A stretch of 64,000 nt of DNA, from contig NZ_BEWL01000003.1 of NCBI RefSeq assembly GCF_002723915.1, positions 248,001-312,000 on the forward strand. Direction: 5' to 3'. Each line of letters opens with the position of its first letter. The stretch's first letter is position 1. The notes under the pieces were generated by a model that worked only from the letters and a program-made list of their open reading frames with translations, searched no databases and had not been told where the DNA came from. Position numbers and translations under genes: made by a program. Of the stretch, positions 1 to 64,000 are shown in pieces. The stretch is from Gluconobacter albidus. GTDB taxonomy: Bacteria > Pseudomonadota > Alphaproteobacteria > Acetobacterales > Acetobacteraceae.

Positions 1-2303
1 GCGGCTCCTCCAAGCCGGTCTCCGCCACGTATGAAGCCAACACCGACGGCTCCTACACGCTGACGATCACCCTCGATAACGGCCACGCCATCACCTACCC
101 GACGGTCAACGTCGCAGACGGCTATACGCCTGCTGCACAGGCCACGATCGTCCAGGACGGCTCGAACGGCTGGCTCATCGAAGACGCTGGCACTGCAACG
201 GCTCCGGCCTCCTATGTCACCAGCGACCTGCACGAGCAGCTTGCCGCAACGGCAGCCGCAGCGGCCGCAGCCGGTGGCGACACGTCGCAGTACAGCAGCA
301 ACGCCGTCAGCTATCATACCCATGACAACATATGGCGCTGGACCGGTTCCGCGACGGGTGGCGACTGGTACGATCCGAAGAACTGGACGCTGTATGACGG
401 TGTCGGCAATGTCGTTGATACGTCCGGCAATTCCTTCAGCGGCAACGCCGTTCCGCAGAGCGAGCAGAATGCTGACGTCAACGTCGGCTATGTCGGCAAC
501 ACCACGCCAAACATCGTCGTCGCCAACGCGCCGTCCTATAACCAGATCCGCAGCCTTAGCGTCTGGGAAAACAGTACGCTGGAAATCACTGCACAGGCCG
601 ACAGCACTTATAGCGGCTACGTCTTCGCGACGTCCGGTTTCGAGAACAGTGGCACAATCGTAATTAATACTGAAGCCAAGGTTGAACTTGGCGGCGTCAC
701 TGCAAATCGTGACGGCGGCGTTATTACGATCATGAACAATAACAACAACGTCGTGTTCGACACAAACAACGTCAACAATGCTGGCACGATCAACCTGATC
801 AACGCCACGCTGGGCGCTGCCACTAACCCGATCTCCGTTTCCGGCGGTACGCTCAACCTCTCGCAGGACAGCAGCCTGTTCCTGTCCCCGGGCGAAAACA
901 TCAACACCATCAATGTTGATCCGAACACGGTCAACACGGTGTATGTTCAGGCCAACGGCCTGCTGCACACCGACTCGCCGAATGCCCAGGGCGTCGTGAT
1001 CAATGGCGTGTCCTCCAACACGCATTTCGGCATCTCCGGTGTGTCTTCCGCTCCAACGGCTGCCACCTACACGCCGAACGCTGATGGCTCCTATACGCTT
1101 CAGATCACGCTGGCTGACGGTCGCCTGCTGACATTCGGCGACCTTCATATGTCAAACGGCTTTGTTCCCAGAACCAACGCCACAATCGTCCAAGACGGCA
1201 GCACTGGCTTTCTTGCGGAAGATTCAGAGGCAGGCTTTTTTATTATCGAAGCCATAGCTGAAGGCCCTTGCTTCCTCGCAGGCAGCATGATCCGCACGCC
1301 GGAAGGCGATGTAGCTGTCGAAACCCTACGCCTCGGCAGCACGGTTCTGGCATTCGTGAACGGCGAAACCGTCGAGCGCACCGTCACCTGGGCCGGCCGC
1401 TCCCACATGATCGCCAAGGCCGGTCTGGCCGATGCGGAAGCCGGTTACCCGGTCCGCATCATGCAGGGCGCACTCGCTGAAGGCGTGCCTTACAAGGACA
1501 TGCTGGTCACGCCGGAACACTGCCTGTTCATCAATGGCGGTTTCATTCCGGCCCGTATGCTCGTGAATGGCCGCTCGGTGGTCTATGACCGCACCATCGC
1601 CGTCTATGACTACTTCCATGTAGAAACGGCCGAACACTCGGTCATCATGGCAGACGGCATGCTGACGGAAAGCTACCTCGACACCGGCAACCGCCAGTCC
1701 TTCCGTCAGGACGGCAGCGTCGTTTCGCTGGGTGGCCGCGAGCGCAACTGGAATGACGACGCAGCAGCCCCGCTGTCCGTCAGCCGGGACGTGGTCGAGC
1801 CGATCTTCCGCGAAATCGAAGCCCGCGCCATCGCAGCAGGCCTTGAGAACACGGTCGTCGCTCCGACCCTGACTGAAGACGCCGGCCTGTACCTCGTCGC
1901 CAGCACTGGCCAGACCATCCATCAGGTCCGCAGCGCCAACGGCCGCACAATGTTCATGATCCCGTCCGACGTGACAGGCGTTCGCATCGTGTCCCGCACG
2001 TCCAGCCCGAGCGAAACGGTCGGACCGTTCGTCGACGACCGTCGCCAGCTCGGCGTTCTGGTGGGTGAAGTCACGCTGTTCGACTCGGGCAAAACGATCC
2101 GCATCGACCAGCACCTGACGGACGCAGACCTCAGCGGCTGGGATGTTCAGGAAAACACCCCTGTCCGCTGGACGAACGGCAACGCCATGCTGCCCCTGAC
2201 GGCCCGTCAGCCGAACAGCCTCGGCATGCTCGCCATCCAGATCCTGGCCGCAGGCCCCTATCTGGTGACGACGTCTGCAGAAGAAACAGCTCTGACGGCC
2301 TGA
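1..2303 (+). CDS. Hint-domain surface protein (3' part; start lies before the window)
   Basis: The frame is open from the first complete codon at base 3 to the TGA at 2301-2303, so only about 766 C-terminal residues are present. A module ending in the motif ATIVQDGS plus G(W/F)L.ED occurs twice (bases about 3-185 and 1008-1227), separated by an Asn/Thr-rich, low-complexity stretch of the kind found in beta-helical surface proteins. From the Cys codon at 1269 follows a Hint (hedgehog/intein) domain of the Hint_2 type, beginning CFLAGSMIRTPEG and containing TPEHCLF; about 200 further residues end the protein. No C-terminal His-Asn splice junction was seen, so protein splicing is not expected; self-cleavage remains possible. 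Such proteins are common in acetic acid bacteria and are presumed secreted, but the secretion signal is outside the window. Confidence 0.85.
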   Translation, partial: GSSKPVSATYEANTDGSYTLTITLDNGHAITYPTVNVADGYTPAAQATIVQDGSNGWLIEDAGTATAPASYVTSDLHEQLAATAAAAAAAGGDTSQYSSNAVSYHTHDNIWRWTGSATGGDWYDPKNWTLYDGVGNVVDTSGNSFSGNAVPQSEQNADVNVGYVGNTTPNIVVANAPSYNQIRSLSVWENSTLEITAQADSTYSGYVFATSGFENSGTIVINTEAKVELGGVTANRDGGVITIMNNNNNVVFDTNNVNNAGTINLINATLGAATNPISVSGGTLNLSQDSSLFLSPGENINTINVDPNTVNTVYVQANGLLHTDSPNAQGVVINGVSSNTHFGISGVSSAPTAATYTPNADGSYTLQITLADGRLLTFGDLHMSNGFVPRTNATIVQDGSTGFLAEDSEAGFFIIEAIAEGPCFLAGSMIRTPEGDVAVETLRLGSTVLAFVNGETVERTVTWAGRSHMIAKAGLADAEAGYPVRIMQGALAEGVPYKDMLVTPEHCLFINGGFIPARMLVNGRSVVYDRTIAVYDYFHVETAEHSVIMADGMLTESYLDTGNRQSFRQDGSVVSLGGRERNWNDDAAAPLSVSRDVVEPIFREIEARAIAAGLENTVVAPTLTEDAGLYLVASTGQTIHQVRSANGRTMFMIPSDVTGVRIVSRTSSPSETVGPFVDDRRQLGVLVGEVTLFDSGKTIRIDQHLTDADLSGWDVQENTPVRWTNGNAMLPLTARQPNSLGMLAIQILAAGPYLVTTSAEETALTA

Positions 2304-2324
2304 AGCCAGTTAATCTGAAACGGC

Positions 2325-2360
2325 AAAAAGCCTCATCCTTCCGAGGATGGGGCTTTTTTC
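2325..2360 (+). terminator. Rho-independent terminator after the Hint gene
   Basis: A GCCTCATCCT / AGGATGGGGC stem (one G-U pair, TCCG loop) is followed by a run of six T. It lies 22 bases past the Hint-protein stop codon. Confidence 0.85.
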
Positions 2361-2375
2361 TTGTCTGCATCACAT

Positions 2376-2415
2376 AAAAAAGCCCCCGAATGCCTGGGCA
2401 TCCGGGGGCTTTTTA
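2376..2415 (-). terminator. Terminator of ssb (also works in the other direction)
   Basis: AGCCCCCG and CGGGGGCT arms, extended by ATGCC/GGCAT, are flanked by A-run and T-run on either side. On the minus strand it follows the ssb stop codon at 2444. Symmetric tails suggest it also backs up the terminator at 2325. Confidence 0.85.
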
Positions 2416-2443
2416 CATCCGCGAACCGAAATCCGCCCTGAAC

Positions 2444-3043
2444 TCAGAACGGGATTTCATCGTCCAGGTCGTTGTCCGGCGGGGCGTCCCAGCCACCGTT
2501 GCTGCCACCCGAACGACCGCCGCCGGAAGCCCCGCCGGCATTTCCACGGGAACCGCCGCCAAAGCCGCCGCCCGAACCGCCAGCAGAACCGCCACGGCTT
2601 CCTCCCCCGAAGCCACCACCATTGCCGCCGCCGTTGCCACCGCCATAGCCGCCACCGTTGTCAAAACCGCCATCATCGCCGCCACCGCTGCGATTGCTGT
2701 CGATCAGCACCAGATCACCCCGGAAGCGGTCGATCACGACTTCGGTCGTATATTTTTCCTGGCCGGACTGGTCGGTCCATTTGCGGGTGCGAAGTTCGCC
2801 CTCGATATAGACCTTGCGCCCCTTGCGCAGGAACCGCTCGGCAACATCAGCCGTCCGCTCGTTGAAGATCACCACGCGATGCCACTCGGTGCGCTCCTTG
2901 CGCTCGCCCGACTGACGATCGTTCCAGGTGTCTGACGTCGCAACGGTCAGGTTGACGATCTTAGACCCCGACTGCGTGTTGCGGACTTCCGGGTCCTTGC
3001 CCAGATTCCCGACCAGAATCACCTTGTTGACGCTGCCTGCCAT
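2444..3043 (-). CDS. ssb: Single-stranded DNA-binding protein
   Basis: A 199-residue SSB that coats single-stranded DNA in replication, recombination and repair. The OB fold starts MAGSVNKVILVGNLGKDPEVR and fills residues 1-110. It is followed by a long Gly-rich linker and the acidic tip DDEIPF, which recruits partner proteins in this family. An upstream in-frame Met at 3124 would add 27 residues unlike any SSB; the start at 3043 matches the family and has a purine-rich GGGACGGGA just upstream. The gene is divergent from uvrA, a common arrangement. The linker is unusually rich in GG and GGN repeats. Confidence 0.97.
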   Translation of the reverse strand: MAGSVNKVILVGNLGKDPEVRNTQSGSKIVNLTVATSDTWNDRQSGERKERTEWHRVVIFNERTADVAERFLRKGRKVYIEGELRTRKWTDQSGQEKYTTEVVIDRFRGDLVLIDSNRSGGGDDGGFDNGGGYGGGNGGGNGGGFGGGSRGGSAGGSGGGFGGGSRGNAGGASGGGRSGGSNGGWDAPPDNDLDDEIPF

Positions 3044-3091
3044 TCCCGTCCCAACCAATTTTCTCGAATTGTTCTTTTCATACGTGCGTAA

Positions 3092-3111
3092 GTTCCCATC
3101 TAATGGGGAAC
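3092..3111. promoter_or_regulatory. Inverted repeat between ssb and uvrA (possible operator)
   Basis: GTTCCCATCTAATGGGGAAC is an almost perfect inverted repeat in the 132-bp divergent intergenic region. It does not have the GTTC-N7-GTTC layout of the alphaproteobacterial LexA box, so assignment to SOS control is not supported by the sequence alone. Confidence 0.4.
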
Positions 3112-3175
3112 AATCCAACGCCATTCAAGCGCGTTTGATCTCACAACTGCCTTTTCTCCACATTCCGGGGTCTCC

Positions 3176-6100
3176 GTGAGCTTTCCAGACAATCATTCGA
3201 TCCGCGTCCGTGGGGCCCGCGCCCATAATCTCAAGAACATCGACGCCACGATCCCGCGGGATTCCCTGACGATCATCACGGGCCTCTCAGGCTCCGGAAA
3301 ATCCTCACTGGCTTTCGACACGATCTATGCCGAAGGCCAGCGACGCTATGTGGAGAGCCTGTCCGCCTATGCCCGCCAGTTCCTTGAACTGATGGGCAAG
3401 CCGGATGTGGACTCCATCGAAGGCCTCTCCCCGGCCATCTCGATCGAACAGAAAACCACGTCCAAGAACCCGCGCTCGACCGTGGGCACGATCACGGAAA
3501 TTCACGACTACATGCGCCTGCTCTGGGCGCGCGTGGGCATCCCCTATTCCCCCGCGACCGGCCTGCCGATCGAGGCGCAGACCGTCAGCCAGATGGTGGA
3601 CCGCATCATGGGGATGCCGGACGGCATGCGCCTGATGCTGCTCGCACCCGTCGTGCGGGACCGCAAGGGCGACTGCAAGCGCGAACTCGCCGAACTGACC
3701 CGCAAGGGCTTCACCCGCGTGAAGATCGACGGCGAACTCTACGAAATCGCCGAGGCCCCGGAGCTGAACCGCAAGACGCGCCACACCGTTGAGGTCGTCG
3801 TGGACCGGATCGTCGTCAAGGACGGTCTCGAATCGCGCCTCGCCGACAGCTTCGAAACCGCCCTCGAACTCTCGGACGGCCTGGCCTATGCCGAGGAAGT
3901 CAAACGTGCAGGCGAGAAGGAAGCCCCGGCGCATGTCGTCTTCTCGTCTCGCTTCGCCTGCCCCGTCTCCGGCTTCACAATCGAGGAGATCGAGCCGCGC
4001 CTGTTCTCCTTCAACGCCCCGATGGGCGCCTGCCCGGTTTGTGACGGTATCGGCACCGAAACCCATTTCGACGAAAACCTGATTGTCCCGGATGACAGCC
4101 TGACGCTGGCCGAAGGCGCCATCGCCCCCTGGAAGGGTGCGAGCACGGACTGGTATGACCAGACGCTCGCCGCCCTCGCCCGCCATTGCGGCGATGACAT
4201 GAACACGCCCTGGTCCGACCTCCAGCCCGCTACGCGTGACCTCATCATCAACGGTTCGAAAGAGCCGATCGACATTCCCTATACCGATGGCGGGAAGGTC
4301 CATATCGTCACCAAACCGTTCGAAGGCGTGCTAAAGAACCTGCGCCGCCGCATGGCCCAGACGGACAGCATGTGGGTGCGCGAAGAACTGTCGCGCTATC
4401 AGTCCGAAAAACCCTGCCATGCCTGCCACGGCGCACGCCTCAAACCCGAGGCGCTGTGCGTGAAGGTCAAGGACCTCAACATCGCCGAAGCCTCGGACAT
4501 GCCGATCCGCAAGGCGCTCGACTGGTTCTCCACCGTGGAAGCGACCCTCACGCCCCAGCGCGCCGAAATCGCCCGTCGTATCCTGCGCGAAATCACCGAC
4601 CGTCTGCACTTCCTCGACGATGTCGGGCTGGACTACCTCACCCTCTCGCGCGGCTCCGCAACCCTGTCGGGTGGTGAAAGCCAGCGCATCCGTCTGGCAT
4701 CGCAGATCGGTTCGGGCCTGACGGGCGTTCTGTATGTGCTGGACGAACCTTCCATCGGCCTGCACCAGCGCGACAACGAACGCCTGCTCGGCACGCTCGA
4801 ACGCCTCAAGCGCCTCGGCAACACCGTCATCGTCGTCGAACATGACGAAGACGCCATCCGCGCCGCCGACTACCTGATCGACATGGGACCGGGTGCAGGC
4901 AAACTCGGCGGCGAAGTCATTGCCGTCGGCACCCCGGCCGAGGTCGCCAAAAACCCCAACAGCATCACCGGCGCCTATCTGTCAGGCCGCAAGGTCATTC
5001 CCGTCCCGACCGAACGCCGCAAGCCCAGCGGCATGCTCACCCTGCACGGCGCACGCGGCAACAACCTCAAGGATCTGACCGTCGATTTCCCACTCGGCAC
5101 CTTCATCGCCGTCACGGGTGTTTCCGGTGGCGGCAAATCCACGCTGGTCATCGACACGCTGTATAAGGCGCTGTCCCGCCAGCTCATGAAATCGAGCCAG
5201 ACGCCGCTGCCCTATGACCGTCTGGAAGGCGTGGACAATCTCGACAAGATCATCGAGATCGACCAGTCCCCGATCGGCCGCACCCCGCGCTCCAACCCCG
5301 CGACCTATACGGACCTGTTCGCCCCGATCCGCGACTGGTTCGCCGAACTGCCCGAGTCCAAGGCGCGTGGTTACAAGCCGGGCCGCTTCTCCTTCAACGT
5401 GAAGGGCGGCCGCTGCGAAGCCTGTCAGGGCGATGGTGTTCTCAAGATCGAGATGCACTTCCTGCCGGACGTGTACGTGACCTGCGACACCTGCAAGGGC
5501 GCGCGCTACAACCGCGAAACGCTGGATGTGAAGTTCCGCGGCAAATCCATTGCGGACGTGCTGGCCATGACCGTGGACGAGGCCCTGCCGTATTTCCAGG
5601 CTGCTCCGAAAATCCGCGACCGCCTCGCCATCCTGCAACAGGTCGGGCTGGGCTATGTCGCCCTCGGCCAGCAGGCCACAACGCTTTCGGGCGGTGAGGC
5701 CCAGCGCGTCAAGCTTTCAAAGGAACTGGCCAAGCGCGCCACGGGCCGCACGGTCTATATCCTCGACGAACCCACAACCGGCCTGCACACGGAAGACGTC
5801 CGCAAGCTGCTCGAAGTGCTCCACACCCTCGTCGATCAGGGCAATACGGTGCTGGTGATCGAGCATAATCTGGAAGTCATCAAGACGGCCGACTGGCTGA
5901 TTGATATCGGCCCCGAAGGCGGTGACGGCGGCGGTCAGGTCGTCGCGGCCGGAACACCGGAAGACATCGCGGCCTGCAAGGCCAGCCATACCGGCCGCTT
6001 CCTGGCGCCGCTGCTGAACGCACCGGGCGCAAGACAGCCGCGCAAAGTCACGGCCACCAAGGTCACACAGGCCATGCTCGCCGCCAGCCTGCCGCCACCA

Positions 6101-6220
6101 AAAGCCGAACGCACAGCCGCAAAAAAGGCAAAAGCCGCCAAGGACAAGGCGGCCGAAAAAGCTCCCGAAAAGAAAACCAGAGGCCGCCCCGCGGGGTCCC
6201 GCAACAAGACCGAAGCCTGA
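3176..6220 (+). CDS. uvrA: Excinuclease ABC subunit A
   Basis: UvrA is the damage-recognition ATPase of nucleotide excision repair and loads UvrB on lesions. The 1014-residue protein has the duplicated ABC layout: Walker A GLSGSGKS at residues 36-43 and GVSGGGKS in the second half, signatures LSGGESQRI and LSGGEAQRV, and paired Cys zinc-binding segments (CPVCDG...CHACHG and CEACQGDG...CDTCKG). The start is GTG at 3176, giving [18 protein letters not shown], where family similarity begins. The last about 60 residues form an Ala/Lys-rich tail longer than in E. coli UvrA. It is divergent from ssb. Its last 13 codons are echoed by an imperfect copy at 6737. Confidence 0.97.
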
Positions 6221-6229
6221 ACCCGGTCG
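6181..6229 (+). repeat. Repeat A: 3' end of uvrA
   Basis: 49 bases covering the last uvrA codons ([12 protein letters not shown] and stop). They match 6737-6785 at 40 of 49 ungapped positions by hand alignment. Confidence 0.75.
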
Positions 6230-6250
6230 GATCGCCGGACCCAGGCATCG

Positions 6251-6685
6251 TCACTGGCGATGATGAGGCCTGGGTTGGCACGACAGGAGGTTGATAGTTG
6301 CCGTATCGTCAAAACGGTCCGGATGTTCTGTCAGAGGTAAGGAGATGACATCGCTGATCCGATGATCGGCATAGACGAACTTCCAATAATGAAACCGGGC
6401 ATCAATCCAAGGATTGTCATTGAACATCTTGTCCCACTCCAGCAGGTCACGCCGCAATGGCGATCCGACGCCGTTGCTCTGTGTCCAGACCGCCGACTTG
6501 CAGATCGAGGCACGCTCGACGCGCACGATCAGCCGTCCGTTGAGCGATGCCTTTCCATCAAGCTCCTCGTTGAGCACAATGTTGAGGTTATGGGTCAACT
6601 CCTCCAACGTTTCCGGCCTGGCGCCCGCGAATGCAGTGCCACCGATAAAGACAGCAAAAAGCAGGCTGAGAACAACGCGGATCAT
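6251..6685 (-). CDS. Small exported protein of unknown function
   Basis: The 144-residue product begins MIRVVLSLLFAVFIGGTAFA, a clear Sec signal peptide with an AFA cleavage site; the mature part is about 120 residues and has Trp-rich stretches (FHYWKFVY). The start at 6685 is preferred over a longer reading to 6802 because the signal peptide begins there and GAAAGG lies upstream. No family is recognised. It is transcribed against uvrA and lies exactly between uvrA and a decayed copy of the uvrA tail, suggesting the segment was acquired. A CCCAGGC/GCCTGGG hairpin overlaps its 3' end (about 6240-6274). Confidence 0.6.
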   Translation of the reverse strand: MIRVVLSLLFAVFIGGTAFAGARPETLEELTHNLNIVLNEELDGKASLNGRLIVRVERASICKSAVWTQSNGVGSPLRRDLLEWDKMFNDNPWIDARFHYWKFVYADHRISDVISLPLTEHPDRFDDTATINLLSCQPRPHHRQ

Positions 6686-6736
6686 TGAAATTGACCTTTC
6701 GGAAATAGCATGGCCTCGGCTTGCCGTTGCTTGAAC

Positions 6737-6785
6737 AGGCCACCCCGCCGGATCACATAACAAGACCAAAGCCTGAACCGGGCCG
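6737..6785 (+). repeat. Repeat B: imperfect copy of the uvrA 3' end
   Basis: Translated in the matching frame it reads GHPAGSHNKTKA and a TGA stop, against [12 protein letters not shown] at the true end of uvrA. Similarity stops on both sides, so this is only the tail of the gene. It suggests a duplication or insertion at the end of uvrA with the 556 bp between the copies as the moved piece. Confidence 0.7.
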
Positions 6786-6815
6786 TGTCTTTCAAAGTAC
6801 ACTGAAAAGACGACA

Positions 6816-6863
6816 GATCATGATGCATGGCCTTCCATTACTGGAGGACCATGCATCATGATC
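6816..6863. repeat. Perfect 15-bp inverted repeat
   Basis: GATCATGATGCATGG (6816-6830) and its exact reverse complement (6849-6863) enclose an 18-base loop that can itself pair partly. No T-run follows, so a simple terminator is unlikely; a mobile-element end, recombination site or structured RNA are alternatives. Confidence 0.7.
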
Positions 6864-6926
6864 CGGGCTTTGGACACCAACCGACATCGTCGCTAGATAT
6901 GGTGCCCGTACGGTGGGGGCTTGAGT

Positions 6927-7568
6927 GTGACGATCGAACGCAAACAGACAGATAAATCACGCGCCCGGAAAAGAGCGGATGCGATACGAGACTTCCGGTG
7001 CAAAAACCTTATCGTTGTCATCGAAGACCCGGAAAACCCACGAAATATAGGAACCGTCATCCGGAACGTGAACGCTTTCGGCGCAGAAAAAGTGTACGTC
7101 ATTGACCCTCGTGGGGTTCTCTCGGACGACTGGAATGAGTTGCGTACCGAACCAAAACTCTCGAAGCTATCGGTTTCCGCCGTCAAATGGACATTCGTAA
7201 AACGCTTCGGCAGCACAGAAGAGTGTCTTGCACATTTGGAAAAAAACCACTTCGTCTCGATTGTCACATCACCCCATCGACAAGGCATGTCCAATATTTT
7301 GTTGGACGAAGGCGATTTTACCGAACATGCCAAGCTGGCAGTCTGGTTCGGAAGTGAAACAAAAGGGATTAGCGACCTCGCCGCCCAACGAAGCCGACAA
7401 TGCGTCTCCATTCCCATGTTTGGAATGATCGAAAGTCTCAATCTGGGCACGAGTTCCGGGATTGTTTTGTACGAGATAACAAAACAGCGTCGACAATATC
7501 AATCCCGCAACAGGCTTCGCACTTCTCGGGAAAATCCTACTCCCGCTTTGCTCGTCGGGGAAAGCTAG
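6927..7568 (+). CDS. SpoU/TrmH-family RNA 2'-O-methyltransferase
   Basis: A short (213-residue) SPOUT enzyme that would transfer a methyl group from S-adenosylmethionine to a ribose in tRNA or rRNA. The three SpoU motifs are visible: ENPRNIGTVIRNVNAFG, then WFGSETKGIS, then IPMFGMIESLNLGTSSGIVLYE split over the knot region. The GTG at 6927 is preferred to the TTG at 6921, because GGTGGGGG lies 7 bases before the GTG but only 1 base before the TTG. Base composition is visibly more AT-rich than the neighbouring genes and codon use differs, consistent with transfer. The C-terminal 30 residues are Arg/Ser-rich and not conserved in the family. The exact RNA target cannot be told. Confidence 0.85.
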   Translation: MTIERKQTDKSRARKRADAIRDFRCKNLIVVIEDPENPRNIGTVIRNVNAFGAEKVYVIDPRGVLSDDWNELRTEPKLSKLSVSAVKWTFVKRFGSTEECLAHLEKNHFVSIVTSPHRQGMSNILLDEGDFTEHAKLAVWFGSETKGISDLAAQRSRQCVSIPMFGMIESLNLGTSSGIVLYEITKQRRQYQSRNRLRTSRENPTPALLVGES

Positions 7569-7613
7569 AAGCCCTTTCAGCGAGAGTATCTTCGCTCCCC
7601 CGCCCATCCACAC

Positions 7614-8555
7614 TTACTTCTGGCGAACACCCAGATGCCCGGCCCGCCGCGCCTGAGCCAGCGCTTCCTGCCGCTCACGCTCGGCATAACGGTGGCGCTG
7701 CTCTTCCGTGCGTTCGTTATGGCAATGCGGGCACGACACACCTTGCACGAACAGAGGCGAGGCTTTGTCATGCGCATTCAGTGGCCGACGGCAGGCATGG
7801 CAGACATCATGTGTCCCGATCTCCAGCCCATGCTTCACCGACACACGCTGGTCAAACACGAAGCACTCGCCTTCCCACAGGCTCTCTTCCTCAGGCACGG
7901 TCTCCAGATATTTCAGAATACCGCCCTTGAGATGATAGACCTCGTCCACACCCTCCGCCCGCGCAAAGGACGTTGATTTTTCGCAGCGGATACCGCCCGT
8001 ACAGAACATGGCAATCTTCGGCAGACGGCCTTCCGCTTCCAGTTCCTGCCGCCGTTTACGAAACCATTCCGGAAATTCGCGGAAGGATTTCGTTTTGGGG
8101 TCTTCCGCGCCTTTGAACGTCCCGATCGCCACTTCATAATCGTTGCGCGTATCAATCAGGATCGTATCGGGATCGGAAATCAGCGCGTTCCAGTCTTCCG
8201 GCGCCACATACCGCCCCACACCCTGAAGCGGGTCGATATCCGGCTCGCCCATCGTGACGATTTCCTTTTTCGGCCGCACCTTCATGCGGCGGAACGGCAG
8301 TTCAGGCGCGCGGGAATCCTTGCTTTCCAGGTCCGCACAGCCCGGAAGCGCGCGGATATGCGCCATCACGCGCTCCATACCCTCGTCCGTCCCGGCAATC
8401 GTGCCGTTGATCCCTTCGCGCGCCAAAAGCAGAATCCCCCTGATCCCCTCACGCTCGCACAATTCCAGCAACGGCTCCCGCAATGCGGCGGGGTCGGCGA
8501 ACGGCGTGAAATGATACAGCGCGACAATACGGATCGGCTCGAGACTATCGGACAT
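7614..8555 (-). CDS. trhO: tRNA uridine(34) hydroxylase (rhodanese family)
   Basis: TrhO (YceA) makes 5-hydroxyuridine at the tRNA wobble position, on the way to 5-methoxy- or 5-oxyacetyl-uridine. The 313-residue protein has the N-terminal acylphosphatase-like segment ([16 protein letters not shown]), a central rhodanese domain with active-site loop [11 protein letters not shown], and a C-terminal Cys cluster (CHACRRPL...CPHCHNE). The start at 8555 ([10 protein letters not shown]) was chosen; the frame stays open upstream but without family similarity. It converges with the SpoU gene. Confidence 0.93.
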
Positions 8556-8722
8556 GGGGCAGGGATCCGGCGACCGGGACCGCAGACACAGCCGCGATCG
8601 GATGAAAGAGACAGCCCCGGAAATATCAGGGCCAAAGCCGGGATGCCAGCCCGAAAGGCCGCATGGACAGGCTGCTGCCCGGATGGCAGACAGAGAACCT
8701 CCCGAACGGCCAGAGCAGACCA

Positions 8723-9208
8723 ATGAAGATACCCGATGCCCTGCATCAGAGCCTCGTGCGTCTGAAGACCCATGCCTTTGTGCTCGGGATAAGCCTCTCA
8801 CTTCTTCTGACGCTGGCCATCTGCCACGCCTGGACGGCACACAGAACCTTCAGTCCGGACAGTTTCACCTCCGCAGACGCCTCCTCCATGAAAGCCCGCG
8901 TGGAGACCTGTCACATCACCCCGAAATTCATCTCCGTTTCCGGCTGGGTCCTGTCAGATCTCTGGCCCGGCCCCAAATCATCTTTCCTCCTCACGGCTGG
9001 AGACGGAGCACAGGAAGTGTCCATTCCCTACAGGCTTCAGGAGCGACCCGATATCGCACACGCCACCCATACGGACGGCAATGCGTTTCACAACCGGTAC
9101 GGCTTCACCGCCATCGCCCGCATTCCGGCCGGGATAACGCCACATATCCATCTGAACATCATCGCAGGACACACGCTCTACAGGATGTCGCATGTCTGCC
9201 GCTCTTAA
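8723..9208 (+). CDS. Membrane-anchored protein of unknown function
   Basis: A 161-residue product with one N-terminal hydrophobic segment (about residues 18-38, [18 protein letters not shown]) and an extracytoplasmic remainder of likely beta structure ([10 protein letters not shown]). Its 3' end overlaps the next gene by 17 bases, so the two are translationally linked. A longer start at 8663 is possible, but the Met at 8723 places the hydrophobic segment normally. No family is recognised. By context it would assist the following polytopic membrane protein. Confidence 0.55.
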
Positions 9209-10433
9209 AACGACGCTCCTGCGCAACGGCGCCTTCATCGCCTTCCTCCTGATCGCGACTTTCTGGATCGACGCCCACATCAACCGGTCGATTTTCATCG
9301 ACAACGACATGTTCCGCCATGCCCTTGATCACCGGAGCCTGCTGTCCTTCCTGCACATGCGCTACATGACATGGTCCGGCCGGGTCGTCATCGAGGCCGC
9401 ACTGGCTGAAACCATCCGCTATGCGCTCTTCTGGAAACTCCTCATCCCGTTCTGCGCGGTTCTTCTGGCCTATGCCATCTGGTCCTGCACCCTGCGCTCA
9501 TCCCTGAAACCCGCTTTCGGAATCCCGCTCGTCATGGGGCTCTTCCTGCTCCTCCCGCACGAGGTCACGGAAGAGTCCGTTTACTGGCTCTCAGGCTTCT
9601 ACAATTACCTGCTCCCGGTCTCCTTCGCCTTTTTCTCGATCAGCGTGTTTCTGCGGCAGAACGAGGCTGGAAACACGATGCGTCTCCTGTCGCTTGCAGC
9701 CCTGCCCATCGGCTGCTCGATCGAACAGTCCTCCCTGCTCCTGCTGTTCTGCACAGTTATTTCCACAGCTCTGTCCGCCCTGGGCCGCCGAACGGTTTCT
9801 CTTTACAGCGCCCTCTACCTGACGCTCGCCGCCATCCTCTCGGCCATCGTCCTCGCCGCCCCCGGAAACGGACGCCGCTATATTGCGGAAATCGGCAACT
9901 GGCTGCCGGAATTCCCCCAATACGACACCCTTCAAAAACTCTCCCTCGCCCTTGACCGCATCCACCGCACCAGCATTGGCCCGGACAACCACATCCTTCT
10001 CGCAGCCCTCGTGCTGTCCCTCTGCTTTCTGGCGGTCGTCAAACAGAACCGGGGCTTTCAGGATATGGCCGCCATGGGCGTGATGCTGCTGGGTCTCCTG
10101 CTCATGCTTCCCACACACCTGCTCGGGCCCCTGCGCTGCGACCGGTTCCTCTATGATCTGAACTGGGTCTCTCTCAACACCTATGTCGCGTTTTTCCTCA
10201 CGCTGTGCCTGTTCGTCTCAATCCTGTGGTGCGCCCTGTCCCTGAAAAACGCCGCCACCCTCCTGTCCTTCCTGACCGGAGGGTTCATCATCACGATCCT
10301 GACGGGCCTGTCCCCCACAATCTACGCTTCCAGCCATCGCATCCTCCTCGTGCTGGACCTGACGCTGCTCCTCTATACCTGCGGCCTGATCCACACCCTC
10401 CTGACGCAGACACAGGCGCGTTTCCTGCGATAA
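9192..10433 (+). CDS. Polytopic membrane protein, DUF6056-like
   Basis: 413 residues with about ten to eleven predicted membrane segments. Short conserved-looking loops include MTWSGR near residue 59 and EESVYWLSGFYNYLLP near 130, a pattern that resembles the DUF6056 family and GT-C-like glycosyltransferase-associated membrane proteins. The catalytic residues of a GT-C enzyme cannot be pinned down, so the activity is open. It overlaps the preceding membrane-anchored gene by 17 bases, and guaD starts 10 bases after its stop. Confidence 0.6.
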   Translation: MSAALKTTLLRNGAFIAFLLIATFWIDAHINRSIFIDNDMFRHALDHRSLLSFLHMRYMTWSGRVVIEAALAETIRYALFWKLLIPFCAVLLAYAIWSCTLRSSLKPAFGIPLVMGLFLLLPHEVTEESVYWLSGFYNYLLPVSFAFFSISVFLRQNEAGNTMRLLSLAALPIGCSIEQSSLLLLFCTVISTALSALGRRTVSLYSALYLTLAAILSAIVLAAPGNGRRYIAEIGNWLPEFPQYDTLQKLSLALDRIHRTSIGPDNHILLAALVLSLCFLAVVKQNRGFQDMAAMGVMLLGLLLMLPTHLLGPLRCDRFLYDLNWVSLNTYVAFFLTLCLFVSILWCALSLKNAATLLSFLTGGFIITILTGLSPTIYASSHRILLVLDLTLLLYTCGLIHTLLTQTQARFLR

Positions 10434-10443
10434 AGTATTTTCC

Positions 10444-11796
10444 ATGACCCAGCGCAGCACTCCCCACGCCAGTTCCCACACCATTTCCCACCGGGCCATC
10501 CGCGGCCCCTTTCTGACCTTCCATGCCGATCCCTTCACCACCGATCCCATGGACGCCCTGCATCACGAGCCCGATGGCCTGATCCTGACTGAAAACGGCC
10601 GCATCACCGCCGCCGGCCCCTGGGACATCCTGCGCGACACCATCCCCGCCGGAACGCCTCTCGACCACTACCCCAACATGCTGATTTCCGCCGGCATGAT
10701 CGACACCCATGTCCATTACCCGCAGCTCCCGGTCATCGCCTCCTATGGCGAACAGCTTCTGCAATGGCTGGAAAACTACGTCTTCCCCGCCGAAGCCCGC
10801 TACGCCGACATCACCTATGCCCGCACTGTTGCCCGGCAGTTCCTGAACGAGCTTCTGCGCGTCGGCACCACGACGGCCGCCGTGTACTGCACGGTCCACC
10901 CCCAGTCCGTGGATGCCTTCTTCGAGGAATCCGAGCGCCTCAATACCTGCATGATCGCAGGCAAGGTCTTGATGGACCGCAACGCCCCGGAAAATCTGCG
11001 CGACACCGCCCAGAGCGGCTACGACCAGTCCGCGGATCTCATCGCGCGGTGGCACAATCGCGGACGCCAGCTCTACGCCGTCACCCCCCGCTTCGCCCCC
11101 ACCAGCACCCCCGAACAGCTCGATCTCGCAGGCGCCCTTCTCACCACAAAGCCCGACCTGTTCATGCAGACGCATCTGCTCGAAAACCGCTCCGAAATCG
11201 CCTGGGTCCGCGAACTTTTCCCCGATCGCAGCTCCTATCTGGACGTGTACGACAAGGCCGGTCTCCTGCGCCCCCGCGCCATCCTCGCCCACGCCGTCCA
11301 TGCCGAAGAAGCCGATTTCCAGCGCTGTCACGACACCGGCTGCTCCATCGCGCACTGTCCCGGCTCAAACCAGTTTCTCGGCAGCGGCTCCTTTCCGCTT
11401 TTTGAAGCCCTCAAACCCGAACGCCGCGTGCGCGTCGGCATCGGCAGCGACATCGGCGCCGGGCCGTCCCTGTCGCTGCTTCAGGTCCTGTCCGACGCCT
11501 ACAAGGTCGCGCAGGGGCTCCAGACGAAACTCCATCCCGCGCAGGGGCTCTGGCTCGCCACGGCGGGAGGCGCACAGTCCCTCGGCCTTCAGGACAAAAT
11601 CGGCAGCATCCGGCCCGGTCTCTACGCCGATCTCTGCGTCTTCGATCCCGCCGCCACGCCTCTGGGCCGGATCCGCGCGCAGACAGCCGAAACCCTCGCC
11701 GACCGCCTGTTCGCCCTCACCATGCTGGGCGACGACCGCAGCATCGCCGCCACCTATGTCGCGGGGGAACTCCGTCACCAGCGCAGCGCACCGTAA
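10444..11796 (+). CDS. guaD: Guanine deaminase
   Basis: Hydrolyses guanine to xanthine and ammonia in the cytoplasm. The 450-residue amidohydrolase has the metal-binding PG-type motif GMIDTHVHYPQ (residues about 85-95), TPRFAPTS, QTHLLEN and the late-strand HAVH and GIGSDIGAG motifs with the catalytic His and Asp of the family. Length fits GuaD. It lies next to a urate-degradation operon on the opposite strand; together they cover guanine to xanthine and urate to allantoate. Xanthine dehydrogenase is not in the window. The first about 20 residues are extra compared with typical GuaD, so a start slightly downstream is possible. Confidence 0.93.
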   Translation: MTQRSTPHASSHTISHRAIRGPFLTFHADPFTTDPMDALHHEPDGLILTENGRITAAGPWDILRDTIPAGTPLDHYPNMLISAGMIDTHVHYPQLPVIASYGEQLLQWLENYVFPAEARYADITYARTVARQFLNELLRVGTTTAAVYCTVHPQSVDAFFEESERLNTCMIAGKVLMDRNAPENLRDTAQSGYDQSADLIARWHNRGRQLYAVTPRFAPTSTPEQLDLAGALLTTKPDLFMQTHLLENRSEIAWVRELFPDRSSYLDVYDKAGLLRPRAILAHAVHAEEADFQRCHDTGCSIAHCPGSNQFLGSGSFPLFEALKPERRVRVGIGSDIGAGPSLSLLQVLSDAYKVAQGLQTKLHPAQGLWLATAGGAQSLGLQDKIGSIRPGLYADLCVFDPAATPLGRIRAQTAETLADRLFALTMLGDDRSIAATYVAGELRHQRSAP

Positions 11797-11882
11797 CACC
11801 AGGGGCGCACACAGCGCGAAAACAGCCATGCCATCTTTTGACACTGAATTTTTTCAAAATTGCGGGGCCATCTTAATTATTT

Positions 11883-11908
11883 GTCAGTATTTCCACAGTC
11901 ATACTGAC
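11883..11908. promoter_or_regulatory. Inverted repeat upstream of the DUF3034 gene
   Basis: GTCAGTAT, a 10-base spacer and ATACTGAC form a perfect 8-bp inverted repeat, followed by a further CAGTATT. It sits about 65 bases before the start of the outer-membrane gene in an AT-richer stretch, a reasonable place for an operator. Confidence 0.4.
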
Positions 11909-11974
11909 GGCAGTATTTAACCTGCGAGAATACTCCTGGCTCACCCTCGGGCTCGCGACCTAAAAGCAGGACCC

Positions 11975-12952
11975 ATGCACCGTTCTTCTTCCTCCGCGCA
12001 GGCTTTCCGTTCCCTGATGTCCCTGACCGCGGTCCTGTCCCTCACCCCCCTCATCCCCGCGCACAAAGCACATGCCGCAGACGACACTGCCAATGCCCCG
12101 CAGGTCACCCTGGGCAATGACGGCAACAGCAAGTCCATGTTCCGCACGCTCTTCGACGGACAGCGCGCCATCGGCACTGGCGGCATGACGTCTCTTGAAG
12201 GCTCAAGCGGCGGCGGCCTCGCAAGCTGGGCCACCATCAGCGGCTATGGCAGCAACAAGAGCGCAGGCATGGCCTTTCACTACAGCTATGTGAACCTCAC
12301 CAATTACTGGGACCAGAACGTCGGTGCCTCGATCGGTCTTTTCGACCGCGTCGAGCTTTCCTACACCCATAATTTCTTCCAGACCCGTGCCACAGGCGCC
12401 AAACTCGGCATCGGCAACGGCTACCAGTTCGACCTCGACGTCGCAGGCGCAAAAGTCCGTCTTTTCGGCCATGTCGCTGACAATACCCTGATCCCGCAGG
12501 TCGCCATCGGCGCCATGTACAAGCATGACAGCGACGGCCGCATCATCCACATGGTCGGCTCAAAACACACCGATGGCGCAGACGCCTATCTCGCCGTCAC
12601 CAAGCTGTTTCCCAAAGTGGGTATCCTGATCGACACCACCGTCCGCTTCACCAAGGGCAACCAGTGGGGCATCATCGGCTTCGGCGGCGACCTCGACAAC
12701 AGCTACCACCCGCAGTTCGAAGGCTCTCTCGGCTATCTGCCGCCCTTCCTGCCCGGCCTCATCGTCGGCGTGGAATACCGCACCAAGCCCCGTAACCAGC
12801 GCTTCACCGACGAAAGCAACTGGTTTGACGTCTACACCAGCTATTTCATCAACAAGCACCTGAACATCACGCTCGCCTATGTGTCACTTGGCACGATCGC
12901 AACGTTCAAAAACCAGACGGGCTTTTATTTTTCTGCCCAGACCGGTTTCTGA
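11975..12952 (+). CDS. DUF3034 family outer-membrane protein
   Basis: 325 residues with a signal peptide (ending HKAHA, about residue 34) and a mature part of alternating polar/aromatic beta strands ending in Phe, as in outer-membrane beta-barrels. The motifs GTGGMTSLEGSSGGGLA, then LFDRVELSYTHNFF, then KVRLFG match the DUF3034 pattern as known from other Proteobacteria. Function is unknown in the family. It lies between guaD and the urate operon, so a role in purine entry is conceivable but is only inference. The ORF is followed at once by a dispersed repeat. Confidence 0.85.
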   Translation: MHRSSSSAQAFRSLMSLTAVLSLTPLIPAHKAHAADDTANAPQVTLGNDGNSKSMFRTLFDGQRAIGTGGMTSLEGSSGGGLASWATISGYGSNKSAGMAFHYSYVNLTNYWDQNVGASIGLFDRVELSYTHNFFQTRATGAKLGIGNGYQFDLDVAGAKVRLFGHVADNTLIPQVAIGAMYKHDSDGRIIHMVGSKHTDGADAYLAVTKLFPKVGILIDTTVRFTKGNQWGIIGFGGDLDNSYHPQFEGSLGYLPPFLPGLIVGVEYRTKPRNQRFTDESNWFDVYTSYFINKHLNITLAYVSLGTIATFKNQTGFYFSAQTGF

Positions 12953-12958
12953 CTGGGC

Positions 12959-13069
12959 GTTCCGGGCGCTGCCCGGACCCGGCAGGGATCTCGATCCCTG
13001 CACCCTGATTACATGAATCGGTGTCCAGAGGTCCCCGGCCTTTGGCGGGTTTCAGGGCAGAGCCCTGAG
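12959..13069. repeat. Dispersed hairpin-rich intergenic repeat, copy 1
   Basis: Contains in order a CCGGGC/GCCCGG hairpin, GCAGGGATC/GATCCCTGC, the word CACCCTGATT, an imperfect pairing around GGTCC/GGCC, and AGGGC/GCCCT. Copy 2 at 54251-54360 has the same order and spacing. It fills the space between two converging genes and may help end transcription of both. Confidence 0.8.
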
Positions 13070-13071
13070 CC

Positions 13072-14475
13072 TCACCCTTCCCTAATACGCTCGTCAATCA
13101 GCGCTTCACGCGGAACATCCGTCGCATGCGTTGCCTCATGAATCGTCCGCTTCACATTGAAAATCAGATGCAGTGAAATCGCCGACAGCGATCCAAGCGT
13201 AATCCCGCTTCCAAACACGATCTTCGCCCACATCGGAAACGTATCGGAGATATGCGGCTGCGCCGTCGCAAGCATACTCAGCCCGATGCTGGTCCCCACA
13301 ATAATGACATTGCTCTGCCGGTTGAAATCCACCCGCGAGAGCGTCTGCACACCCACCACAGCCACGGTTGCGAACATCGCCAGCGCAGCACCACCCAAAA
13401 CCGGAAGCGGCACCGCAGCCACCAGCGCACCCAGACGCGGCAGACAGCCCAGCAGCATCATGATGACCGCCGCCGCCGCCACGACCCAGCGGCTCTTCAC
13501 CGCCGTCATCCGCACCAGCCCGACATTTTCGGCAAAGCACGTATAGGGAAACGAGTTGAGCACGCCGCCCAGCATGGTCGCGATTCCATCAGCCCGAAGC
13601 GTGCGGGCGATGTCTTCGGACGTGATCGGCTTGTCCACGATTTCACCGGTCGCATAGACGTTGCCGATCGTCTCGATCATGGAAATCGTCATGACGATCA
13701 CCATCGACAGGATCGAGACCGGATGAAACGTCGGCATCCCGAAATAGAAGGGATGCGTGATGGACAGAAGCGGCGCGGACGACACCTCCCCGAAATTCGC
13801 ATCGCCCAGTATCCAGGCCACCACCGTCCCGAGCACAAGCCCGATCAGTACGGCAATCGTGGCAATAAACCCGCGAAACAGCCGCTGGATCACCAGAATG
13901 GACGCCAGCGTCCCCAGCCCATACCAGATGCTCCGCAACGGAACATGGTCCTGCATCACGGACGGACTGGCCCCCGAGACAATATCATTCGCCGCCACCG
14001 GCAACAGCGCCAGACCGATGATGAGAATGATGGACCCCGTCACGACGGGCGGGAAAAACCGCACCAGCCCGGCGAAATGCCGCGCCATCAGCAACGTCAC
14101 GAACCCCGCCACGATGACCGACCCGTAAATGGACAACAGCCCCGGCGTCCCGCCGCCCACGGCAGAGCCAATGGCAATCATCGGCCCCACGGCGGTGAAC
14201 GTCACACCCTGCAACAGCGGCAGCCGAACCCCAACCGGCCCGAACCCTACTGCCTGAAGCAGCGAGGCAATACCGCAGGTGAACAGATCCGCATCAATCA
14301 GATGGATCAGCGTCTCGCGCGGCAGATGCAGCGCCCCCGCCACAAGGATCGGGACAATGACCGCCGCCGAATAGAACGCCAGCACATGCTGCAACCCATA
14401 GGCCCCAAGCCGCCAGACCGGCAGTTTCTCGTCAACGGGATGCAGACCGGTCATCGCGGCATTCTCGGCAGTCAT
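13072..14475 (-). CDS. NCS2-family purine permease (urate/xanthine type)
   Basis: A 467-residue transporter with about 12-14 membrane segments that would import urate or xanthine with protons. The family signature is present as ENVGLVRMTAVKSR near residue 300, and the N-terminal QHVLAFY segment is typical of this family. It is the last gene of the five-gene urate operon, starting 9 bases after the uraH stop, so the likely substrate is urate or a related purine. The start at 14475 is the only well-placed Met. Confidence 0.9.
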   Translation of the reverse strand: MTAENAAMTGLHPVDEKLPVWRLGAYGLQHVLAFYSAAVIVPILVAGALHLPRETLIHLIDADLFTCGIASLLQAVGFGPVGVRLPLLQGVTFTAVGPMIAIGSAVGGGTPGLLSIYGSVIVAGFVTLLMARHFAGLVRFFPPVVTGSIILIIGLALLPVAANDIVSGASPSVMQDHVPLRSIWYGLGTLASILVIQRLFRGFIATIAVLIGLVLGTVVAWILGDANFGEVSSAPLLSITHPFYFGMPTFHPVSILSMVIVMTISMIETIGNVYATGEIVDKPITSEDIARTLRADGIATMLGGVLNSFPYTCFAENVGLVRMTAVKSRWVVAAAAVIMMLLGCLPRLGALVAAVPLPVLGGAALAMFATVAVVGVQTLSRVDFNRQSNVIIVGTSIGLSMLATAQPHISDTFPMWAKIVFGSGITLGSLSAISLHLIFNVKRTIHEATHATDVPREALIDERIREG

Positions 14476-14484
14476 GAAAAGCCC

Positions 14485-14817
14485 TCAGCTTCCGCGATAG
14501 GTGGAATATCCGAACGGCGCCGCCAGCAGCGGCACATGTGCATGTGTTTCCGCCGCCAGCCCGAACACGATCGGCACCACATCCAGAAACGGCGGATCAG
14601 ACAGAACCTGCCCGCCTTTGCGGAAGTAATCGCCAATCCGGAATTCCAGACAATACGTCCCTTTCGAAACTGCAACATCCCGCAGCTCCGGGCAACGCCC
14701 GTCCGCATTCGTCTGACCTTCAAACAGAACCCGATCCTCCTGTAACAGACGCAGGCTCACACCCGCGGCAGGCTTGCCGGACACCGTATCGAGAACATGC
14801 GTGGACAGAGAACTCAT
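14485..14817 (-). CDS. uraH: 5-hydroxyisourate hydrolase
   Basis: Opens 5-hydroxyisourate to 2-oxo-4-hydroxy-4-carboxy-5-ureidoimidazoline (OHCU), the second step of urate breakdown. The 110-residue protein is a transthyretin-like fold with the N-terminal STHVLDT motif, the HAHVPLL segment and the diagnostic C-terminal YRGS. Its start codon overlaps the uraD stop by 4 bases (translation coupling). Confidence 0.96.
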   Translation of the reverse strand: MSSLSTHVLDTVSGKPAAGVSLRLLQEDRVLFEGQTNADGRCPELRDVAVSKGTYCLEFRIGDYFRKGGQVLSDPPFLDVVPIVFGLAAETHAHVPLLAAPFGYSTYRGS

Positions 14818-15338
14818 GCCGTCACCAGATCCTTCAGACGAAGCCCTGCAATCGCATCAATCTGCGTCAGCGCCTCGGTCAGTTCCTGTTCGGGAGCGCC
14901 AGCCAGACGGCGCTCCATTTCATCCATAATCACGGTTTTCGCCGCTTTTCCGGGTGCAGCGACCTTGCGCACGCAGATCACGAACGGCATGGAAAACCGC
15001 GCGCGATACGCGTCATTCAGCCCCCGGAACCGCTCATATTCCGCAGGCGTCAGCCGATCCAGACCCGCCGAAGCCTGTTCTGATGCGGAATGTTCCGTCA
15101 GATCCGGATCAATTCCGGCCCGATGCCCCAGCTCCGGATGCGCTCGCACCAATGCAAGCTGTGCCTCCGCCCCCGCAGACCGCACAACCTGCGCAAACGC
15201 GGACAGCATCGCATCCACATCCGCAAAAGGCCGCGCCTTCAACGCCCCTTCCGCCACCCAGGGCGAATGTTCGTAAAGCCCACCGAACTGCGCAACAAAC
15301 GCCTCGGCTGACAGCGCATTGACGTCCGAAATCTTCAT
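14814..15338 (-). CDS. uraD: OHCU decarboxylase
   Basis: Decarboxylates OHCU to S-allantoin. The 174-residue all-alpha protein has the conserved HPELGHRAGI segment, the GLNDAYRARF motif and FVICVR. The start at 15338 (MKISDVNALS) overlaps the puuE stop by 4 bases and fits the family; a longer reading to 15392 would run into puuE. The LTPAEYERF stretch before the motif is typical. Confidence 0.95.
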   Translation of the reverse strand: MKISDVNALSAEAFVAQFGGLYEHSPWVAEGALKARPFADVDAMLSAFAQVVRSAGAEAQLALVRAHPELGHRAGIDPDLTEHSASEQASAGLDRLTPAEYERFRGLNDAYRARFSMPFVICVRKVAAPGKAAKTVIMDEMERRLAGAPEQELTEALTQIDAIAGLRLKDLVTA

Positions 15339-16234
15339 GCCGGATGCACAGACTGCCAGTGCCGCGCGATATCCAGCCGCGTCGCCACCCACACATCCTC
15401 ATGCTTGCGGATATGCTCCAGAAATTTCAGCAGCCCCAGCGCCCGCGCTGGCTTGCCCGCCAGACGGCAATGCAGCCCGATCGACATCATCCGGCCGCCC
15501 TCGCGGTACAGCATGTCAAACGCATCGCGCAGATAGACGAAGAACTGCTCGCCTTCCGTAAAGCCGTTGAGCGCCGCGAACTTCATGTCATTCGCATCGA
15601 GCGTGTAGGGCACGATCAGCTGCGCCCGGCCGTGGGTCCGGTCATAATACGGCAGGTCATCCGCATAGGAATCGGCGTCGTAAACAAACCCGCCTTCCTC
15701 CGCGACCAGACTCGCCGTGTTCGGGCTAGTACGCCCCTGATACCAGCCCAGCGGCCGCTCCCCCGTCACTTCGGTATGCAGCGCAATCGCCTCGCGGATA
15801 TGCGCCCGCTCCACGTCCTCGGGGAAATCCTGATAATCAATCCAGCGCAGACCGTGGGACGCAATTTCCCAGCCGCTCTCCTTCATGGCCGCCACCGCAT
15901 CCGGATTACGGGCCAGAGCCTTCGCCACACCAAACACCGTCACCGGCATCCCGGCTTCATCGAACAGACGCCGCAGCCGCCAGAACCCGGCCCGGCTGCC
16001 ATATTCGTACAGGCTCTCCATCTGCGCACAGCGCGCGCCGATAATGGATTTCGTACCCACCATTTCGGACAGGAATGCTTCCGATCCCGCATCCCCATGC
16101 AGAACCGAATTCTCCGCCCCTTCCTCGTAATTGATGACGAACTGCACGGCGATGCGCGCGCCATTCGGCCATTTTGCATCAGGCGGCGTGCGGCCATAGC
16201 CGATCATGTCCCGCGGGTAGCTGTCCTGCGTCAT
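15335..16234 (-). CDS. puuE: Allantoinase (polysaccharide-deacetylase fold)
   Basis: Hydrolyses allantoin to allantoate. The 299-residue protein belongs to the PuuE type rather than the amidohydrolase-type allantoinase; it starts YPRDMIGYGRTPPDAKWP, carries EIASHGLRW with the conserved His, and GWYQGRTSPNT. The start at 16234 is chosen over an upstream codon at 16252, as it is 14 bases from the preceding stop and matches family length. It overlaps uraD by 4 bases. Confidence 0.95.
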   Translation of the reverse strand: MTQDSYPRDMIGYGRTPPDAKWPNGARIAVQFVINYEEGAENSVLHGDAGSEAFLSEMVGTKSIIGARCAQMESLYEYGSRAGFWRLRRLFDEAGMPVTVFGVAKALARNPDAVAAMKESGWEIASHGLRWIDYQDFPEDVERAHIREAIALHTEVTGERPLGWYQGRTSPNTASLVAEEGGFVYDADSYADDLPYYDRTHGRAQLIVPYTLDANDMKFAALNGFTEGEQFFVYLRDAFDMLYREGGRMMSIGLHCRLAGKPARALGLLKFLEHIRKHEDVWVATRLDIARHWQSVHPA

Positions 16235-16248
16235 GGGCGTTTCCCTTC

Positions 16249-17709
16249 TCAAAGCACCGGCGGATCGAGGCTGACGAGTTCTTCCGTGTCATAGGCCAGC
16301 AGGCTCGCCAGATGCCTGTCGCCGTCCTCGACGAACAGATCGCGCGCAATGCCCCGCGCCAGCTTCTCCACGCCAAAACGCATCCCGCTGATGGACGCGC
16401 CCGAAAGCCCCATGCTCGGCATGGCCCCGAACGTGAAATTGTAGATCGCCGCCAGCATCGGCGCTTTGGGATCAGACGCCTCCTTCGGCAGGAACTGGAA
16501 CCGCGCACCCAGGTAAGGATGGCTCCCCAGAAGCGCACTGTCTTCCCCGGCGGGCGGCGTGAAATGATCGCGCCACAACAGAACCGAAGACGCAAAATCC
16601 CGCGTTTCCGGACGCTGCGACAGGTCGATCGTGAACCCTGTCCCGATAATCAGGAAATCGAAGCGCATCTCGCCCTGCGGCGTCGTCACCACGATCTCGT
16701 CGCCATCCATCCGCGTTGCCGTCCAGGGCGTTCCGGGATGGAAGGCGAAGTTTTCATGACGGCGGCAGCGCCAGAACGTGTCCTGCGGCGGTGGCTGGTT
16801 CAGGCTGTAAATCTGCCGCATGAAACGCCAGCGCGTCAGGTCCGGCAGTTCCGAGAAATGCGCCAGAAAGCCCGCGTTTTCCATCCAGCGATACGGATTG
16901 ATGGCCGGGATCTTTGCCCGACGCAGGCACAGATCCACCCGACCCGCGCCCTTTTCCAGCGCCGTCGCCGCATTGTCGAACGCGGAGGCCCCGGCCCCCA
17001 GAACACCAATCCGCTTGCCCTTCAGGGCTTCAAAATCAATGTCTTCATGCGTGTGCGCATAAACGGATTTCGGCAGCGTCTCGGAAATGAAGGACGGCAC
17101 ATGCCACGTCCCCCCGCCTTCAATGCCCGTCGCCAGAACCATCCGCCGCGCCAGACGCACCGTCTCCTGACCGGCCGCATTGCGGAACGTCAGCCGCAGC
17201 AGCCCCTCGTCCCAGCCGACATGCACGAGTTCCTGATCGTTCACGACCGGAATGTCGAGCGTCTGCCGCACCCAGTCCAGATAGGCCTGCCAGTCATGGC
17301 GGGAAATCTTGTCCAGATCTTCCCAGGCCTTCGCGCCATACCGCGCCTCGAACCAGGATTGGGGCGTAAGGCTGGGAATGCCCAGATCCGGCCCGGTGAC
17401 ATGCCGGGGCGTGCGCAGCGTGATCATGCGTGCAAACGTCACCCACGGACCTTCGCCGCCTTTCGCCGCTTTTTCAAAGACCTGCACATTGGTCACACCC
17501 TGCCGCCGCAGCCCGAAGCATGACGTGATGCCCCCCTGCCCCGCACCGATGATCGCCACATCCAGAACCGCTTCCCCGTCCCGGTCCTGCGTCAGGCTCC
17601 AGTTGCCCGTCGCATAACGGATTTTCGCCAGATCCTCCCGCACACGCCCCGAAAGGGCAGCCAAAGCCTCCATAGCCGGAGCATCGACGGGAGAAACGGT
17701 GGATGTCAT
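16249..17709 (-). CDS. hpyO: FAD/NAD(P)H monooxygenase, probable urate hydroxylase (HpyO type)
   Basis: A 486-residue flavoprotein with two dinucleotide-binding motifs, VAIIGAGQGG near residue 50 and IGVLGAGASAFD near 235, in the layout of FMO-like monooxygenases. It is the first gene of the operon that then encodes the three enzymes following urate oxidation, and no uricase or HpxO-like gene is nearby, so it most likely supplies the missing step, urate to 5-hydroxyisourate. HpyO of Xanthomonas is the known precedent for a non-HpxO flavin urate hydroxylase; identity with it is inferred from context and recall, not alignment. The start at 17709 was chosen because residues upstream are not enzyme-like. 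Confidence 0.65.
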   Translation of the reverse strand: MTSTVSPVDAPAMEALAALSGRVREDLAKIRYATGNWSLTQDRDGEAVLDVAIIGAGQGGITSCFGLRRQGVTNVQVFEKAAKGGEGPWVTFARMITLRTPRHVTGPDLGIPSLTPQSWFEARYGAKAWEDLDKISRHDWQAYLDWVRQTLDIPVVNDQELVHVGWDEGLLRLTFRNAAGQETVRLARRMVLATGIEGGGTWHVPSFISETLPKSVYAHTHEDIDFEALKGKRIGVLGAGASAFDNAATALEKGAGRVDLCLRRAKIPAINPYRWMENAGFLAHFSELPDLTRWRFMRQIYSLNQPPPQDTFWRCRRHENFAFHPGTPWTATRMDGDEIVVTTPQGEMRFDFLIIGTGFTIDLSQRPETRDFASSVLLWRDHFTPPAGEDSALLGSHPYLGARFQFLPKEASDPKAPMLAAIYNFTFGAMPSMGLSGASISGMRFGVEKLARGIARDLFVEDGDRHLASLLAYDTEELVSLDPPVL

Positions 17710-17747
17710 GTGGTCAAACCCCAAAGAACCGGCACGGACAGGGCAGT

Positions 17748-17765
17748 CTCCGGTGGGTGCCGGAG
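17748..17765 (-). promoter_or_regulatory. Stem-loop in the leader of the urate operon
   Basis: CTCCGG-TGGGTG-CCGGAG lies 39-56 bases before the first start codon of the operon. It could form in the mRNA leader; no known riboswitch pattern is seen. Confidence 0.3.
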
Positions 17766-17784
17766 TGTCTTTCCGCAACAAAAG

Positions 17785-17801
17785 CGACAGGTCACCTGTC
17801 G
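17785..17801. promoter_or_regulatory. 17-bp perfect palindrome, candidate regulator site
   Basis: CGACAGGTCACCTGTCG lies centrally in the 174-bp region between the urate operon and the divergent LysR gene. Eight-bp arms around one central base fit a dimeric DNA-binding protein. LysR proteins usually bind T-N11-A-type sites, so the match to this regulator is by location only. Confidence 0.5.
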
Positions 17802-17883
17802 GCCGGGATAGTTTCACACCGCCTCAAGGTCGTATACTCCATAAAAACGCTCCTCCCGTTCGCAAAAAGAGAGCAGTTCTTCC

Positions 17884-18807
17884 ATGCCTGTCTTCTCACG
17901 CTTCCTGCGCTACTTCCTCGCCGTCGCCCAGCACGGCTCCATCCGCCGCGCCTCCGAACATCTGCGCATCGCCGCCTCCGCCATCGACCGGCAGATCCTT
18001 CAGGGCGAGGAATCCCTCGGCACGCCGCTGTTCGAGCGTCTGCCCACCGGCCTGCGCCTGACGGCAACCGGCGAACTGCTTTATGCGCACGGCAAACAGT
18101 GGTCGCGGGACCTGACCAATATGTGCGTCCAGATCGAGGATATGCGCGGCCTGCGCCGGGGACAGGTGGATATCGCGGTCCCCGACGCCCTGACCCGTGG
18201 CTTCCTTCCCCGCCTTCTCCGCGCCATGCGCACGACCCATCCCGGCATTACCATCTGCACCCATGTTCTCGACAACAGCCGCATCCAGGACACCCTGATC
18301 GGCGGTTCGGTCGATCTCGCTCTGCTGCTTAACCCGACCCATGCCCGCGGCCTTCTGGTCCGCGCGCACAAGGACTTTCCGCTCGGCTTCGTCTGCCTGC
18401 CGAACCATCCCGTCGCCGAACGCAAAAACGCCCGTTTCAGTCTGGCGATGAATTATCCCATGATCATGCCCGAGCCCCCGCTCGCCCTGCACCGCCAGAT
18501 CGAAATTCTTCAGATCGACAGCAATCTCGACATTCACGCCGCCGCATCCTCCGACAATATCCAGATGATCAAGTCTCTGGTCCGGGAAGGCATCGGCCTC
18601 GGCATCCTCAGCGCGCTCGACGTCATGGAAGAGGTCACGCGCGGTGAACTGGCCTTCATCCCGATTTCCAACCACGATCTCGCGCCTCTGACGCTCGCGC
18701 TGTGCGTGGACCATTCCCGGCAGCTTTCCGGCGCCGCCCGACTGGTGATTTCCGAACTCGAAAAAGAGTTCCTCTCCCCCGCCACACAGCCCCACCCCGC
18801 GTCCTGA
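17884..18807 (+). CDS. LysR-family transcriptional regulator
   Basis: 307 residues with the N-terminal winged helix (AVAQHGSIRRASEHLRIAASAIDRQI, broken here as HGSIRRASEHL and AASAIDRQI) and a C-terminal substrate-binding domain. The gene is divergent from the urate operon, the usual layout for a LysR activator with its target; urate or an intermediate is the likely inducer. An AGAGAGCAG ribosome-binding stretch precedes the ATG. Confidence 0.9.
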   Translation: MPVFSRFLRYFLAVAQHGSIRRASEHLRIAASAIDRQILQGEESLGTPLFERLPTGLRLTATGELLYAHGKQWSRDLTNMCVQIEDMRGLRRGQVDIAVPDALTRGFLPRLLRAMRTTHPGITICTHVLDNSRIQDTLIGGSVDLALLLNPTHARGLLVRAHKDFPLGFVCLPNHPVAERKNARFSLAMNYPMIMPEPPLALHRQIEILQIDSNLDIHAAASSDNIQMIKSLVREGIGLGILSALDVMEEVTRGELAFIPISNHDLAPLTLALCVDHSRQLSGAARLVISELEKEFLSPATQPHPAS

Positions 18808-18999
18808 TTTCCAGCCCCGAAAAACCGCGTCATACGGGAGACATAGACTGTCACATTTTTGCACCAACCTAAAAACGGCAATGCCCCGGTCTGCATTTTA
18901 TCTTTGATGGAGATAGGCCATCCGTTTTACATCCACGTTTCGAATAAATACCGTTTCCAAAGTGAACCTTTCTTTCCAACAGACCAGGAGCCCGGCAGC

Positions 19000-21354
19000 A
19001 TGAAAGACAACCATCAGTCCCGCGGCTCCGGATCACGCTCTGGCTCACTGGGCTACAGACGTCAGCTCCTTGCGGTCACCTGCCTTGCCGGCAGCGTGCT
19101 CGCCGCCTTCGCAACGCCAGCCCGCGCCGCACAGCCCTCGAAACACCACACGCCGCGCCATCAGACCTCCAGCCGCAATACTCCAAAAACGGCCCGGACA
19201 CCCTCGCGTGCAACCGCAGCGCCCCGCGCCCACGCCCTTGATGCCTCGGCTGCCGAAACGGTCTCCGTCACGTCCTCGCGCCGCGCCCTGAACGGCGGTG
19301 GTGGTATGATGCGCGTCGAAACCGCCCCCCATGCGGTGCAGACCGTCACCAAGGAATTCATCGACATGCGCGCGCCGACCAGCACGGCGCTCGACCTGAT
19401 CCAGAACCTGCCGAGCCTCAATGTCACGACGCCGGATTCGTCAGGCATGGAAGGCGGACAGATCCAGTCCCGCGGCCTGACGGATCTCGACATGGGCCTT
19501 CTGGTGGACGGCGCCCCGGCAGCGGCGGCAAAATATCTGAGCGAAAACGTCGATTCCGAAAATGTCGAGAGCGTCAGCGTCACGCCCGGCTCCTCGGCGA
19601 CGGATCTGCCCGTCATGTCCGCCGCCGGTGGCGTCATGAACGAGGAAACACGCACCCCTTCGCAAAAGCGCGGCGGCCTGATCGACTTCTCTTACGGCAC
19701 CAACAACCTCTCGCGCGAGTTCCTGCGCCTCGAATCCGGCGAAATCGGCCATAGCGGCGTACGCGGCTATTTCTCGTTTTCCAACACCCATGCCCGCTCA
19801 TGGATGGGTGCCGGAACCAACCAGCGCAAACACATTGATTTCGGCCTCCAGAAAGACTGGCATAACGGCTCCAACGCCAAGTTCTTCCTGTCCTGGAACT
19901 CCGCCGACTTCATCATCGACAACTACCCCACCTCTGACCAGTTCTTCCGCTACAAGCACACCGGACAGGGCTACGGTCGCACGGACGATCGCAAGAGCAA
20001 CAACTACTGGGGCAACAACAACGATCACTGGAACCAGATCTTCATCTCGGCTCCGGTCCATATCGCGCTGCCCTCACGCCTGTCGCTCGACATCCACCCC
20101 TATTTCAGCTTCGGACAGGGCTGGGACGCGTCTCCGGGCGGCACCACGACCGATGCCACCGGTGCCACGCGCGGCCTGACGAACTACTTCCTGCAGAACG
20201 AATACCGCTCGGTCGGTACGGTCGCGAAACTCAACTGGGAAATCGACCGCCACAACACGTTCTCGGTCGGCTACTGGTATGAAAACACCCAGACGATCCA
20301 GTCCTACCCCACCAGCTACCAGATGGCGGACGGCAACGCACCAAGCCCCAACTGGGCCGCGTACCAGATTTCCGCCGGCGACAAACAGACGGCCGGTTAC
20401 GAAATCCAGTCCCTGTTCGTGCATGACACGGCCAAGTATTTCAATGACCACCTGACGGTGGACGCCGGGTTCAAGTTCGTCATGACGAACATCTGGAACA
20501 AGGACTATTACGGCCGTCAGGAAGCGAACCGCACAGCACCGTTGCCGCAGCTTTCGATCGGCTACCGCATTGATAACCACAGCCAGGTCTACCTGAACGT
20601 GGAAGGCGACTACCGCCAGCCCAGCGCAGTCGACCTCGGCTGGCTCTACACCAGCGTCGCGATCCCCAAGAACCAGTATTCCATCAAGGAAGAACTCGGC
20701 TACCGCTACCACGACGACCACATCATCGCGGACGTTGCGTTCTTCAACTACAACGTCACGAACCGCATCGTGGACCAGTATGTGGGCATGAACAGCTACA
20801 AGCCGTTCAATATCGGCAGCCAGCAGATGCGCGGCTTCGACGTCATGGTCGCTGCACGCCCGATCCACGGCTTCAGCCCCTACGCCTCCGTCGAATACCT
20901 GCACGCCTCACAGGACAGCAACGTCTTCGATCCGTATCTGAACACGATGCTGCACTCCAAGGGCACGCAGGCCGTCATGGCCCCGCATGTCATCGCGAAT
21001 TTCGGGCTGACCTACACCTACAAGGGCTTCTTCGCGAATGGCTCGGTCCACTATACCGGCCCGCAATCCGTCAGCATCGCGGGCGACCAGCGCATTCCGG
21101 GCTACGTCACCGACACGCTCTCGATGGGCTATCACTTCAAGCCCTTCATGTTCGCGCAGTCCCCGACCTTCCGCCTGAACTTCACCAACCTCACCGGCTC
21201 CATCGTCCGCACCGGCGCCATGGGCGCGGTCTACAGCGCCCGGGACCCCAGCACGGTCCACAGCGGCAATCTGGCGCCCTATACCGGCTACGGAAACTCC
21301 TTCATGGTCTCCCCGCGCTTCACCATGACCGGAACGGTCTCCACCGCCTTCTGA
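19000..21354 (+). CDS. TonB-dependent outer-membrane receptor
   Basis: 784 residues: signal peptide with a long basic N-region (cleavage near ATPARA, residue 44), a Ser/Thr/His/Pro/Arg-rich spacer of about 40 residues, a plug starting near SVTSSRR and containing QSRGLTDLDMGLLVDG, and a beta-barrel to a C-terminal Phe (TVSTAF). A good AGGAG lies 11 bases before the ATG at 19000, so the longer reading to 18859 is rejected. TonB receptors import iron chelates, vitamins or sugars; the substrate here is unknown. The neighbouring cupin gene may be unrelated in function. Confidence 0.92.
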   Translation: MKDNHQSRGSGSRSGSLGYRRQLLAVTCLAGSVLAAFATPARAAQPSKHHTPRHQTSSRNTPKTARTPSRATAAPRAHALDASAAETVSVTSSRRALNGGGGMMRVETAPHAVQTVTKEFIDMRAPTSTALDLIQNLPSLNVTTPDSSGMEGGQIQSRGLTDLDMGLLVDGAPAAAAKYLSENVDSENVESVSVTPGSSATDLPVMSAAGGVMNEETRTPSQKRGGLIDFSYGTNNLSREFLRLESGEIGHSGVRGYFSFSNTHARSWMGAGTNQRKHIDFGLQKDWHNGSNAKFFLSWNSADFIIDNYPTSDQFFRYKHTGQGYGRTDDRKSNNYWGNNNDHWNQIFISAPVHIALPSRLSLDIHPYFSFGQGWDASPGGTTTDATGATRGLTNYFLQNEYRSVGTVAKLNWEIDRHNTFSVGYWYENTQTIQSYPTSYQMADGNAPSPNWAAYQISAGDKQTAGYEIQSLFVHDTAKYFNDHLTVDAGFKFVMTNIWNKDYYGRQEANRTAPLPQLSIGYRIDNHSQVYLNVEGDYRQPSAVDLGWLYTSVAIPKNQYSIKEELGYRYHDDHIIADVAFFNYNVTNRIVDQYVGMNSYKPFNIGSQQMRGFDVMVAARPIHGFSPYASVEYLHASQDSNVFDPYLNTMLHSKGTQAVMAPHVIANFGLTYTYKGFFANGSVHYTGPQSVSIAGDQRIPGYVTDTLSMGYHFKPFMFAQSPTFRLNFTNLTGSIVRTGAMGAVYSARDPSTVHSGNLAPYTGYGNSFMVSPRFTMTGTVSTAF

Positions 21355-21454
21355 CGGGAAGGGACGGGGCACGCGCCTCGTCCCAAAACCACGTCTCCTC
21401 CGCTGCGTTCCCGCAACACGGCCCCACATCCCTGTGGAACGGAGGAGACCCCCA

Positions 21455-21985
21455 ATGCCCTTTGGCATGATTTCCAGAAAACAGTCCGCCAGTTCGGCCC
21501 TGCTTCTCGGCGCAGCGCTTACGCTCTTTTCGGTCGCTCACGCCGCCCCCATCCCGACCGAAACCCCGCAGGACAACCCCGGCGTAACGATCATTGAGGG
21601 TTCGGATGCCGTCACCTGGCAGCCCGCGCCCCCCATGTTCCCGCACGGAACGAAAATCGCCATCCTGACCGGTGACACCACAAAACCCGGCCCCTTTACG
21701 CTGCGGGTCATGATGCCCGCCGGATCGTTCATCCCTCCCCACACCCATAATCTGGACGAAATGCTGACCGTCATCAGCGGCAACATCCAGCATTTCGTAG
21801 GACAGAACATCGCCACGACGCAGCGGCGCGCGCTCGGACCGGGTGGCTTTGTCCATCTGCCGGTCAACGTACCCCATGCCATCAAGGCGGGAAGCCAGGG
21901 CGCCGTGCTTCAGGTTTCAGGAACGGGGCCGTTCAGCATGGCCTACGTCAACCCGCAGGACGACCCGCGCAACACGGGGCGCTAA
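21455..21985 (+). CDS. Exported cupin-domain protein
   Basis: 176 residues with a signal peptide ending SVAHA and a single cupin barrel: motif 1 has PPHTHNLDEMLTVISG (His, His, Glu metal ligands) and motif 2 VPHAI with a third His. The ATG at 21455 is 7 bases from GGAGGAG; a GTG at 21434 lies upstream of that site and is rejected. Reaction unknown. A second exported cupin-like protein occurs at 61513. Confidence 0.85.
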   Translation: MPFGMISRKQSASSALLLGAALTLFSVAHAAPIPTETPQDNPGVTIIEGSDAVTWQPAPPMFPHGTKIAILTGDTTKPGPFTLRVMMPAGSFIPPHTHNLDEMLTVISGNIQHFVGQNIATTQRRALGPGGFVHLPVNVPHAIKAGSQGAVLQVSGTGPFSMAYVNPQDDPRNTGR

Positions 21986-21988
21986 GCC

Positions 21989-22376
21989 CTATCGCGGCCA
22001 CAACGGCGAGGACGTGGCATAGGCCTCGCCAAACCGCGACGTATTGGTGCCTGTGACGGGATCATGATCCAGATCCCGCCCAAATTTCAGATGAGCCGTC
22101 ATACCCTTCCAAAGGGTGACCCGGCTCTCCGTATGACCGTCTTCAAAGTAGCGGGTCACGATCGGGGAGGCGAAAAAAAACCGGCGGAGCCCGGCGATGT
22201 CCCATAACGCGAATTTCTTCGCCCGTCCCCGAACCTGCCGCGCCCTGCGTCCCGAACAGGTTTCCCGGCAGGATCTTCACGGCATTGAACGGATTTGTCG
22301 GGGGAATCTGCGCCACACCAAGGACAGGCATCAGCGCAGTCAGAAACAGTCCCGGAAGAAACACCCATGTCTTCAT
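21989..22376 (-). pseudogene. Exported small protein interrupted by a frameshift in a run of eight T
   Basis: The first part reads MKTWVFLPGLFLTALMPVLG, a signal peptide, and runs to a stop at 22143. Just before, the coding strand has eight T (22173-22180 on the plus strand as eight A). With seven T the frame continues as ASPIVTRYFEDGHTESRVT and on to FGEAYATSSPLWPR and a stop at 21989, giving about 128 residues; this extension looks like real protein. The start at 22376 has GGGAGG at good spacing; 22382 is too close. It could be a pseudogene, a phase-variable gene or a sequencing error. Family not recognised. Confidence 0.65.
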
Positions 22377-22412
22377 GACCATTCCTCCCGAGCCTGTCTC
22401 ATTGCCCTGACA

Positions 22413-24533
22413 TCATTTCCCGATCGTCGAGAGCACGATGCCCGGCGTCAGGATCTGCGGCAGCACAACGCCATCCTGATGCGGCGCATAATAGATATAG
22501 AACGGCACACCATCGCGCCCATGCGCCTTGAGGAACGCACCGATCGCCGCATTGCGGTTCGTCCAGTCCCCCTTGAGGAACACGATCTTTCGGTCCCGGA
22601 ACGCCTGCTGAACGGATGGCACATCCAGCGCCACACGCTCATTGACCATGCAGGTGATGCACCATGACGCCGTCATGTCGATGAACACCGGCTTGCCCTG
22701 CGCCCGAAGCTCGGCCAGACGCGCCTCCGAGAACGGCTCGATCCCGGCCTCCGAAGCGCCCGTAACCACAGGAGCAGGCGCGGCCCGCAGCCCCTGCGCC
22801 AGCGCGGCCCCACAAACCACAACACACAGCACAGCCACGATCCGGCAGAACGCCACCGTCCCACGGCCGCCCTCCAGCATGGACCGACGCTGCCCAACAC
22901 CATAAATCCAGCCCGCAAACCCCAGAAGCACAACGCCCCCGGCCGTCAGCGCCACAAACGTCACGCCCCGCTGAATTGCCGCCACCCAGAGCAGCCATAC
23001 GCAGGTCGCAAACAGCGGAAACGCCAGAACCTGCTTGAGAATACCCATCCAGGCCCCCGGCTTCGGCATCCGCGATGCCACACCCGGAACACCGGCCACG
23101 AGAATATACGGAAATGCCAGCCCAAGCCCCATCGACAGGAACACCAGAACCCCCATCACCGGCGGCCCACCCAGAGCCCCGGCAATGGCAACGCCCATGA
23201 ACGGCGCCGTGCAGGGCGTCGCCACAATAACCGCCAGCAGGCCCGTCATCATGTCCCCGCTCCGACCGCCGCCCGTCTGCACCTGACCCAGACGCCCGGC
23301 GCTGACTTCAAACACACCAAGCAGGTTCAGCCCCATCAGGAACAGCAGCCAGCACACGCCCACCACAAATCCCGGCGACTGGAACTGAAAGCCCCATCCC
23401 GCCGCAGACCCGGCCAGACGCAGCCCGATCATGACAATGCCCAGCGCCGCGAACGCTCCCGTCACGCCCAGCGTGTAGAACAGTGCGCTCTGAAGCTGCG
23501 CCCCCCGTCCGGCACCGCCCATCTTCGCCAGAGACAGCGCCTTCATCGCCAGAACCGGAAACACACACGGCATCAGGTTCAGGATCAGCCCGCCCACAAA
23601 CGCAAAGAGCAGAACCCGCAGCCAACCCGCGCCCGTCGGCACATCAGAAGCCGGTGCCGCATCCGCCTGCACAGGAGCCGCAGCAGCAGCCCCCCCAACC
23701 GGCCGCGCCTCGATCTGCAACGGGCTTTCCTGCCCCGCCGTATCCTTGAGCACGACCACGCCCACAAGCGGCTTGTCCCGATGCGCCGCTTTCAGGAATT
23801 TCAGCCCGAGCGTCAGCTGGCCATCAGAGACATGCAGCGGCTGTTCCGCGACCTGATCAATCACGCCCCCATCCTGCGGCAGGAACCACGCCTGCGACAC
23901 GGACGCCGCAGACAGCCCCTTGCCCGAAAGGGTCAGCACGCCGCCCGCAGAACCATTGGCCGCCGACACGCTGGCCGCAAACGGCGACGCCACCGGCGTT
24001 GCAGCTTCCGCCTTGCGGAACAGGTCCGCCTGCGCCCCGCCTTCCGACACATCACCGGTCGAAGCCGGCAGCGTCAGTGTGAAATCACCGCTCTCCGGAA
24101 TGCAGACCTGCGCACAGACAAGCCATTCCGCATGGGCATGCAGCGTTGTCCCGCCGGAACCCTTGAGAACCAGCTCCTCGGGCAGCGTCACCTCATTGAC
24201 ATAGGCATAGGACATGAGGCCGCCCTCACTGATCCGCACCGGCACCGGCCAGTGGATCGGACCGCCCTTGCCCGTCGCATCCCCGTCCGCCGTCACATCC
24301 AGCGTCGGCGTGTCCCCGGCATCGCCCGGATTGATCCAGTACGTATGCCAGCCCGGCTTGAGCTGAAGCCGGAGCCCGACCCGAAGATGCTGGTCCGGCC
24401 CGACCGCATCGCGATCCGTGACAAGCGTCGCGGTATCGTTCGCGGACGCAACCGGCGCGCTTTCCGCCGCCCGCGCGGACACGGATCCCAGACCCAGAAC
24501 CCCTGCCAGGAGCAGGGCCGACATGCTGAACAT
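22413..24533 (-). CDS. dsbD: Thiol:disulfide interchange protein, DsbD/ScsB family
   Basis: Moves electrons from cytoplasmic thioredoxin to periplasmic thiol proteins. About 706 residues: signal peptide (SARA), an N-terminal periplasmic domain of about 270 residues with CAQVCIPE, a membrane core with the redox pair LMPCVFPVL and ATPCTAPF, and a C-terminal thioredoxin domain with WCITC. The periplasmic part is the long ScsB-like kind (WHTYWINPGD). The ATG at 24533 was chosen; the frame also allows TTG at 24542. It is transcribed toward the frameshifted small gene, 36 bases away, and may be in one unit with it. Confidence 0.9.
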   Translation of the reverse strand: MFSMSALLLAGVLGLGSVSARAAESAPVASANDTATLVTDRDAVGPDQHLRVGLRLQLKPGWHTYWINPGDAGDTPTLDVTADGDATGKGGPIHWPVPVRISEGGLMSYAYVNEVTLPEELVLKGSGGTTLHAHAEWLVCAQVCIPESGDFTLTLPASTGDVSEGGAQADLFRKAEAATPVASPFAASVSAANGSAGGVLTLSGKGLSAASVSQAWFLPQDGGVIDQVAEQPLHVSDGQLTLGLKFLKAAHRDKPLVGVVVLKDTAGQESPLQIEARPVGGAAAAAPVQADAAPASDVPTGAGWLRVLLFAFVGGLILNLMPCVFPVLAMKALSLAKMGGAGRGAQLQSALFYTLGVTGAFAALGIVMIGLRLAGSAAGWGFQFQSPGFVVGVCWLLFLMGLNLLGVFEVSAGRLGQVQTGGGRSGDMMTGLLAVIVATPCTAPFMGVAIAGALGGPPVMGVLVFLSMGLGLAFPYILVAGVPGVASRMPKPGAWMGILKQVLAFPLFATCVWLLWVAAIQRGVTFVALTAGGVVLLGFAGWIYGVGQRRSMLEGGRGTVAFCRIVAVLCVVVCGAALAQGLRAAPAPVVTGASEAGIEPFSEARLAELRAQGKPVFIDMTASWCITCMVNERVALDVPSVQQAFRDRKIVFLKGDWTNRNAAIGAFLKAHGRDGVPFYIYYAPHQDGVVLPQILTPGIVLSTIGK

Positions 24534-24604
24534 TCGATGCAAGACAGGCTCATTCCACGTTTTCAGAAGACAGCCTTCACCATATCACTGACTGAAACGA
24601 AAAG

Positions 24605-24641
24605 CAGGACCCTTCCGGTTGTGAAACCGAAAGGCCCTGCA
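24605..24641 (-). terminator. Terminator of the SDR gene
   Basis: GCAGG...CCTGC with inner CCTT/AAGG and CGGTT/AACCG pairing; on the minus strand it is followed by TTTTCGTTT. It lies just after the stop codon at 24651. Confidence 0.7.
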
Positions 24642-24650
24642 AACCCCGTG

Positions 24651-25757
24651 TTACGGGATCAGCTTCTCAGCCCGCAGCCTCGTGAACAGATCGGTGAAAG
24701 AGTCCGGCGTGTACTGATATCCCGCAAAGCCTGCGAGGCGGCTTTTGCTGATATCCGTCACACATTCGACCGGCCGCCCCAGATCGGCATCCGTATGCCA
24801 GGCCGAAGCCAGCCGTTCGATCCGGCTTTCCGCAAGCCCGTATTCTGCGGCAATCCGTTCCCAGAGCGCCGCATCCCCCGCAAGCGTCTCTTCGAGGGAC
24901 GTCGCATGGCCGGGATACGGCGCAGCCTCGATTCCGAACCATTCCGCCAGACGCGGCCAGAGCCATTTCCAGCGGAACACATCCCCGTTCACGATATTGA
25001 ACGCCTGATTGCGTCCCCCCGCCTCGGTCGAGGCCCAGAAAAGCTGCCGCGCCAGTTGCCGCGCATCGGTCAGATCCGTCAGGGCGTTCCACTGCACGGG
25101 AGATCCCGGAAAAACGAAAGGCCGCCCGGTCTCGCGGCAGATCGTCGCATAGACCGCAAGCGTGCTGCCCATGTTCATCGCATTGCCAACCGCATAGCCG
25201 ATCACCGTATGCGGACGATGCACACTCCACGAAAACCCGTGTCGTGCGGCGGCTTCATAAAGCGCGTCTTCCTGATCGTAATAGAAATTCGGCAGATCCA
25301 GCCGGGGTGCGTCTTCGCGGAACGGCGTCACCGGCGGCTCGCCGGACGCATAGGATTCGAACGGACCAAGATAATGCTTCATGCCCGTCGTCAGCGCCGC
25401 ATGAGCCAGAAGTCCCGGCTCCGGCAGAGCGGCGAACACATTGCGGATCATCGCGGAATTGACGCGGCAGTTCTCTTCTTCCGTCTCCTGACGCAGCCAG
25501 GAGCAGAAAAACACATGGCTCGGCCGCAGATCCCGCAGCGCATGGGTCAGCGCTGGCAGATCCAGAAGATCGGCCTCAACCGGCAGCACGCCCGCCATGT
25601 CATGACGCGGCCTCCGCGCCAGACCATGCACGGTCCAGCCTTCGGCCACGAGACGCGCCACAATGTTCTGGCCAACAATACCGGTCGCCCCGACGACCAG
25701 CGCGGTCCGGGCCAGTGCTACTCCAGACGGCACCATGGCAGGAACAGAAGATGTCAT
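24651..25757 (-). CDS. SDR-family NAD(P)H oxidoreductase (PRISE-like)
   Basis: 368 residues of extended short-chain dehydrogenase type. The nucleotide-binding motif GATGIVGQN is near residue 22, an unusual ARRPRHD follows strand 2 (suggests NADPH), and FFCSWLRQ, ALTTGMKHYLGPFE and NFYYDQED (Tyr of the catalytic region) match the PRISE group (progesterone 5-beta-reductase / iridoid synthase-like enone reductases). Native substrate unknown; activated alkenes or enones are typical. The start at 25757 has AAGGAAA nearby. It is divergent from an HxlR regulator which probably controls it. Confidence 0.85.
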   Translation of the reverse strand: MTSSVPAMVPSGVALARTALVVGATGIVGQNIVARLVAEGWTVHGLARRPRHDMAGVLPVEADLLDLPALTHALRDLRPSHVFFCSWLRQETEEENCRVNSAMIRNVFAALPEPGLLAHAALTTGMKHYLGPFESYASGEPPVTPFREDAPRLDLPNFYYDQEDALYEAAARHGFSWSVHRPHTVIGYAVGNAMNMGSTLAVYATICRETGRPFVFPGSPVQWNALTDLTDARQLARQLFWASTEAGGRNQAFNIVNGDVFRWKWLWPRLAEWFGIEAAPYPGHATSLEETLAGDAALWERIAAEYGLAESRIERLASAWHTDADLGRPVECVTDISKSRLAGFAGYQYTPDSFTDLFTRLRAEKLIP

Positions 25758-25866
25758 GGGATTTTTCCTTTGCAGAAAACAGGGTCTGCTCCACATCTGG
25801 AAGACCATCCGCATTTCCGCCAGACGGCACCTTTTCGTGCCCTGGTGACCAGAAGGTGCCCACTCC

Positions 25867-26256
25867 ATGACCCCGCCGCTGCCCGAACACTACCGTCAGG
25901 CGCCTTTTGCCGAAGACTGCGCGCCCCGCCGGATCCTGAGGCTTTTCAGCGGAAAATGGACCACCATGATCCTGCACACGCTGCATCTTCTGGGCGGCAC
26001 GGCACGTCCCGGAAAGCTCCAGCGCAGCATCCCCGGCCTGTCGAAAAAAATGATGACCCAGACCCTGCGCGAGCTCGAAACGCAGGGCCTCATCCGCCGC
26101 AACGTCCGGCAGATCATGCCACCCCATGTCGATTACAGCCTGACGGATCTGGGTCAGACCTTCGTGGAACCCGTGGAGCTTCTCTATCACTGGGCCATCA
26201 GAAACGCCGAGGCCCTCGACCGGCTGATGCCCGACGACATGCCCCTGTCCGAATAA
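25867..26256 (+). CDS. HxlR-family transcriptional regulator
   Basis: 129 residues with the HxlR winged helix: FSGKWTTMILHTL, SIPGLSKKMMTQTLRELE and DYSLTDLG are the classic segments. A Cys near residue 18 (EDCAPRR) is where redox-sensing members have theirs. Divergent from the SDR reductase over about 110 bases, suggesting reactive carbonyl or quinone response with the reductase as target. This is inference from layout. Confidence 0.9.
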   Translation: MTPPLPEHYRQAPFAEDCAPRRILRLFSGKWTTMILHTLHLLGGTARPGKLQRSIPGLSKKMMTQTLRELETQGLIRRNVRQIMPPHVDYSLTDLGQTFVEPVELLYHWAIRNAEALDRLMPDDMPLSE

Positions 26257-26419
26257 AACACCCGCAGGAAGAGGGTAGGACAGGGCTGCCACCCTGTGCC
26301 ATGTTCGCACACAACAACCGCCCTCGGCGGACCACCCGGCGCAGGCCTCACATCCCGCCCCAGACACCGTAATTCCACCGCGTAACATCCCCGCGTAACA
26401 TCAAGGACCCAACAGAGCG

Positions 26420-28819
26420 ATGCCGTCGATCCCCCGTCCCGAGCCGTCCGCCTCACCCCACCCGCGAACCGGACGCGCCGTCCTCGGCCTCTGCCTCTTT
26501 CTGCTCCTCGGCCTTCTGACGCCCCTCCTGCCGGCAAAAGCCGCCGACAGCGCCCATCCCCTCAGCCAGCAGGAAGCGCAGCAACTCCTCAACGTCCTGA
26601 ACAATCCCAAGGAACGGGACGCCTTCACCCACACCCTTGACCTGATGGCCCGCGGCCTGCCGGTCGCAGCTCCCGCAGCAGCTCCTGCCGCAGCCCCTGC
26701 GAAAGCCGCCCCCGCCAAAACCGTCGCCGACGTCCCACCCGACATCCACACCGGCCTGAGCAGCATCCGCCTGCAGGCGCTGGGCTATCTGCACAACTTC
26801 CTCGGCCTGTTCAGCGACCTCGGCATTGTCGGTCACTGGGCCCACACGACCCTCGCTTCAGCCGATACCCGCACCACAATCCTTCACGCCTTCGCAGGCG
26901 GCCTCGTGGTCATGCTCTGTGGCGTGGCCCTGGAGCGGATTGTCGCCCTGAGCCTGCACAAGCCGCTGGTCCAGCTGACCCAGAACGCCGAAAACCGGGA
27001 GCAGCGCAACACCCTCGCGGACGAAGACGCCGCCGCCCATGACCCCATCGTCGACGGCTCCAGCGAAACCCGCGCCGCCGACCAGCGGCGTCAGGTCGAA
27101 ACCCTGCGCTTCCTGTCCCGCGTCCCTTACGCGCTGGGGCATTTCGCCCTGAAGGCCATCCCGGTTCTCGTCTTTCTGGCCGTCGCCTATCTGGCCGTTC
27201 TTGTCCTCCCCTGGAGCACCAAGACCGACAACGTCATCATGACGCTCGCCAACTGCTACGCCGCCGCCCGGATTCTCTATCTTTTCGTCGAAACCGGATT
27301 CGCGCCCCGCTCCCCCACGATCCGCCTCCTGCCCGCCACGGACGCCACAGCCTTCCTGCTGACCCGCTGGTGGAACGTGCTGGTCGCAGCCCCCGCCATC
27401 GTCTTCTGCCTGTCCACACTGGGCAGCCAGTTCAATCTCTCGCCCCGCGGCACGGATGCGATGATCCGCGGCATAATCCTGATCGAACATATTCTGATCG
27501 CCGTCTTCATCTGGCGAGTCCGACACCTCGTCAGCAGCGCGCTTCAGCCGCGCGCCGTCCCCGACACCGCGATGTGGACCTTCATTGTCGCCATCACGCG
27601 CCTGTGGTGGGTCCCGGCCATGTTCCTCGATGCCTCCCTCTGGATCGTCTGGGCCGCCCATCTTCCGGGTGGCTATCGCTGGATTCTCGACACCACCGGC
27701 ATCACGATCGGCATTCTCGTCGCCTCCCGCCTGATCGCCGTGCTCGCTTACGGCCTTCAGGACCGCTTCTTCCGCATCAATCCCGTCCTGACCGAACGCT
27801 TCCCCGACATCCAGAAACGCGCCGACCGCTATTACCCCTTCGCCCGCCGCATCCTGACCGGCGCCATTCTCTTCCTGACCCTGATCGCCATGACCGAAGC
27901 TTGGGGCCTGCCCACGTTCGGCTTCTTCATGAAAAACGCCGTCGGCCGCCACCTGCTCGACGCCGTCCTGACCATGCTCGTCGCCCTGAGCATCGCGGTC
28001 ACGATCTGGGAAATCATCAACGCCTTCCTCAGCCAGCAGCTCACCCGTTTCGAAACTTCGGACCAGCTCTCCCGCGCCACCCGCCTCCGCACGGTCCTGC
28101 CCATCATCCGCACCGTCCTGCTGGCCATCATCATCATCATCGTCGCAGTCACGACCCTCTCGCAGATCGGCATCAACGTCACCCCGCTGCTCACCGGTGC
28201 AGGCATCATGGGTGCCGCCATCGCCTTCGGTTCGCAGAGCCTGGTCAAGGACTTCATCACGGGCTTCTTCATGCTCGTCGAAGATGCCATCCAGGTCGGT
28301 GACTGGGTCACGACCGGCGGCGTTTCGGGAACGGTGGAAAACCTCTCGATCCGCACTGTGAAGGTCCGCGACATCAACGGCGACCTTCACATCATCCCGT
28401 TCTCGTCCGTCTCCTCCATCGCCAACACCGCCCGCGGCTACAACCAGGTCATCGTCAAACAGCAGCTCGACCTGTCCGAAGACCTGCCGCGCGTGACAGC
28501 CATCATGACAAAAACCCTCAAGGACATGCGAGACGACGCCGTCTTCGGCCCCATGATCCTGTCGGACTATAACGATCTGGGCGTGGATAACAGCGACAGC
28601 GGCGGCGCCACCCTCCTCGGCAGCTTCCGCACGGCACCGATGATGAAATGGAAGGTCAAGCGCGAGTTCTACCGCCGCATCACCAACCAGCTCGCCGCCG
28701 CCAGCATCAAGTTCTACACCGGCACGTCCTACTTCACGACGCCCCCCGGCAACGCCATGCGCATCACCACGGACGCCCCGCTGCCCATCCCGGCCAACGA
28801 CGCCCCCAACCAGACCTGA
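26420..28819 (+). CDS. MscS-family mechanosensitive channel
   Basis: 799 residues: signal peptide (LLPAKA), a periplasmic helical part with an Ala/Pro-rich stretch (residues about 77-97), several extra membrane segments, then the MscS core with pore helix GAGIMGAAIAFGSQSLVKD and the beta domain VGDWVTTGG...VRDINGDLHIIPFS. The large N-terminal half puts it with the MscM/YbdG/YjeP-like long members that relieve osmotic pressure. A strong terminator follows immediately. Confidence 0.92.
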   Translation: MPSIPRPEPSASPHPRTGRAVLGLCLFLLLGLLTPLLPAKAADSAHPLSQQEAQQLLNVLNNPKERDAFTHTLDLMARGLPVAAPAAAPAAAPAKAAPAKTVADVPPDIHTGLSSIRLQALGYLHNFLGLFSDLGIVGHWAHTTLASADTRTTILHAFAGGLVVMLCGVALERIVALSLHKPLVQLTQNAENREQRNTLADEDAAAHDPIVDGSSETRAADQRRQVETLRFLSRVPYALGHFALKAIPVLVFLAVAYLAVLVLPWSTKTDNVIMTLANCYAAARILYLFVETGFAPRSPTIRLLPATDATAFLLTRWWNVLVAAPAIVFCLSTLGSQFNLSPRGTDAMIRGIILIEHILIAVFIWRVRHLVSSALQPRAVPDTAMWTFIVAITRLWWVPAMFLDASLWIVWAAHLPGGYRWILDTTGITIGILVASRLIAVLAYGLQDRFFRINPVLTERFPDIQKRADRYYPFARRILTGAILFLTLIAMTEAWGLPTFGFFMKNAVGRHLLDAVLTMLVALSIAVTIWEIINAFLSQQLTRFETSDQLSRATRLRTVLPIIRTVLLAIIIIIVAVTTLSQIGINVTPLLTGAGIMGAAIAFGSQSLVKDFITGFFMLVEDAIQVGDWVTTGGVSGTVENLSIRTVKVRDINGDLHIIPFSSVSSIANTARGYNQVIVKQQLDLSEDLPRVTAIMTKTLKDMRDDAVFGPMILSDYNDLGVDNSDSGGATLLGSFRTAPMMKWKVKREFYRRITNQLAAASIKFYTGTSYFTTPPGNAMRITTDAPLPIPANDAPNQT

Positions 28820-28824
28820 TCCGG

Positions 28825-28854
28825 AACCGGCTCCTGACCCGGGAGCCGGTTTTC
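28825..28854 (+). terminator. Terminator of the MscS gene
   Basis: CCGGCTCC / GGAGCCGG stem with a short loop, followed by TTTTCC. It separates the channel gene from the following three-gene unit. Confidence 0.8.
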
Positions 28855-29041
28855 CACGACCGGACACCTCAATTCTTAATCATTTAAATAAAGTCTTGCA
28901 TTGCCGTGCGGACAGGCTCATTCTGCCCCCACATTATCGAGAACCCTCCTCCCGGTTCCCCGCAGACGATTTCCCGGCCCGATCCTCCCGCGGCCCCGCA
29001 TCGCCCGCCGATCGGCGAGGATCATGCCAAGGAATCCAGCG

Positions 29042-29350
29042 ATGTCTCTTGTCCTGGTCTCACCAGAGCCGTCAGCCCCCGATCAGACGCCCCTCACGGC
29101 CGCCTCCGAAACCCCCATGGACCGGCCCGATCCCGCCGCTCTCGCCGAAAAGAACCGTCAGGAAGAGCAGGTTCTGAAAAAGCGCTTCATCGGCATGGTC
29201 CTTGGCCTCGTCTTCGCGCATGTCTATGTCGCACTTGCGCTGGCCTACTCTTACATGGACAACCACAACCACCTGCACACCTGCTGGCTGCCGCTGTTCG
29301 GCGCCTTCATCTGCGGGATGATCTTCGTCTTCCACGTCTCGATCTCGTAA
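29042..29350 (+). CDS. Small membrane protein (gene 1 of the toxin unit)
   Basis: 102 residues: a polar, acidic N-terminal half (AALAEKNRQEEQVLKKR) and two hydrophobic segments (about residues 50-70, VLGLVFAHVYVALALAYSY, and 80-100, WLPLFGAFICGMIFVFHV) joined by a His/Asn-rich loop (DNHNHLHTC). AAGGAAT precedes the ATG. No family recognised. The next gene follows by 15 bases and the third by 2, so these are co-transcribed. Confidence 0.6.
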   Translation: MSLVLVSPEPSAPDQTPLTAASETPMDRPDPAALAEKNRQEEQVLKKRFIGMVLGLVFAHVYVALALAYSYMDNHNHLHTCWLPLFGAFICGMIFVFHVSIS

Positions 29351-29365
29351 GCCGGAGAGACACCC

Positions 29366-29590
29366 ATGACCCGCACAATCCGCCACGCCTGGCTGCAGCC
29401 CTTCCTGTCCACGACATTGTGGACCCTCGTCCTGATCGACATCGCCGTGATGACCTATCTGGAAAATCAGGATTTCTTCAAGGATTACGCCGGCTGGGCC
29501 TGGCCCTCCGTCCTGATCACCGGAATCATCGGCTATTTCATCGGCCCCGCAATCGACCGCATGTTCACCAGAAAATCCCCGAGCCAATAA
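29366..29590 (+). CDS. Small membrane protein (gene 2 of the toxin unit)
   Basis: 74 residues with two hydrophobic segments, TTLWTLVLIDIAVMTYL (about 16-32) and PSVLITGIIGYFIGPAI (about 47-63). GGAGAG lies upstream of the ATG. Its stop is 2 bases before the immunity/RNase fusion gene. Unknown function; by context it may anchor, export or take up the toxin, or be an unrelated passenger. Confidence 0.6.
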   Translation: MTRTIRHAWLQPFLSTTLWTLVLIDIAVMTYLENQDFFKDYAGWAWPSVLITGIIGYFIGPAIDRMFTRKSPSQ

Positions 29591-29592
29591 GA

Positions 29593-30333
29593 ATGACCAT
29601 CCCATCAGACCTGCCGGATCGGGAATGTCGCCGCCTCTTTCCACAACTGGCCAGCTACGGCGCCGGTCCGTTCGGGGAGGATGTCGACACATTCGGCGAA
29701 ACCCTGATGGACGTTATTCAGGACGTGACGGAGACCCGGACTTTCCTCACCCGGGCCGCCGCCATCCGCGAACTCGGAACCCTGCTGGCCTGCAACGATA
29801 CCGATCTGGCCCGGGTCACCCGGGCTCTGATCGCTTTCGATCCGGTCGCCCGGTTCAATGACCAGACTACCTGGCTCCCGGAACATTCGGCCCCGTTTCC
29901 CAGCCTCCGCGATTTCTGGACAGCCCTGTTAAAGAGCCTCGAAATCGGACCTCCTCCCTGGCCGGACACTTCAGACCGCCAGCTCGGAGGCTACGTTATG
30001 GAGCGGCATATCGCCCTGACAGACGCCGACATCGAAGAGCGATTTACCTACGAAAAACTCCGGTCTGTTTCTTTCTTCCACACAAAGGAAGACGCAGAGC
30101 GTGCCATCCTCCAGACGCTTCAGAGCAATGGGAATTCAATCGACGCATGGCGTGCCGAAGCACCTGACGGCATGCGCGAGAGCTTCGAGCAGGATTTTCC
30201 CGAAGGCGTCGGCATCGTCATCACGGAGCAGGATCGCCGCCCGACACCCGGCAAAACACTGTCCGTCACCCTGACCAAGCGCGAACTCCGCGGAATGGCC
30301 TATTACATCGAGACCATCAGGATCTACGCCTGA
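29593..30333 (+). CDS. Probable fusion of CdiI-like immunity domain and CdiA-type RNase A-like toxin domain
   Basis: 246 residues in one open frame. Residues about 10-115 (FPQLASY...ETLMDVIQDV...IRELGTLLACND) resemble the small CdiI-type contact-inhibition immunity proteins. Residues about 130-246 match the pattern of the bacterial CdiA-CT RNase A-like domain: GGYVMERHIAL, SVSFFHTKEDAERAIL, SIDAWRAE, GVGIVI and the end YYIETIRIYA. His139 and Arg150 are 11 apart, as I recall for the Yersinia kristensenii toxin; the Thr of its Thr-X-Tyr pair may be Thr241, while the Tyr position holds Arg243. So activity is uncertain. No signal peptide or secretion module is present. Normally toxin and immunity are separate genes; here the order is immunity first. 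All family calls are by eye. Confidence 0.6.
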   Translation: MTIPSDLPDRECRRLFPQLASYGAGPFGEDVDTFGETLMDVIQDVTETRTFLTRAAAIRELGTLLACNDTDLARVTRALIAFDPVARFNDQTTWLPEHSAPFPSLRDFWTALLKSLEIGPPPWPDTSDRQLGGYVMERHIALTDADIEERFTYEKLRSVSFFHTKEDAERAILQTLQSNGNSIDAWRAEAPDGMRESFEQDFPEGVGIVITEQDRRPTPGKTLSVTLTKRELRGMAYYIETIRIYA

Positions 30334-30334
30334 C

Positions 30335-30366
30335 AAAAAAAGGGGGAGCAGACCGCTCCCCCTTTT
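30335..30366. terminator. Bidirectional terminator
   Basis: GGGGGAGC / GCTCCCCC stem with A-run before and T-run after. It separates the converging toxin-unit gene (stop 30333) and beta-propeller gene (stop 30373). Confidence 0.88.
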
Positions 30367-30372
30367 CAAACC

Positions 30373-31599
30373 TTACCGCAAAATCCCCGTATGGCCGACG
30401 CTGTAGCGTCCCGGCTGCGGCCAGACCGTCAGGCCATGCGGCTCCGCGCCGACCGGGATCTTGCGCATCGCACCCGTATCGGTATCGATCGCATAGACCA
30501 CATCGTCGAACCGGCCCGACAGCCAGAGCAGCTTGCCGTCCGCGCTGACATTGCCCATGTCCGGGCTGCCGCCACCGGGGATCATCCAGGTCTTGATGAC
30601 CTTGTCCGTCGCAAAATCGATGATCGACACGCCACCCGGCCCGTGTTTCGGACCATGAATGCGATGTGATCCGCGATTGGCGACATACATCACCTTGCCA
30701 TCACGGCTCGGATACAGGCCATGCGTGCCGATACCCGTCGGGATGAAGCCGGTTTCCTTGAAGGAATCCCCATCCACAACGAACACACCATCCGCCATCA
30801 TGTCCGCGACATAGAACTTGTGACCATCCGGCGCCGTCAGAATGTCCTGCGGCATCCCGCCTTTGGACAGCTTCAGCATCCCGATCATCTTCAGGTTCAC
30901 CGTATCGACCTTGGCGACATAACCGCCGAACTCGCAGGTGAAGATCGCGTATTTCCCATCAATGGAGAAATCGGCGTGATTGACGCCCTTGCATTCCGGC
31001 GTCTCAACCGAGCCCTTCAGCTCCATCGTGTGCGGATCGCGGAAGTCCAGACGCTTGTGCGCCTCGGCCACCGTAATCGCGTATTTCCCGTCCGGCGTGA
31101 AATACATGTTGTACGGATCATCCACGGCAATGGACGGGCCCGGCTTGGCCGTCGCCGGATTGATCGGCGTGAGCGACCCGTCCGGACGGCCTTCGCTGTT
31201 ATTCGTCACCCACAGCGTCCGCAGATCCCAGGACGGCACCACATGCTGCGGCGAATGCCCGACCGGGAACGTGTCCACAACCTGAAAAGACGCCGGATCA
31301 ATAACGGAAACGCTGTCCCCGCGCAGGTTTGGCACATAAACGCGCGCCGGGTCCTGCGCGATCGCCGGCGAAATATGGGACGGGGTCGTCTCGCTGTAGA
31401 TGTTCTTCGGATCAATCACCGGCGGCATACCCGGAATCGTCTGGATGCCGGACGCCGCAACGGGGGCCGAAGCCGCGACCGGCGCGGACGCATCGGCCGG
31501 AACCGGCACCATCGGCGCACTCGGGGAATATTCCTGCGCATGGGCCGCGGCAGCTCCCAGCAGCGTCATCGCCACCAGAAGAGGAGTCTTGAATGTCAT
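30373..31599 (-). CDS. Exported YVTN/YncE-type beta-propeller protein
   Basis: 408 residues with a signal peptide (GAAAAHA), a Pro/Ala/Val-rich spacer, then seven-bladed-propeller repeats of the YVTN kind: VYVPNLRGDSVSVIDPA, LWVTNNSEG, FYVADMMADGVFVVDG, MYVANRGSH. The start overlaps the stop of the upstream creatininase gene by 4 bases, so the two are made together. Members of this family bind ligands or act beside periplasmic oxidases; no catalytic residues are evident. Confidence 0.85.
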   Translation of the reverse strand: MTFKTPLLVAMTLLGAAAAHAQEYSPSAPMVPVPADASAPVAASAPVAASGIQTIPGMPPVIDPKNIYSETTPSHISPAIAQDPARVYVPNLRGDSVSVIDPASFQVVDTFPVGHSPQHVVPSWDLRTLWVTNNSEGRPDGSLTPINPATAKPGPSIAVDDPYNMYFTPDGKYAITVAEAHKRLDFRDPHTMELKGSVETPECKGVNHADFSIDGKYAIFTCEFGGYVAKVDTVNLKMIGMLKLSKGGMPQDILTAPDGHKFYVADMMADGVFVVDGDSFKETGFIPTGIGTHGLYPSRDGKVMYVANRGSHRIHGPKHGPGGVSIIDFATDKVIKTWMIPGGGSPDMGNVSADGKLLWLSGRFDDVVYAIDTDTGAMRKIPVGAEPHGLTVWPQPGRYSVGHTGILR

Positions 31600-32453
31600 G
31601 GATGGCTCCTTTGAAAAGACTGGATTGCCGCAACCGCGGTCCGGATCTGCATGTCCGTGCCGATCCTGCCGAGTTCGGCCGATGCCCGCCGCGGATCGCC
31701 ACCATAGACGCCCTCGGCCACACCCGGTTTCGAAGCCTTGCGCAACGCATCCTGACGCACAAGCGACGGATCAACCGCCAGCATCAGCGACGTATCGCTC
31801 AGCTCCGCATGAAGCCCCACTTCCGCGCCATAACCCTGCGCACGCAGGGCATCGGCATAGTGATGGGGCACGACTTCATAATAATCGCGCACATAAAGCA
31901 CGGCGGCCTGACCCTTCCAGGCCCGGTTCAGTTCCTGCGCCACCTGCGCCATGAAAGACTGGTACCCACCATGATCGCCCAGAAGCACGATGCGCCGGAA
32001 ACCCTGAACGCGGAAACTCTCCGCAGCGCCCTTGAGCAGCCCTTCGAACACGGCAGGCGGCACGGAAATCGTGCCCGGAAACTTCATGTGAGACGTGCGC
32101 GGGCTCGTCGAGCCCTCCGGCACATAGGCCACAACAGGCGCCACCAGCGTATGCCCGGCCTGAACCGCAATCGTATCCGCCAGAACCTCAGCCCGCACAT
32201 TATGCTTGCCGACCGCAATATAAGGCCCGCTCTGCTCGGTCCCGCCGACAGGGATAATGACGGTATCAGTCCCCGTCTTCACATCCTGCGCCACCTCGGT
32301 CCAGCTCCGGCACGCAAACTCGGCCTGAAGCGCAAGCCCGGTGCAGTGCGCGCCCCCCCCGGCCACACCCTGCGCCTGTGCGAAACCCGCAGACAGCCCG
32401 ATCCCCACACAGAACAGGGCAGAACGACACGACAGGCGAAGCAGGTTGAACAT
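31596..32453 (-). CDS. Exported creatininase-family amidohydrolase
   Basis: 285 residues with signal peptide (SAGFAQA). The creatininase fold motifs are present in the form PVGGTEQSGPYIAVGKHN and LLGDHGGYQ; the His of the usual QHGPH(L) motif is Ser or Tyr here, while Glu, the KHN His and the DHGG His remain, so metal binding may differ from creatinine amidohydrolase. Coupled to the beta-propeller gene by a 4-base overlap. Most family members are cytoplasmic, so the export is notable. Substrate unknown. Confidence 0.83.
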   Translation of the reverse strand: MFNLLRLSCRSALFCVGIGLSAGFAQAQGVAGGGAHCTGLALQAEFACRSWTEVAQDVKTGTDTVIIPVGGTEQSGPYIAVGKHNVRAEVLADTIAVQAGHTLVAPVVAYVPEGSTSPRTSHMKFPGTISVPPAVFEGLLKGAAESFRVQGFRRIVLLGDHGGYQSFMAQVAQELNRAWKGQAAVLYVRDYYEVVPHHYADALRAQGYGAEVGLHAELSDTSLMLAVDPSLVRQDALRKASKPGVAEGVYGGDPRRASAELGRIGTDMQIRTAVAAIQSFQRSHP

Positions 32454-32591
32454 CAGGGCCGGAACACCTCTGGCAATGGCTGCCCTTCCCTACCCCATCT
32501 TCCCCTTCCTGTTCCAGAGGCGGCGTTTCCAAAGCGGCCCTTTCAGAACACGCCGGTCTTTTCGCAAACGCATCATGCAGTATAAGACATC

Positions 32592-33089
32592 ATGCCTTTT
32601 CCGATTTCCTACGATCCCGATCCTGTCGACAGCGCCGCCCACCTGATCCAGGTCGCGCTCACGCCCGTTTTCATGCTCTCCGGCATCGGCACCCTCATCA
32701 ACGTCTTCAACACCCGTCTGGCCCGCGTCACGGACCACCTTGAAGACGTCCGCAAGAAACTCGGTACCCCGAAAACGGACGATACCCCCGTCGATCCCAT
32801 CGACACGCCCGCCCGCCTGCGCAACCAGCAGGCCCGCCTGCACCGTCGGGTCTTCGTTCTGGACGCCGCGATTCTCCTGAACGGGATCGGCGGCGCCTCC
32901 ACCTGCGGCGCGGCCATGGCGCTGTTTGTAGGCTCCCTTCGCGATGCTTCGACCTCGGCATGGCTGCTGGCGTTTTTTGGCATAGCTCTCGCCTGCACCG
33001 TCGGATCGCTCATGTTCTTCCTCGCCGACACCCTCCTGAGCTGGCACGGACTGCGCCACGACAGCGATCTGAGCCTCGACGCGGAATAA
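32592..33089 (+). CDS. DUF2721 family membrane protein
   Basis: 165 residues with the family hallmark HLIQVALTPVFMLSGIGTLINVFNTRLARVTD at the N-terminus (in parts QVALTPVFMLSGIGT and NVFNTRLARV), a central polar stretch, and two more membrane segments. Three to four membrane helices in all. Function unknown in the family. Confidence 0.88.
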   Translation: MPFPISYDPDPVDSAAHLIQVALTPVFMLSGIGTLINVFNTRLARVTDHLEDVRKKLGTPKTDDTPVDPIDTPARLRNQQARLHRRVFVLDAAILLNGIGGASTCGAAMALFVGSLRDASTSAWLLAFFGIALACTVGSLMFFLADTLLSWHGLRHDSDLSLDAE

Positions 33090-33372
33090 GCCGTCACGCA
33101 ATTTTATTTCAAAAACCACCGGGAATGGTACTGTTTCCCGAAAGAAATCCGGGCAACACCCCGGATCTCGCATCACTTTATTCGCGCTGAAATAATCGCG
33201 AATTCGTAACAAAATCACTCCCTCCGCAAAGAAGGCGAAAGTTTAAAAAGCATTTATGCAGGAAATGCAGGTCTGACCCTGCATCTGTATTTGTTGCTTC
33301 TGACACCGATTCTGGAGTTTCTCCCGCTGCACGCCGCAAAACGGCACACAGAACCACACGGAGATTTTCCAG

Positions 33373-33510
33373 ATGACGTCCATGACCCTGATCCACCTGA
33401 TCGGCCTTCCCACCAGCCTTCTCGCACAGTTCTCGATGGTTGCCTTCGTTCCGATGATCGGCGCCCTGATGATCGCTACGGTTGCTGCTGACCGCGTTTC
33501 CGAGAGCTGA
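33373..33510 (+). CDS. Small membrane protein, 45 residues
   Basis: Reads MTSMTLIHLIGLPTSLLAQF followed by a hydrophobic VAFVPMIGALMIATVAA and DRVSES. GGAG lies 10 bases before the ATG. It is preceded by a 280-bp stretch without other genes and followed by a strong hairpin, so it forms its own short transcription unit by appearance. No family recognised; coding status is moderate. Confidence 0.45.
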   Translation: MTSMTLIHLIGLPTSLLAQFSMVAFVPMIGALMIATVAADRVSES

Positions 33511-33523
33511 TCACAGTCTTCTC

Positions 33524-33554
33524 GGGACAAGCCCGGCCTCGCGCCGGGCGTCCC
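33524..33554. terminator. Strong hairpin after the 45-residue gene
   Basis: GGGAC-AA-GCCCGG ... CCGGGC-GTCCC around a 7-base loop; no long T-run. It lies between the small gene and the converging exporter gene. Confidence 0.55.
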
Positions 33555-33564
33555 GCTCCGGCTC

Positions 33565-34812
33565 TTATTGCCGGACAGACAGATAGGATTGCGGATCCAG
33601 CCGGCGGCGCCACAGATCGCACAGCCAGCAGAAGCTGATCCCCACCAGCATTCCGACCGATGTCGACCCGACCCAGTGCGTCGGCAGAAACGACATCATC
33701 ACGCCCGCCAGACCAGCGATCGTCCAGTTCATCGTTCCCATCAGCGCCGAAGCCGCGCCCGCCTGATGCCCATGATGCGTCAGCGCCAGAATGCCCGCAT
33801 TCGGTCCGATGAACCCCAGCGAAAATGTCGTGCACCAGATCAGCGCACACAAAATCCACGGATTCTGCGGCCCCGCAAATCCGCTCAGACACACCACCAC
33901 CGCCAGCGCACAGAACAGCAGAACCGCCAGCATCGCTGTCTCCATCACCCGCGTGAACAGGAAACGGTTCGCCAGCTTCGCATTCACCTGCGAACCAATG
34001 ATAAAGCCGATCCCGTTCAGCCCGAAGAAAATGGCGAACAGATGCGGCGAGAAATGCAGAATGTTCTCAAACAGCGCCGGCGCATTCGACAGATAGGCAA
34101 ACATCGTGAAGGTCGCAAAACTCACGACCATCACCGCAGAACAGAACAGTGGCTCGCGCAGCAGATCCCGGTAACGCGCCACCATCCCGCTGACCGGCAA
34201 CGCAAAACGCCGGTCCAGGGGCAATGTCTCGGGCAGCAGAAACAACGTGCAGAAGAACATCACGACGCCGAAAACGACATTCGCCCAGAAAATCAGCCGC
34301 CAGCTTCCCCAGTCCAGCAGAAAACTCCCGATCGACGGCGCCAGCAGAGGCCCCAGACCAAAAATCAGCATCAGTTGCGACATGAGCTTCACACCCGCCG
34401 AGCCGGTCGCGACATCGCGCACCATTGCCCGTGGCGCCACGGAACTGATCGCACCTCCCAGAGCCGCCACAAAGCGCAGTGCGCAGAACATGTGAAAACT
34501 GGTCGTCAGCGCCAGCCCGACCGAGGCAAGGGCATACACCACAAGTCCACACATCAGCGGCAGCTTGCGCCCGTACCGGTCGCAGAGCGGCCCAAGCGTG
34601 AACTGCCCGATCGCCAGCCCTGCCAGCCACGCCGTCAGCGTCAGCTGCGCGGATCCCGCCCCATGCCCCAGATCATGCTCCAGCGCCGGAAACGCCGGAA
34701 GATACATATCCGTCGAAACAGGCCCCAGAATAAAGACCATACCGATCAGCACCCGGGTCAGGCCATTCATCCCCTGTGGGGACGTCTGTTCGGAAAGCGA
34801 CGTAACGGACAC
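33565..34812 (-). CDS. Bcr/CflA-family drug efflux transporter
   Basis: 415 residues, 12 membrane segments, major facilitator superfamily. The DHA1 features are visible: STDMYLPAFP in helix 1, LGPLCDRYGRKLP between helices 2 and 3, and the drug-exporter motif in helix 5 (LGPLLAPSIGSFL). Exports hydrophobic drugs or metabolites with proton antiport in this family. The start is a GTG at 34812; an ATG at 34770 (residue 15) is possible. Confidence 0.9.
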   Translation of the reverse strand: MSVTSLSEQTSPQGMNGLTRVLIGMVFILGPVSTDMYLPAFPALEHDLGHGAGSAQLTLTAWLAGLAIGQFTLGPLCDRYGRKLPLMCGLVVYALASVGLALTTSFHMFCALRFVAALGGAISSVAPRAMVRDVATGSAGVKLMSQLMLIFGLGPLLAPSIGSFLLDWGSWRLIFWANVVFGVVMFFCTLFLLPETLPLDRRFALPVSGMVARYRDLLREPLFCSAVMVVSFATFTMFAYLSNAPALFENILHFSPHLFAIFFGLNGIGFIIGSQVNAKLANRFLFTRVMETAMLAVLLFCALAVVVCLSGFAGPQNPWILCALIWCTTFSLGFIGPNAGILALTHHGHQAGAASALMGTMNWTIAGLAGVMMSFLPTHWVGSTSVGMLVGISFCWLCDLWRRRLDPQSYLSVRQ

Positions 34813-34847
34813 GCAGGCACCATGACTAAACAGAGCGGAAAACAGAA

Positions 34848-34879
34848 AACGGGCCTCTCCCGCACAGGAGAAGCCCGTT
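34848..34879 (-). terminator. Terminator of pstS
   Basis: AACGGGC-C-TCTCC and GGAGA-A-GCCCGTT arms, followed on the minus strand by GTTTTCTGTTTTCC. It lies about 80 bases after the pstS stop. A second palindrome GCCCTGAAATTCAGGGC lies between (34912-34928). Confidence 0.75.
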
Positions 34880-34960
34880 CCATACTCAACGCCTTTTTAT
34901 CCTGACTGACCAGCCCTGAAATTCAGGGCCGGCCCGTCATTACGGATACAGACGCAGGAC

Positions 34961-35989
34961 TTACTTCGGCCAGTTGGCCAGAATGTCCGTCTTCACACTC
35001 TGCGGCAGACCGACATAGTCAAGGCGGGCATTGTCCGCATCGCCATGCTGGAAACCCCAGGTAAAGAAGTCACGAACGGCCTTGCCGGACTCCTTCTGCA
35101 CCGCATCAACCGGCACCAGAACGAACGTCGCCGTCACGATCGGCCAGGAAGACGCGCCATCCGTGTCCAGCAGGTTCACGGCATAATGATCGGCATGAAC
35201 CCAGTCGGCAGCCTTGGCGGCTTCCGTGAAGCTGGCCAGCGTCGGCGTTACGAAAGCACCGCTGTGGTTCTTCATGCTGGCAATGTTCAGGTGGTTCTGC
35301 GCGGCATAGGAATACTCGACATAACCAATGCCACCCTCGGTCTGACGCACCATGGCGGCAATGCCATCATTGCCACGTGCACCCGAACCGCCCGGCCAGG
35401 CGATGGACGTGCCGGCACCAAGCTTCTGCTTCCAGGTCGGAGAAACCTGCGACAGATAGGACGTGAACACGAAGCTCGTGCCAGAACCATCGGCGCGGTG
35501 GATCGGAGCCACATCCGTATCCGGCAGCTTCAGACCCGGGTTCAGGGCCTTGATGCGGTCGTCATCCCAGGTCGTGATCTCACCGTCATACAGCGCGGCC
35601 AGCGTCGGACCATCGAGACGGAGCTGGCCCGGAGCCAGACCCGGCACGTTCGCCACAACCACGATGCCGCTCATGACGGTCGGGAACTGGTACAGCTTTT
35701 CCTTGGCCAGACGCTCGCCGTTCATCGGCTTGTCGGACGCCCCGAAATCAACCGTACGGGCGATGACCTGATCCTGACCGGCGCTGGACCCCACGCTCTG
35801 GTAGTTCACGGAAATACCAGCCTGGCTCTTGGCAGCCGTGCCCCATGCACCATAGATCGGTGCGGCGAAGCTGGATCCTGCGCCAGTGATGTCCGCAGCC
35901 TGCGCCGACGACACGAACGGGGTCATGGCAACAGTGCCAAGGGCCGTGGCGACGAGAAGACCGAATAGCGGAGCTCTGCTCTTGATCAT
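34961..35989 (-). CDS. pstS: Phosphate-binding protein of the ABC transporter
   Basis: Periplasmic phosphate receptor, 342 residues with a signal peptide (SSAQA). The motifs GAGSSFAAP, VDFGASDKPM and HRADGSGTSFVFT carry the phosphate-contacting Ser, Asp, Arg, Ser and Thr of PstS. The membrane and ATPase genes pstC, pstA and pstB do not follow; the next gene on this side is a drug exporter. A Pho box precedes it, so it should respond to phosphate starvation. Confidence 0.95.
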   Translation of the reverse strand: MIKSRAPLFGLLVATALGTVAMTPFVSSAQAADITGAGSSFAAPIYGAWGTAAKSQAGISVNYQSVGSSAGQDQVIARTVDFGASDKPMNGERLAKEKLYQFPTVMSGIVVVANVPGLAPGQLRLDGPTLAALYDGEITTWDDDRIKALNPGLKLPDTDVAPIHRADGSGTSFVFTSYLSQVSPTWKQKLGAGTSIAWPGGSGARGNDGIAAMVRQTEGGIGYVEYSYAAQNHLNIASMKNHSGAFVTPTLASFTEAAKAADWVHADHYAVNLLDTDGASSWPIVTATFVLVPVDAVQKESGKAVRDFFTWGFQHGDADNARLDYVGLPQSVKTDILANWPK

Positions 35990-36061
35990 GGGAATCCCTT
36001 ATGGGGCGTGAAAACTGCCCCTTAGTAACGCTGGCGCGGATACAGAAACAGTGGGACCTGC

Positions 36062-36079
36062 GTGATAGTTTCATGACAG
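36062..36079 (-). promoter_or_regulatory. Pho box of pstS
   Basis: On the minus strand CTGTCAT-GAAA-CTATCAC, two 7-base half sites 11 bases apart as in the PhoB consensus. It ends 73 bases before the start codon. Confidence 0.75.
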
Positions 36080-36208
36080 CCTCCGCACACCCCCAAGTGC
36101 CGAAATGTCACACCCCTCCCTTCGCACGCCCCCTGCGCCCGTCCCTTACGCAACAAAACTGACATACGAAATCCGGAACTCCCTGTTTTCCGGGGCTTTT
36201 CGCCTTTT

Positions 36209-36237
36209 GTGTCATCAAACTGTCACGCCCCCGTCAT
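36209..36237 (+). promoter_or_regulatory. Triple Pho box of the porin gene
   Basis: Three half sites, GTGTCAT (36209), CTGTCAC (36220) and CCGTCAT (36231), each exactly 11 bases apart. The porin start codon is 84 bases downstream. The rest of the 331-bp intergenic region shows no gene. Confidence 0.78.
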
Positions 36238-36320
36238 GAAACCTTCCCATTATTTCAAAAAGCGAATCAGATACCTGAACTGCGGAACACACGCCCTCCC
36301 CAGAAGGACGCACCGCAGCA

Positions 36321-38048
36321 ATGGCTTTTTCTTTCCGTCGGACCACGGCTCTCCCCAAGGCCCTTTTGGCCACAACGACCCTGGTTTCCCTCCTCCCGCT
36401 TTGTGGCCACGCCCGGGCCGCCGACCAGATGCAGATCATGGAACGGCAGATCCAGGCCATGCAGGCCCAGCTCACCAGCATGAAAAAAGAACATGCTGAA
36501 GAAGTGAAGCGCGCCCGCGCCGTTCTGGCCCACCAGCGGGAAGAAGCCGAAAACAACCCCTACGCCCAGCGTGGACGCTATATCGGACAGCCGCGTACGG
36601 CCGCACAGCCTCTGATCAGCGTTCGCCCGGCCAAGCCCGGCGCCGATGATGGTCGTCCGCCCTCAGACCGCGCAGACGTCTCCTCCTGGGCCGACTTCCA
36701 GCGCGCCACCGCGCAGGACGAAGAAGTCAGCGTCGGCGGCATCAAGGTCGGCTTCCCGGGCGGTCGCCCGACGATCCAGTCCTCGGACGGCGCGTATGCT
36801 CTCTCGATCGGCCTCGCCTATCATGAAGACTTTGGCGGCTTCTTCAATTCCGGACCTCGCGGCAACGACACCCGTGGTGCTTTCAACAGCTTCACCACCA
36901 ACCAGCGCCGTCTGCGTATTCCGTTCATGTTCCGCTACAAGAACTGGGTCGCAGCCGTCACGCCTGATTTCGGTGCCAACCATAACGACGGCTATGTCGG
37001 CCTCTATGAAGGCAACCTGAACTACACCGGCTTCCGCAACACCATCCTGACGGTCGGCTATTTCCAGCCCCGCGTGACGGAAGAGGACGCCGAAAGCTCC
37101 AATGACTTCATGACGCTGGAACGCCCCAGCATCACGGATATGGTCCGTAACATCGCAGCGGGTGATGCCCGCTTCGTGGTCGGCGGCCTGCATTACGAGA
37201 AGCGCTGGTGGGTTGCCGGTTACTTCACCGGCCAGGAATGGGGTCACCGCAACGCCTCTGACATGAGCTCCACCTATTACGGTGGTGGCAGCGGAGCCAC
37301 AATCGACAGCCAGACGGGCGGAATGCTCCGCGCTGCCGGCCGTCCTATCGCAACCAAGGATGTGGATCTTCACGTCGGTGTATCGGCAATTGCAGCCTTC
37401 CGCCTGGCCTGCAACACCGGAGCCAACGCCAATTACTGCTCCCGCACGACGTCCTTTGGGCAGCGTCCGGAATTTGACGTTGGTGAAGCCAGCCTCGTAG
37501 CAACGGGCTCAATCACCAAGGCTGCCCAAGTCTGGGCAGCAGGTCCGGAACTCGGGTTCCGCTGGGACCGCCTCCTCGTAAAGGGTGAATACTATCACGT
37601 TGGCGTTCAGCGTTCGCAGGCCAACCTGCCCGCGTTCAACTTCCAGGGTTGGTATGGTGCCGCTGCCTACACGATTTTCGGCAAGCCCCGTATGTATAAC
37701 ATCAAGGAAGGCGCTTTTGGTGCACCTGGTGTCGGTGCTGATCAGGAATTCAACCCTGCGCTCAACCACTGGGGCGCACTTGAAGCCGTGGCCCAGTACA
37801 GCGGCCTGGACCTGAACAGCAACATCAATGCCGCAACGGCCGGGATCACGAGCCAGAACGGCGTCAGCTACGTCCGGGGCGGCATGCAGAATGTCTATAC
37901 CGGCGGCCTGAACTGGTATCCGAACCGCCATTTTCGCTTCATGCTGGACTACAGCCACTTCGTCACGTCTCGTAGCGTAGCCTCTGCCACCAACGTTTCC
38001 GGTCGCTCTGGCAACTCCTTCGCAGCCCGTATCCAGGCCGCGTTCTAA
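36321..38048 (+). CDS. OprP/OprO-type phosphate-selective porin
   Basis: 575 residues: signal peptide (GHARA), a coiled-coil stretch of about 45 residues (MERQIQAMQAQLTSMKKE), then a 16-strand barrel of the OprP/OprO type ending in Phe (RIQAAF). The family phrase RLRIPFMFRYKNWV and YFQPRVTEED are visible. Expected to pass phosphate or polyphosphate through the outer membrane; the preceding Pho boxes and divergent pstS support this. AAGGA precedes the ATG. Confidence 0.88.
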   Translation: MAFSFRRTTALPKALLATTTLVSLLPLCGHARAADQMQIMERQIQAMQAQLTSMKKEHAEEVKRARAVLAHQREEAENNPYAQRGRYIGQPRTAAQPLISVRPAKPGADDGRPPSDRADVSSWADFQRATAQDEEVSVGGIKVGFPGGRPTIQSSDGAYALSIGLAYHEDFGGFFNSGPRGNDTRGAFNSFTTNQRRLRIPFMFRYKNWVAAVTPDFGANHNDGYVGLYEGNLNYTGFRNTILTVGYFQPRVTEEDAESSNDFMTLERPSITDMVRNIAAGDARFVVGGLHYEKRWWVAGYFTGQEWGHRNASDMSSTYYGGGSGATIDSQTGGMLRAAGRPIATKDVDLHVGVSAIAAFRLACNTGANANYCSRTTSFGQRPEFDVGEASLVATGSITKAAQVWAAGPELGFRWDRLLVKGEYYHVGVQRSQANLPAFNFQGWYGAAAYTIFGKPRMYNIKEGAFGAPGVGADQEFNPALNHWGALEAVAQYSGLDLNSNINAATAGITSQNGVSYVRGGMQNVYTGGLNWYPNRHFRFMLDYSHFVTSRSVASATNVSGRSGNSFAARIQAAF

Positions 38049-38063
38049 AAAAGACCCGTTTCC

Positions 38064-38089
38064 CTCTCCCGGACCCCGGTCCGGGAGAG
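38064..38089 (+). terminator. 12-bp perfect hairpin after the porin gene
   Basis: CTCTCCCGGACC-CC-GGTCCGGGAGAG begins 15 bases past the stop. There is no T-run, but the stem is very stable. Confidence 0.6.
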
Positions 38090-38202
38090 ACCCCCAGCCA
38101 ACACCCCCCAGCAAACACCATTGCGTGCACCCCCGCATTCCCGATTGCGACCCACGCCCCGCAGACAGCATGCTTCCCGTTCCACAACGAGAGAACCGGC
38201 TG

Positions 38203-38736
38203 ATGCTCCCCAACGCAAAAACCGTCCTGCCCGCAGCAGCGCTCATCGCAGCCCTTCTGAGCCCCACCGCACGCGCGCAAACGCCTTCCCATATCGTCAC
38301 GAGCCAGAAACTCGACTGGGAAACCGCTGCCGCCCTCGCCGCAGAAGCCGTCCGTATCTGCGCCGCACAGGGCTATTCCGTCACCGCCACCGTCGTGGAC
38401 ACGACCGGCCATGAACAGGCCGTCGTCAAAGGCGATACGGTCCCCCTGCAATCGCTCTCCGTCTCCTACCGCAAAGCCTACACGGCCTATGCCTACGGTC
38501 TGGCCTTCAATAAAAACACAACCAGCGAACTGATCGCCGCAGGCGTCACCGGCCCCGCAAACGGCGCCCTGAACACCATCCCCGAAGTCCTGTTCGTCCC
38601 CGGCGGCGTCACCCTGCGCAGCAGCACCAGCCATACCATTCTCGGCGGTCTGGGCGTCTCCGGCGCACCCGGCGGCGACAAGGACGAAGCCTGCGCCCTG
38701 CACGCCGTCGAAAAATTCCGCAATTCCCTCCAGTAA
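38203..38736 (+). CDS. Exported GlcG/HbpS-family protein
   Basis: 177 residues with a signal peptide (PTARA) and the GlcG/HbpS (DUF336) fold: AAALAAEAVRICAAQGY, VVDTTGHEQAVV, RKAYTAYAYG and the late GALGVSG-like GLGVSGAPGGDKDE. HbpS of Streptomyces binds haem; members elsewhere have unknown ligands. The start at 38203 puts the signal peptide at the N-terminus; Met codons at 38125 and 38170 are alternatives. Confidence 0.85.
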   Translation: MLPNAKTVLPAAALIAALLSPTARAQTPSHIVTSQKLDWETAAALAAEAVRICAAQGYSVTATVVDTTGHEQAVVKGDTVPLQSLSVSYRKAYTAYAYGLAFNKNTTSELIAAGVTGPANGALNTIPEVLFVPGGVTLRSSTSHTILGGLGVSGAPGGDKDEACALHAVEKFRNSLQ

Positions 38737-38897
38737 CGCTGCGGCATTTATTTCAATCAAAAAACCACGGTCTTTTTATTGCGGCAGAATTTTCGGAAAT
38801 ATTCCGTGTATCCTCCAGCCTGTACCGTGGAGTTTCCCTTTACAGAACTTCCCGGTATTGTCCGGCCTTATTGAACACGTCCTGAAAGACTGTCCTC

Positions 38898-40817
38898 TTG
38901 CTGCGCTGGTTTCTGGTTTCCCTCCTGTCCCTCACCGTCCTCCTTCTGGCCCTGTTCGGCGCAGGATGGATCTGGATCGACCACCGGGACCTCGCCGCCT
39001 TCGCCACGCCACGGCTGGAGAAAAAGCTCGGCCGCACCGTCCATATCGGCGCCCTGCACGTCCATCCGGGCGCATGGCTGACCATCGACGCCGATGATAT
39101 CTCCATCGCCAACATCGCCAGCGGCACCCGCCCGCAGATGATGACGCTCGGCCATCTCGGCGCACAGATCCGCCTGACGTCCCTGATCTGGGGACCGCCC
39201 GAAGCCCGCAATATCGTCATCTCCAAGTTCTCCGGCCTGTTCGAGCGCACCCCGGCCCATCTGCCCAACTGGCGCTTCGGCCCCCACCAGAACGAACCGC
39301 GCGCGCCCCTCACCCCCGAGGAACAGGCCAAAGCCGACACGCCACCCGATCTGGGCAACGCGCCAGGCCTGCGTAATGCCACGATCCTCGACAGCGACGT
39401 CACCTACCGCTCGGCCAATGGCGCGTCCTACAGAACCACGCTTGAAAAGGTGGAGTTCGCCTCCACGAGCGACAGCAGCCCGTTCACCATGACCCTGACC
39501 GGGGCCTATAACGACACCCCCGTCAGCATTTCCGCGGAAATGGAGCCCATCAACGACCTCCGCAAAACGCCCGCCCGCCCCTACGCCACCACGGCCCATG
39601 TTACCTCCGGCGACATGACCTCGGACTTCACCGGCACCCTGACGGACCCGGTGAATTTCGAAGGCGTGGAAGGCCACACCACTGTCACCACGCCCACCTC
39701 CGACACCCTGTTCAGCGTCGCCGGGATCAAAGGCGACCACGCCCCCGTCAAACTGACCCTCTCCGGCGATTTCAGCCATTCCGGCGATGACTGGCACTTC
39801 ACCAAAGCGCACGGCACCATCCAGACCAGCACGATGGAAAGCGGCGACTTCACCCTGATCGAAGGCAGCCACGGCAAACCCGATGACGTCACGGCCAAAA
39901 CCGGCTTCGGATGCCTCGACATCAATGGCCTGATGCCCATTCTCGCCCCATCCGGCGCAAAGGGCAGCAAAAAGGGCCCCTCTACGCTCCACGCTGACCT
40001 TCTGCTCATCACGCCTCCCGATCCGGACCCGCTGGTCCATTTCGAGCTGACCGCCCGCCAGCTGATCTACAACACCCTCGATTTCTCAAATCTCAGGATC
40101 CAGGGCGCCCAGACACCCAACCGGATCGAAATTCCCCTCCTGCGGCTGGACTATATCGGCGCGTCGCTCAGTGCCGATGGCCGGATCGAAGCGGACGGCA
40201 CATCCTCCCGCGTCTCTGCCGACGTCGCCCTGACACATGGCGACATCGACCGCCTGCGCCGCGTGGCCGGTCTGGCCCCCGTTCCGGTCAAGGGCAGCCT
40301 GAACTTCCGCATCACCGCCAGCTCCAAGAACGTCCATACCCTCAACGAAGCCATCAGCCGCGCCGACATGACCGCCGCCGTCAGTATGGAAAAAGGCGAA
40401 ATCGCAAAGGAAATCGTCGAGGCCGCCTCAATGGACCTGCGCCTGCTGTTCCGGCACGCCAAGGGTGTGACCCCCATCACCTGCCTGCTCGGCGTCCTGC
40501 AGATGCATCAGGGCATCGGCACCGTCATCCCGCTCCGCCTGCGAACAGGTGCCGGGACGATTGCCGCCAAGGCGAATTTCGACCTCCGCCGCAAATGGCT
40601 CGATCTCGTCTTCGCCAGCCGCCCCTTCTCGACAAGCTTCTTTGCGCTCGATGTGCCCGTGCGCGTCAGCGGCCCCTTCGACGCCCCGACCCTCTCCCTC
40701 GCCAAATGGTCGAAGGTCGGGCGCGACATGCTCGCGGACTCCAACGCGGTCACGAACCTTCCCCCCGCCCTTCAGGGTTTCGCAGCCTCGAACGCCTGCG
40801 CCCGCCCCACGCGCTAG
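38898..40817 (+). CDS. AsmA-family envelope protein
   Basis: 639 residues anchored by one N-terminal helix (WFLVSLLSLTVLLLALFGAG) with a long periplasmic beta-rich part. The TPRLEKKLGRTVHIGAL segment at residues 36-52 is the AsmA N-terminal hallmark, and the last 200 residues are like the AsmA C-terminal domain. AsmA-like proteins bridge inner and outer membrane for lipid traffic in better known bacteria. Start is TTG at 38898, as no better codon lies before the membrane helix. Confidence 0.85.
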   Translation: MLRWFLVSLLSLTVLLLALFGAGWIWIDHRDLAAFATPRLEKKLGRTVHIGALHVHPGAWLTIDADDISIANIASGTRPQMMTLGHLGAQIRLTSLIWGPPEARNIVISKFSGLFERTPAHLPNWRFGPHQNEPRAPLTPEEQAKADTPPDLGNAPGLRNATILDSDVTYRSANGASYRTTLEKVEFASTSDSSPFTMTLTGAYNDTPVSISAEMEPINDLRKTPARPYATTAHVTSGDMTSDFTGTLTDPVNFEGVEGHTTVTTPTSDTLFSVAGIKGDHAPVKLTLSGDFSHSGDDWHFTKAHGTIQTSTMESGDFTLIEGSHGKPDDVTAKTGFGCLDINGLMPILAPSGAKGSKKGPSTLHADLLLITPPDPDPLVHFELTARQLIYNTLDFSNLRIQGAQTPNRIEIPLLRLDYIGASLSADGRIEADGTSSRVSADVALTHGDIDRLRRVAGLAPVPVKGSLNFRITASSKNVHTLNEAISRADMTAAVSMEKGEIAKEIVEAASMDLRLLFRHAKGVTPITCLLGVLQMHQGIGTVIPLRLRTGAGTIAAKANFDLRRKWLDLVFASRPFSTSFFALDVPVRVSGPFDAPTLSLAKWSKVGRDMLADSNAVTNLPPALQGFAASNACARPTR

Positions 40818-40893
40818 GCGGTGGGTCCCCGGGATTTGCACCCCATCCTGCCCCCGGCTATGCACATCGGACCGTAAAGGAGAGGGTCCAGGT

Positions 40894-42219
40894 ATGCGTA
40901 TTGCAATGGTCGGTGGCGGATATGTCGGTCTCGTCTCGGGCGCCTGCTTCGCCGAGTTCGGAGCGGACGTCGCCATCGTAGAGCGGGACCCAAAAAAGCT
41001 CGCGGCCCTCCATGACGGGCGCATCCCCATCTACGAACCCGGACTGGACGCCCTCGTCAGCAGCAACGTCGCCTCCGGCCGCCTGACCTTCGGAGACGAC
41101 CTCGGCGCGGCCATGAGCAACGCCGATGCCGTGTTCATCGCGGTCGGCACCCCCACCCGACGCGGCGACGGCCACGCCGATCTGACCTATGTCTATGCGG
41201 CCGCCGAAGAAATCGCGCGCGCCGCCCGGACGGACCTTCTGGTCGTCACCAAATCGACCGTCCCCGTCGGCACGGGTCGCGAAGTCGCCCGCATCCTGCG
41301 CCAGACCCGCCCGGACCTGACCTTCGACGTGGCCTCGAACCCCGAATTCCTGCGCGAAGGCAACGCGATCGACGATTTCATGCGCCCGGACCGCGTCATC
41401 GTCGGCATCGACCGCTCCGGCCCGGATGGCGGCAACCGCGCGCAGAGCCTGATCGAACAGCTCTACCGACCACTCACGGCCATTCAGGCCCCGATCGTCC
41501 TGACGGATCTGGAAACGGCGGAACTGACCAAATACGCCGCCAACGCCTTCCTCGCGATGAAAGTCACTTTCATCAACGAAATGGCCGATCTGTGCGAAAA
41601 AGTCGGCGGCAATATCCATGACGTCGCCCGCGGCATGGGCCTCGACCAGCGGATCGGCAGCCGTTTCCTCAGCCCCGGACCAGGCTATGGCGGCTCCTGC
41701 TTCCCCAAGGACACCCGCGCCCTGACCGCCATTGCCCAGGATGCCGGCGCCCCCACACAACTGGTGGAAGCCACGGTCGCGATCAACGAAGCCCGTAAAA
41801 CCGGCATGGCCGAGCGCATCATCACACAGGCGGGCGGAACCCTTGAAGGCAAAACGGTCGGCATTCTCGGCCTGACCTTCAAACCCGATACGGACGACAT
41901 GCGCGAAGCCGCGTCCCTGCCCATCCTCGCCCGCCTGCACGACGCGGGGGCAACCCTTCAGGTCTTCGACCCCGAAGGCATGGATGCCGCCCGCCCGCTC
42001 CTGCCGGACGGCGTGCGCTACTGCGAAGACGCCCTGTCAGCCGCGCAGGACGCCGATATCGTGGTCGTCCTGACGGAATGGAACATGTTCCGCGCGCTCG
42101 ACCCCCTCCGCCTGCGTGACGCGATGCGCGGCAACGCCATCGCGGATCTGCGGAATATCTGGAGTCCCGACCTCATGCGCGAGGCCGGATTCAGTTACCA
42201 GTCCATCGGCCGTCCGTGA
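40894..42219 (+). CDS. ugd: UDP-glucose 6-dehydrogenase
   Basis: Oxidises UDP-glucose to UDP-glucuronate with two NAD+, supplying polysaccharide precursors. 441 residues: N-terminal NAD-binding GGGYVGLVSG, VGTPTRRGDG, STVPVGTG, the central NPEFLREG and the catalytic Cys loop GYGGSCFPKD, and a C-terminal UDP-binding domain (LTFKPDTDDMREA). AAAGGAGAGG lies 9 bases before the ATG, so the longer frame from 40549, which overlaps the AsmA gene, is rejected. Confidence 0.96.
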   Translation: MRIAMVGGGYVGLVSGACFAEFGADVAIVERDPKKLAALHDGRIPIYEPGLDALVSSNVASGRLTFGDDLGAAMSNADAVFIAVGTPTRRGDGHADLTYVYAAAEEIARAARTDLLVVTKSTVPVGTGREVARILRQTRPDLTFDVASNPEFLREGNAIDDFMRPDRVIVGIDRSGPDGGNRAQSLIEQLYRPLTAIQAPIVLTDLETAELTKYAANAFLAMKVTFINEMADLCEKVGGNIHDVARGMGLDQRIGSRFLSPGPGYGGSCFPKDTRALTAIAQDAGAPTQLVEATVAINEARKTGMAERIITQAGGTLEGKTVGILGLTFKPDTDDMREAASLPILARLHDAGATLQVFDPEGMDAARPLLPDGVRYCEDALSAAQDADIVVVLTEWNMFRALDPLRLRDAMRGNAIADLRNIWSPDLMREAGFSYQSIGRP

Positions 42220-42242
42220 AGGAACGGCCTTAGGAACCTGCC

Positions 42243-43652
42243 TTAGCGGGCCTGAGCTTCAGCCCGGGCCGCCGCGCGATCCACCGGCGCAAACGTCCCG
42301 TTCTTCAGACGCCGCTCCAATTCTTCAAGCGACTGCCCCTTGGTCTCGGGCACATAGCGCAGCACGAACCAGAACGCGAAGGCATTGACGGCGGCAAACA
42401 GCCAGAACGTCCATCCCGCACCCAGAACCTGCACCAGAGACAGCGTCGTCAGCGAAATCACCAGATCCGCGCCCCAGTGCCCACCAGCCACAAGGCTCAT
42501 GCCCTTGCTGCGGCACGACAGCGGATAGACTTCCGCACCCACCAGCCAGATCGCAACCGACAGACTGCCCGTATTGAAAATGGTGTAGGCCATCACCGCA
42601 GCGACCGTGATCCACGCCCCGACGCCACCCGTCAGATGCATCGCAAACGCCGTCCCCAGAACGACCAGCGCAATCACAGCTCCCGGCAGCAGACGCAGCA
42701 GCAGCGTGCGCCGTCCCCAGTTATCAACGGCCCAACCGCCAAACACCGTCGCAAACACCATGCCCACACCCACGGCCACAGATGTCAGCAGCGCTGAATC
42801 CTGACCAAAGCCCGCATCGGCAAAAATCGTCGGCGCGTAATACATGACCGCATTAATGCCCGTGAACTGGCACAGCAGCGCAATGCCCACCGAAGCCATC
42901 AGCGCAGGCCGCACCCACGGCTTCGCAAGCTCGGACCAGGGCGCCTGCACATCGTGGTTCTCAAGAATGCCGTCCAGTTCCCGATCCGCAATCTCGTCGG
43001 TCGCCCGCACCCGCCGCAGAACCATCCGCGCCTCTTCGGTCTGACCGTTCAGAGCCAGCCAGCGCGGGCTGTTAGGCAGAAACGCCATACCCACAAACAG
43101 GATCAGCGCCGGAAGCATCCCAATCCCGAACATCAGCCGCCAGCTCGAATCCCGCAGAAGATAGCCGGTGATGAAGGAAATCGTGACGCCGGACACCACC
43201 GCAAGCTGAAAGCCCACGACAAGGCGCCCACGACGCTCGGGAGGGGAGATCTCAGCGATATAAATCGGCACGATCTGCGATGCCCCGCCAATCGCCAGCC
43301 CCAGAATAAGTCGGGCAAGAATCAGAACAGCGACACTATGCGCCGAGGCTACAATGACCGTCCCCACAAGGAACAGCGCCGCCGCGATCATCACCGTCCG
43401 CCGACGCCCAAGCCGGTCAGAAATGCCACCCGCCACCAGACACCCGATCAGAGCCCCCAGAATAATGGCCGATGTCACGACTTCCGCGCCAAGCGTATCC
43501 AGATGAAACTCATTGCGAAGCTGGAGCAGTGCGGAGGAAATGATGCCGGTATCATACCCGAACAGCAGCCCGCCCGTTGCCGAAATCGTTGCAATGAAAT
43601 TCGTCAGAGCATTCCCGCTCAACCTCATGGACCCGTTCGTGCCCTGCATCAT
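42243..43652 (-). CDS. Sugar/H+ symporter of the MFS sugar-porter family
   Basis: 469 residues with 12 membrane segments. Sugar-porter signatures: FGYDTGIISSAL in helix 1, GGISDRLGRRRTV, ARLILGLAIGG, PIYIAEISPPERRGRLV, and PETKGQSLEELE at the C-terminus. QFTGINAVMYYAP in helix 7 is the hexose-binding motif of GalP/XylE/GLUT proteins. It would import glucose, galactose or a pentose with a proton. Converges with ugd, 23 bases apart. Confidence 0.93.
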   Translation of the reverse strand: MMQGTNGSMRLSGNALTNFIATISATGGLLFGYDTGIISSALLQLRNEFHLDTLGAEVVTSAIILGALIGCLVAGGISDRLGRRRTVMIAAALFLVGTVIVASAHSVAVLILARLILGLAIGGASQIVPIYIAEISPPERRGRLVVGFQLAVVSGVTISFITGYLLRDSSWRLMFGIGMLPALILFVGMAFLPNSPRWLALNGQTEEARMVLRRVRATDEIADRELDGILENHDVQAPWSELAKPWVRPALMASVGIALLCQFTGINAVMYYAPTIFADAGFGQDSALLTSVAVGVGMVFATVFGGWAVDNWGRRTLLLRLLPGAVIALVVLGTAFAMHLTGGVGAWITVAAVMAYTIFNTGSLSVAIWLVGAEVYPLSCRSKGMSLVAGGHWGADLVISLTTLSLVQVLGAGWTFWLFAAVNAFAFWFVLRYVPETKGQSLEELERRLKNGTFAPVDRAAARAEAQAR

Positions 43653-43800
43653 AAAACCTTCCGCCGCGAAGCCGCAGACCGTTATTGTGTAAACAATCCG
43701 TCCTCTTTAACGCTCCATCTCACGGAAGTAACATCACAAAAGTGACGGTTTTCGTTTTTTGCGTGAAATTTTTCGTGTCCACGTCCTTTCCCCAGACATG

Positions 43801-43831
43801 AAAAAACCCCCTTCCCAAATGGAAAGGGGGT
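43801..43831 (-). terminator. Terminator of the cysHDN operon
   Basis: CCCCCTTCC and GGAAAGGGGG arms; on the minus strand a run of six T follows. It lies 30 bases past the cysNC stop. Confidence 0.85.
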
Positions 43832-43860
43832 CTGACACCACATCAGTAGAAAAAAGAGCC

Positions 43861-45741
43861 TTACGGCTGAACAATCCGCAGGATGAACGCCGTCAGGGTG
43901 TTGACGGCATCGTGCTCCGGGCGATCCGCAGCCAGACGCAGCTCCGGCGACACCGGCGCCTCGTAAGGAGCAGAAACACCCGTAAACTCCGGGATTTTCC
44001 CCGAACGCGCCGCCGCATACAGTCCCTTGGGGTCCCGTTTTTCGCAGGTCTCAAGCGGTGTATCGACGAAGACTTCATGGAAGTTCTCGCCCACGATCTG
44101 CCGCGCCTGCGCCCGGTCCGCCTCAAGCGGAGACACCAGCGCCACGATCACGACCTGCCCGCTTTCGGCCAGAATTTTCGCCACATGCGCCGCACGACGG
44201 ATATTTTCCCGGCGGTCTTCCGGCGAGAACCCAAGATCGCTGCACAGCCCGGCCCGCAGCGTGTCCCCATCCAGAACAGTCGCGTTGATCGCCTGTTCCG
44301 AAAGCGCCAACTCGGCCGCCCGCGCCACCGTGCTCTTGCCCGAACCCGGCAGCCCCGTCAGCCAGAACACGCCGCTCTTATGGCCCCGCGTCTGGACCTG
44401 ACGGGCCGCAGACACACGGCTGGCCGTCGGATGAATGGCATGTTCGCCGTCCGCCAGTTCAGCCGGACCAATCAGCGGCGCGCCACCAACGATGCGCTGG
44501 TAACGATCCACCAGAACACCCCGCCCGTCGCCAAAGCCCGGCGCGAACGGATCGAACAGCACGGCATGGGAGGCCGCCAGCGTGATTTCCGCAAACCCGT
44601 CCGGCGGCACGCTGTCGCCCTCACGCAGGGTCAGGTCTTCCAGATCCACCACGGCGTCGATGGACGCCACCGTCACGTCATGCTCGGCCGTCGTCAGACG
44701 CAGCGTAAAGCTCTCGCCCACCCGCAGCGGTTCACCCCGCAGCCAGAACAGACGCGTGCGAATCCGGGCCGAACGCTCAGGCGCCCCAGCCTTGTCATCC
44801 GCCGGGAACAGCAGATCGCCCCGATCCGGAACCAGATCTGGCTCCAGACGCAGCGCGATGGACTCGCCCGCACCCGCAACCGGAAGTTCCGGAGCATGCC
44901 AGCGGCAGACTTCCGCCACCGTCGCAACCTGACCCTGCGCGCCGATCGCCAGACGGTCGCCTGCACGAACCGTACCGCGCTCGATCCGCCCCGCCACATA
45001 GCGCACGCCATCAAAACGATAGACATCCTGCACCGGCATCCGGAACGGCAGCGCAGCACGCGAAGCTGGCGGCGGCACATTGGCCAGCGCCTCCACCAGC
45101 GTCGGCCCCTTGTACCAGAGCGAACGCTCGGAACGGCTGGCGATGTTGTCACCGTCGCGGGCGGAGGCCGGAACAACGGCCTCAACCTCGATTTCCAGAC
45201 GGCCCAGAAGCTGACGCACGTCGGACTCGACCTTGACGATCTTCGCTTCGTCAAACTCCAGCAGATCGGACTTGTTGAGCAGCACGATCACATGACGAAT
45301 GCCGATCAGACGCAGCAGCATCGCATGACGCCGCGTCTGCTCCTGCGCGCCTTCCTTGGCATCGACAACCAGCACGGCGGCCTCGGCATCGGCGGCCCCC
45401 GTAATCATGTTGCGCAGGAACTGGCGATGGCCCGGCGCATCGACGATCACGAATTCCCGCGATCCCAGACGGAACGGAATCCGCGTGGAATCAACCGTCA
45501 CGCCCTGGTCACGCTCGATCTGAAGGGAATCGAGCAGGAAGCTCCACTCCACCGCCAGACCACGCTTGCGGCTGCTCTCGACGATCTGCGCCAGCTTGCC
45601 GTCCTGAAGACTGTCGGTGTCATACAGCAGACGCCCGATCAGCGAGGATTTGCCATGATCGACATGCCCGACAATGACGATGGGCGTCGCAGCAGCACGA
45701 TGGGTCTCGGAATAATGTCCCGTCACGATATTGTCGCCCAT
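43861..45741 (-). CDS. cysNC: Sulfate adenylyltransferase subunit 1 / APS kinase, fused
   Basis: 626 residues. The N-terminal two thirds are an EF-Tu-like GTPase ([21 protein letters not shown]) that with CysD makes adenylyl sulfate (APS) from sulfate and ATP. The last about 180 residues are APS kinase with P-loop GLPGSGKST and the [16 protein letters not shown] loop, making PAPS. The ATG at 45741 was chosen; a GTG at 45747 overlaps the cysD stop and is equally possible. Operon order is cysH-cysD-cysNC. Confidence 0.95.
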
Positions 45742-45743
45742 TA

Positions 45744-46640
45744 TCACAGATACCCCGCCACACGCAGACGCTCGAACACGTCCTCGGATTCATGATCCAT
45801 CGCACGCCCCGCACGTTCGGAGGTGCGGCTGGTTTCCAGTTCGGCAATCACTTCCGCCACGGTGGACGCATTGCTCTCGATCGGACTGGTGATGTCCTGA
45901 TCGCCCAGCGAGCGGTACCGCTTGCCGTCCTTTGCGAAATACAGATCCACCAGCGGGATGTTCTCGCGCTCGATGTAGCGCCAGATGTCGATCTCCCGCC
46001 AGGACAGCAGCGGATGGACGCGGATATGCATACCGTCTTCATATGGCGTCGCATACTGGTCCCAGAACTCGGGCGGCTGGTTGCGCACGTCCCAGCGATG
46101 CCCGGCACCGCGCGGGCTGAACACGCGCTCCTTCGCCCGCGTCGCCTGTTCGTCACGACGAATACCCGCAATGACGCCACGCAGCTTGTGCTTCTCGATC
46201 ATCGCGGCCAGACCAGCCGTCTTGCGCGCGGCAGACCGCGCGGCCGGGGGAAGCGACGGGTCGATTTCCTCAACCGGCGGGCAATAGCCCAGCAGCAGGT
46301 CGAGATCCCATTTCTTCGTATATTCGTCGCGGAACGCATACATTTCCGGGAATTTCTTCTCGGTATCAACATGCATGACCGGGAACGGCACGCGCCCCAT
46401 GAACGCCTTGCGCGCCAGCCACACCATCACGTTGCTGTCCTTGCCCAGCGACCACAGCAGGGACAGGGGCTTCAGCTTGCGATAGGCCTCGCGCAGGATG
46501 AAAATGCTCTGGGCCTCAAGCTGGTCCAGATCATCCATGATACGCGGCTGTGCCAAAGAAGGGGCCAAAGAAGGGGCCTGAGAGGCAGCAGCCCCTGGGG
46601 TGGAGGACTGATCCCGGGACAGGATCGGTGTCTGCGTCAT
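45744..46640 (-). CDS. cysD: Sulfate adenylyltransferase subunit 2
   Basis: Catalytic ATP-pyrophosphatase-type subunit of ATP sulfurylase, 298 residues. Seen: [27 protein letters not shown] (the SGGKDS-type loop as SLGKDS), [29 protein letters not shown] and the [15 protein letters not shown] end. An N-terminal stretch of about 30 Ser/Ala/Pro-rich residues (with a repeated PSLA) is extra. The start at 46640 is favoured by GGAG 8 bases upstream; ATG at 46658 would overlap the cysH stop by 4 bases. Confidence 0.95.
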
Positions 46641-46654
46641 TATCCGCTCCGTAG

Positions 46655-47335
46655 TCATGCCGGCCTGTGAATGCCGCATTCCGTCTTGGCCAGACCGGCC
46701 CACCGGCCCGCCCGTCCATCTTCACCATCCTTGACCGCCCTTGTGCACGGAGCACAACCGATCGAGGTGTAACCTTTTGCAACCAGGGGATGCCGCGGCA
46801 GATCCCGGCGCTGCATCTGCGCCTCGATCTGCGCCGGACCCCAGCCCGCCAGCGGGTTGAGCTTCACGCTGCCATCTGGCTGCGGATCAAGAACCGGCAG
46901 CGCCGTGCGCGTTGCTGACTGGCTGCGCTTGCGCCCCGTGATCCAGACATCGAAATCCGGCAGCACCAGATCCAGCGGCTCGACCTTGCGCAGCGCACAG
47001 CACGCATCCGGATCGAACGCGGCCAGCTGGTCCTGCGGATCGCGGTCATGCAGCGCCTTTGGTGTGGGCGAGAGGGTCCGCACATCGGACAGACCCAGAC
47101 TGCGCACCAGCCCCTCGCGATAGTCCAGCGTTTCGGGAAAATGCCGCTTCGTATCCAGAAAAAACACCGGAACGGACGGATCGACCTGCGCCACAAGATC
47201 CAGCAGAACCGCCGACTCCGCCCCAAAAGACGACACAACAGCAACCCGCCCCCGCAGCAGCGTCAGCGTCTCCTGCAAGATCCGGTCTTCCGGGATCTGC
47301 CGAAGATGATCCAGTTCCGTCCGTGAAAGAGACAT
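46655..47335 (-). CDS. cysH: Adenylyl-sulfate (APS) reductase, CysH family
   Basis: Reduces activated sulfate to sulfite with thioredoxin. 226 residues with SSFGAESAVLLDL, FLDTKRHFPET, and the Cys pairs DACCALRK and GCAPCTRA, which bind a 4Fe-4S cluster in the APS-reducing type; the C-terminal ECGIH carries the catalytic Cys. Despite the kinase domain in CysNC, the cluster suggests use of APS. ATG at 47335 has AGGTG upstream; GTG at 47344 is less likely. Confidence 0.94.
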   Translation of the reverse strand: MSLSRTELDHLRQIPEDRILQETLTLLRGRVAVVSSFGAESAVLLDLVAQVDPSVPVFFLDTKRHFPETLDYREGLVRSLGLSDVRTLSPTPKALHDRDPQDQLAAFDPDACCALRKVEPLDLVLPDFDVWITGRKRSQSATRTALPVLDPQPDGSVKLNPLAGWGPAQIEAQMQRRDLPRHPLVAKGYTSIGCAPCTRAVKDGEDGRAGRWAGLAKTECGIHRPA

Positions 47336-47506
47336 GTGCCGCACCTGCCTGTGTCCAGATCAGTCCGACCGCTCAGGCGGCCTGCCCAGAGACATAGGCG
47401 CACATCATCCAAAAATAAACTATTTTGTTTGATATAACTTTTTTGTTTCGTCTTAATCATTCATCATAAAAAATGGCTCGAAATCACACTAAGTGGCCCT
47501 GAACGC

Positions 47507-47520
47507 CATTTTCGAAAATG
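47507..47520. promoter_or_regulatory. 14-bp palindrome upstream of cysH
   Basis: CATTTTCGAAAATG lies about 170 bases before cysH in the 269-bp region after pspF. That region is AT-rich and holds no gene; an A/T-rich stretch at 47412-47470 could be promoter. No known regulator site is matched. Confidence 0.3.
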
Positions 47521-47604
47521 AGAAAACCTATCCCCTCCCTCAAAATCCGGTCACGCGCTTCATCTGGCACGGTTCCTGCATCAGAGGGTTTCATGGACAC
47601 GCCC

Positions 47605-48666
47605 TCACTCCTTCACGCCAAGCGCCTTCCGCGCCTCCTTGTCGGCCAGACCATGCAGCCGCAGATGATGGCGGAACTGGTAGTAGGTCAGACCAAGCAG
47701 CTCGGCCGCGCGCCGCTGGCTGAACTGCGCCTCGCGCAAAGCAGCCTCCAGCAGACTGCGCTCATGCATTCTGACATCCGCCCCGAAATCGCGCGGGAAT
47801 GTCAGCGTATCTCCCCCAGCCGGAGCAGCCGGGGACGCCGCCGTCACCATGCGCTGAACCTGCGCGTCCTTCCAGTCCGGCACGACGAACGGGTCCAGCA
47901 CGATCTCGTCCAGCGCCTTTTCCGGCCGGTCCATCCTGTAAACGCTGCGTTCCACCACATTGCGCAACTCGCGGACGTTGCCGGGCCAGTCATAGGCCTG
48001 CAACCGCTCCAGCGCCCGCTCCGTGAACCCCGCGAACACCTTCCGCCCCAGCTCCGCGCTCATACGGGTGGCGAAATGCCCGGCCAGAAGGGAAATATCC
48101 TCCGGGCGCGCCCGCAGCGGCGGAATGTTCACAACATCAAAGGCCAGCCGGTCCAGCAGATCCGCCCGGAACCGCCCCTCCCGCGCCATGGCGGGCAGAT
48201 CCGCATTGGTCGCCCCGATCAGCCGCACATCCACCCGGATGGTCTCGCTGCCACCCACACGCTCGAAGCTGCCGTATTCAATCACCCGCAGCAGTTTTTC
48301 CTGCACGGCCTGAGACGCGGTGCCGATCTCATCCAGAAACATCGTGCCCCCGTCCGCCCGCTCAAAGCGCGACAGACGCCGCTTCTGCGCGCCGGTGAAG
48401 GCCCCCGCTTCATGGCCGAACAGTTCGCTGTCCAGAAGCGCCTCGGGCAGGGCCGCGCAGTTGAGCTTCACCAGCGGCCGGTCCCACCGGTCCGACAGCA
48501 GGGCCAGACGCGCCGCCACCAGTTCCTTGCCGGTCCCGCGCTCTCCAATCACCAGAACCGGACGCCGCAGGGGCGCCAGACGGGAGACCTGATCCAGCAT
48601 CCCCAGAAATGCCGGAGCCCGCCCGATCGGGGTCGGCACCTCGTCCATATCGGTGCTTCTCGCCAT
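47605..48666 (-). CDS. pspF: Phage shock operon activator, sigma-54-dependent
   Basis: 353 residues with an AAA+ domain and a Fis-type helix-turn-helix, but no N-terminal sensory domain, the PspF layout. Walker A GERGTGKE, the sigma-54 contact loop GAFTGA, the FLDEIGTAS Walker B, and C-terminal RRAAELLGLTYYQFRHHL. Divergent from pspA. The PspF protein is held in check by PspA in the known system. The start at 48666 (MARSTDMDEV) is preferred to 48681. Confidence 0.92.
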   Translation of the reverse strand: MARSTDMDEVPTPIGRAPAFLGMLDQVSRLAPLRRPVLVIGERGTGKELVAARLALLSDRWDRPLVKLNCAALPEALLDSELFGHEAGAFTGAQKRRLSRFERADGGTMFLDEIGTASQAVQEKLLRVIEYGSFERVGGSETIRVDVRLIGATNADLPAMAREGRFRADLLDRLAFDVVNIPPLRARPEDISLLAGHFATRMSAELGRKVFAGFTERALERLQAYDWPGNVRELRNVVERSVYRMDRPEKALDEIVLDPFVVPDWKDAQVQRMVTAASPAAPAGGDTLTFPRDFGADVRMHERSLLEAALREAQFSQRRAAELLGLTYYQFRHHLRLHGLADKEARKALGVKE

Positions 48667-48725
48667 TTTATGGTCTCTCACGCCCCCGTTCAGGTCTTCA
48701 GTTCATAACACCCTCAAAACAGCAC

Positions 48726-48765
48726 CGCTGACAAGGCTCGCTGACAAGGACAGGCATTCTGTCCT
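48726..48765 (+). promoter_or_regulatory. Direct repeat and palindrome before pspA
   Basis: CGCTGACAAGG occurs at 48726 and again at 48739; the second overlaps the palindrome AGGACAG-GCATT-CTGTCCT (48747-48765). These are candidates for PspF upstream sites or an operator. No clear sigma-54 GG-N10-GC element was found. Confidence 0.45.
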
Positions 48766-48792
48766 AAGTCTTCACCAAGGAAGGAAAGCATC

Positions 48793-49476
48793 ATGGGTAT
48801 TTTCTCTCGCCTCGCCGATATCGTGAACTCCAATCTGAATGCGATTCTCGCCAATGCCGAGGACCCGCAGAAAATGATCCGCCTGGTCATTCAGGAAATG
48901 GAAGACACGCTGGTCGAGGTCCGCAGTCAGGCCGTCCGCACGATCGCCGAGCGCAAGCAGCTCGAACGCCGCGTGCGCACCATGATGCACGAAGAAGACG
49001 AATGGCACCGCAAGGCCAGCCTGGCCATCGAACGTGACCGCGACGATCTCGCCCGCGCAGCCCTCGCCGCCCGCCACAGCGTGGAACAGTCGCGCGAGGC
49101 GCTGGAACAGCAGATCGTCCAGATCTCGGACGGGCTGGACCAGCAGAACGACGACATCTCCAAGCTTCAGGCCAAGATCGCCGATGCCAAATCCCGCGAA
49201 AAGGCGCTCTCCATCCGCGCCCGCACCGCACAGGGCCGCCTGAAAACCCGCGAAAAACTCTACGACACCCGCATCGACGACACACTCAACCGTTTCGATC
49301 AGGTGGAACGCGCTCTTGATGAGCTCGAAGGCAAGGCGGAGGCGTATGATCTGGGTCGCCGCACCGGACACCCGACGCTTCAGGAAGAACTCGCGGCGCT
49401 GGAAACCGATGCCGTCGTGGAAAACGAGTTCGAAGCCCTCAAGCGCCGTGTGGCCGAGAAGAAAAACGCAGGCTGA
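48793..49476 (+). CDS. pspA: Phage shock protein A
   Basis: 227 residues, almost all coiled coil, of the PspA/IM30 (ESCRT-III-like) family: MGIFSRLADIVNSNLNAIL amphipathic N-terminus, then AEDPQKMIRLVIQEMEDTLVEV. It binds and stabilises stressed inner membrane and inhibits PspF. AAGGAAGGAA precedes the ATG. First gene of the psp operon, followed by pspB after 27 bases. Confidence 0.96.
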   Translation: MGIFSRLADIVNSNLNAILANAEDPQKMIRLVIQEMEDTLVEVRSQAVRTIAERKQLERRVRTMMHEEDEWHRKASLAIERDRDDLARAALAARHSVEQSREALEQQIVQISDGLDQQNDDISKLQAKIADAKSREKALSIRARTAQGRLKTREKLYDTRIDDTLNRFDQVERALDELEGKAEAYDLGRRTGHPTLQEELAALETDAVVENEFEALKRRVAEKKNAG

Positions 49477-49503
49477 GAAAAGGCTGACCGAAAGGCCCAA
49501 GGC

Positions 49504-49743
49504 ATGAATTCGTCCATCTTCCCCTTCCTTGTTCCAATCACGGCCATTATCTGCTGGTCCGTCGTCAGCATGGCCAAACACGCCAACGGTGCGACGAAAG
49601 GCGCGGCCCAGCAGGACCCCATGCTTCAGGCCGCCCTGACACAGGCCGAAGCCCATGCTACGCGTCTGGAAGAAAGGATCGACCAGCTCGAACGCATCCT
49701 CGACGAGGATATCCCGGGCTGGAGAGCAAGGAACGCACGATGA
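49504..49743 (+). CDS. pspB: PspB-like phage shock protein
   Basis: 79 residues: one N-terminal membrane helix (FPFLVPITAIICWSVVSM) and a C-terminal coiled coil that ends RIDQLERILDEDIPGWRAR, the PspB hallmark (LD.E.PGWR). PspB with PspC senses membrane stress and binds PspA. No classical PspC follows; instead two exported proteins. It overlaps the next gene by 4 bases. Confidence 0.85.
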   Translation: MNSSIFPFLVPITAIICWSVVSMAKHANGATKGAAQQDPMLQAALTQAEAHATRLEERIDQLERILDEDIPGWRARNAR

Positions 49744-51035
49744 CACGCCGCCCCGTCCTCTTTTCCGGCCGCCGCCCGGCGCTTCTGGCCCTGCTGGCGG
49801 GTACCGTCCTGCTGTCGCCCGCAGCCCACGCCGCCCGGATGACCCTGTCCGGAGAGGATCTGGACCTGTCGATCCCCTGCACTGGACAGGTCAGGGTCGT
49901 GGTCGATCCCAACATGAAGGACGGGGCAACGCTTGATTCGAGCAGCCTCGCACAGGTCTCCATGCATACCGGCAAGGAAGAAGCGCAAAGCCGCATCTCC
50001 ATCGCCACGAAGTCCTGCGCCCCCAGCGGAAAGCTGACAATCAGCATCTCCCCCAGCACCGGCCTGACAATCCACGACAGCCACGACACGCATTTCGTCA
50101 TCGCCGGCAAGCTCGCCTCCCTGGACGCCAGCCTCGATTCCGCCACCATAGACATCGAAAACACCCAGTCCCTCGACCTGGACATGCAGGGCGCCTCCAG
50201 TGTCCACATCCACTCCCTCGAACGTGCAGCCCAGATCGTGGCCTCCGGCACTTCGACGCTGACGGCTGACACGGCGCAGCTCGCAGCGCTTTCGGTGCAG
50301 TTGACGCAGAATGCAGGCATGACGCTCTCGGGGGGCAGCATCGACGCCCTGACGCTGATTACGGCCGATCAGGCCAGCGCCACCATTCTGGCTCACGCCA
50401 CGGTGGCGACGGTCGCGGCCAACGGAACGGGCGACGTCAATATTGAAGCGGTCACGGGCCCGATGGTCCGTTCGGGCAAAGGCACTGTCCGTGTCGGTGC
50501 GGAGAACGGCGTGATCTATCGCCCCACACCGGCGCCGCCTGCTGCCGTGACGGCACCTCCTTCCCCAGTAGCCCCCCAGCCGTCCCTTCCGGTCCAGATG
50601 CCGCCCGCCAGCGCGGCCACGACTGCTCCGGCACCTGGGGCTTCGGCTGTTCCAGCGCCTGTTGTGCAATCGCCTGTGGCTCAGACACCTCAGGCTCAGA
50701 CACCTCAGACTCCGGCCGTTCAGGCCCCTGCTGCGTCATCCGCAGTTCCGGCTCCGGCGCCCACCGCACCGTCCTCCGCGCCTGAAAGCCCCGTCACCCC
50801 GCAGACACCAAGCGTCACGGCCCCCTCAAAAGACGCCGCGTCGAATTCCCAGCAGACGGCGCAAGCGCCTGCGCTCCCTCCCGTCACAAGCGCGCCCGCC
50901 CAGTCCGTTCCACAGGCAAAGCTTCCCACCCCCACAACCGTTCCCGCGCCTACAGCGGCGGCACCCGGAACGGGAACCGCCGCTGCGCCTTCGACGACCG
51001 GAAAGAGCGCTCAGAACGGCGCACAGGGAGAATAG
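49740..51035 (+). CDS. Exported beta-helix-like protein with Pro/Ala/Val tail (psp operon)
   Basis: 431 residues: signal peptide (PAAHA), then about 240 residues of short beta-strand repeats (SLDASLDSATIDIENTQS, ASGTSTLTADTAQLAAL) like DUF2807/GIN-domain proteins, then about 170 residues almost wholly Pro, Ala, Val, Thr, Ser and Gln with repeats such as AQTPQAQTPQTP. The tail resembles wall- or periplasm-spanning linkers. It overlaps pspB by 4 bases and is 2 bases from the next gene, so it belongs to the psp operon. No such protein is part of the known Psp systems I recall. Confidence 0.7.
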   Translation: MTRRPVLFSGRRPALLALLAGTVLLSPAAHAARMTLSGEDLDLSIPCTGQVRVVVDPNMKDGATLDSSSLAQVSMHTGKEEAQSRISIATKSCAPSGKLTISISPSTGLTIHDSHDTHFVIAGKLASLDASLDSATIDIENTQSLDLDMQGASSVHIHSLERAAQIVASGTSTLTADTAQLAALSVQLTQNAGMTLSGGSIDALTLITADQASATILAHATVATVAANGTGDVNIEAVTGPMVRSGKGTVRVGAENGVIYRPTPAPPAAVTAPPSPVAPQPSLPVQMPPASAATTAPAPGASAVPAPVVQSPVAQTPQAQTPQTPAVQAPAASSAVPAPAPTAPSSAPESPVTPQTPSVTAPSKDAASNSQQTAQAPALPPVTSAPAQSVPQAKLPTPTTVPAPTAAAPGTGTAAAPSTTGKSAQNGAQGE

Positions 51036-51037
51036 GG

Positions 51038-52387
51038 ATGCGCCATCATCTCCACGCGCGCCTGGCCCTGGTTGCGCTTCTGAGCTGCGGGGCCGCCCCC
51101 GTACCGCCAGCGCCTCCTCCGGCACCTCCCTCACCTCCAGCTCCCCCCTCCTACGACGCTTCCTCGACGAGCAGTCCCGGCACGCTCGTGATCCCGGCGA
51201 CATGTCTTGAAACCCTCTCCATAGTGAGCGGTCCGGACGCGCATATCGTTTCCGGCAGCGGCAGTCTGAAGAAACACGGGGAGCGCCTGACCTTCACGAC
51301 TACCCCACAGGACTGCGCGGCTCAGGACAGTGCGGTCGTCATGATCCCGGCCCGGACCAGTCTCGACATCCAGTCCTCCCATGGCCACACGACGCTCTAT
51401 CGCATCACTGGCGTCAACGGTGACGTCACGGCGGAAAACGGACACGGCGATCTCGACATTGATCAGGCCAGCGGCCTGAACCTGACGATGACAGGCCCCG
51501 GAAACGTCTCGGTCGGACGGGTGACAGGACGGCTGACCGTGCAAAGCCTGTCCAGCGGCGACCTGCGTATCGACGACCTCGCAACCTCAAGCGCCAGCAT
51601 CACGGCCATGTCTTCGGGCGATATCCGGGTCGGACGGGGGAGCGCGGATGTTCTGACGGTCCGGGATTATGGCTCGGCCGATATTGCGCTGAACGCCACG
51701 GCCCGTGATGCGGATCTGACCCTTCTCGGCAGTGGCGACATCACGCTTCAGAAGGTGAGCGAAACGCTGAAGAAGCGCCCTATCGGCTCAGGAACGCTCT
51801 CCGTGCAGGAGACAGCCGGTGCGCGGATCACGACTGTGACCACGCCGGACGGTTCCGCCATCCTGTCCGATGCGACGCGCAAGGTTCTGGACCGTCTCGA
51901 TATCCATCTGGACGTACCAGAGGTCAATTTCGGCACCACGCCCTCTGTCGCTCATCATTCCAGCGGTCATGGCGTGATTGGCCTGCTGCTGAAAATCTTT
52001 CTCGTTATCTGGGCCGTGCGCCTTTTCCGGCGCTATCGCCGGACGGGCGTTCTGCCGTTCCGGGACACGCTGGACAAGGCCGCCGCGGGATATGCAGAGG
52101 GCATACGGAGCTGGTCACGGCACCGCACGGCCTGGCAGGAAACGCCTGCCGCCAGCGCGACAGCAGTGGTCAGGGATGCCGTGCTCGGTTTCCGGCATCA
52201 GAAGCCCGAAGCAGCGGATGATTTCTCCCGCTCTGTCCCGCCGGGTCATCCGCTGGCCCGGCTTCAGGATCGACTGGCGCGCATGGACCGCAGGCTCGGC
52301 CTGCTCGAACGCTGCGTCACATCGCCCGATTTCAGTCTGGAGCGGCAGTTCCGGGATCTGGAACGGACCGACGGACGGCGCGCCTGA
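51038..52387 (+). CDS. Exported beta-helix protein with membrane helix and PspC-type C-terminal tail
   Basis: 449 residues: an N-terminal export signal with a possible lipobox (ALLSC, Cys17), a Pro-rich spacer, about 250 residues of DUF2807-like repeats (SSGDLRIDDL, SSGDIRVGRG, GSGDITLQ), a membrane helix near 310-330 (GVIGLLLKIFLVIWAVRLF), and a cytoplasmic part ending LLERCVTSPDFSLERQFRDLE, close to the ERYVTSDTF-type tail of PspC. The layout would let an outside sensor talk to PspA/PspB inside. This reading is inference; the tail similarity is seen by eye. Confidence 0.68.
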   Translation: MRHHLHARLALVALLSCGAAPVPPAPPPAPPSPPAPPSYDASSTSSPGTLVIPATCLETLSIVSGPDAHIVSGSGSLKKHGERLTFTTTPQDCAAQDSAVVMIPARTSLDIQSSHGHTTLYRITGVNGDVTAENGHGDLDIDQASGLNLTMTGPGNVSVGRVTGRLTVQSLSSGDLRIDDLATSSASITAMSSGDIRVGRGSADVLTVRDYGSADIALNATARDADLTLLGSGDITLQKVSETLKKRPIGSGTLSVQETAGARITTVTTPDGSAILSDATRKVLDRLDIHLDVPEVNFGTTPSVAHHSSGHGVIGLLLKIFLVIWAVRLFRRYRRTGVLPFRDTLDKAAAGYAEGIRSWSRHRTAWQETPAASATAVVRDAVLGFRHQKPEAADDFSRSVPPGHPLARLQDRLARMDRRLGLLERCVTSPDFSLERQFRDLERTDGRRA

Positions 52388-52438
52388 ATGGAGGACGAAA
52401 CTTTGACGTCCGGATGCAGGCAGGGTAGGGGCTGAAGG

Positions 52439-53224
52439 GTGAATGCCGTTCTTGACCCCATAGCGGCCCTTGGCCGCGCCGCTCTCGGCCTTATCAAGCA
52501 GGCAGGTGCTCTGGCCCTGTTCGCGCTGGAGGCTCTGTCGCATCTGGTGCGACCGCCCTTTTACTGGCGTATTTTCTTCTCCAGCCTGATCGAAACGGGG
52601 TTCTTCTCCCTGCCCGTCGTGGCCCTCACCGCCCTGTTCTCGGGGGCCGTGATCGCGCTTCAGTCCTATGTGGGCTTCGGACAGTATCATGTGCAGAGCG
52701 CGATTGCCGGGATCGTCGTCCTCGCCGTGACCCGCGAGCTTGGCCCGGTTCTGGCAGGACTGATGGTGGCTGGACGCGTCGGGGCGGCCATGTCGGCCCA
52801 GATCGGCACCATGCGCGTGACCGACCAGATCGACGCGCTCACCACGCTGTCCACTGATCCGATGAAATATCTCGTGACGCCACGCCTTCTGGCTGGGACG
52901 CTCGCGCTACCCTGTCTTGTGCTGGTGGCGGATATTCTGGGCGTGATGGGCGGTTTCACGGTTTCAGTCGCCAAGCTCGGCTTCTCGCCCTCGACATACA
53001 TCACCGCCACGCTGGACTCGCTCAAGACGATGGATGTGGTCGTGGGCCTCGTCAAAGCGGCGGTGTTCGGATTTCTGATCGCGCTTCTGGGCTGCTACAA
53101 CGGCTATAACAGCCGGGGTGGCGCAGAGGGCGTGGGCTCGGCTACGACAGCCGCCGTCGTCGGCGCGTCCATCCTGCTGCTGCTGTTCGATTATCTCCTG
53201 ACGGATCTGTTCTTCTCACAATGA
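52439..53224 (+). CDS. mlaE: Phospholipid ABC transporter permease MlaE
   Basis: 261 residues with five to six membrane segments; typical MlaE/YrbE phrases SLPVVALTALFSGAVIALQ, VTRELGPVLAGLMVAGRVGAAM and IGTMRVTDQIDAL. Part of the complex that moves phospholipids across the periplasm to keep outer-membrane asymmetry. Start is GTG at 52439. mlaF overlaps by 4 bases. It follows the psp operon by about 50 bases and might be co-transcribed with it. Confidence 0.93.
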   Translation: MNAVLDPIAALGRAALGLIKQAGALALFALEALSHLVRPPFYWRIFFSSLIETGFFSLPVVALTALFSGAVIALQSYVGFGQYHVQSAIAGIVVLAVTRELGPVLAGLMVAGRVGAAMSAQIGTMRVTDQIDALTTLSTDPMKYLVTPRLLAGTLALPCLVLVADILGVMGGFTVSVAKLGFSPSTYITATLDSLKTMDVVVGLVKAAVFGFLIALLGCYNGYNSRGGAEGVGSATTAAVVGASILLLLFDYLLTDLFFSQ

Positions 53225-54048
53225 GCACTCCCCCCGTAAGCACTTCCCCGGGCGCTCCCTTGGGCACTCCGAAGATCCGTATCCGGGGCCTGCACAAGGC
53301 TTTCGGCTCCAAGATCGTGCTCGATGGCGTGGACCTCGATGTCGAAGCCGGGACCTCCATGGTCATCATTGGCGGGTCCGGCTCCGGCAAGTCTGTCCTG
53401 CTGCGCTGCATTCTCGGCCTGATCGAACCCGATGCCGGGACGATCGAGATCGACGGTGAAAACCTGCTGACGGCTTCGCGCTCCCGGCAGGACGCCCTGC
53501 GCCGGCAGATCGGGATGCTGTTCCAGAACGCTGCCCTGTTCGACAGCATGAGCGTCGGCGAGAACGTGGCTTTCGGCATCCGCGCCAAACATTCCGACCG
53601 CAACGGCGCCACACCGTCCCGCGCGCAGGCCCTGCAAATGGCCGGGGACCTGCTCAAACAGGTCGGGCTGGACCCGTCCGTCGGCGATCTGAGCCCATCC
53701 GAACTTTCAGGCGGCATGCAAAAGCGTGTTGGTCTGGCGCGCGCGATCGCAGGCAATCCCAACATCATGTTCTTCGACGAACCCACGACCGGGCTGGACC
53801 CGATCATGGGCGCCGTCATTGACGGGCTGATCGTGGACTGCGTGCAGAAGCTCGGTTCCACCGCCATTGCCATCACCCATGACATGGCCTCGGCCCAGCG
53901 GATCGGGAACCGTGCGGCCATGCTTTATCGCGGACAGCTGATCTGGCAGGGGGACGCCTCCGAGCTCATGAATTCCGGCAATGCCATGGTCGATCAGTTC
54001 ACCCATGGCCGACGCGAAGGCCCCATCACCATGGAGCTGCGCAAATGA
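53221..54048 (+). CDS. mlaF: Phospholipid ABC transporter ATPase MlaF
   Basis: 275 residues, ABC ATPase: Walker A GGSGSGKSVLL, signature LSGGMQKRVGLARA, Walker B IMFFDEPTTGLDP, and the H-loop IAITHD. The LSGGMQKRV signature is that of the Mla/Mkl group. The 4-base overlap with mlaE shows coupling. The substrate-binding mlaD does not follow. Confidence 0.94.
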   Translation: MSTPPVSTSPGAPLGTPKIRIRGLHKAFGSKIVLDGVDLDVEAGTSMVIIGGSGSGKSVLLRCILGLIEPDAGTIEIDGENLLTASRSRQDALRRQIGMLFQNAALFDSMSVGENVAFGIRAKHSDRNGATPSRAQALQMAGDLLKQVGLDPSVGDLSPSELSGGMQKRVGLARAIAGNPNIMFFDEPTTGLDPIMGAVIDGLIVDCVQKLGSTAIAITHDMASAQRIGNRAAMLYRGQLIWQGDASELMNSGNAMVDQFTHGRREGPITMELRK

Positions 54049-54251
54049 GCCTTCTGCCCCGTTTCCCGAAAACCGATCCTATCGTCTGGAAGCGCATCGG
54101 GCTGAGCTATCTAATCGCCCTGCCACTCCTGTTCATCATGTTCCGCCATCAGCCGGCCCATCCGAACATGGTGCTTCAGCTTCTCGGTTTTCTACTGATT
54201 ATCGTGGTCTCGCGGCTTCTGGCGCGTCTGATTCTGCGGACGCGGGAGTAG
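54045..54251 (+). CDS. Small membrane protein after mlaF
   Basis: 68 residues, two hydrophobic segments (ISYLIALPLLFIMF-like at about 20-34 and LQLLGFLLIIVVSRLLA at about 44-60) and a basic C-terminus. Its ATG overlaps the mlaF stop by 4 bases, so it is probably translated with the transporter. No family recognised. Confidence 0.7.
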   Translation: MSLLPRFPKTDPIVWKRIGLSYLIALPLLFIMFRHQPAHPNMVLQLLGFLLIIVVSRLLARLILRTRE

Positions 54252-54360
54252 GGATTCCGGGCTCTGCCCGGGCCCGGCAGGGATCTTGATCCCTGCACCC
54301 TGATTCTAAAGGTTTCCAAAGGTCGCGACCTTTGGTGGGGTCCGGGGCAAAGCCCCGGCT
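54251..54360. repeat. Dispersed hairpin-rich intergenic repeat, copy 2
   Basis: Same order of elements as at 12959: CCGGGC/GCCCGG, GCAGGGATC/GATCCCTGC, CACCCTGATT, AAAGGTCG/CGACCTTT, and GGGGC/GCCCC. It starts directly at the stop codon of the 68-residue gene and ends about 60 bases before radA. Confidence 0.8.
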
Positions 54361-54423
54361 GGATCAACGGCCAAGCACTTCCTATATACTGGGTTTGTTC
54401 CCCTCAAATCGAAGAGACCAGCC

Positions 54424-55824
54424 TTGGCCAAAAAGCCGACCACCCGTTACGTCTGCCAGAACTGTGGCGCCACCTATCCGAAATGGAACGGGAAGTGCGA
54501 AGCCTGCGGCGAATGGAACACGCTGGTTGAGGAAACTCCCGAACCGACGGCCCGCAAGACCGGCAAACTGAGCTCAGGGCGTTTACAGACCGTCCGGCTG
54601 GATGGCGAAACACGCCCGCCCCCGCGCATCACGACCAGCATTGCCGAGCTGGACCGCGTTCTGGGTGGGGGCTTGGTCCCGGCGTCCGTCGTGCTGGTCG
54701 GCGGTGATCCGGGCATTGGCAAATCCACGCTCATGCTCCAGACCACCTGCGCGCTGGCGCGGTCGGGGCATCGCGTTCTGTATGTGTCGGGCGAAGAATC
54801 GGTGGACCAGATCCGCATCCGCGCCCAGCGACTGGGTCTGGACCGTGACCCCAAAATGCTGGACTCGCTGGATCTTGCGGCCTCCATCAATGTCGGGGAA
54901 ATCGTGGGCTCGCTGGAGCAGGACCGGGCGCATACGGTCGTGGTCATCGATTCCATCCAGACGATGTGGCTGGAAAGCGTGGAAAGCTCGCCGGGGTCCG
55001 TCTCACAGGTGCGGGCGAGTGCGTTTGAACTGATCCGGCTGGCCAAGACGCTCGGTTTTGCGCTGATCCTGATCGGGCATGTCACGAAGGAAGGCTCCCT
55101 CGCCGGGCCGCGCGTTCTGGAACACATGGTCGATGCGGTCATGTATTTCGAAGGTGACCGTGGACATCAGTTCCGCATCCTGCGTGCAGCCAAGAACCGC
55201 TTTGGCGCGACCGATGAGATCGGCGTTTTCGCCATGACCGATATCGGGCTGACCGAAGTGCCTAATCCCTCCGCCCTGTTTCTGGCGGAGCGGCGCGGCA
55301 ATATCGCGGGCTCGGCCGTTTTTGCCGGACTGGAGGGGACACGCCCGGTCCTGCTGGAAATTCAGGCGCTGCTGTCTCCCAAGGCCGGAGATGGTGCGCC
55401 GCGCCGCGCGGTCGTGGGCTGGGACACATCGCGGCTGAATATGCTGCTGGCGGTGCTGGATTCGCGCTGTGGCCTCAAGCTTGCGAATATGGACGTCTAT
55501 CTGAACATCGCAGGCGGCCTGCGGGTGAACGAGCCAGCCGCCGATATGGCGGTGGCCGCGGCCCTTGTATCCGCCGCTACGGGCCATCCGACATCACCCA
55601 ATGCCGCCTATTTCGGGGAAGTCGGGCTTTCGGGCGAAATCCGGCAGGTCAGTCAGGCGGATCTGCGCCTCAAGGAAGTCGCCAAGCTGGGATTTGGCGA
55701 GGCCATCCTGCCCCGGCGCGTCTCGGCAGCCTCTGCGCGGGTCAAGCCGCCCGCAGGCCTGAAACTGCGCGAAATCGGACATCTGACGGATCTGGTCGGG
55801 CTGTTTTCCGACAAGGACGAATAA
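54424..55824 (+). CDS. radA: DNA repair protein RadA
   Basis: 466 residues: N-terminal zinc finger (Cys 11, 14, 25, 28), RecA-like core with Walker A GGDPGIGKST, the RadA-specific KNRFG motif, and a C-terminal Lon-like domain. It promotes branch migration in recombination repair. Start is TTG at 54424 (MAKKPTTRYVC), which sits exactly where the family begins. It converges with the porin gene, 9 bases apart. Confidence 0.96.
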   Translation: MAKKPTTRYVCQNCGATYPKWNGKCEACGEWNTLVEETPEPTARKTGKLSSGRLQTVRLDGETRPPPRITTSIAELDRVLGGGLVPASVVLVGGDPGIGKSTLMLQTTCALARSGHRVLYVSGEESVDQIRIRAQRLGLDRDPKMLDSLDLAASINVGEIVGSLEQDRAHTVVVIDSIQTMWLESVESSPGSVSQVRASAFELIRLAKTLGFALILIGHVTKEGSLAGPRVLEHMVDAVMYFEGDRGHQFRILRAAKNRFGATDEIGVFAMTDIGLTEVPNPSALFLAERRGNIAGSAVFAGLEGTRPVLLEIQALLSPKAGDGAPRRAVVGWDTSRLNMLLAVLDSRCGLKLANMDVYLNIAGGLRVNEPAADMAVAAALVSAATGHPTSPNAAYFGEVGLSGEIRQVSQADLRLKEVAKLGFGEAILPRRVSAASARVKPPAGLKLREIGHLTDLVGLFSDKDE

Positions 55825-55833
55825 CAGAAGCCC

Positions 55834-57504
55834 TCAGAAGCGGAAGACGACATTGGACTGGGCGTAGCTTCCGCTTTTGCCGCCTGCCGTATGCAGTCCA
55901 TTCGAGGCCATGAACCGCGCGCCATAGATCTGCCAGGTCAGGTGCCGGTTGAGCTGGAGCTTGAGGGACGCCTGCGGCACCACGCCGATATAGCCGCCGT
56001 GATAGGTCTTCGAGAATGTGTATGGGCCGGAGGAGTTCCAGATCGCGCCATCCGCGTTCTCCCTCCACATGAACGGCACCTTGAACTGGATGCTCGCAAA
56101 GCCTTTCCACGGAGTGACGCTCAGGACCGGCGAGAGGCTGACGAGGTTGGACGGCTGGATATAGGTCGTGGTGTCCAGATAGTTCGTCTGCGGGTTGAAG
56201 GGCGCCATATAAGTCCGGACCGGGCCGTCCGCACCGTTCGCGCCACCGGAATACAGATCCGCCTGAACGCCGATGAACGGGTGCAGCGGCGAAGGCGTAT
56301 GCCGGTATCCCACGATTGTATTGACCGAATAAGCCTGCACGTCGCTCTTTTTCGCGCTGCCGGATTTCTGGAACGTCCCGTCCTGATAGAGGCCGCCGAA
56401 CGAATATTCGAAGGACGCAGCGGTGCCGTACCAGCGGAAACCGACATTCCCGCGTGAAGACGTGCCTTTCAGGGCACCGGATACAAGCGGGACGACCGAC
56501 AGGCTGCCGCCATAGCGGTATCCATAATAGAAAATATCCAGAAACGAATGGACCGTCTCGCCGCCGATCGAGAACTGCGGCACGAGAGCCGTGATGTCCC
56601 CGCCATAAAGGCGCGTGTTGTAATCTTCCGTATCGTGGAACATCAGGGTCGCGTCGGTTTTGGTCTGGACGAAATCGAACGCATCCACGCGGATATTGGG
56701 CCAGATCGCATAGATCCGTCCGCCGTTCCACGATAGCGGGACGTTGGGCGTTTCGCGGTTGTACAGGACGTAAGACGGTGCATCGAGGAACTGCTGACGG
56801 CCAAACATGAAGCCGGTCTGCGCACCCGCAAGCTTGCCCTTGAACTCGATGAAGGCCTGCTGAAGGTCCAGCCGCTTGCGATAGGTCGTGTTGTAGCCGA
56901 AGCCTTTCCAGCCCCCGGCATCTGCATTGATGAGCTGCCCAAACAGCCGGACGTGTTCGCCCAAATGCAGGTCCGCGCCATAGAGGTTCCGCACGCCGAA
57001 ACGGCCGGAATTGCTGCCGCCCTTCTTTCCCAGAAAGGGCGTCTCCTCGTACCAGTTGCGCAGGCGCGTTTCGCCCGAGAACGAGAGCCAGATGGTTTTC
57101 GCATCGTTCAGGGCGATGAATTTGAGCGGATCAAACAGATCATCACGGCGCTTTTTATCGCGCAGGAAGCTCCAGTCTTCCGCCCAGGGGGCCACACCGT
57201 AACGACCGACCGGCCCAAAGCCTGCTGACTCGCCGTTGCCATAACTGAATGCTCCCCACGGACCCTGCCGTCCCTGCGGCGCATGGTTCTGGCTGGCCAC
57301 GACACGACGCGGTTGTCCCACGACACCGGCATGGGGATAGTTCTGGATGGGGGGACGTTCCGTGGAGGAAACGTGGATCCATTCTGCCGAATTTGCAGTC
57401 GGGACAGTGGATGGATCGGCTGCTGCTGCCAGTCTGGAGGTGCAGATTCCAAGCGCCATCATAGCCAGAAGGGACCGGTTCCGATATGAATGATGACGTG
57501 ACAT
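55834..57504 (-). CDS. Alginate-export-type outer-membrane porin
   Basis: 556 residues with a signal peptide (RLAAAAD) and an 18-strand-like barrel of the alginate-export (AlgE-like) family: SFSGETRLRNWYEE, QQAFIEFKG, FMFGRQQFLDAPSYVLY, the stretch NGGRIYAIWPNIR and DTEDYNTRLYGG; it ends in Phe. Members in acetic acid bacteria occur without alginate genes, so the substrate could be another sugar acid or polysaccharide. The 100 bases before it are AT-rich with an AAAATG-TAC-CATTTT repeat. Confidence 0.83.
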   Translation of the reverse strand: MSRHHSYRNRSLLAMMALGICTSRLAAAADPSTVPTANSAEWIHVSSTERPPIQNYPHAGVVGQPRRVVASQNHAPQGRQGPWGAFSYGNGESAGFGPVGRYGVAPWAEDWSFLRDKKRRDDLFDPLKFIALNDAKTIWLSFSGETRLRNWYEETPFLGKKGGSNSGRFGVRNLYGADLHLGEHVRLFGQLINADAGGWKGFGYNTTYRKRLDLQQAFIEFKGKLAGAQTGFMFGRQQFLDAPSYVLYNRETPNVPLSWNGGRIYAIWPNIRVDAFDFVQTKTDATLMFHDTEDYNTRLYGGDITALVPQFSIGGETVHSFLDIFYYGYRYGGSLSVVPLVSGALKGTSSRGNVGFRWYGTAASFEYSFGGLYQDGTFQKSGSAKKSDVQAYSVNTIVGYRHTPSPLHPFIGVQADLYSGGANGADGPVRTYMAPFNPQTNYLDTTTYIQPSNLVSLSPVLSVTPWKGFASIQFKVPFMWRENADGAIWNSSGPYTFSKTYHGGYIGVVPQASLKLQLNRHLTWQIYGARFMASNGLHTAGGKSGSYAQSNVVFRF

Positions 57505-57603
57505 GCCCTGAGAACTCCAGACGGGGTTCGCAGAACATTATGCAGACCTGAAAAAACATCAATCCTGATGGTTTTAAATAAAATGTACCATTTTGTTTAG
57601 TTT

Positions 57604-58191
57604 TTAATCTTGTCGGGTAATGTCCATCTGTCCCCGCGTCAGATCCCGCAGCCAGTCCGTGATGGCATCCGCTTCTTCCACTGGTACGGCCAGCGTCATC
57701 CAGGCGCCTGCGGCATCGAAGTCGCATTCGGTCCGGCTCGCACGCCAGCTTTCGATCTTGGACTCCACCATCGCATAGCTGGAAAACGGGCAGTGAAAGC
57801 GTAAAGGCACGGTTTCGATCCGCTCGATCCGCTCCGCCTCGCGTAGACAGGCCGAAGCCGCGCCGCCATAAGCCCGCACGAGCCCCCCGGCCCCAAGCTG
57901 TACGCCACCATACCAGCGCGTGACGACGATCATGACATTGTCGAAATCCTGCCCTTCAATGGCGGACAGGATCGGTCGCCCGGCCGTGCCGCCGGGTTCG
58001 CCGTCATCGCTGCACCGGAAACGCTGACCGGTTTTGAAGGCCCAGCAGTTATGGGTTGCGTCCAGCACGGCGACGTCGCGGAAGAAGGTCATGGCGGCGG
58101 CTTCGTCTTCCACAGGGGCAGCGGAAGCCCGGAAAACACTGTTGCGAATCACACTTTCATAGGTCGCGGGGCCGGGAAGAGTCCATGTCAT
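57604..58191 (-). CDS. YigZ/IMPACT family protein
   Basis: 195 residues with the IMPACT hallmark: ATHNCWAFKTG, SDDGEPGGTAGRPIL, VTRWYGGVQLGAGGLVRAYG, followed by a C-terminal ferredoxin-like part. The family acts on ribosome- or translation-linked stress in eukaryotes; bacterial role unknown. Divergent from hpnN over 80 bases. Confidence 0.92.
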   Translation of the reverse strand: MTWTLPGPATYESVIRNSVFRASAAPVEDEAAAMTFFRDVAVLDATHNCWAFKTGQRFRCSDDGEPGGTAGRPILSAIEGQDFDNVMIVVTRWYGGVQLGAGGLVRAYGGAASACLREAERIERIETVPLRFHCPFSSYAMVESKIESWRASRTECDFDAAGAWMTLAVPVEEADAITDWLRDLTRGQMDITRQD

Positions 58192-58271
58192 GGCTTTCCT
58201 TCTGCATTAGGATCGCCGAAATGTCAGGATGGGGTAGGGAAACGCTGCCCGTTCTGTTAAGGGTAGCCCCC

Positions 58272-60860
58272 ATGTTTTCGGATCTGACCGGTCGGCTGAA
58301 TGCCGTCTGCGCGCGTCGTGCGCCCCTTGTTCTGGCGCTGTTCGCACTGCTCTGTGCCGCCAGCGTTGCCCTGAGTGTCACACGCATCAGTGTGACCACT
58401 GACACGAGCAAAATGTTTGCCAACAGTCTGCCGTGGAAAAAGCGGAGCATGGAGCTGACGCGCCTGTTCCCTCAGGACAGCAACCAGCTCGTCGCCATCC
58501 TCGACAGCCGCATCCCCGAACAGGGGCGCCTGGCCGCACGGCAGCTTGCGGCCACGCTTTCGCAGGACCATACGCATTTCAAGACGGTCAGCCTTCCCGG
58601 CGATAACCCTTTCTATAACAGTCATGGCTTCCTGTTCCTCGACACGAAGGATCTGGAGCCGCTGCTGGATTCGATCGTCTCCGCCCAGCCCTTCCTCGGC
58701 ACGCTCGCCGCCGATCCGTCTGCACGCGGCCTGTTCGGCGCGCTGGGCCTGATCGGTGAGGGCATCAAGGCCGGTCAGGGCATCCCCAGCGGCTTCAACG
58801 GCGCTCTGGACGGCTTCGCAACCTCCCTGACACAGGCTGCGGACGGTCATCCGCAGGACATGTCCTGGCAGAATCTTCTGATCGGCAAGCTGGCGGAACT
58901 GGGCTCACGCTACGAGTTCGTCGTCACGCAGCCCAAGCTGGATTACAGCTCCTTCCAGCCCGGCGAAGGTGCCACGACCGCCATGCGTCAGGCGATCAAC
59001 AATCTTGAATTCGTGAAGACGAAGCAGGCCACTGGCATCATCACGGGCGAGGTGAAGCTGTCGGATGAGGAGTTCTCCACTGTCGCACATGGCATGGTGC
59101 TGGGGCTCATCATTTCACTGGTTCTGGTCGCGGTGTGGCTGATCCTTGCAGTCCACTCCCCGCGCGTCATTCTTCCGATCCTGCTGACCCTCATCAGCGG
59201 CCTGCTGCTGACGACCGGCTTTGCCGCTCTGGCGGTGGGGGAGCTGAATCTGATCTCGGTAGCCTTCGCCATCCTGTTCGTCGGCATCGCGGTCGATTTC
59301 GCCATCCAGTACACCGTGCGTCTGCGCGGGCAGCGGAACGCGGACGGATCATATCCTTCCCTGCATGATGCCATCGTCCTGACGGGTCAGGAGAGCGGCG
59401 CGCAGATCCTTGTCGCAGCCCTCGCCACGGCGGCAGGCTTCCTCGCTTTCTATCCCACGAGCTTCATTGGCGTGGCGCAGCTCGGGCTGATCGCGGGCTT
59501 CGGCATGCTGATCGCCTTTTTCTGCACCATGACGCTTCTGCCGGCCCTGCTGTCCGTCTTTCGTGCGAAGCTGGGCAGCGGAGAGCCGGGCTTTACGTTC
59601 ATGGCGCCCGCCGATGCGTTCCTGCGGCACAAGCGCCGCAAGGTCGTCGGCATTTTCGCCCTTCTGGGGATCGTGGGGCTGGCCCTCATGCCGCTCCTGA
59701 AATTCGACGCCGATCCGCTGCACACCAAAGACCCCAACACCGAGGGCATGCGGGCGCTGCATCTGCTGGAAGCCAATCCGCTCACGACGCCTTATAGCGC
59801 GCAGGTCCTGACCCCGAACCTGACGGACGCGGCAAAGCAGGCTGCGGAATTCTCGAAACTCCCCAGCGTGCATGATGTGCTGTGGCTCGGCGCGCTGGTC
59901 CCCGATGACCAGAAAACCAAGCTGGCCATGATCGAGGACACCGCCTCCATCCTCCTGCCGACCATCACGGTGGCAAGCCCTGAACCCGCGCCTGACGCCG
60001 CCGCCATCCGCGCCGCCGCCATCGCTGCCGTGCAGAAGCTGGACGCCGTAAAGGAGCAGCTTCCCGCACCGCTGGAGAAAATCCGTCAGGCGCTGCACAC
60101 GCTGTCCACAGCTCCGGACAACACACTGCTTCAGGCCAGCACCGCCCTGACGCGGTTCCTGCCGGACGAGCTTTCGATGCTGCGGATGGCGCTTCAGCCC
60201 ACGCCCGTCACGATGGAGAACATTCCGCAGGATGTGTGCCAGGATTACGTCCTTCCGGATGGCCGTGCACGGCTGACGATCCATCCCAAGGGCCAGATGT
60301 CCGAAACGCCGGTGCTGCACCGCTTCGTCAGCGAACTGCGTTCGGTCAATCCGGATGTCGCCGGCCCCGCGATGGAAATCACGGAAAGCGCCAATACGAT
60401 CGTCCATGCCTTCAAAGTGGCGGCCATCTGCGCGCTGATCATGATCGCCATCATCCTGCTGGTCGTACTGCGGCGTCTGCTGGATGCAGCACTTGTCATG
60501 GCGCCGCTGCTGATGTCGGCGCTCCTGACCGTCATCCTGATCGTCACGGTGCCGGAGACGCTGAACTACGCCAACATCATCGCCCTGCCGCTGCTTCTGG
60601 GTGTGGGTGTGTCGTTCAACATCTATTTCGTCATGAACTGGCGTGAAGGCGTGAAGGGCCCGCTGACGTCTCCGACGGCGCGCGCGGTGCTGTTCTCCGC
60701 CCTGACAACCGCCACGGCCTTTGGCTCGCTCGCCCGCTCGGGCCATCCGGGGACCGCAAGCATGGGGCGGCTGCTTCTGATGTCGCTTGGCTGCACGCTG
60801 CTCTGCACGATGGTGTTCGTCCCGGCCCTGCTGCCCAAACGCCCCACCGACGAGGCCTGA
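58272..60860 (+). CDS. hpnN: Hopanoid transporter HpnN (RND family)
   Basis: 862 residues, RND superfamily, with two sets of one plus five membrane segments and two periplasmic loops (about 60-280 and 500-710). The Ala-rich motif NLISVAFAILFVGIAVDFAIQY carries the RND Asp in helix 4. HpnN moves hopanoids to the outer membrane in Rhodopseudomonas. Acetic acid bacteria are rich in hopanoids, which fits. The start at 58272 (MFSDLTGRL) is the first before the initial membrane helix; a longer frame from 58056 is not family-like. Confidence 0.88.
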   Translation: MFSDLTGRLNAVCARRAPLVLALFALLCAASVALSVTRISVTTDTSKMFANSLPWKKRSMELTRLFPQDSNQLVAILDSRIPEQGRLAARQLAATLSQDHTHFKTVSLPGDNPFYNSHGFLFLDTKDLEPLLDSIVSAQPFLGTLAADPSARGLFGALGLIGEGIKAGQGIPSGFNGALDGFATSLTQAADGHPQDMSWQNLLIGKLAELGSRYEFVVTQPKLDYSSFQPGEGATTAMRQAINNLEFVKTKQATGIITGEVKLSDEEFSTVAHGMVLGLIISLVLVAVWLILAVHSPRVILPILLTLISGLLLTTGFAALAVGELNLISVAFAILFVGIAVDFAIQYTVRLRGQRNADGSYPSLHDAIVLTGQESGAQILVAALATAAGFLAFYPTSFIGVAQLGLIAGFGMLIAFFCTMTLLPALLSVFRAKLGSGEPGFTFMAPADAFLRHKRRKVVGIFALLGIVGLALMPLLKFDADPLHTKDPNTEGMRALHLLEANPLTTPYSAQVLTPNLTDAAKQAAEFSKLPSVHDVLWLGALVPDDQKTKLAMIEDTASILLPTITVASPEPAPDAAAIRAAAIAAVQKLDAVKEQLPAPLEKIRQALHTLSTAPDNTLLQASTALTRFLPDELSMLRMALQPTPVTMENIPQDVCQDYVLPDGRARLTIHPKGQMSETPVLHRFVSELRSVNPDVAGPAMEITESANTIVHAFKVAAICALIMIAIILLVVLRRLLDAALVMAPLLMSALLTVILIVTVPETLNYANIIALPLLLGVGVSFNIYFVMNWREGVKGPLTSPTARAVLFSALTTATAFGSLARSGHPGTASMGRLLLMSLGCTLLCTMVFVPALLPKRPTDEA

Positions 60861-60964
60861 ACACAGGCCCCCTTTGCTGACACGGTTTGCCGTAATGTGA
60901 CGGACATTCTGGCAACCGTGCGTTTCCTCAGGGGTTGAGATCTTCTGCAACGGAGGATCTTCCC

Positions 60965-61507
60965 TTGACCACAGAACATTCAGGTCTGCCGCGTGGCATC
61001 GACCATGTTGGCGTCACCGTCCCGGACATCAACGCCGCCATCCGCTTTCTTGAAGAAGCGTTCGGCGCAGTTGCCCTCTACCGGAACGTCACCCGCACCG
61101 CGCCGCAGCAAGGCCCGGAGACGGAAAAAATCCTTGGTCTGCCGCAGGGCACCGTCGTCATTGAAATGTGCATGATGGCGCTCGGCCAGGGCCCGGGCAT
61201 CGAACTGTTCGAAATGAAAGGCCCCGACCAGCACGAGGCCGCGCGCCCGTGCGACTGGGGTCTTCAGCATTTCGCGGTCTATGTCGATGACATCCACGCC
61301 GCCTGCCACCGTTTTCGCGAAGCGGGCGGCACGCTCCTGACCGAACCACAGGGCCAGCCCTCGCTCGAAGCAGCGCCGGGAAACATGTTCTGCTACGGCC
61401 GCACGCCCTGGGGCATGATCGTGGAACTGGTTTGCACGCCGCATCAGGAACGCTTCAACGACATCGCTCCCATGAACCGTTATCAGCCACCCCCGCTTGA
61501 AGGATGA
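60965..61507 (+). CDS. VOC-family (glyoxalase-fold) protein
   Basis: 180 residues, two beta-alpha-beta-beta-beta modules with ligand residues His in IDHVGVTVPD, Glu in PGIELFEMKG, His in LQHFAVYVDD and Glu in WGMIVELVC. Start is TTG at 60965, with GGAGG 8 bases upstream; the TTG at 60935 lacks this. The stop overlaps the next gene's possible start by 4 bases. Reaction unknown. Confidence 0.83.
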   Translation: MTTEHSGLPRGIDHVGVTVPDINAAIRFLEEAFGAVALYRNVTRTAPQQGPETEKILGLPQGTVVIEMCMMALGQGPGIELFEMKGPDQHEAARPCDWGLQHFAVYVDDIHAACHRFREAGGTLLTEPQGQPSLEAAPGNMFCYGRTPWGMIVELVCTPHQERFNDIAPMNRYQPPPLEG

Positions 61508-61512
61508 GACGC

Positions 61513-62028
61513 ATGACACGACTTCTTTCCCTTGCTGCGGCACTCCTGTCGGTAACAGCCTTCGGTGCCGCACACGCCGCTGATCCCACCCCGCCAACAG
61601 CCTGGTACTGGCACAACTGGACGGATCATGACGGCATCAGTCACATGACCCGCTGCCCGTTTCACAACTACAACCTGAAAACCATGTCCAAACCCGCCGG
61701 GCCGCAATGGCAGGATCATGTGCATGAAGGCAACGCACAGATCATTTCCACCGTGCAGCCCGCACACTGGGACGGAAGCTGGCATCCTGATCCCAAAGTC
61801 CAGTGGATCATCCCGCTGAAGGGCTCCTGGTACGTAACGGCCATGGATGGAAAAAAGGTCGTCATGGGCCCGGGCGACGTCTCCCTCGGCGAAGACCAGA
61901 TGAGCCGCAAGGACGCAAAAGGGCATATCGGCCATTTCGCAGGCAATATCGGCGACGGCCCCGTCACTTTGATGGTTATCCAGACGGACGAACAGCCGAC
62001 CACGGATCAACCCTGCCGTTTTCATTAA
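61513..62028 (+). CDS. Exported cupin-like protein
   Basis: 171 residues with a signal peptide (AAHA) and a beta-rich mature part with Trp-rich WYWHNWTDHDG and HVHEGNAQ (His/His/Glu, cupin-like metal site). The start at 61513 has AAGGA at a good distance; the ATG at 61504 overlaps the VOC stop. Likely co-transcribed with the VOC gene. Confidence 0.72.
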   Translation: MTRLLSLAAALLSVTAFGAAHAADPTPPTAWYWHNWTDHDGISHMTRCPFHNYNLKTMSKPAGPQWQDHVHEGNAQIISTVQPAHWDGSWHPDPKVQWIIPLKGSWYVTAMDGKKVVMGPGDVSLGEDQMSRKDAKGHIGHFAGNIGDGPVTLMVIQTDEQPTTDQPCRFH

Positions 62029-62042
62029 GGTTCAGCAATGGC

Positions 62043-62068
62043 TTCCCCCTCTGACGTCAGGAGGGGAA
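62043..62068 (+). terminator. Hairpin after the cupin-like gene
   Basis: TTCCCCCTCTGAC / GTCAGGAGGGGAA form a nearly loop-free stem 14 bases after the stop, without a T-run. Confidence 0.6.
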
Positions 62069-62657
62069 ACCACCCTTAAAGAAAAGATCAGGCACATATA
62101 CAGTAACAACTTTTATGTTTCGTTATTAACACCAGAAAAATGCCTCCCGAATCGTTTTCCCTTTGTTTTTCATGGGATAAAGGCAACGAAAATTTTCAAT
62201 ATAAACTATTTTAAATCGCTACTAAGTTACTTTTCAGATTTTGCGATAAATTACCAACGGCTTTCAGGGATCAAAAAAGAATTTGAGAGATACATGCGGA
62301 TTTTTTTGCAGTACCAAAAAACAAAATACAGATTTATGAAATATTTTTAATTTAATGATTATTAAAAATTTTGCCATGCAAATTCAGAAACATAATAATA
62401 TTTCTTTGTTTATTTAATTATTCCCGGTTTTTATTTTTGTTTTTTGTATTTATATTTACTTTATTCTTTTTGAATTTATTTGAAACAAAACTTTGAAATT
62501 CAAGAATGTGACATAAGCGCAACGCCTTTCATGACATGTGTCAAGTATGTTGCATTTTCGTAGCAGAAGCATTGCACACCGTTTCGATTTTCGATGAACA
62601 TGTCGCCAGAGATACAAAAATTTCATGCGACCTTATCAAGAAGGGACAACGGCCGCG
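62069..62657. other. AT-rich intergenic region before a TonB receptor
   Basis: 589 bases without a credible gene. From about 62095 to 62515 the sequence is mostly A and T (for example long T/A runs at 62330-62480), in strong contrast to the rest of the window. The TonB receptor start follows. A short TGACA-TG-TGTCA palindrome lies at 62532-62543. This may be a regulatory region or recently acquired DNA. Confidence 0.7.
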
Positions 62658-64000
62658 ATGACCACCTCTGTGCTACATTCATTGAAAAAGCGCACTCCTG
62701 CGCCCCGGACAGTCGTCCGGATGTTCCTGATGGCCGGCATTTCCTACAGTGTCCTGCCTTGCGTGAACGCTCATGCCCAGAGCACCACGACCGCACCCGC
62801 AAAGCACGTTTCCGCTCACAAGAGCGCAGCCAAGAAAAAGGCTCCGGTAAAAGCTGCCACGACAGCCAGAACTGCACCCATCGCAGCTCCGGCAGCCATT
62901 GCCGCAGCCCCGGTTGCAACCGCGACGGCGACGGCTCCCGCAGCCCAGTCGAACAGCAAGGTGCTGCAGCAGGGAACGGAAGCTGCAAACACAGCTGAAG
63001 TTGTCACGGTCACCGGTACACGCCTGTCCCAGACACGCCTGACAAATGTCATGGCTGGAACAACACTCAGCGCAGACCAGATCAAGAAGCGTGGTTACAC
63101 CGATATCGGTATCGCGCTGATGCGTGAAAATCCCGCTTTCGGTGTCGGCGACAACACACCGATCGGTAGCCAGGGCAGCTTCGGTGCAGGTCAGTCCTTC
63201 ACCTCCCTGCTCAATCTCGGCAGTGACCGAACCCTGACGCTGGTCGACGGTATGCGCATGGTGGGCGGGTCAACGGCATCCCTTTACGGTGCGGGATCAG
63301 GGTCGCAGGTTGATATCAGTGCCATTCCGACCTCAATCCTGAAAGGTGTGGAAACCAAGCTGGGTGGCGCAGGCGCAGCCTATGGCGCGGACGCTGTGGC
63401 TGGTGTGGTCAACTACCAACTTGACGATCACTTCACTGGCGTAGACTTCAATGCCCAGGGTAACTGGAGCCAGAAGCTCGATGCCCCCGGTGAAAAAATC
63501 ACCTTCAAAGTTGGTCACGACTTTGATCACGGCAAAGGCGGCATGGTATTCGATGTTGAATACCGAAATAACGGCGGTATGGTCGACAATGACCGGCCTT
63601 ATCTGACCGGTCGCAACGCCACCACATATGTTCGTCAGCCGATTGGCGGAACAGGAAAGTATACTTATAATCTTGCACAGGGTGCGCGTAACGTCATCGC
63701 ATCTGTCACTGGCGTTCCGCAGTTGACTGCTGGAGATCCGCCGATCTACGGTGGTCAGATACTGAGCGGCATCTCCAATGCTGCCGGTCAGCCCCTGATG
63801 TTCAGTGGCAATGGCCAGTCCCTCGTCCCGATGACGTGGAACTATGCGACCAAAAGCCCAACTACGGTCGTGGGTGGCAACGGAACGGCACTTCAGGATT
63901 ATAGCCAGCTTTACACCCCCACCAACAAGCTGAACCTGACGCTGCTCGGTCATTACGACATCACCGACCATATCCATGCAACATGGCAGGGTTGGTACGC
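62658..64000 (+). CDS. TonB-dependent outer-membrane receptor (3' end beyond the window)
   Basis: The frame from the ATG at 62658 is open to the window end (447 residues). Signal region (MFLMAGISYSVLP then AHAQ), an Ala/Lys/Thr-rich spacer of about 70 residues, a plug starting VVTVTGTRLSQTRL with the TLVDGMRMVGG and GAGGAAYGADAVAGVVN hallmarks (seen as LGGAGAAYGADAVAG), then barrel strands. The VTGTR plug start with the GADAVAGVVN loop is like the large sugar- or haem-type receptors of alphaproteobacteria. Substrate unknown. Confidence 0.9.
   Translation, partial: MTTSVLHSLKKRTPAPRTVVRMFLMAGISYSVLPCVNAHAQSTTTAPAKHVSAHKSAAKKKAPVKAATTARTAPIAAPAAIAAAPVATATATAPAAQSNSKVLQQGTEAANTAEVVTVTGTRLSQTRLTNVMAGTTLSADQIKKRGYTDIGIALMRENPAFGVGDNTPIGSQGSFGAGQSFTSLLNLGSDRTLTLVDGMRMVGGSTASLYGAGSGSQVDISAIPTSILKGVETKLGGAGAAYGADAVAGVVNYQLDDHFTGVDFNAQGNWSQKLDAPGEKITFKVGHDFDHGKGGMVFDVEYRNNGGMVDNDRPYLTGRNATTYVRQPIGGTGKYTYNLAQGARNVIASVTGVPQLTAGDPPIYGGQILSGISNAAGQPLMFSGNGQSLVPMTWNYATKSPTTVVGGNGTALQDYSQLYTPTNKLNLTLLGHYDITDHIHATWQGWY

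Follow-up and report, generated by a model that had tools for sequence, protein, structure and literature searches.

Toxin–immunity pairs are usually treated as two genes with the toxin first, and a reading frame of Gluconobacter albidus in which both partners appear to share one chain, immunity first, raises the question of whether such a gene is real and what the cell keeps it for. The frame lies in a stretch of 64,000 nucleotides that was analysed as a whole (the window), and an initial annotation of that stretch had proposed that it joins a CdiI-like immunity domain to a CdiA-CT toxin domain of the RNase A-like type. The single-chain, immunity-first gene is real and conserved, and this natural form is kept in several species.

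Gene layout and identity of the two halves

The frame of 246 residues has exactly the coordinates first proposed for it and reads as a single chain (Table 1), in which a proline-rich linker of 13 residues, with a GPPPWPDT stretch that is identical across all five orthologues, separates the two halves. The features of a CdiA protein are absent from the chain and from its neighbour genes: the 246 residues open with the immunity domain, without a large exported N-terminal part and without a CdiB partner. The immunity-first order and the lack of any delivery part that could be recognised, both of which had been claimed, agree with the domain matches and with the structure comparison. The sole match in an NCBIfam scan was a weak one to a lipoprotein model, with 26.7 bits against a cut-off of 200.

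Table 1. Features of the fused gene and of its immediate surroundings (positions in the window).
Feature	Position	Strand	Remarks
74-aa membrane-protein-like gene	29366..29590	+	stop 2 nt upstream of the fused gene; left border of the variable spot
Fused immunity–toxin gene	29593..30333	+	246 aa plus stop; syntenic orthologues L029, L030, L031, L032
Predicted CdiI_2-type immunity domain	29593..29946	+	residues about 1–118; Pfam stretch 16–95; all-helical in the model
G28-E-D-x-D-x-x-G-x-T37 motif	29674..29703	+	G28, E29, D30, D32, G35 and T37 invariant in 13/13 (alignment A4)
Linker	29947..29985	+	residues 119–131 (GPPPWPDT...); low model confidence
Predicted RNase A-like CdiA-CT domain	29986..30330	+	residues 132–246; PF18431, 59.3 bits; 5e3e_B, Z 13.3
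GGAGG and in-frame ATG (Met136) 7 nt on	29986..30000	+	possible internal start, RNase half alone
His139	30007..30009	+	aligns with catalytic His175 of CdiA-CT Ykris; invariant in 16/16 toxin domains
Arg150	30040..30042	+	aligns with Arg186; invariant in 16/16 toxin domains
Thr241	30313..30315	+	aligns with Thr276; invariant in 16/16 toxin domains
Arg243	30319..30321	+	at the Tyr278 place; Lys or Arg in 15/16 aligned domains, Tyr in the remote L004
Hairpin 3' of the fused gene	30338..30366	+	-21.9 kcal/mol, z -4.9; likely bidirectional terminator between the fused gene and the converging YncE-like gene
YncE-like beta-propeller gene	30373..31599	-	right border of the variable spot

The C-terminal half is predicted from its sequence to be an RNase, namely an RNase A-like CdiA-CT domain. 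Its residues 134–241 match PF18431 (RNAse_A_bac) with an E-value of 8.3e-16 and a score (Table 1) above the cut-off of 27 bits, and this is the only PF18431 match in the whole genome. Sequence searches also lead from this half to the CdiA-CT chain of Yersinia kristensenii (5e3e_B), with an E-value of 2e-4 for the single sequence and of 3.8e-11 for a profile of 16 domains. According to excerpted text of PMC9086364, the active site of the Y. kristensenii toxin consists of His175, Arg186, Thr276 and Tyr278, and its CdiI contacts His175, Thr276 and Tyr278. Three of these four positions (His, Arg and Thr) are unchanged in the fused chain, and the fourth, Tyr278, is replaced by Arg243. The spacing of 11 between His139 and Arg150, to which attention had been drawn as a likeness to the Y. 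kristensenii toxin, is that of His175 and Arg186, with which the two residues align; the retained counterpart of Thr276 (Thr241) and the exchange at Tyr278 go beyond that first description. Since the split toxins of acetic acid bacteria likewise have Lys or Arg there, Arg243 reads as a trait of this branch and gives no sign of decay after the fusion.

The N-terminal half is by homology a CdiI_2-type immunity domain, for which neutralisation of a toxin is predicted. Residues 16–95 match PF18593 (CdiI_2) with 19.9 bits (E 0.0013), under the curated cut-off of 26.7, and for that reason the half is named CdiI_2-type by homology rather than a certified member of PF18593. CdiI_2 is matched, at E-values up to 0.1 and at best of 8.5e-7, by all 13 members of the N-domain alignment, fused and split, and a profile of the N half aligns with a set of eight small ORFs, each immediately 3' of another RNase A toxin (hhalign probability 91.8, E 7.5e-7, 55 columns). 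PDB sequence searches with the N half did not find the immunity chain of 5E3E. Elsewhere in the window's own genome there is a second, unfused CdiI_2-like gene (G000:C6:54564-54881; L035 7379-7924) with 33% identity, and no toxin-profile match was found near it in the 15 kb read.

An AlphaFold2 model built with 30 sequences (mean pLDDT 72.6, pTM 0.52) has an all-helical N half and a mixed C half, with a poorly defined linker (pLDDT below 50) between them. In Foldseek, the top ranks are taken by the toxin chains 5e3e_B and 5e3e_D, with E-values of 4.9e-7 and 4.1e-6 and TM scores by target of 0.83 and 0.84. The immunity chains 5e3e_C and 5e3e_A are matched with probabilities of 1.00 and 0.99 and TM scores by target of 0.76 and 0.73, but with E-values of only 0.08 and 0.18, and chance is harder to exclude for this match because the fold of the N half is helical. 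VIA-align places residues 134–246 of the model on residues 170–281 of 5e3e_B (rmsd 2.2 over 112 residues); its listing has one row per PDB entry and covers the toxin half, not the immunity half. As modelled, the two halves resemble both chains of the 5E3E complex, the toxin strongly and the immunity chain weakly.

Both identities proposed in the initial annotation can be maintained on these grounds. For the C half, the PF18431 score and the fold match to the toxin chain of 5E3E bear out an RNase A-like CdiA-CT domain, the predicted fold being that one and not an unrelated one; for the N half, a CdiI-like identity holds inasmuch as the PF18593 match is backed by the relatives and, weakly, by the structure match. 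The search of both halves against their families, which had been suggested as a check, came out unevenly, with the C half above the PF18431 cut-off and the N half below that of PF18593.

Distribution and relatives

When 26 Gluconobacter genomes are considered, one per species and with the window's own included, 7 match and 19 do not. The fused gene is syntenic in five of them. It is intact in four, namely the window's genome, G150 (G. aidae, whose copy has an 8-residue deletion), G151 and G152, and in G157 a stretch of 76 toxin residues is deleted in frame whilst the immunity half is kept. Two other genomes of the genus (G156 and G171) carry split pairs. Chance or artefact is rejected as an explanation of the frame, since three other species have it undamaged at the corresponding site and a fourth retains it in part.

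A scan of named genomes gave 15 loci, three fused and 12 split. The fused ones belong to Gluconobacter cerevisiae, G. cadivus and G. aidae (L100–L102), which correspond to G152, G151 and G150, respectively, and the split ones (L103–L114) to Komagataeibacter, Acetobacter, Acidomonas, G. vitians and G. kanchanaburiensis. The order is toxin then immunity in 12 of the 12 split loci; at L114 the toxin match is partial and the immunity gene is interrupted by a stop. The survey of fused and split homologues that had been called for thus places the fused form in five Gluconobacter and the split form at 12 named-genome loci. The Acidomonas methanolica locus (L112 5332-6655) has one toxin followed by three tandem copies of the immunity gene.

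Further afield, 18 of the 397 genomes in a survey of the family match. PF18431 was found in 10 of 150 family, 9 of 398 phylum and 8 of 385 class genomes, the window's own genome being counted in each, and PF18593 in five of the 385 class genomes, among which only the window's frame is also known with PF18431. No other frame with both PF18431 and PF18593 appears among the matches listed for the family, phylum and class samples, which are parts of larger groups and whose loci come from best matches only. At 19 remote toxin loci, no immunity match shares a frame with the toxin match. Eleven of them have an immunity match on another frame downstream of the toxin, a count in which only L115, L119 and L098 are independent finds, the immunity profile having been built from the other eight; the remaining eight loci have no immunity match, and a divergent immunity protein would look the same.

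A tblastn search of 50,697 phage records found no relatives, and none of the 278 viral-contig stretches that matched the pattern was confirmed; a phage origin is rejected on these searches. Twelve plasmid records match, each by one half only (two from Komagataeibacter by the N half, ten by the C half), and none of these 12 covers 80% of the fused query.

Some remote relatives differ in what accompanies the toxin domain. A family genome of 1.9 Mb (G029) has six PF18431 matches; in one of them (L004 427-1839) the toxin domain is fused to DUF2213 (152.8 bits), and a second frame, L018, opens with a near-identical N-terminal sequence. Intact RNase A toxins of about 290–340 aa at L092, L093, L115 and L108 have in common, as judged by eye, a glycine-rich hydrophobic N-terminal region that is perhaps a delivery part; in the two that were scanned, L092 and L108, this region of about 200 aa has no Pfam match.

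The genomic spot

The order of genes is the same in all five genomes with the fused gene: an MscS-like gene, a 149-aa and a 74-aa membrane-protein-like gene, the fused gene and, on the opposite strand, the YncE-like gene. A simple promoter and terminator scan listed nothing, the hairpin of Table 1 included. PADLOC defence models gave no match at E up to 0.01 for the fused chain and three upstream neighbours, nor did PHROGs at the same threshold for the fused chain and two neighbours. Two very long ORFs opposite other genes, at 26858-28867 (-) and 23781-26372 (+), are regarded as spurious antisense frames, a product of the G+C-rich DNA.

A homologue of the 74-aa gene is found in 17 genomes of the genus, in 13 of which it adjoins YncE, and the contents of the spot between the two vary. 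Five of the 13 genomes have the fused gene, five (G156, G160, G161, G164 and G165) a gene of about 183 aa, and three (G159, G167 and G171) are empty or have a remnant, that of G167 having been read by eye. Two of the five ~183-aa proteins were scanned and both match PF07262 (CdiI) below the cut-off, with E-values of 6e-4 and 2.4e-4; the other three were judged alike by eye, and a PDB sequence search with the ~183-aa protein gave a chance-level match only (E 0.32). At these ~183-aa CdiI-like genes (L121, L122, L124, L125 and L126), no toxin gene lies between the 74-aa gene and YncE. The fused gene is now a lone gene at a spot where other Gluconobacter carry a different, CdiI-like immunity gene, and what is marked here is a small Gluconobacter spot where unrelated immunity genes get exchanged.

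Origin, selection and movement

Gene orders among the relatives suggest how the two halves may have come together. In 4 of the 14 regions read in detail (L078–L081), an orphan toxin or toxin fragment follows the first immunity gene on its 3' side; L078 has the complete toxin–immunity–toxin–immunity array. Most likely, the fused gene arose from an array of a first toxin, its immunity gene and a second, orphan toxin, in which the immunity stop was lost and the two frames were joined; fusion of an immunity gene with the orphan toxin that follows it would yield the immunity–toxin order seen here. Measured from the end of immunity to the same profile position at the start of the toxin, the distance is about 35 nt, out of frame, in L078–L080 versus 21 nt, in frame, in the window, and a short deletion that removed the immunity stop and shifted the frame would yield the fused gene from an array of that type. 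Relative to the fused toxin half, the orphan toxins of the arrays read start some residues further into the domain, and the identity of the halves to array members does not single out the array position from which they came. An immunity half derived from the upstream pair need not be the natural partner of the toxin to which it was joined; array partners are about 70% identical, which makes cross-neutralisation of that toxin plausible. The early idea of a captured orphan pair is retained in part, since the gene order of the arrays and the CdiI-like gene at the same spot elsewhere give a closely related picture.

Purifying selection acts on the two halves with equal strength. Across the four intact genes (six pairs for each half), dN/dS is 0.17–0.31 for residues 1–118 and 0.14–0.32 for residues 132–246; synonymous exceeds non-synonymous change in six of six pairs in each half, with Fisher p values of at most 0.003 for the immunity and 0.022 for the toxin half, the pairs not being independent. 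The dN/dS of both halves exceeds that of most neighbouring genes, which are more constrained. In a tree of four neighbouring genes, the other four species with the fused gene group together to the exclusion of G. aidae, whose dS to the window is 0.27 in the immunity half, 0.18 in the toxin half and 0.22 in YncE versus 0.58 in the MscS-like gene and 0.76 in the 149-aa membrane-protein-like gene. Tree and dS values fit a movement of the fused segment into G. aidae by recombination.

Proposed function and alternatives

The reading to which we would give about even chances is that orphan-immunity cargo became fused to a neighbouring toxin cassette, that its RNase is silenced in cis and that the gene is kept mainly for its immunity half. 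Because the chain is without a recognisable delivery part, it would stay in the cytosol, where the immunity domain would most likely cover the RNase active site of its own chain, in the manner of 5E3E, and keep it silent; the toxin half, probably silenced by its partner half, would be a constrained, neutralised partner. Retention of the gene would most likely owe to the immunity half as a shield from the RNase A-type toxins that neighbouring acetic acid bacteria carry. Acetic acid bacteria share habitats and widely carry split RNase A-type toxins, which speaks for protection, as do the immunity-only gene at the same spot elsewhere and the loss of most of the toxin half in G157. Nevertheless, an immunity half that is bound by the toxin domain of its own chain might be unavailable for protection, and the equal constraint on the two halves speaks for a use of the toxin half itself.

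It is this equal constraint that makes a regulated single-chain toxin–antitoxin the main rival. Here a resting RNase would be freed by degradation of the immunity half or by an incoming toxin or phage protein, and growth would stop; we regard this as doubtful rather than improbable. The main idea of the initial annotation, a self-neutralised RNase set free by proteolysis, belongs to this reading. Purifying selection as strong on the toxin half as on the immunity half, the retained catalytic positions and the GPPPWPDT linker, unchanged in five of five orthologues, speak for it, and EzeT and CapRel provide precedents (excerpted text of PMC4826407 and PMC13423816). On the other hand, neither a trigger nor a protease site nor a neighbouring defence gene turned up, PADLOC and PHROGs being negative for the chain and its near neighbours, other species have an immunity gene without a toxin at the spot, and one species is without most of the toxin half. 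That last species also bears on the unlikely reading of the gene as a relic, the leftover of a lost toxin–immunity array that came to be in frame by chance and is eroding: the 76-residue in-frame deletion of G157, the 8-residue deletion of G. aidae, a dN/dS above that of most neighbouring genes in both halves and a chain without a delivery part would fit erosion, whereas four intact frames with dN/dS well below 1 in both halves, the retained active-site residues and the apparent movement of the segment into G. aidae by recombination (dS and tree) do not.

Two further possibilities concern the release of the RNase. The chain might act as an armed immunity protein, its immunity half being shield and sensor at once, so that an incoming RNase A-type toxin or phage product outcompetes the tethered RNase, frees it and the cell stops. 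This is very unlikely in our estimate; if true, a contact-dependent inhibition pair would have turned into a single-chain alarm of the CapRel type. Finally, it is highly improbable that the gene yields two products, the full chain as an immunity carrier and, from an internal start at Met136 (29998), a free RNase half. The GGAGG that precedes this ATG by 7 nt is found in four of the five fused genes and the ATG in all five, and the ATG is absent there from all eight split toxins examined. However, the GGAGG coincides with codons for Gly-Gly, a common pair, and may be due to chance, and a cell would hardly tolerate free RNase while its immunity half is blocked. Whichever the case, a natural single-chain, immunity-first gene that several species retain lets one ask directly whether an immunity domain silences a tethered RNase and still protects from incoming toxins, and how orphan cassettes become cellular genes.

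Comparison with known systems

The halves of the fused chain match both chains of CdiA-CT/CdiI from Y. kristensenii (PDB 5E3E), with the His, Arg and Thr positions kept and with Arg in place of Tyr278. In that system, according to excerpted text of PMC9086364, the toxin forms the C-terminal end of a large exported protein and immunity resides in a separate chain, in contrast to the one short, immunity-first chain found here. With the split pairs of acetic acid bacteria (L103–L114), the fused gene shares about 28–43% identity in the toxin half and 32–43% in the immunity half over the aligned rows, as well as Lys or Arg at position 243. Those pairs are, however, two overlapping genes with the toxin first, and their intact toxins are longer by some 200 aa at the N terminus.

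Orphan CdiI and polyimmunity loci, in which lone immunity genes lie away from toxins (excerpts of PMC9086364 and PMC3482391), resemble the Gluconobacter spot in that the latter holds different immunity families in different species. As described in the excerpted PMC3482391, toxin genes or cassettes never break up polyimmunity loci and are usually not associated with polyimmunity proteins, whereas here a toxin domain sits within the immunity chain itself. The same excerpt gives toxin-then-immunity as the most frequent order, attributed to export and cassette exchange, and a term search of it found no fused immunity–toxin chain. Ribocin of Pseudomonas aeruginosa has an RNase A-like fold closest to 5E3E, with its His, Thr and Tyr positions studied by mutation (excerpt of PMC13189344); unlike the fused chain, it is secreted with a signal peptide, has no immunity half and targets animal ribosomes, and no link to the fused gene is claimed.

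In the openly licensed part of PubMed Central, no paper was found that deals with a CdiI–CdiA-CT fusion or describes RNase A-like toxins from Gluconobacter or Komagataeibacter. The arrangement had initially been called new, which holds for the genomes searched but not for single-chain toxin–antitoxins as such, since these are already known in other families. The one-polypeptide system among those cited is one that we take to be EzeT, and the folds of EzeT and CapRel are unrelated to that of the fused immunity–toxin chain. Excerpted text describes the former as a one-polypeptide toxin–antitoxin system (PMC4826407) and CapRel as a single-chain toxin–antitoxin (PMC13423816). Both are regulated toxins with a studied inhibition, whereas for the fused chain RNase activity and its control are predictions; what the fused gene has in common with them is an inhibitor and a toxin in one polypeptide.
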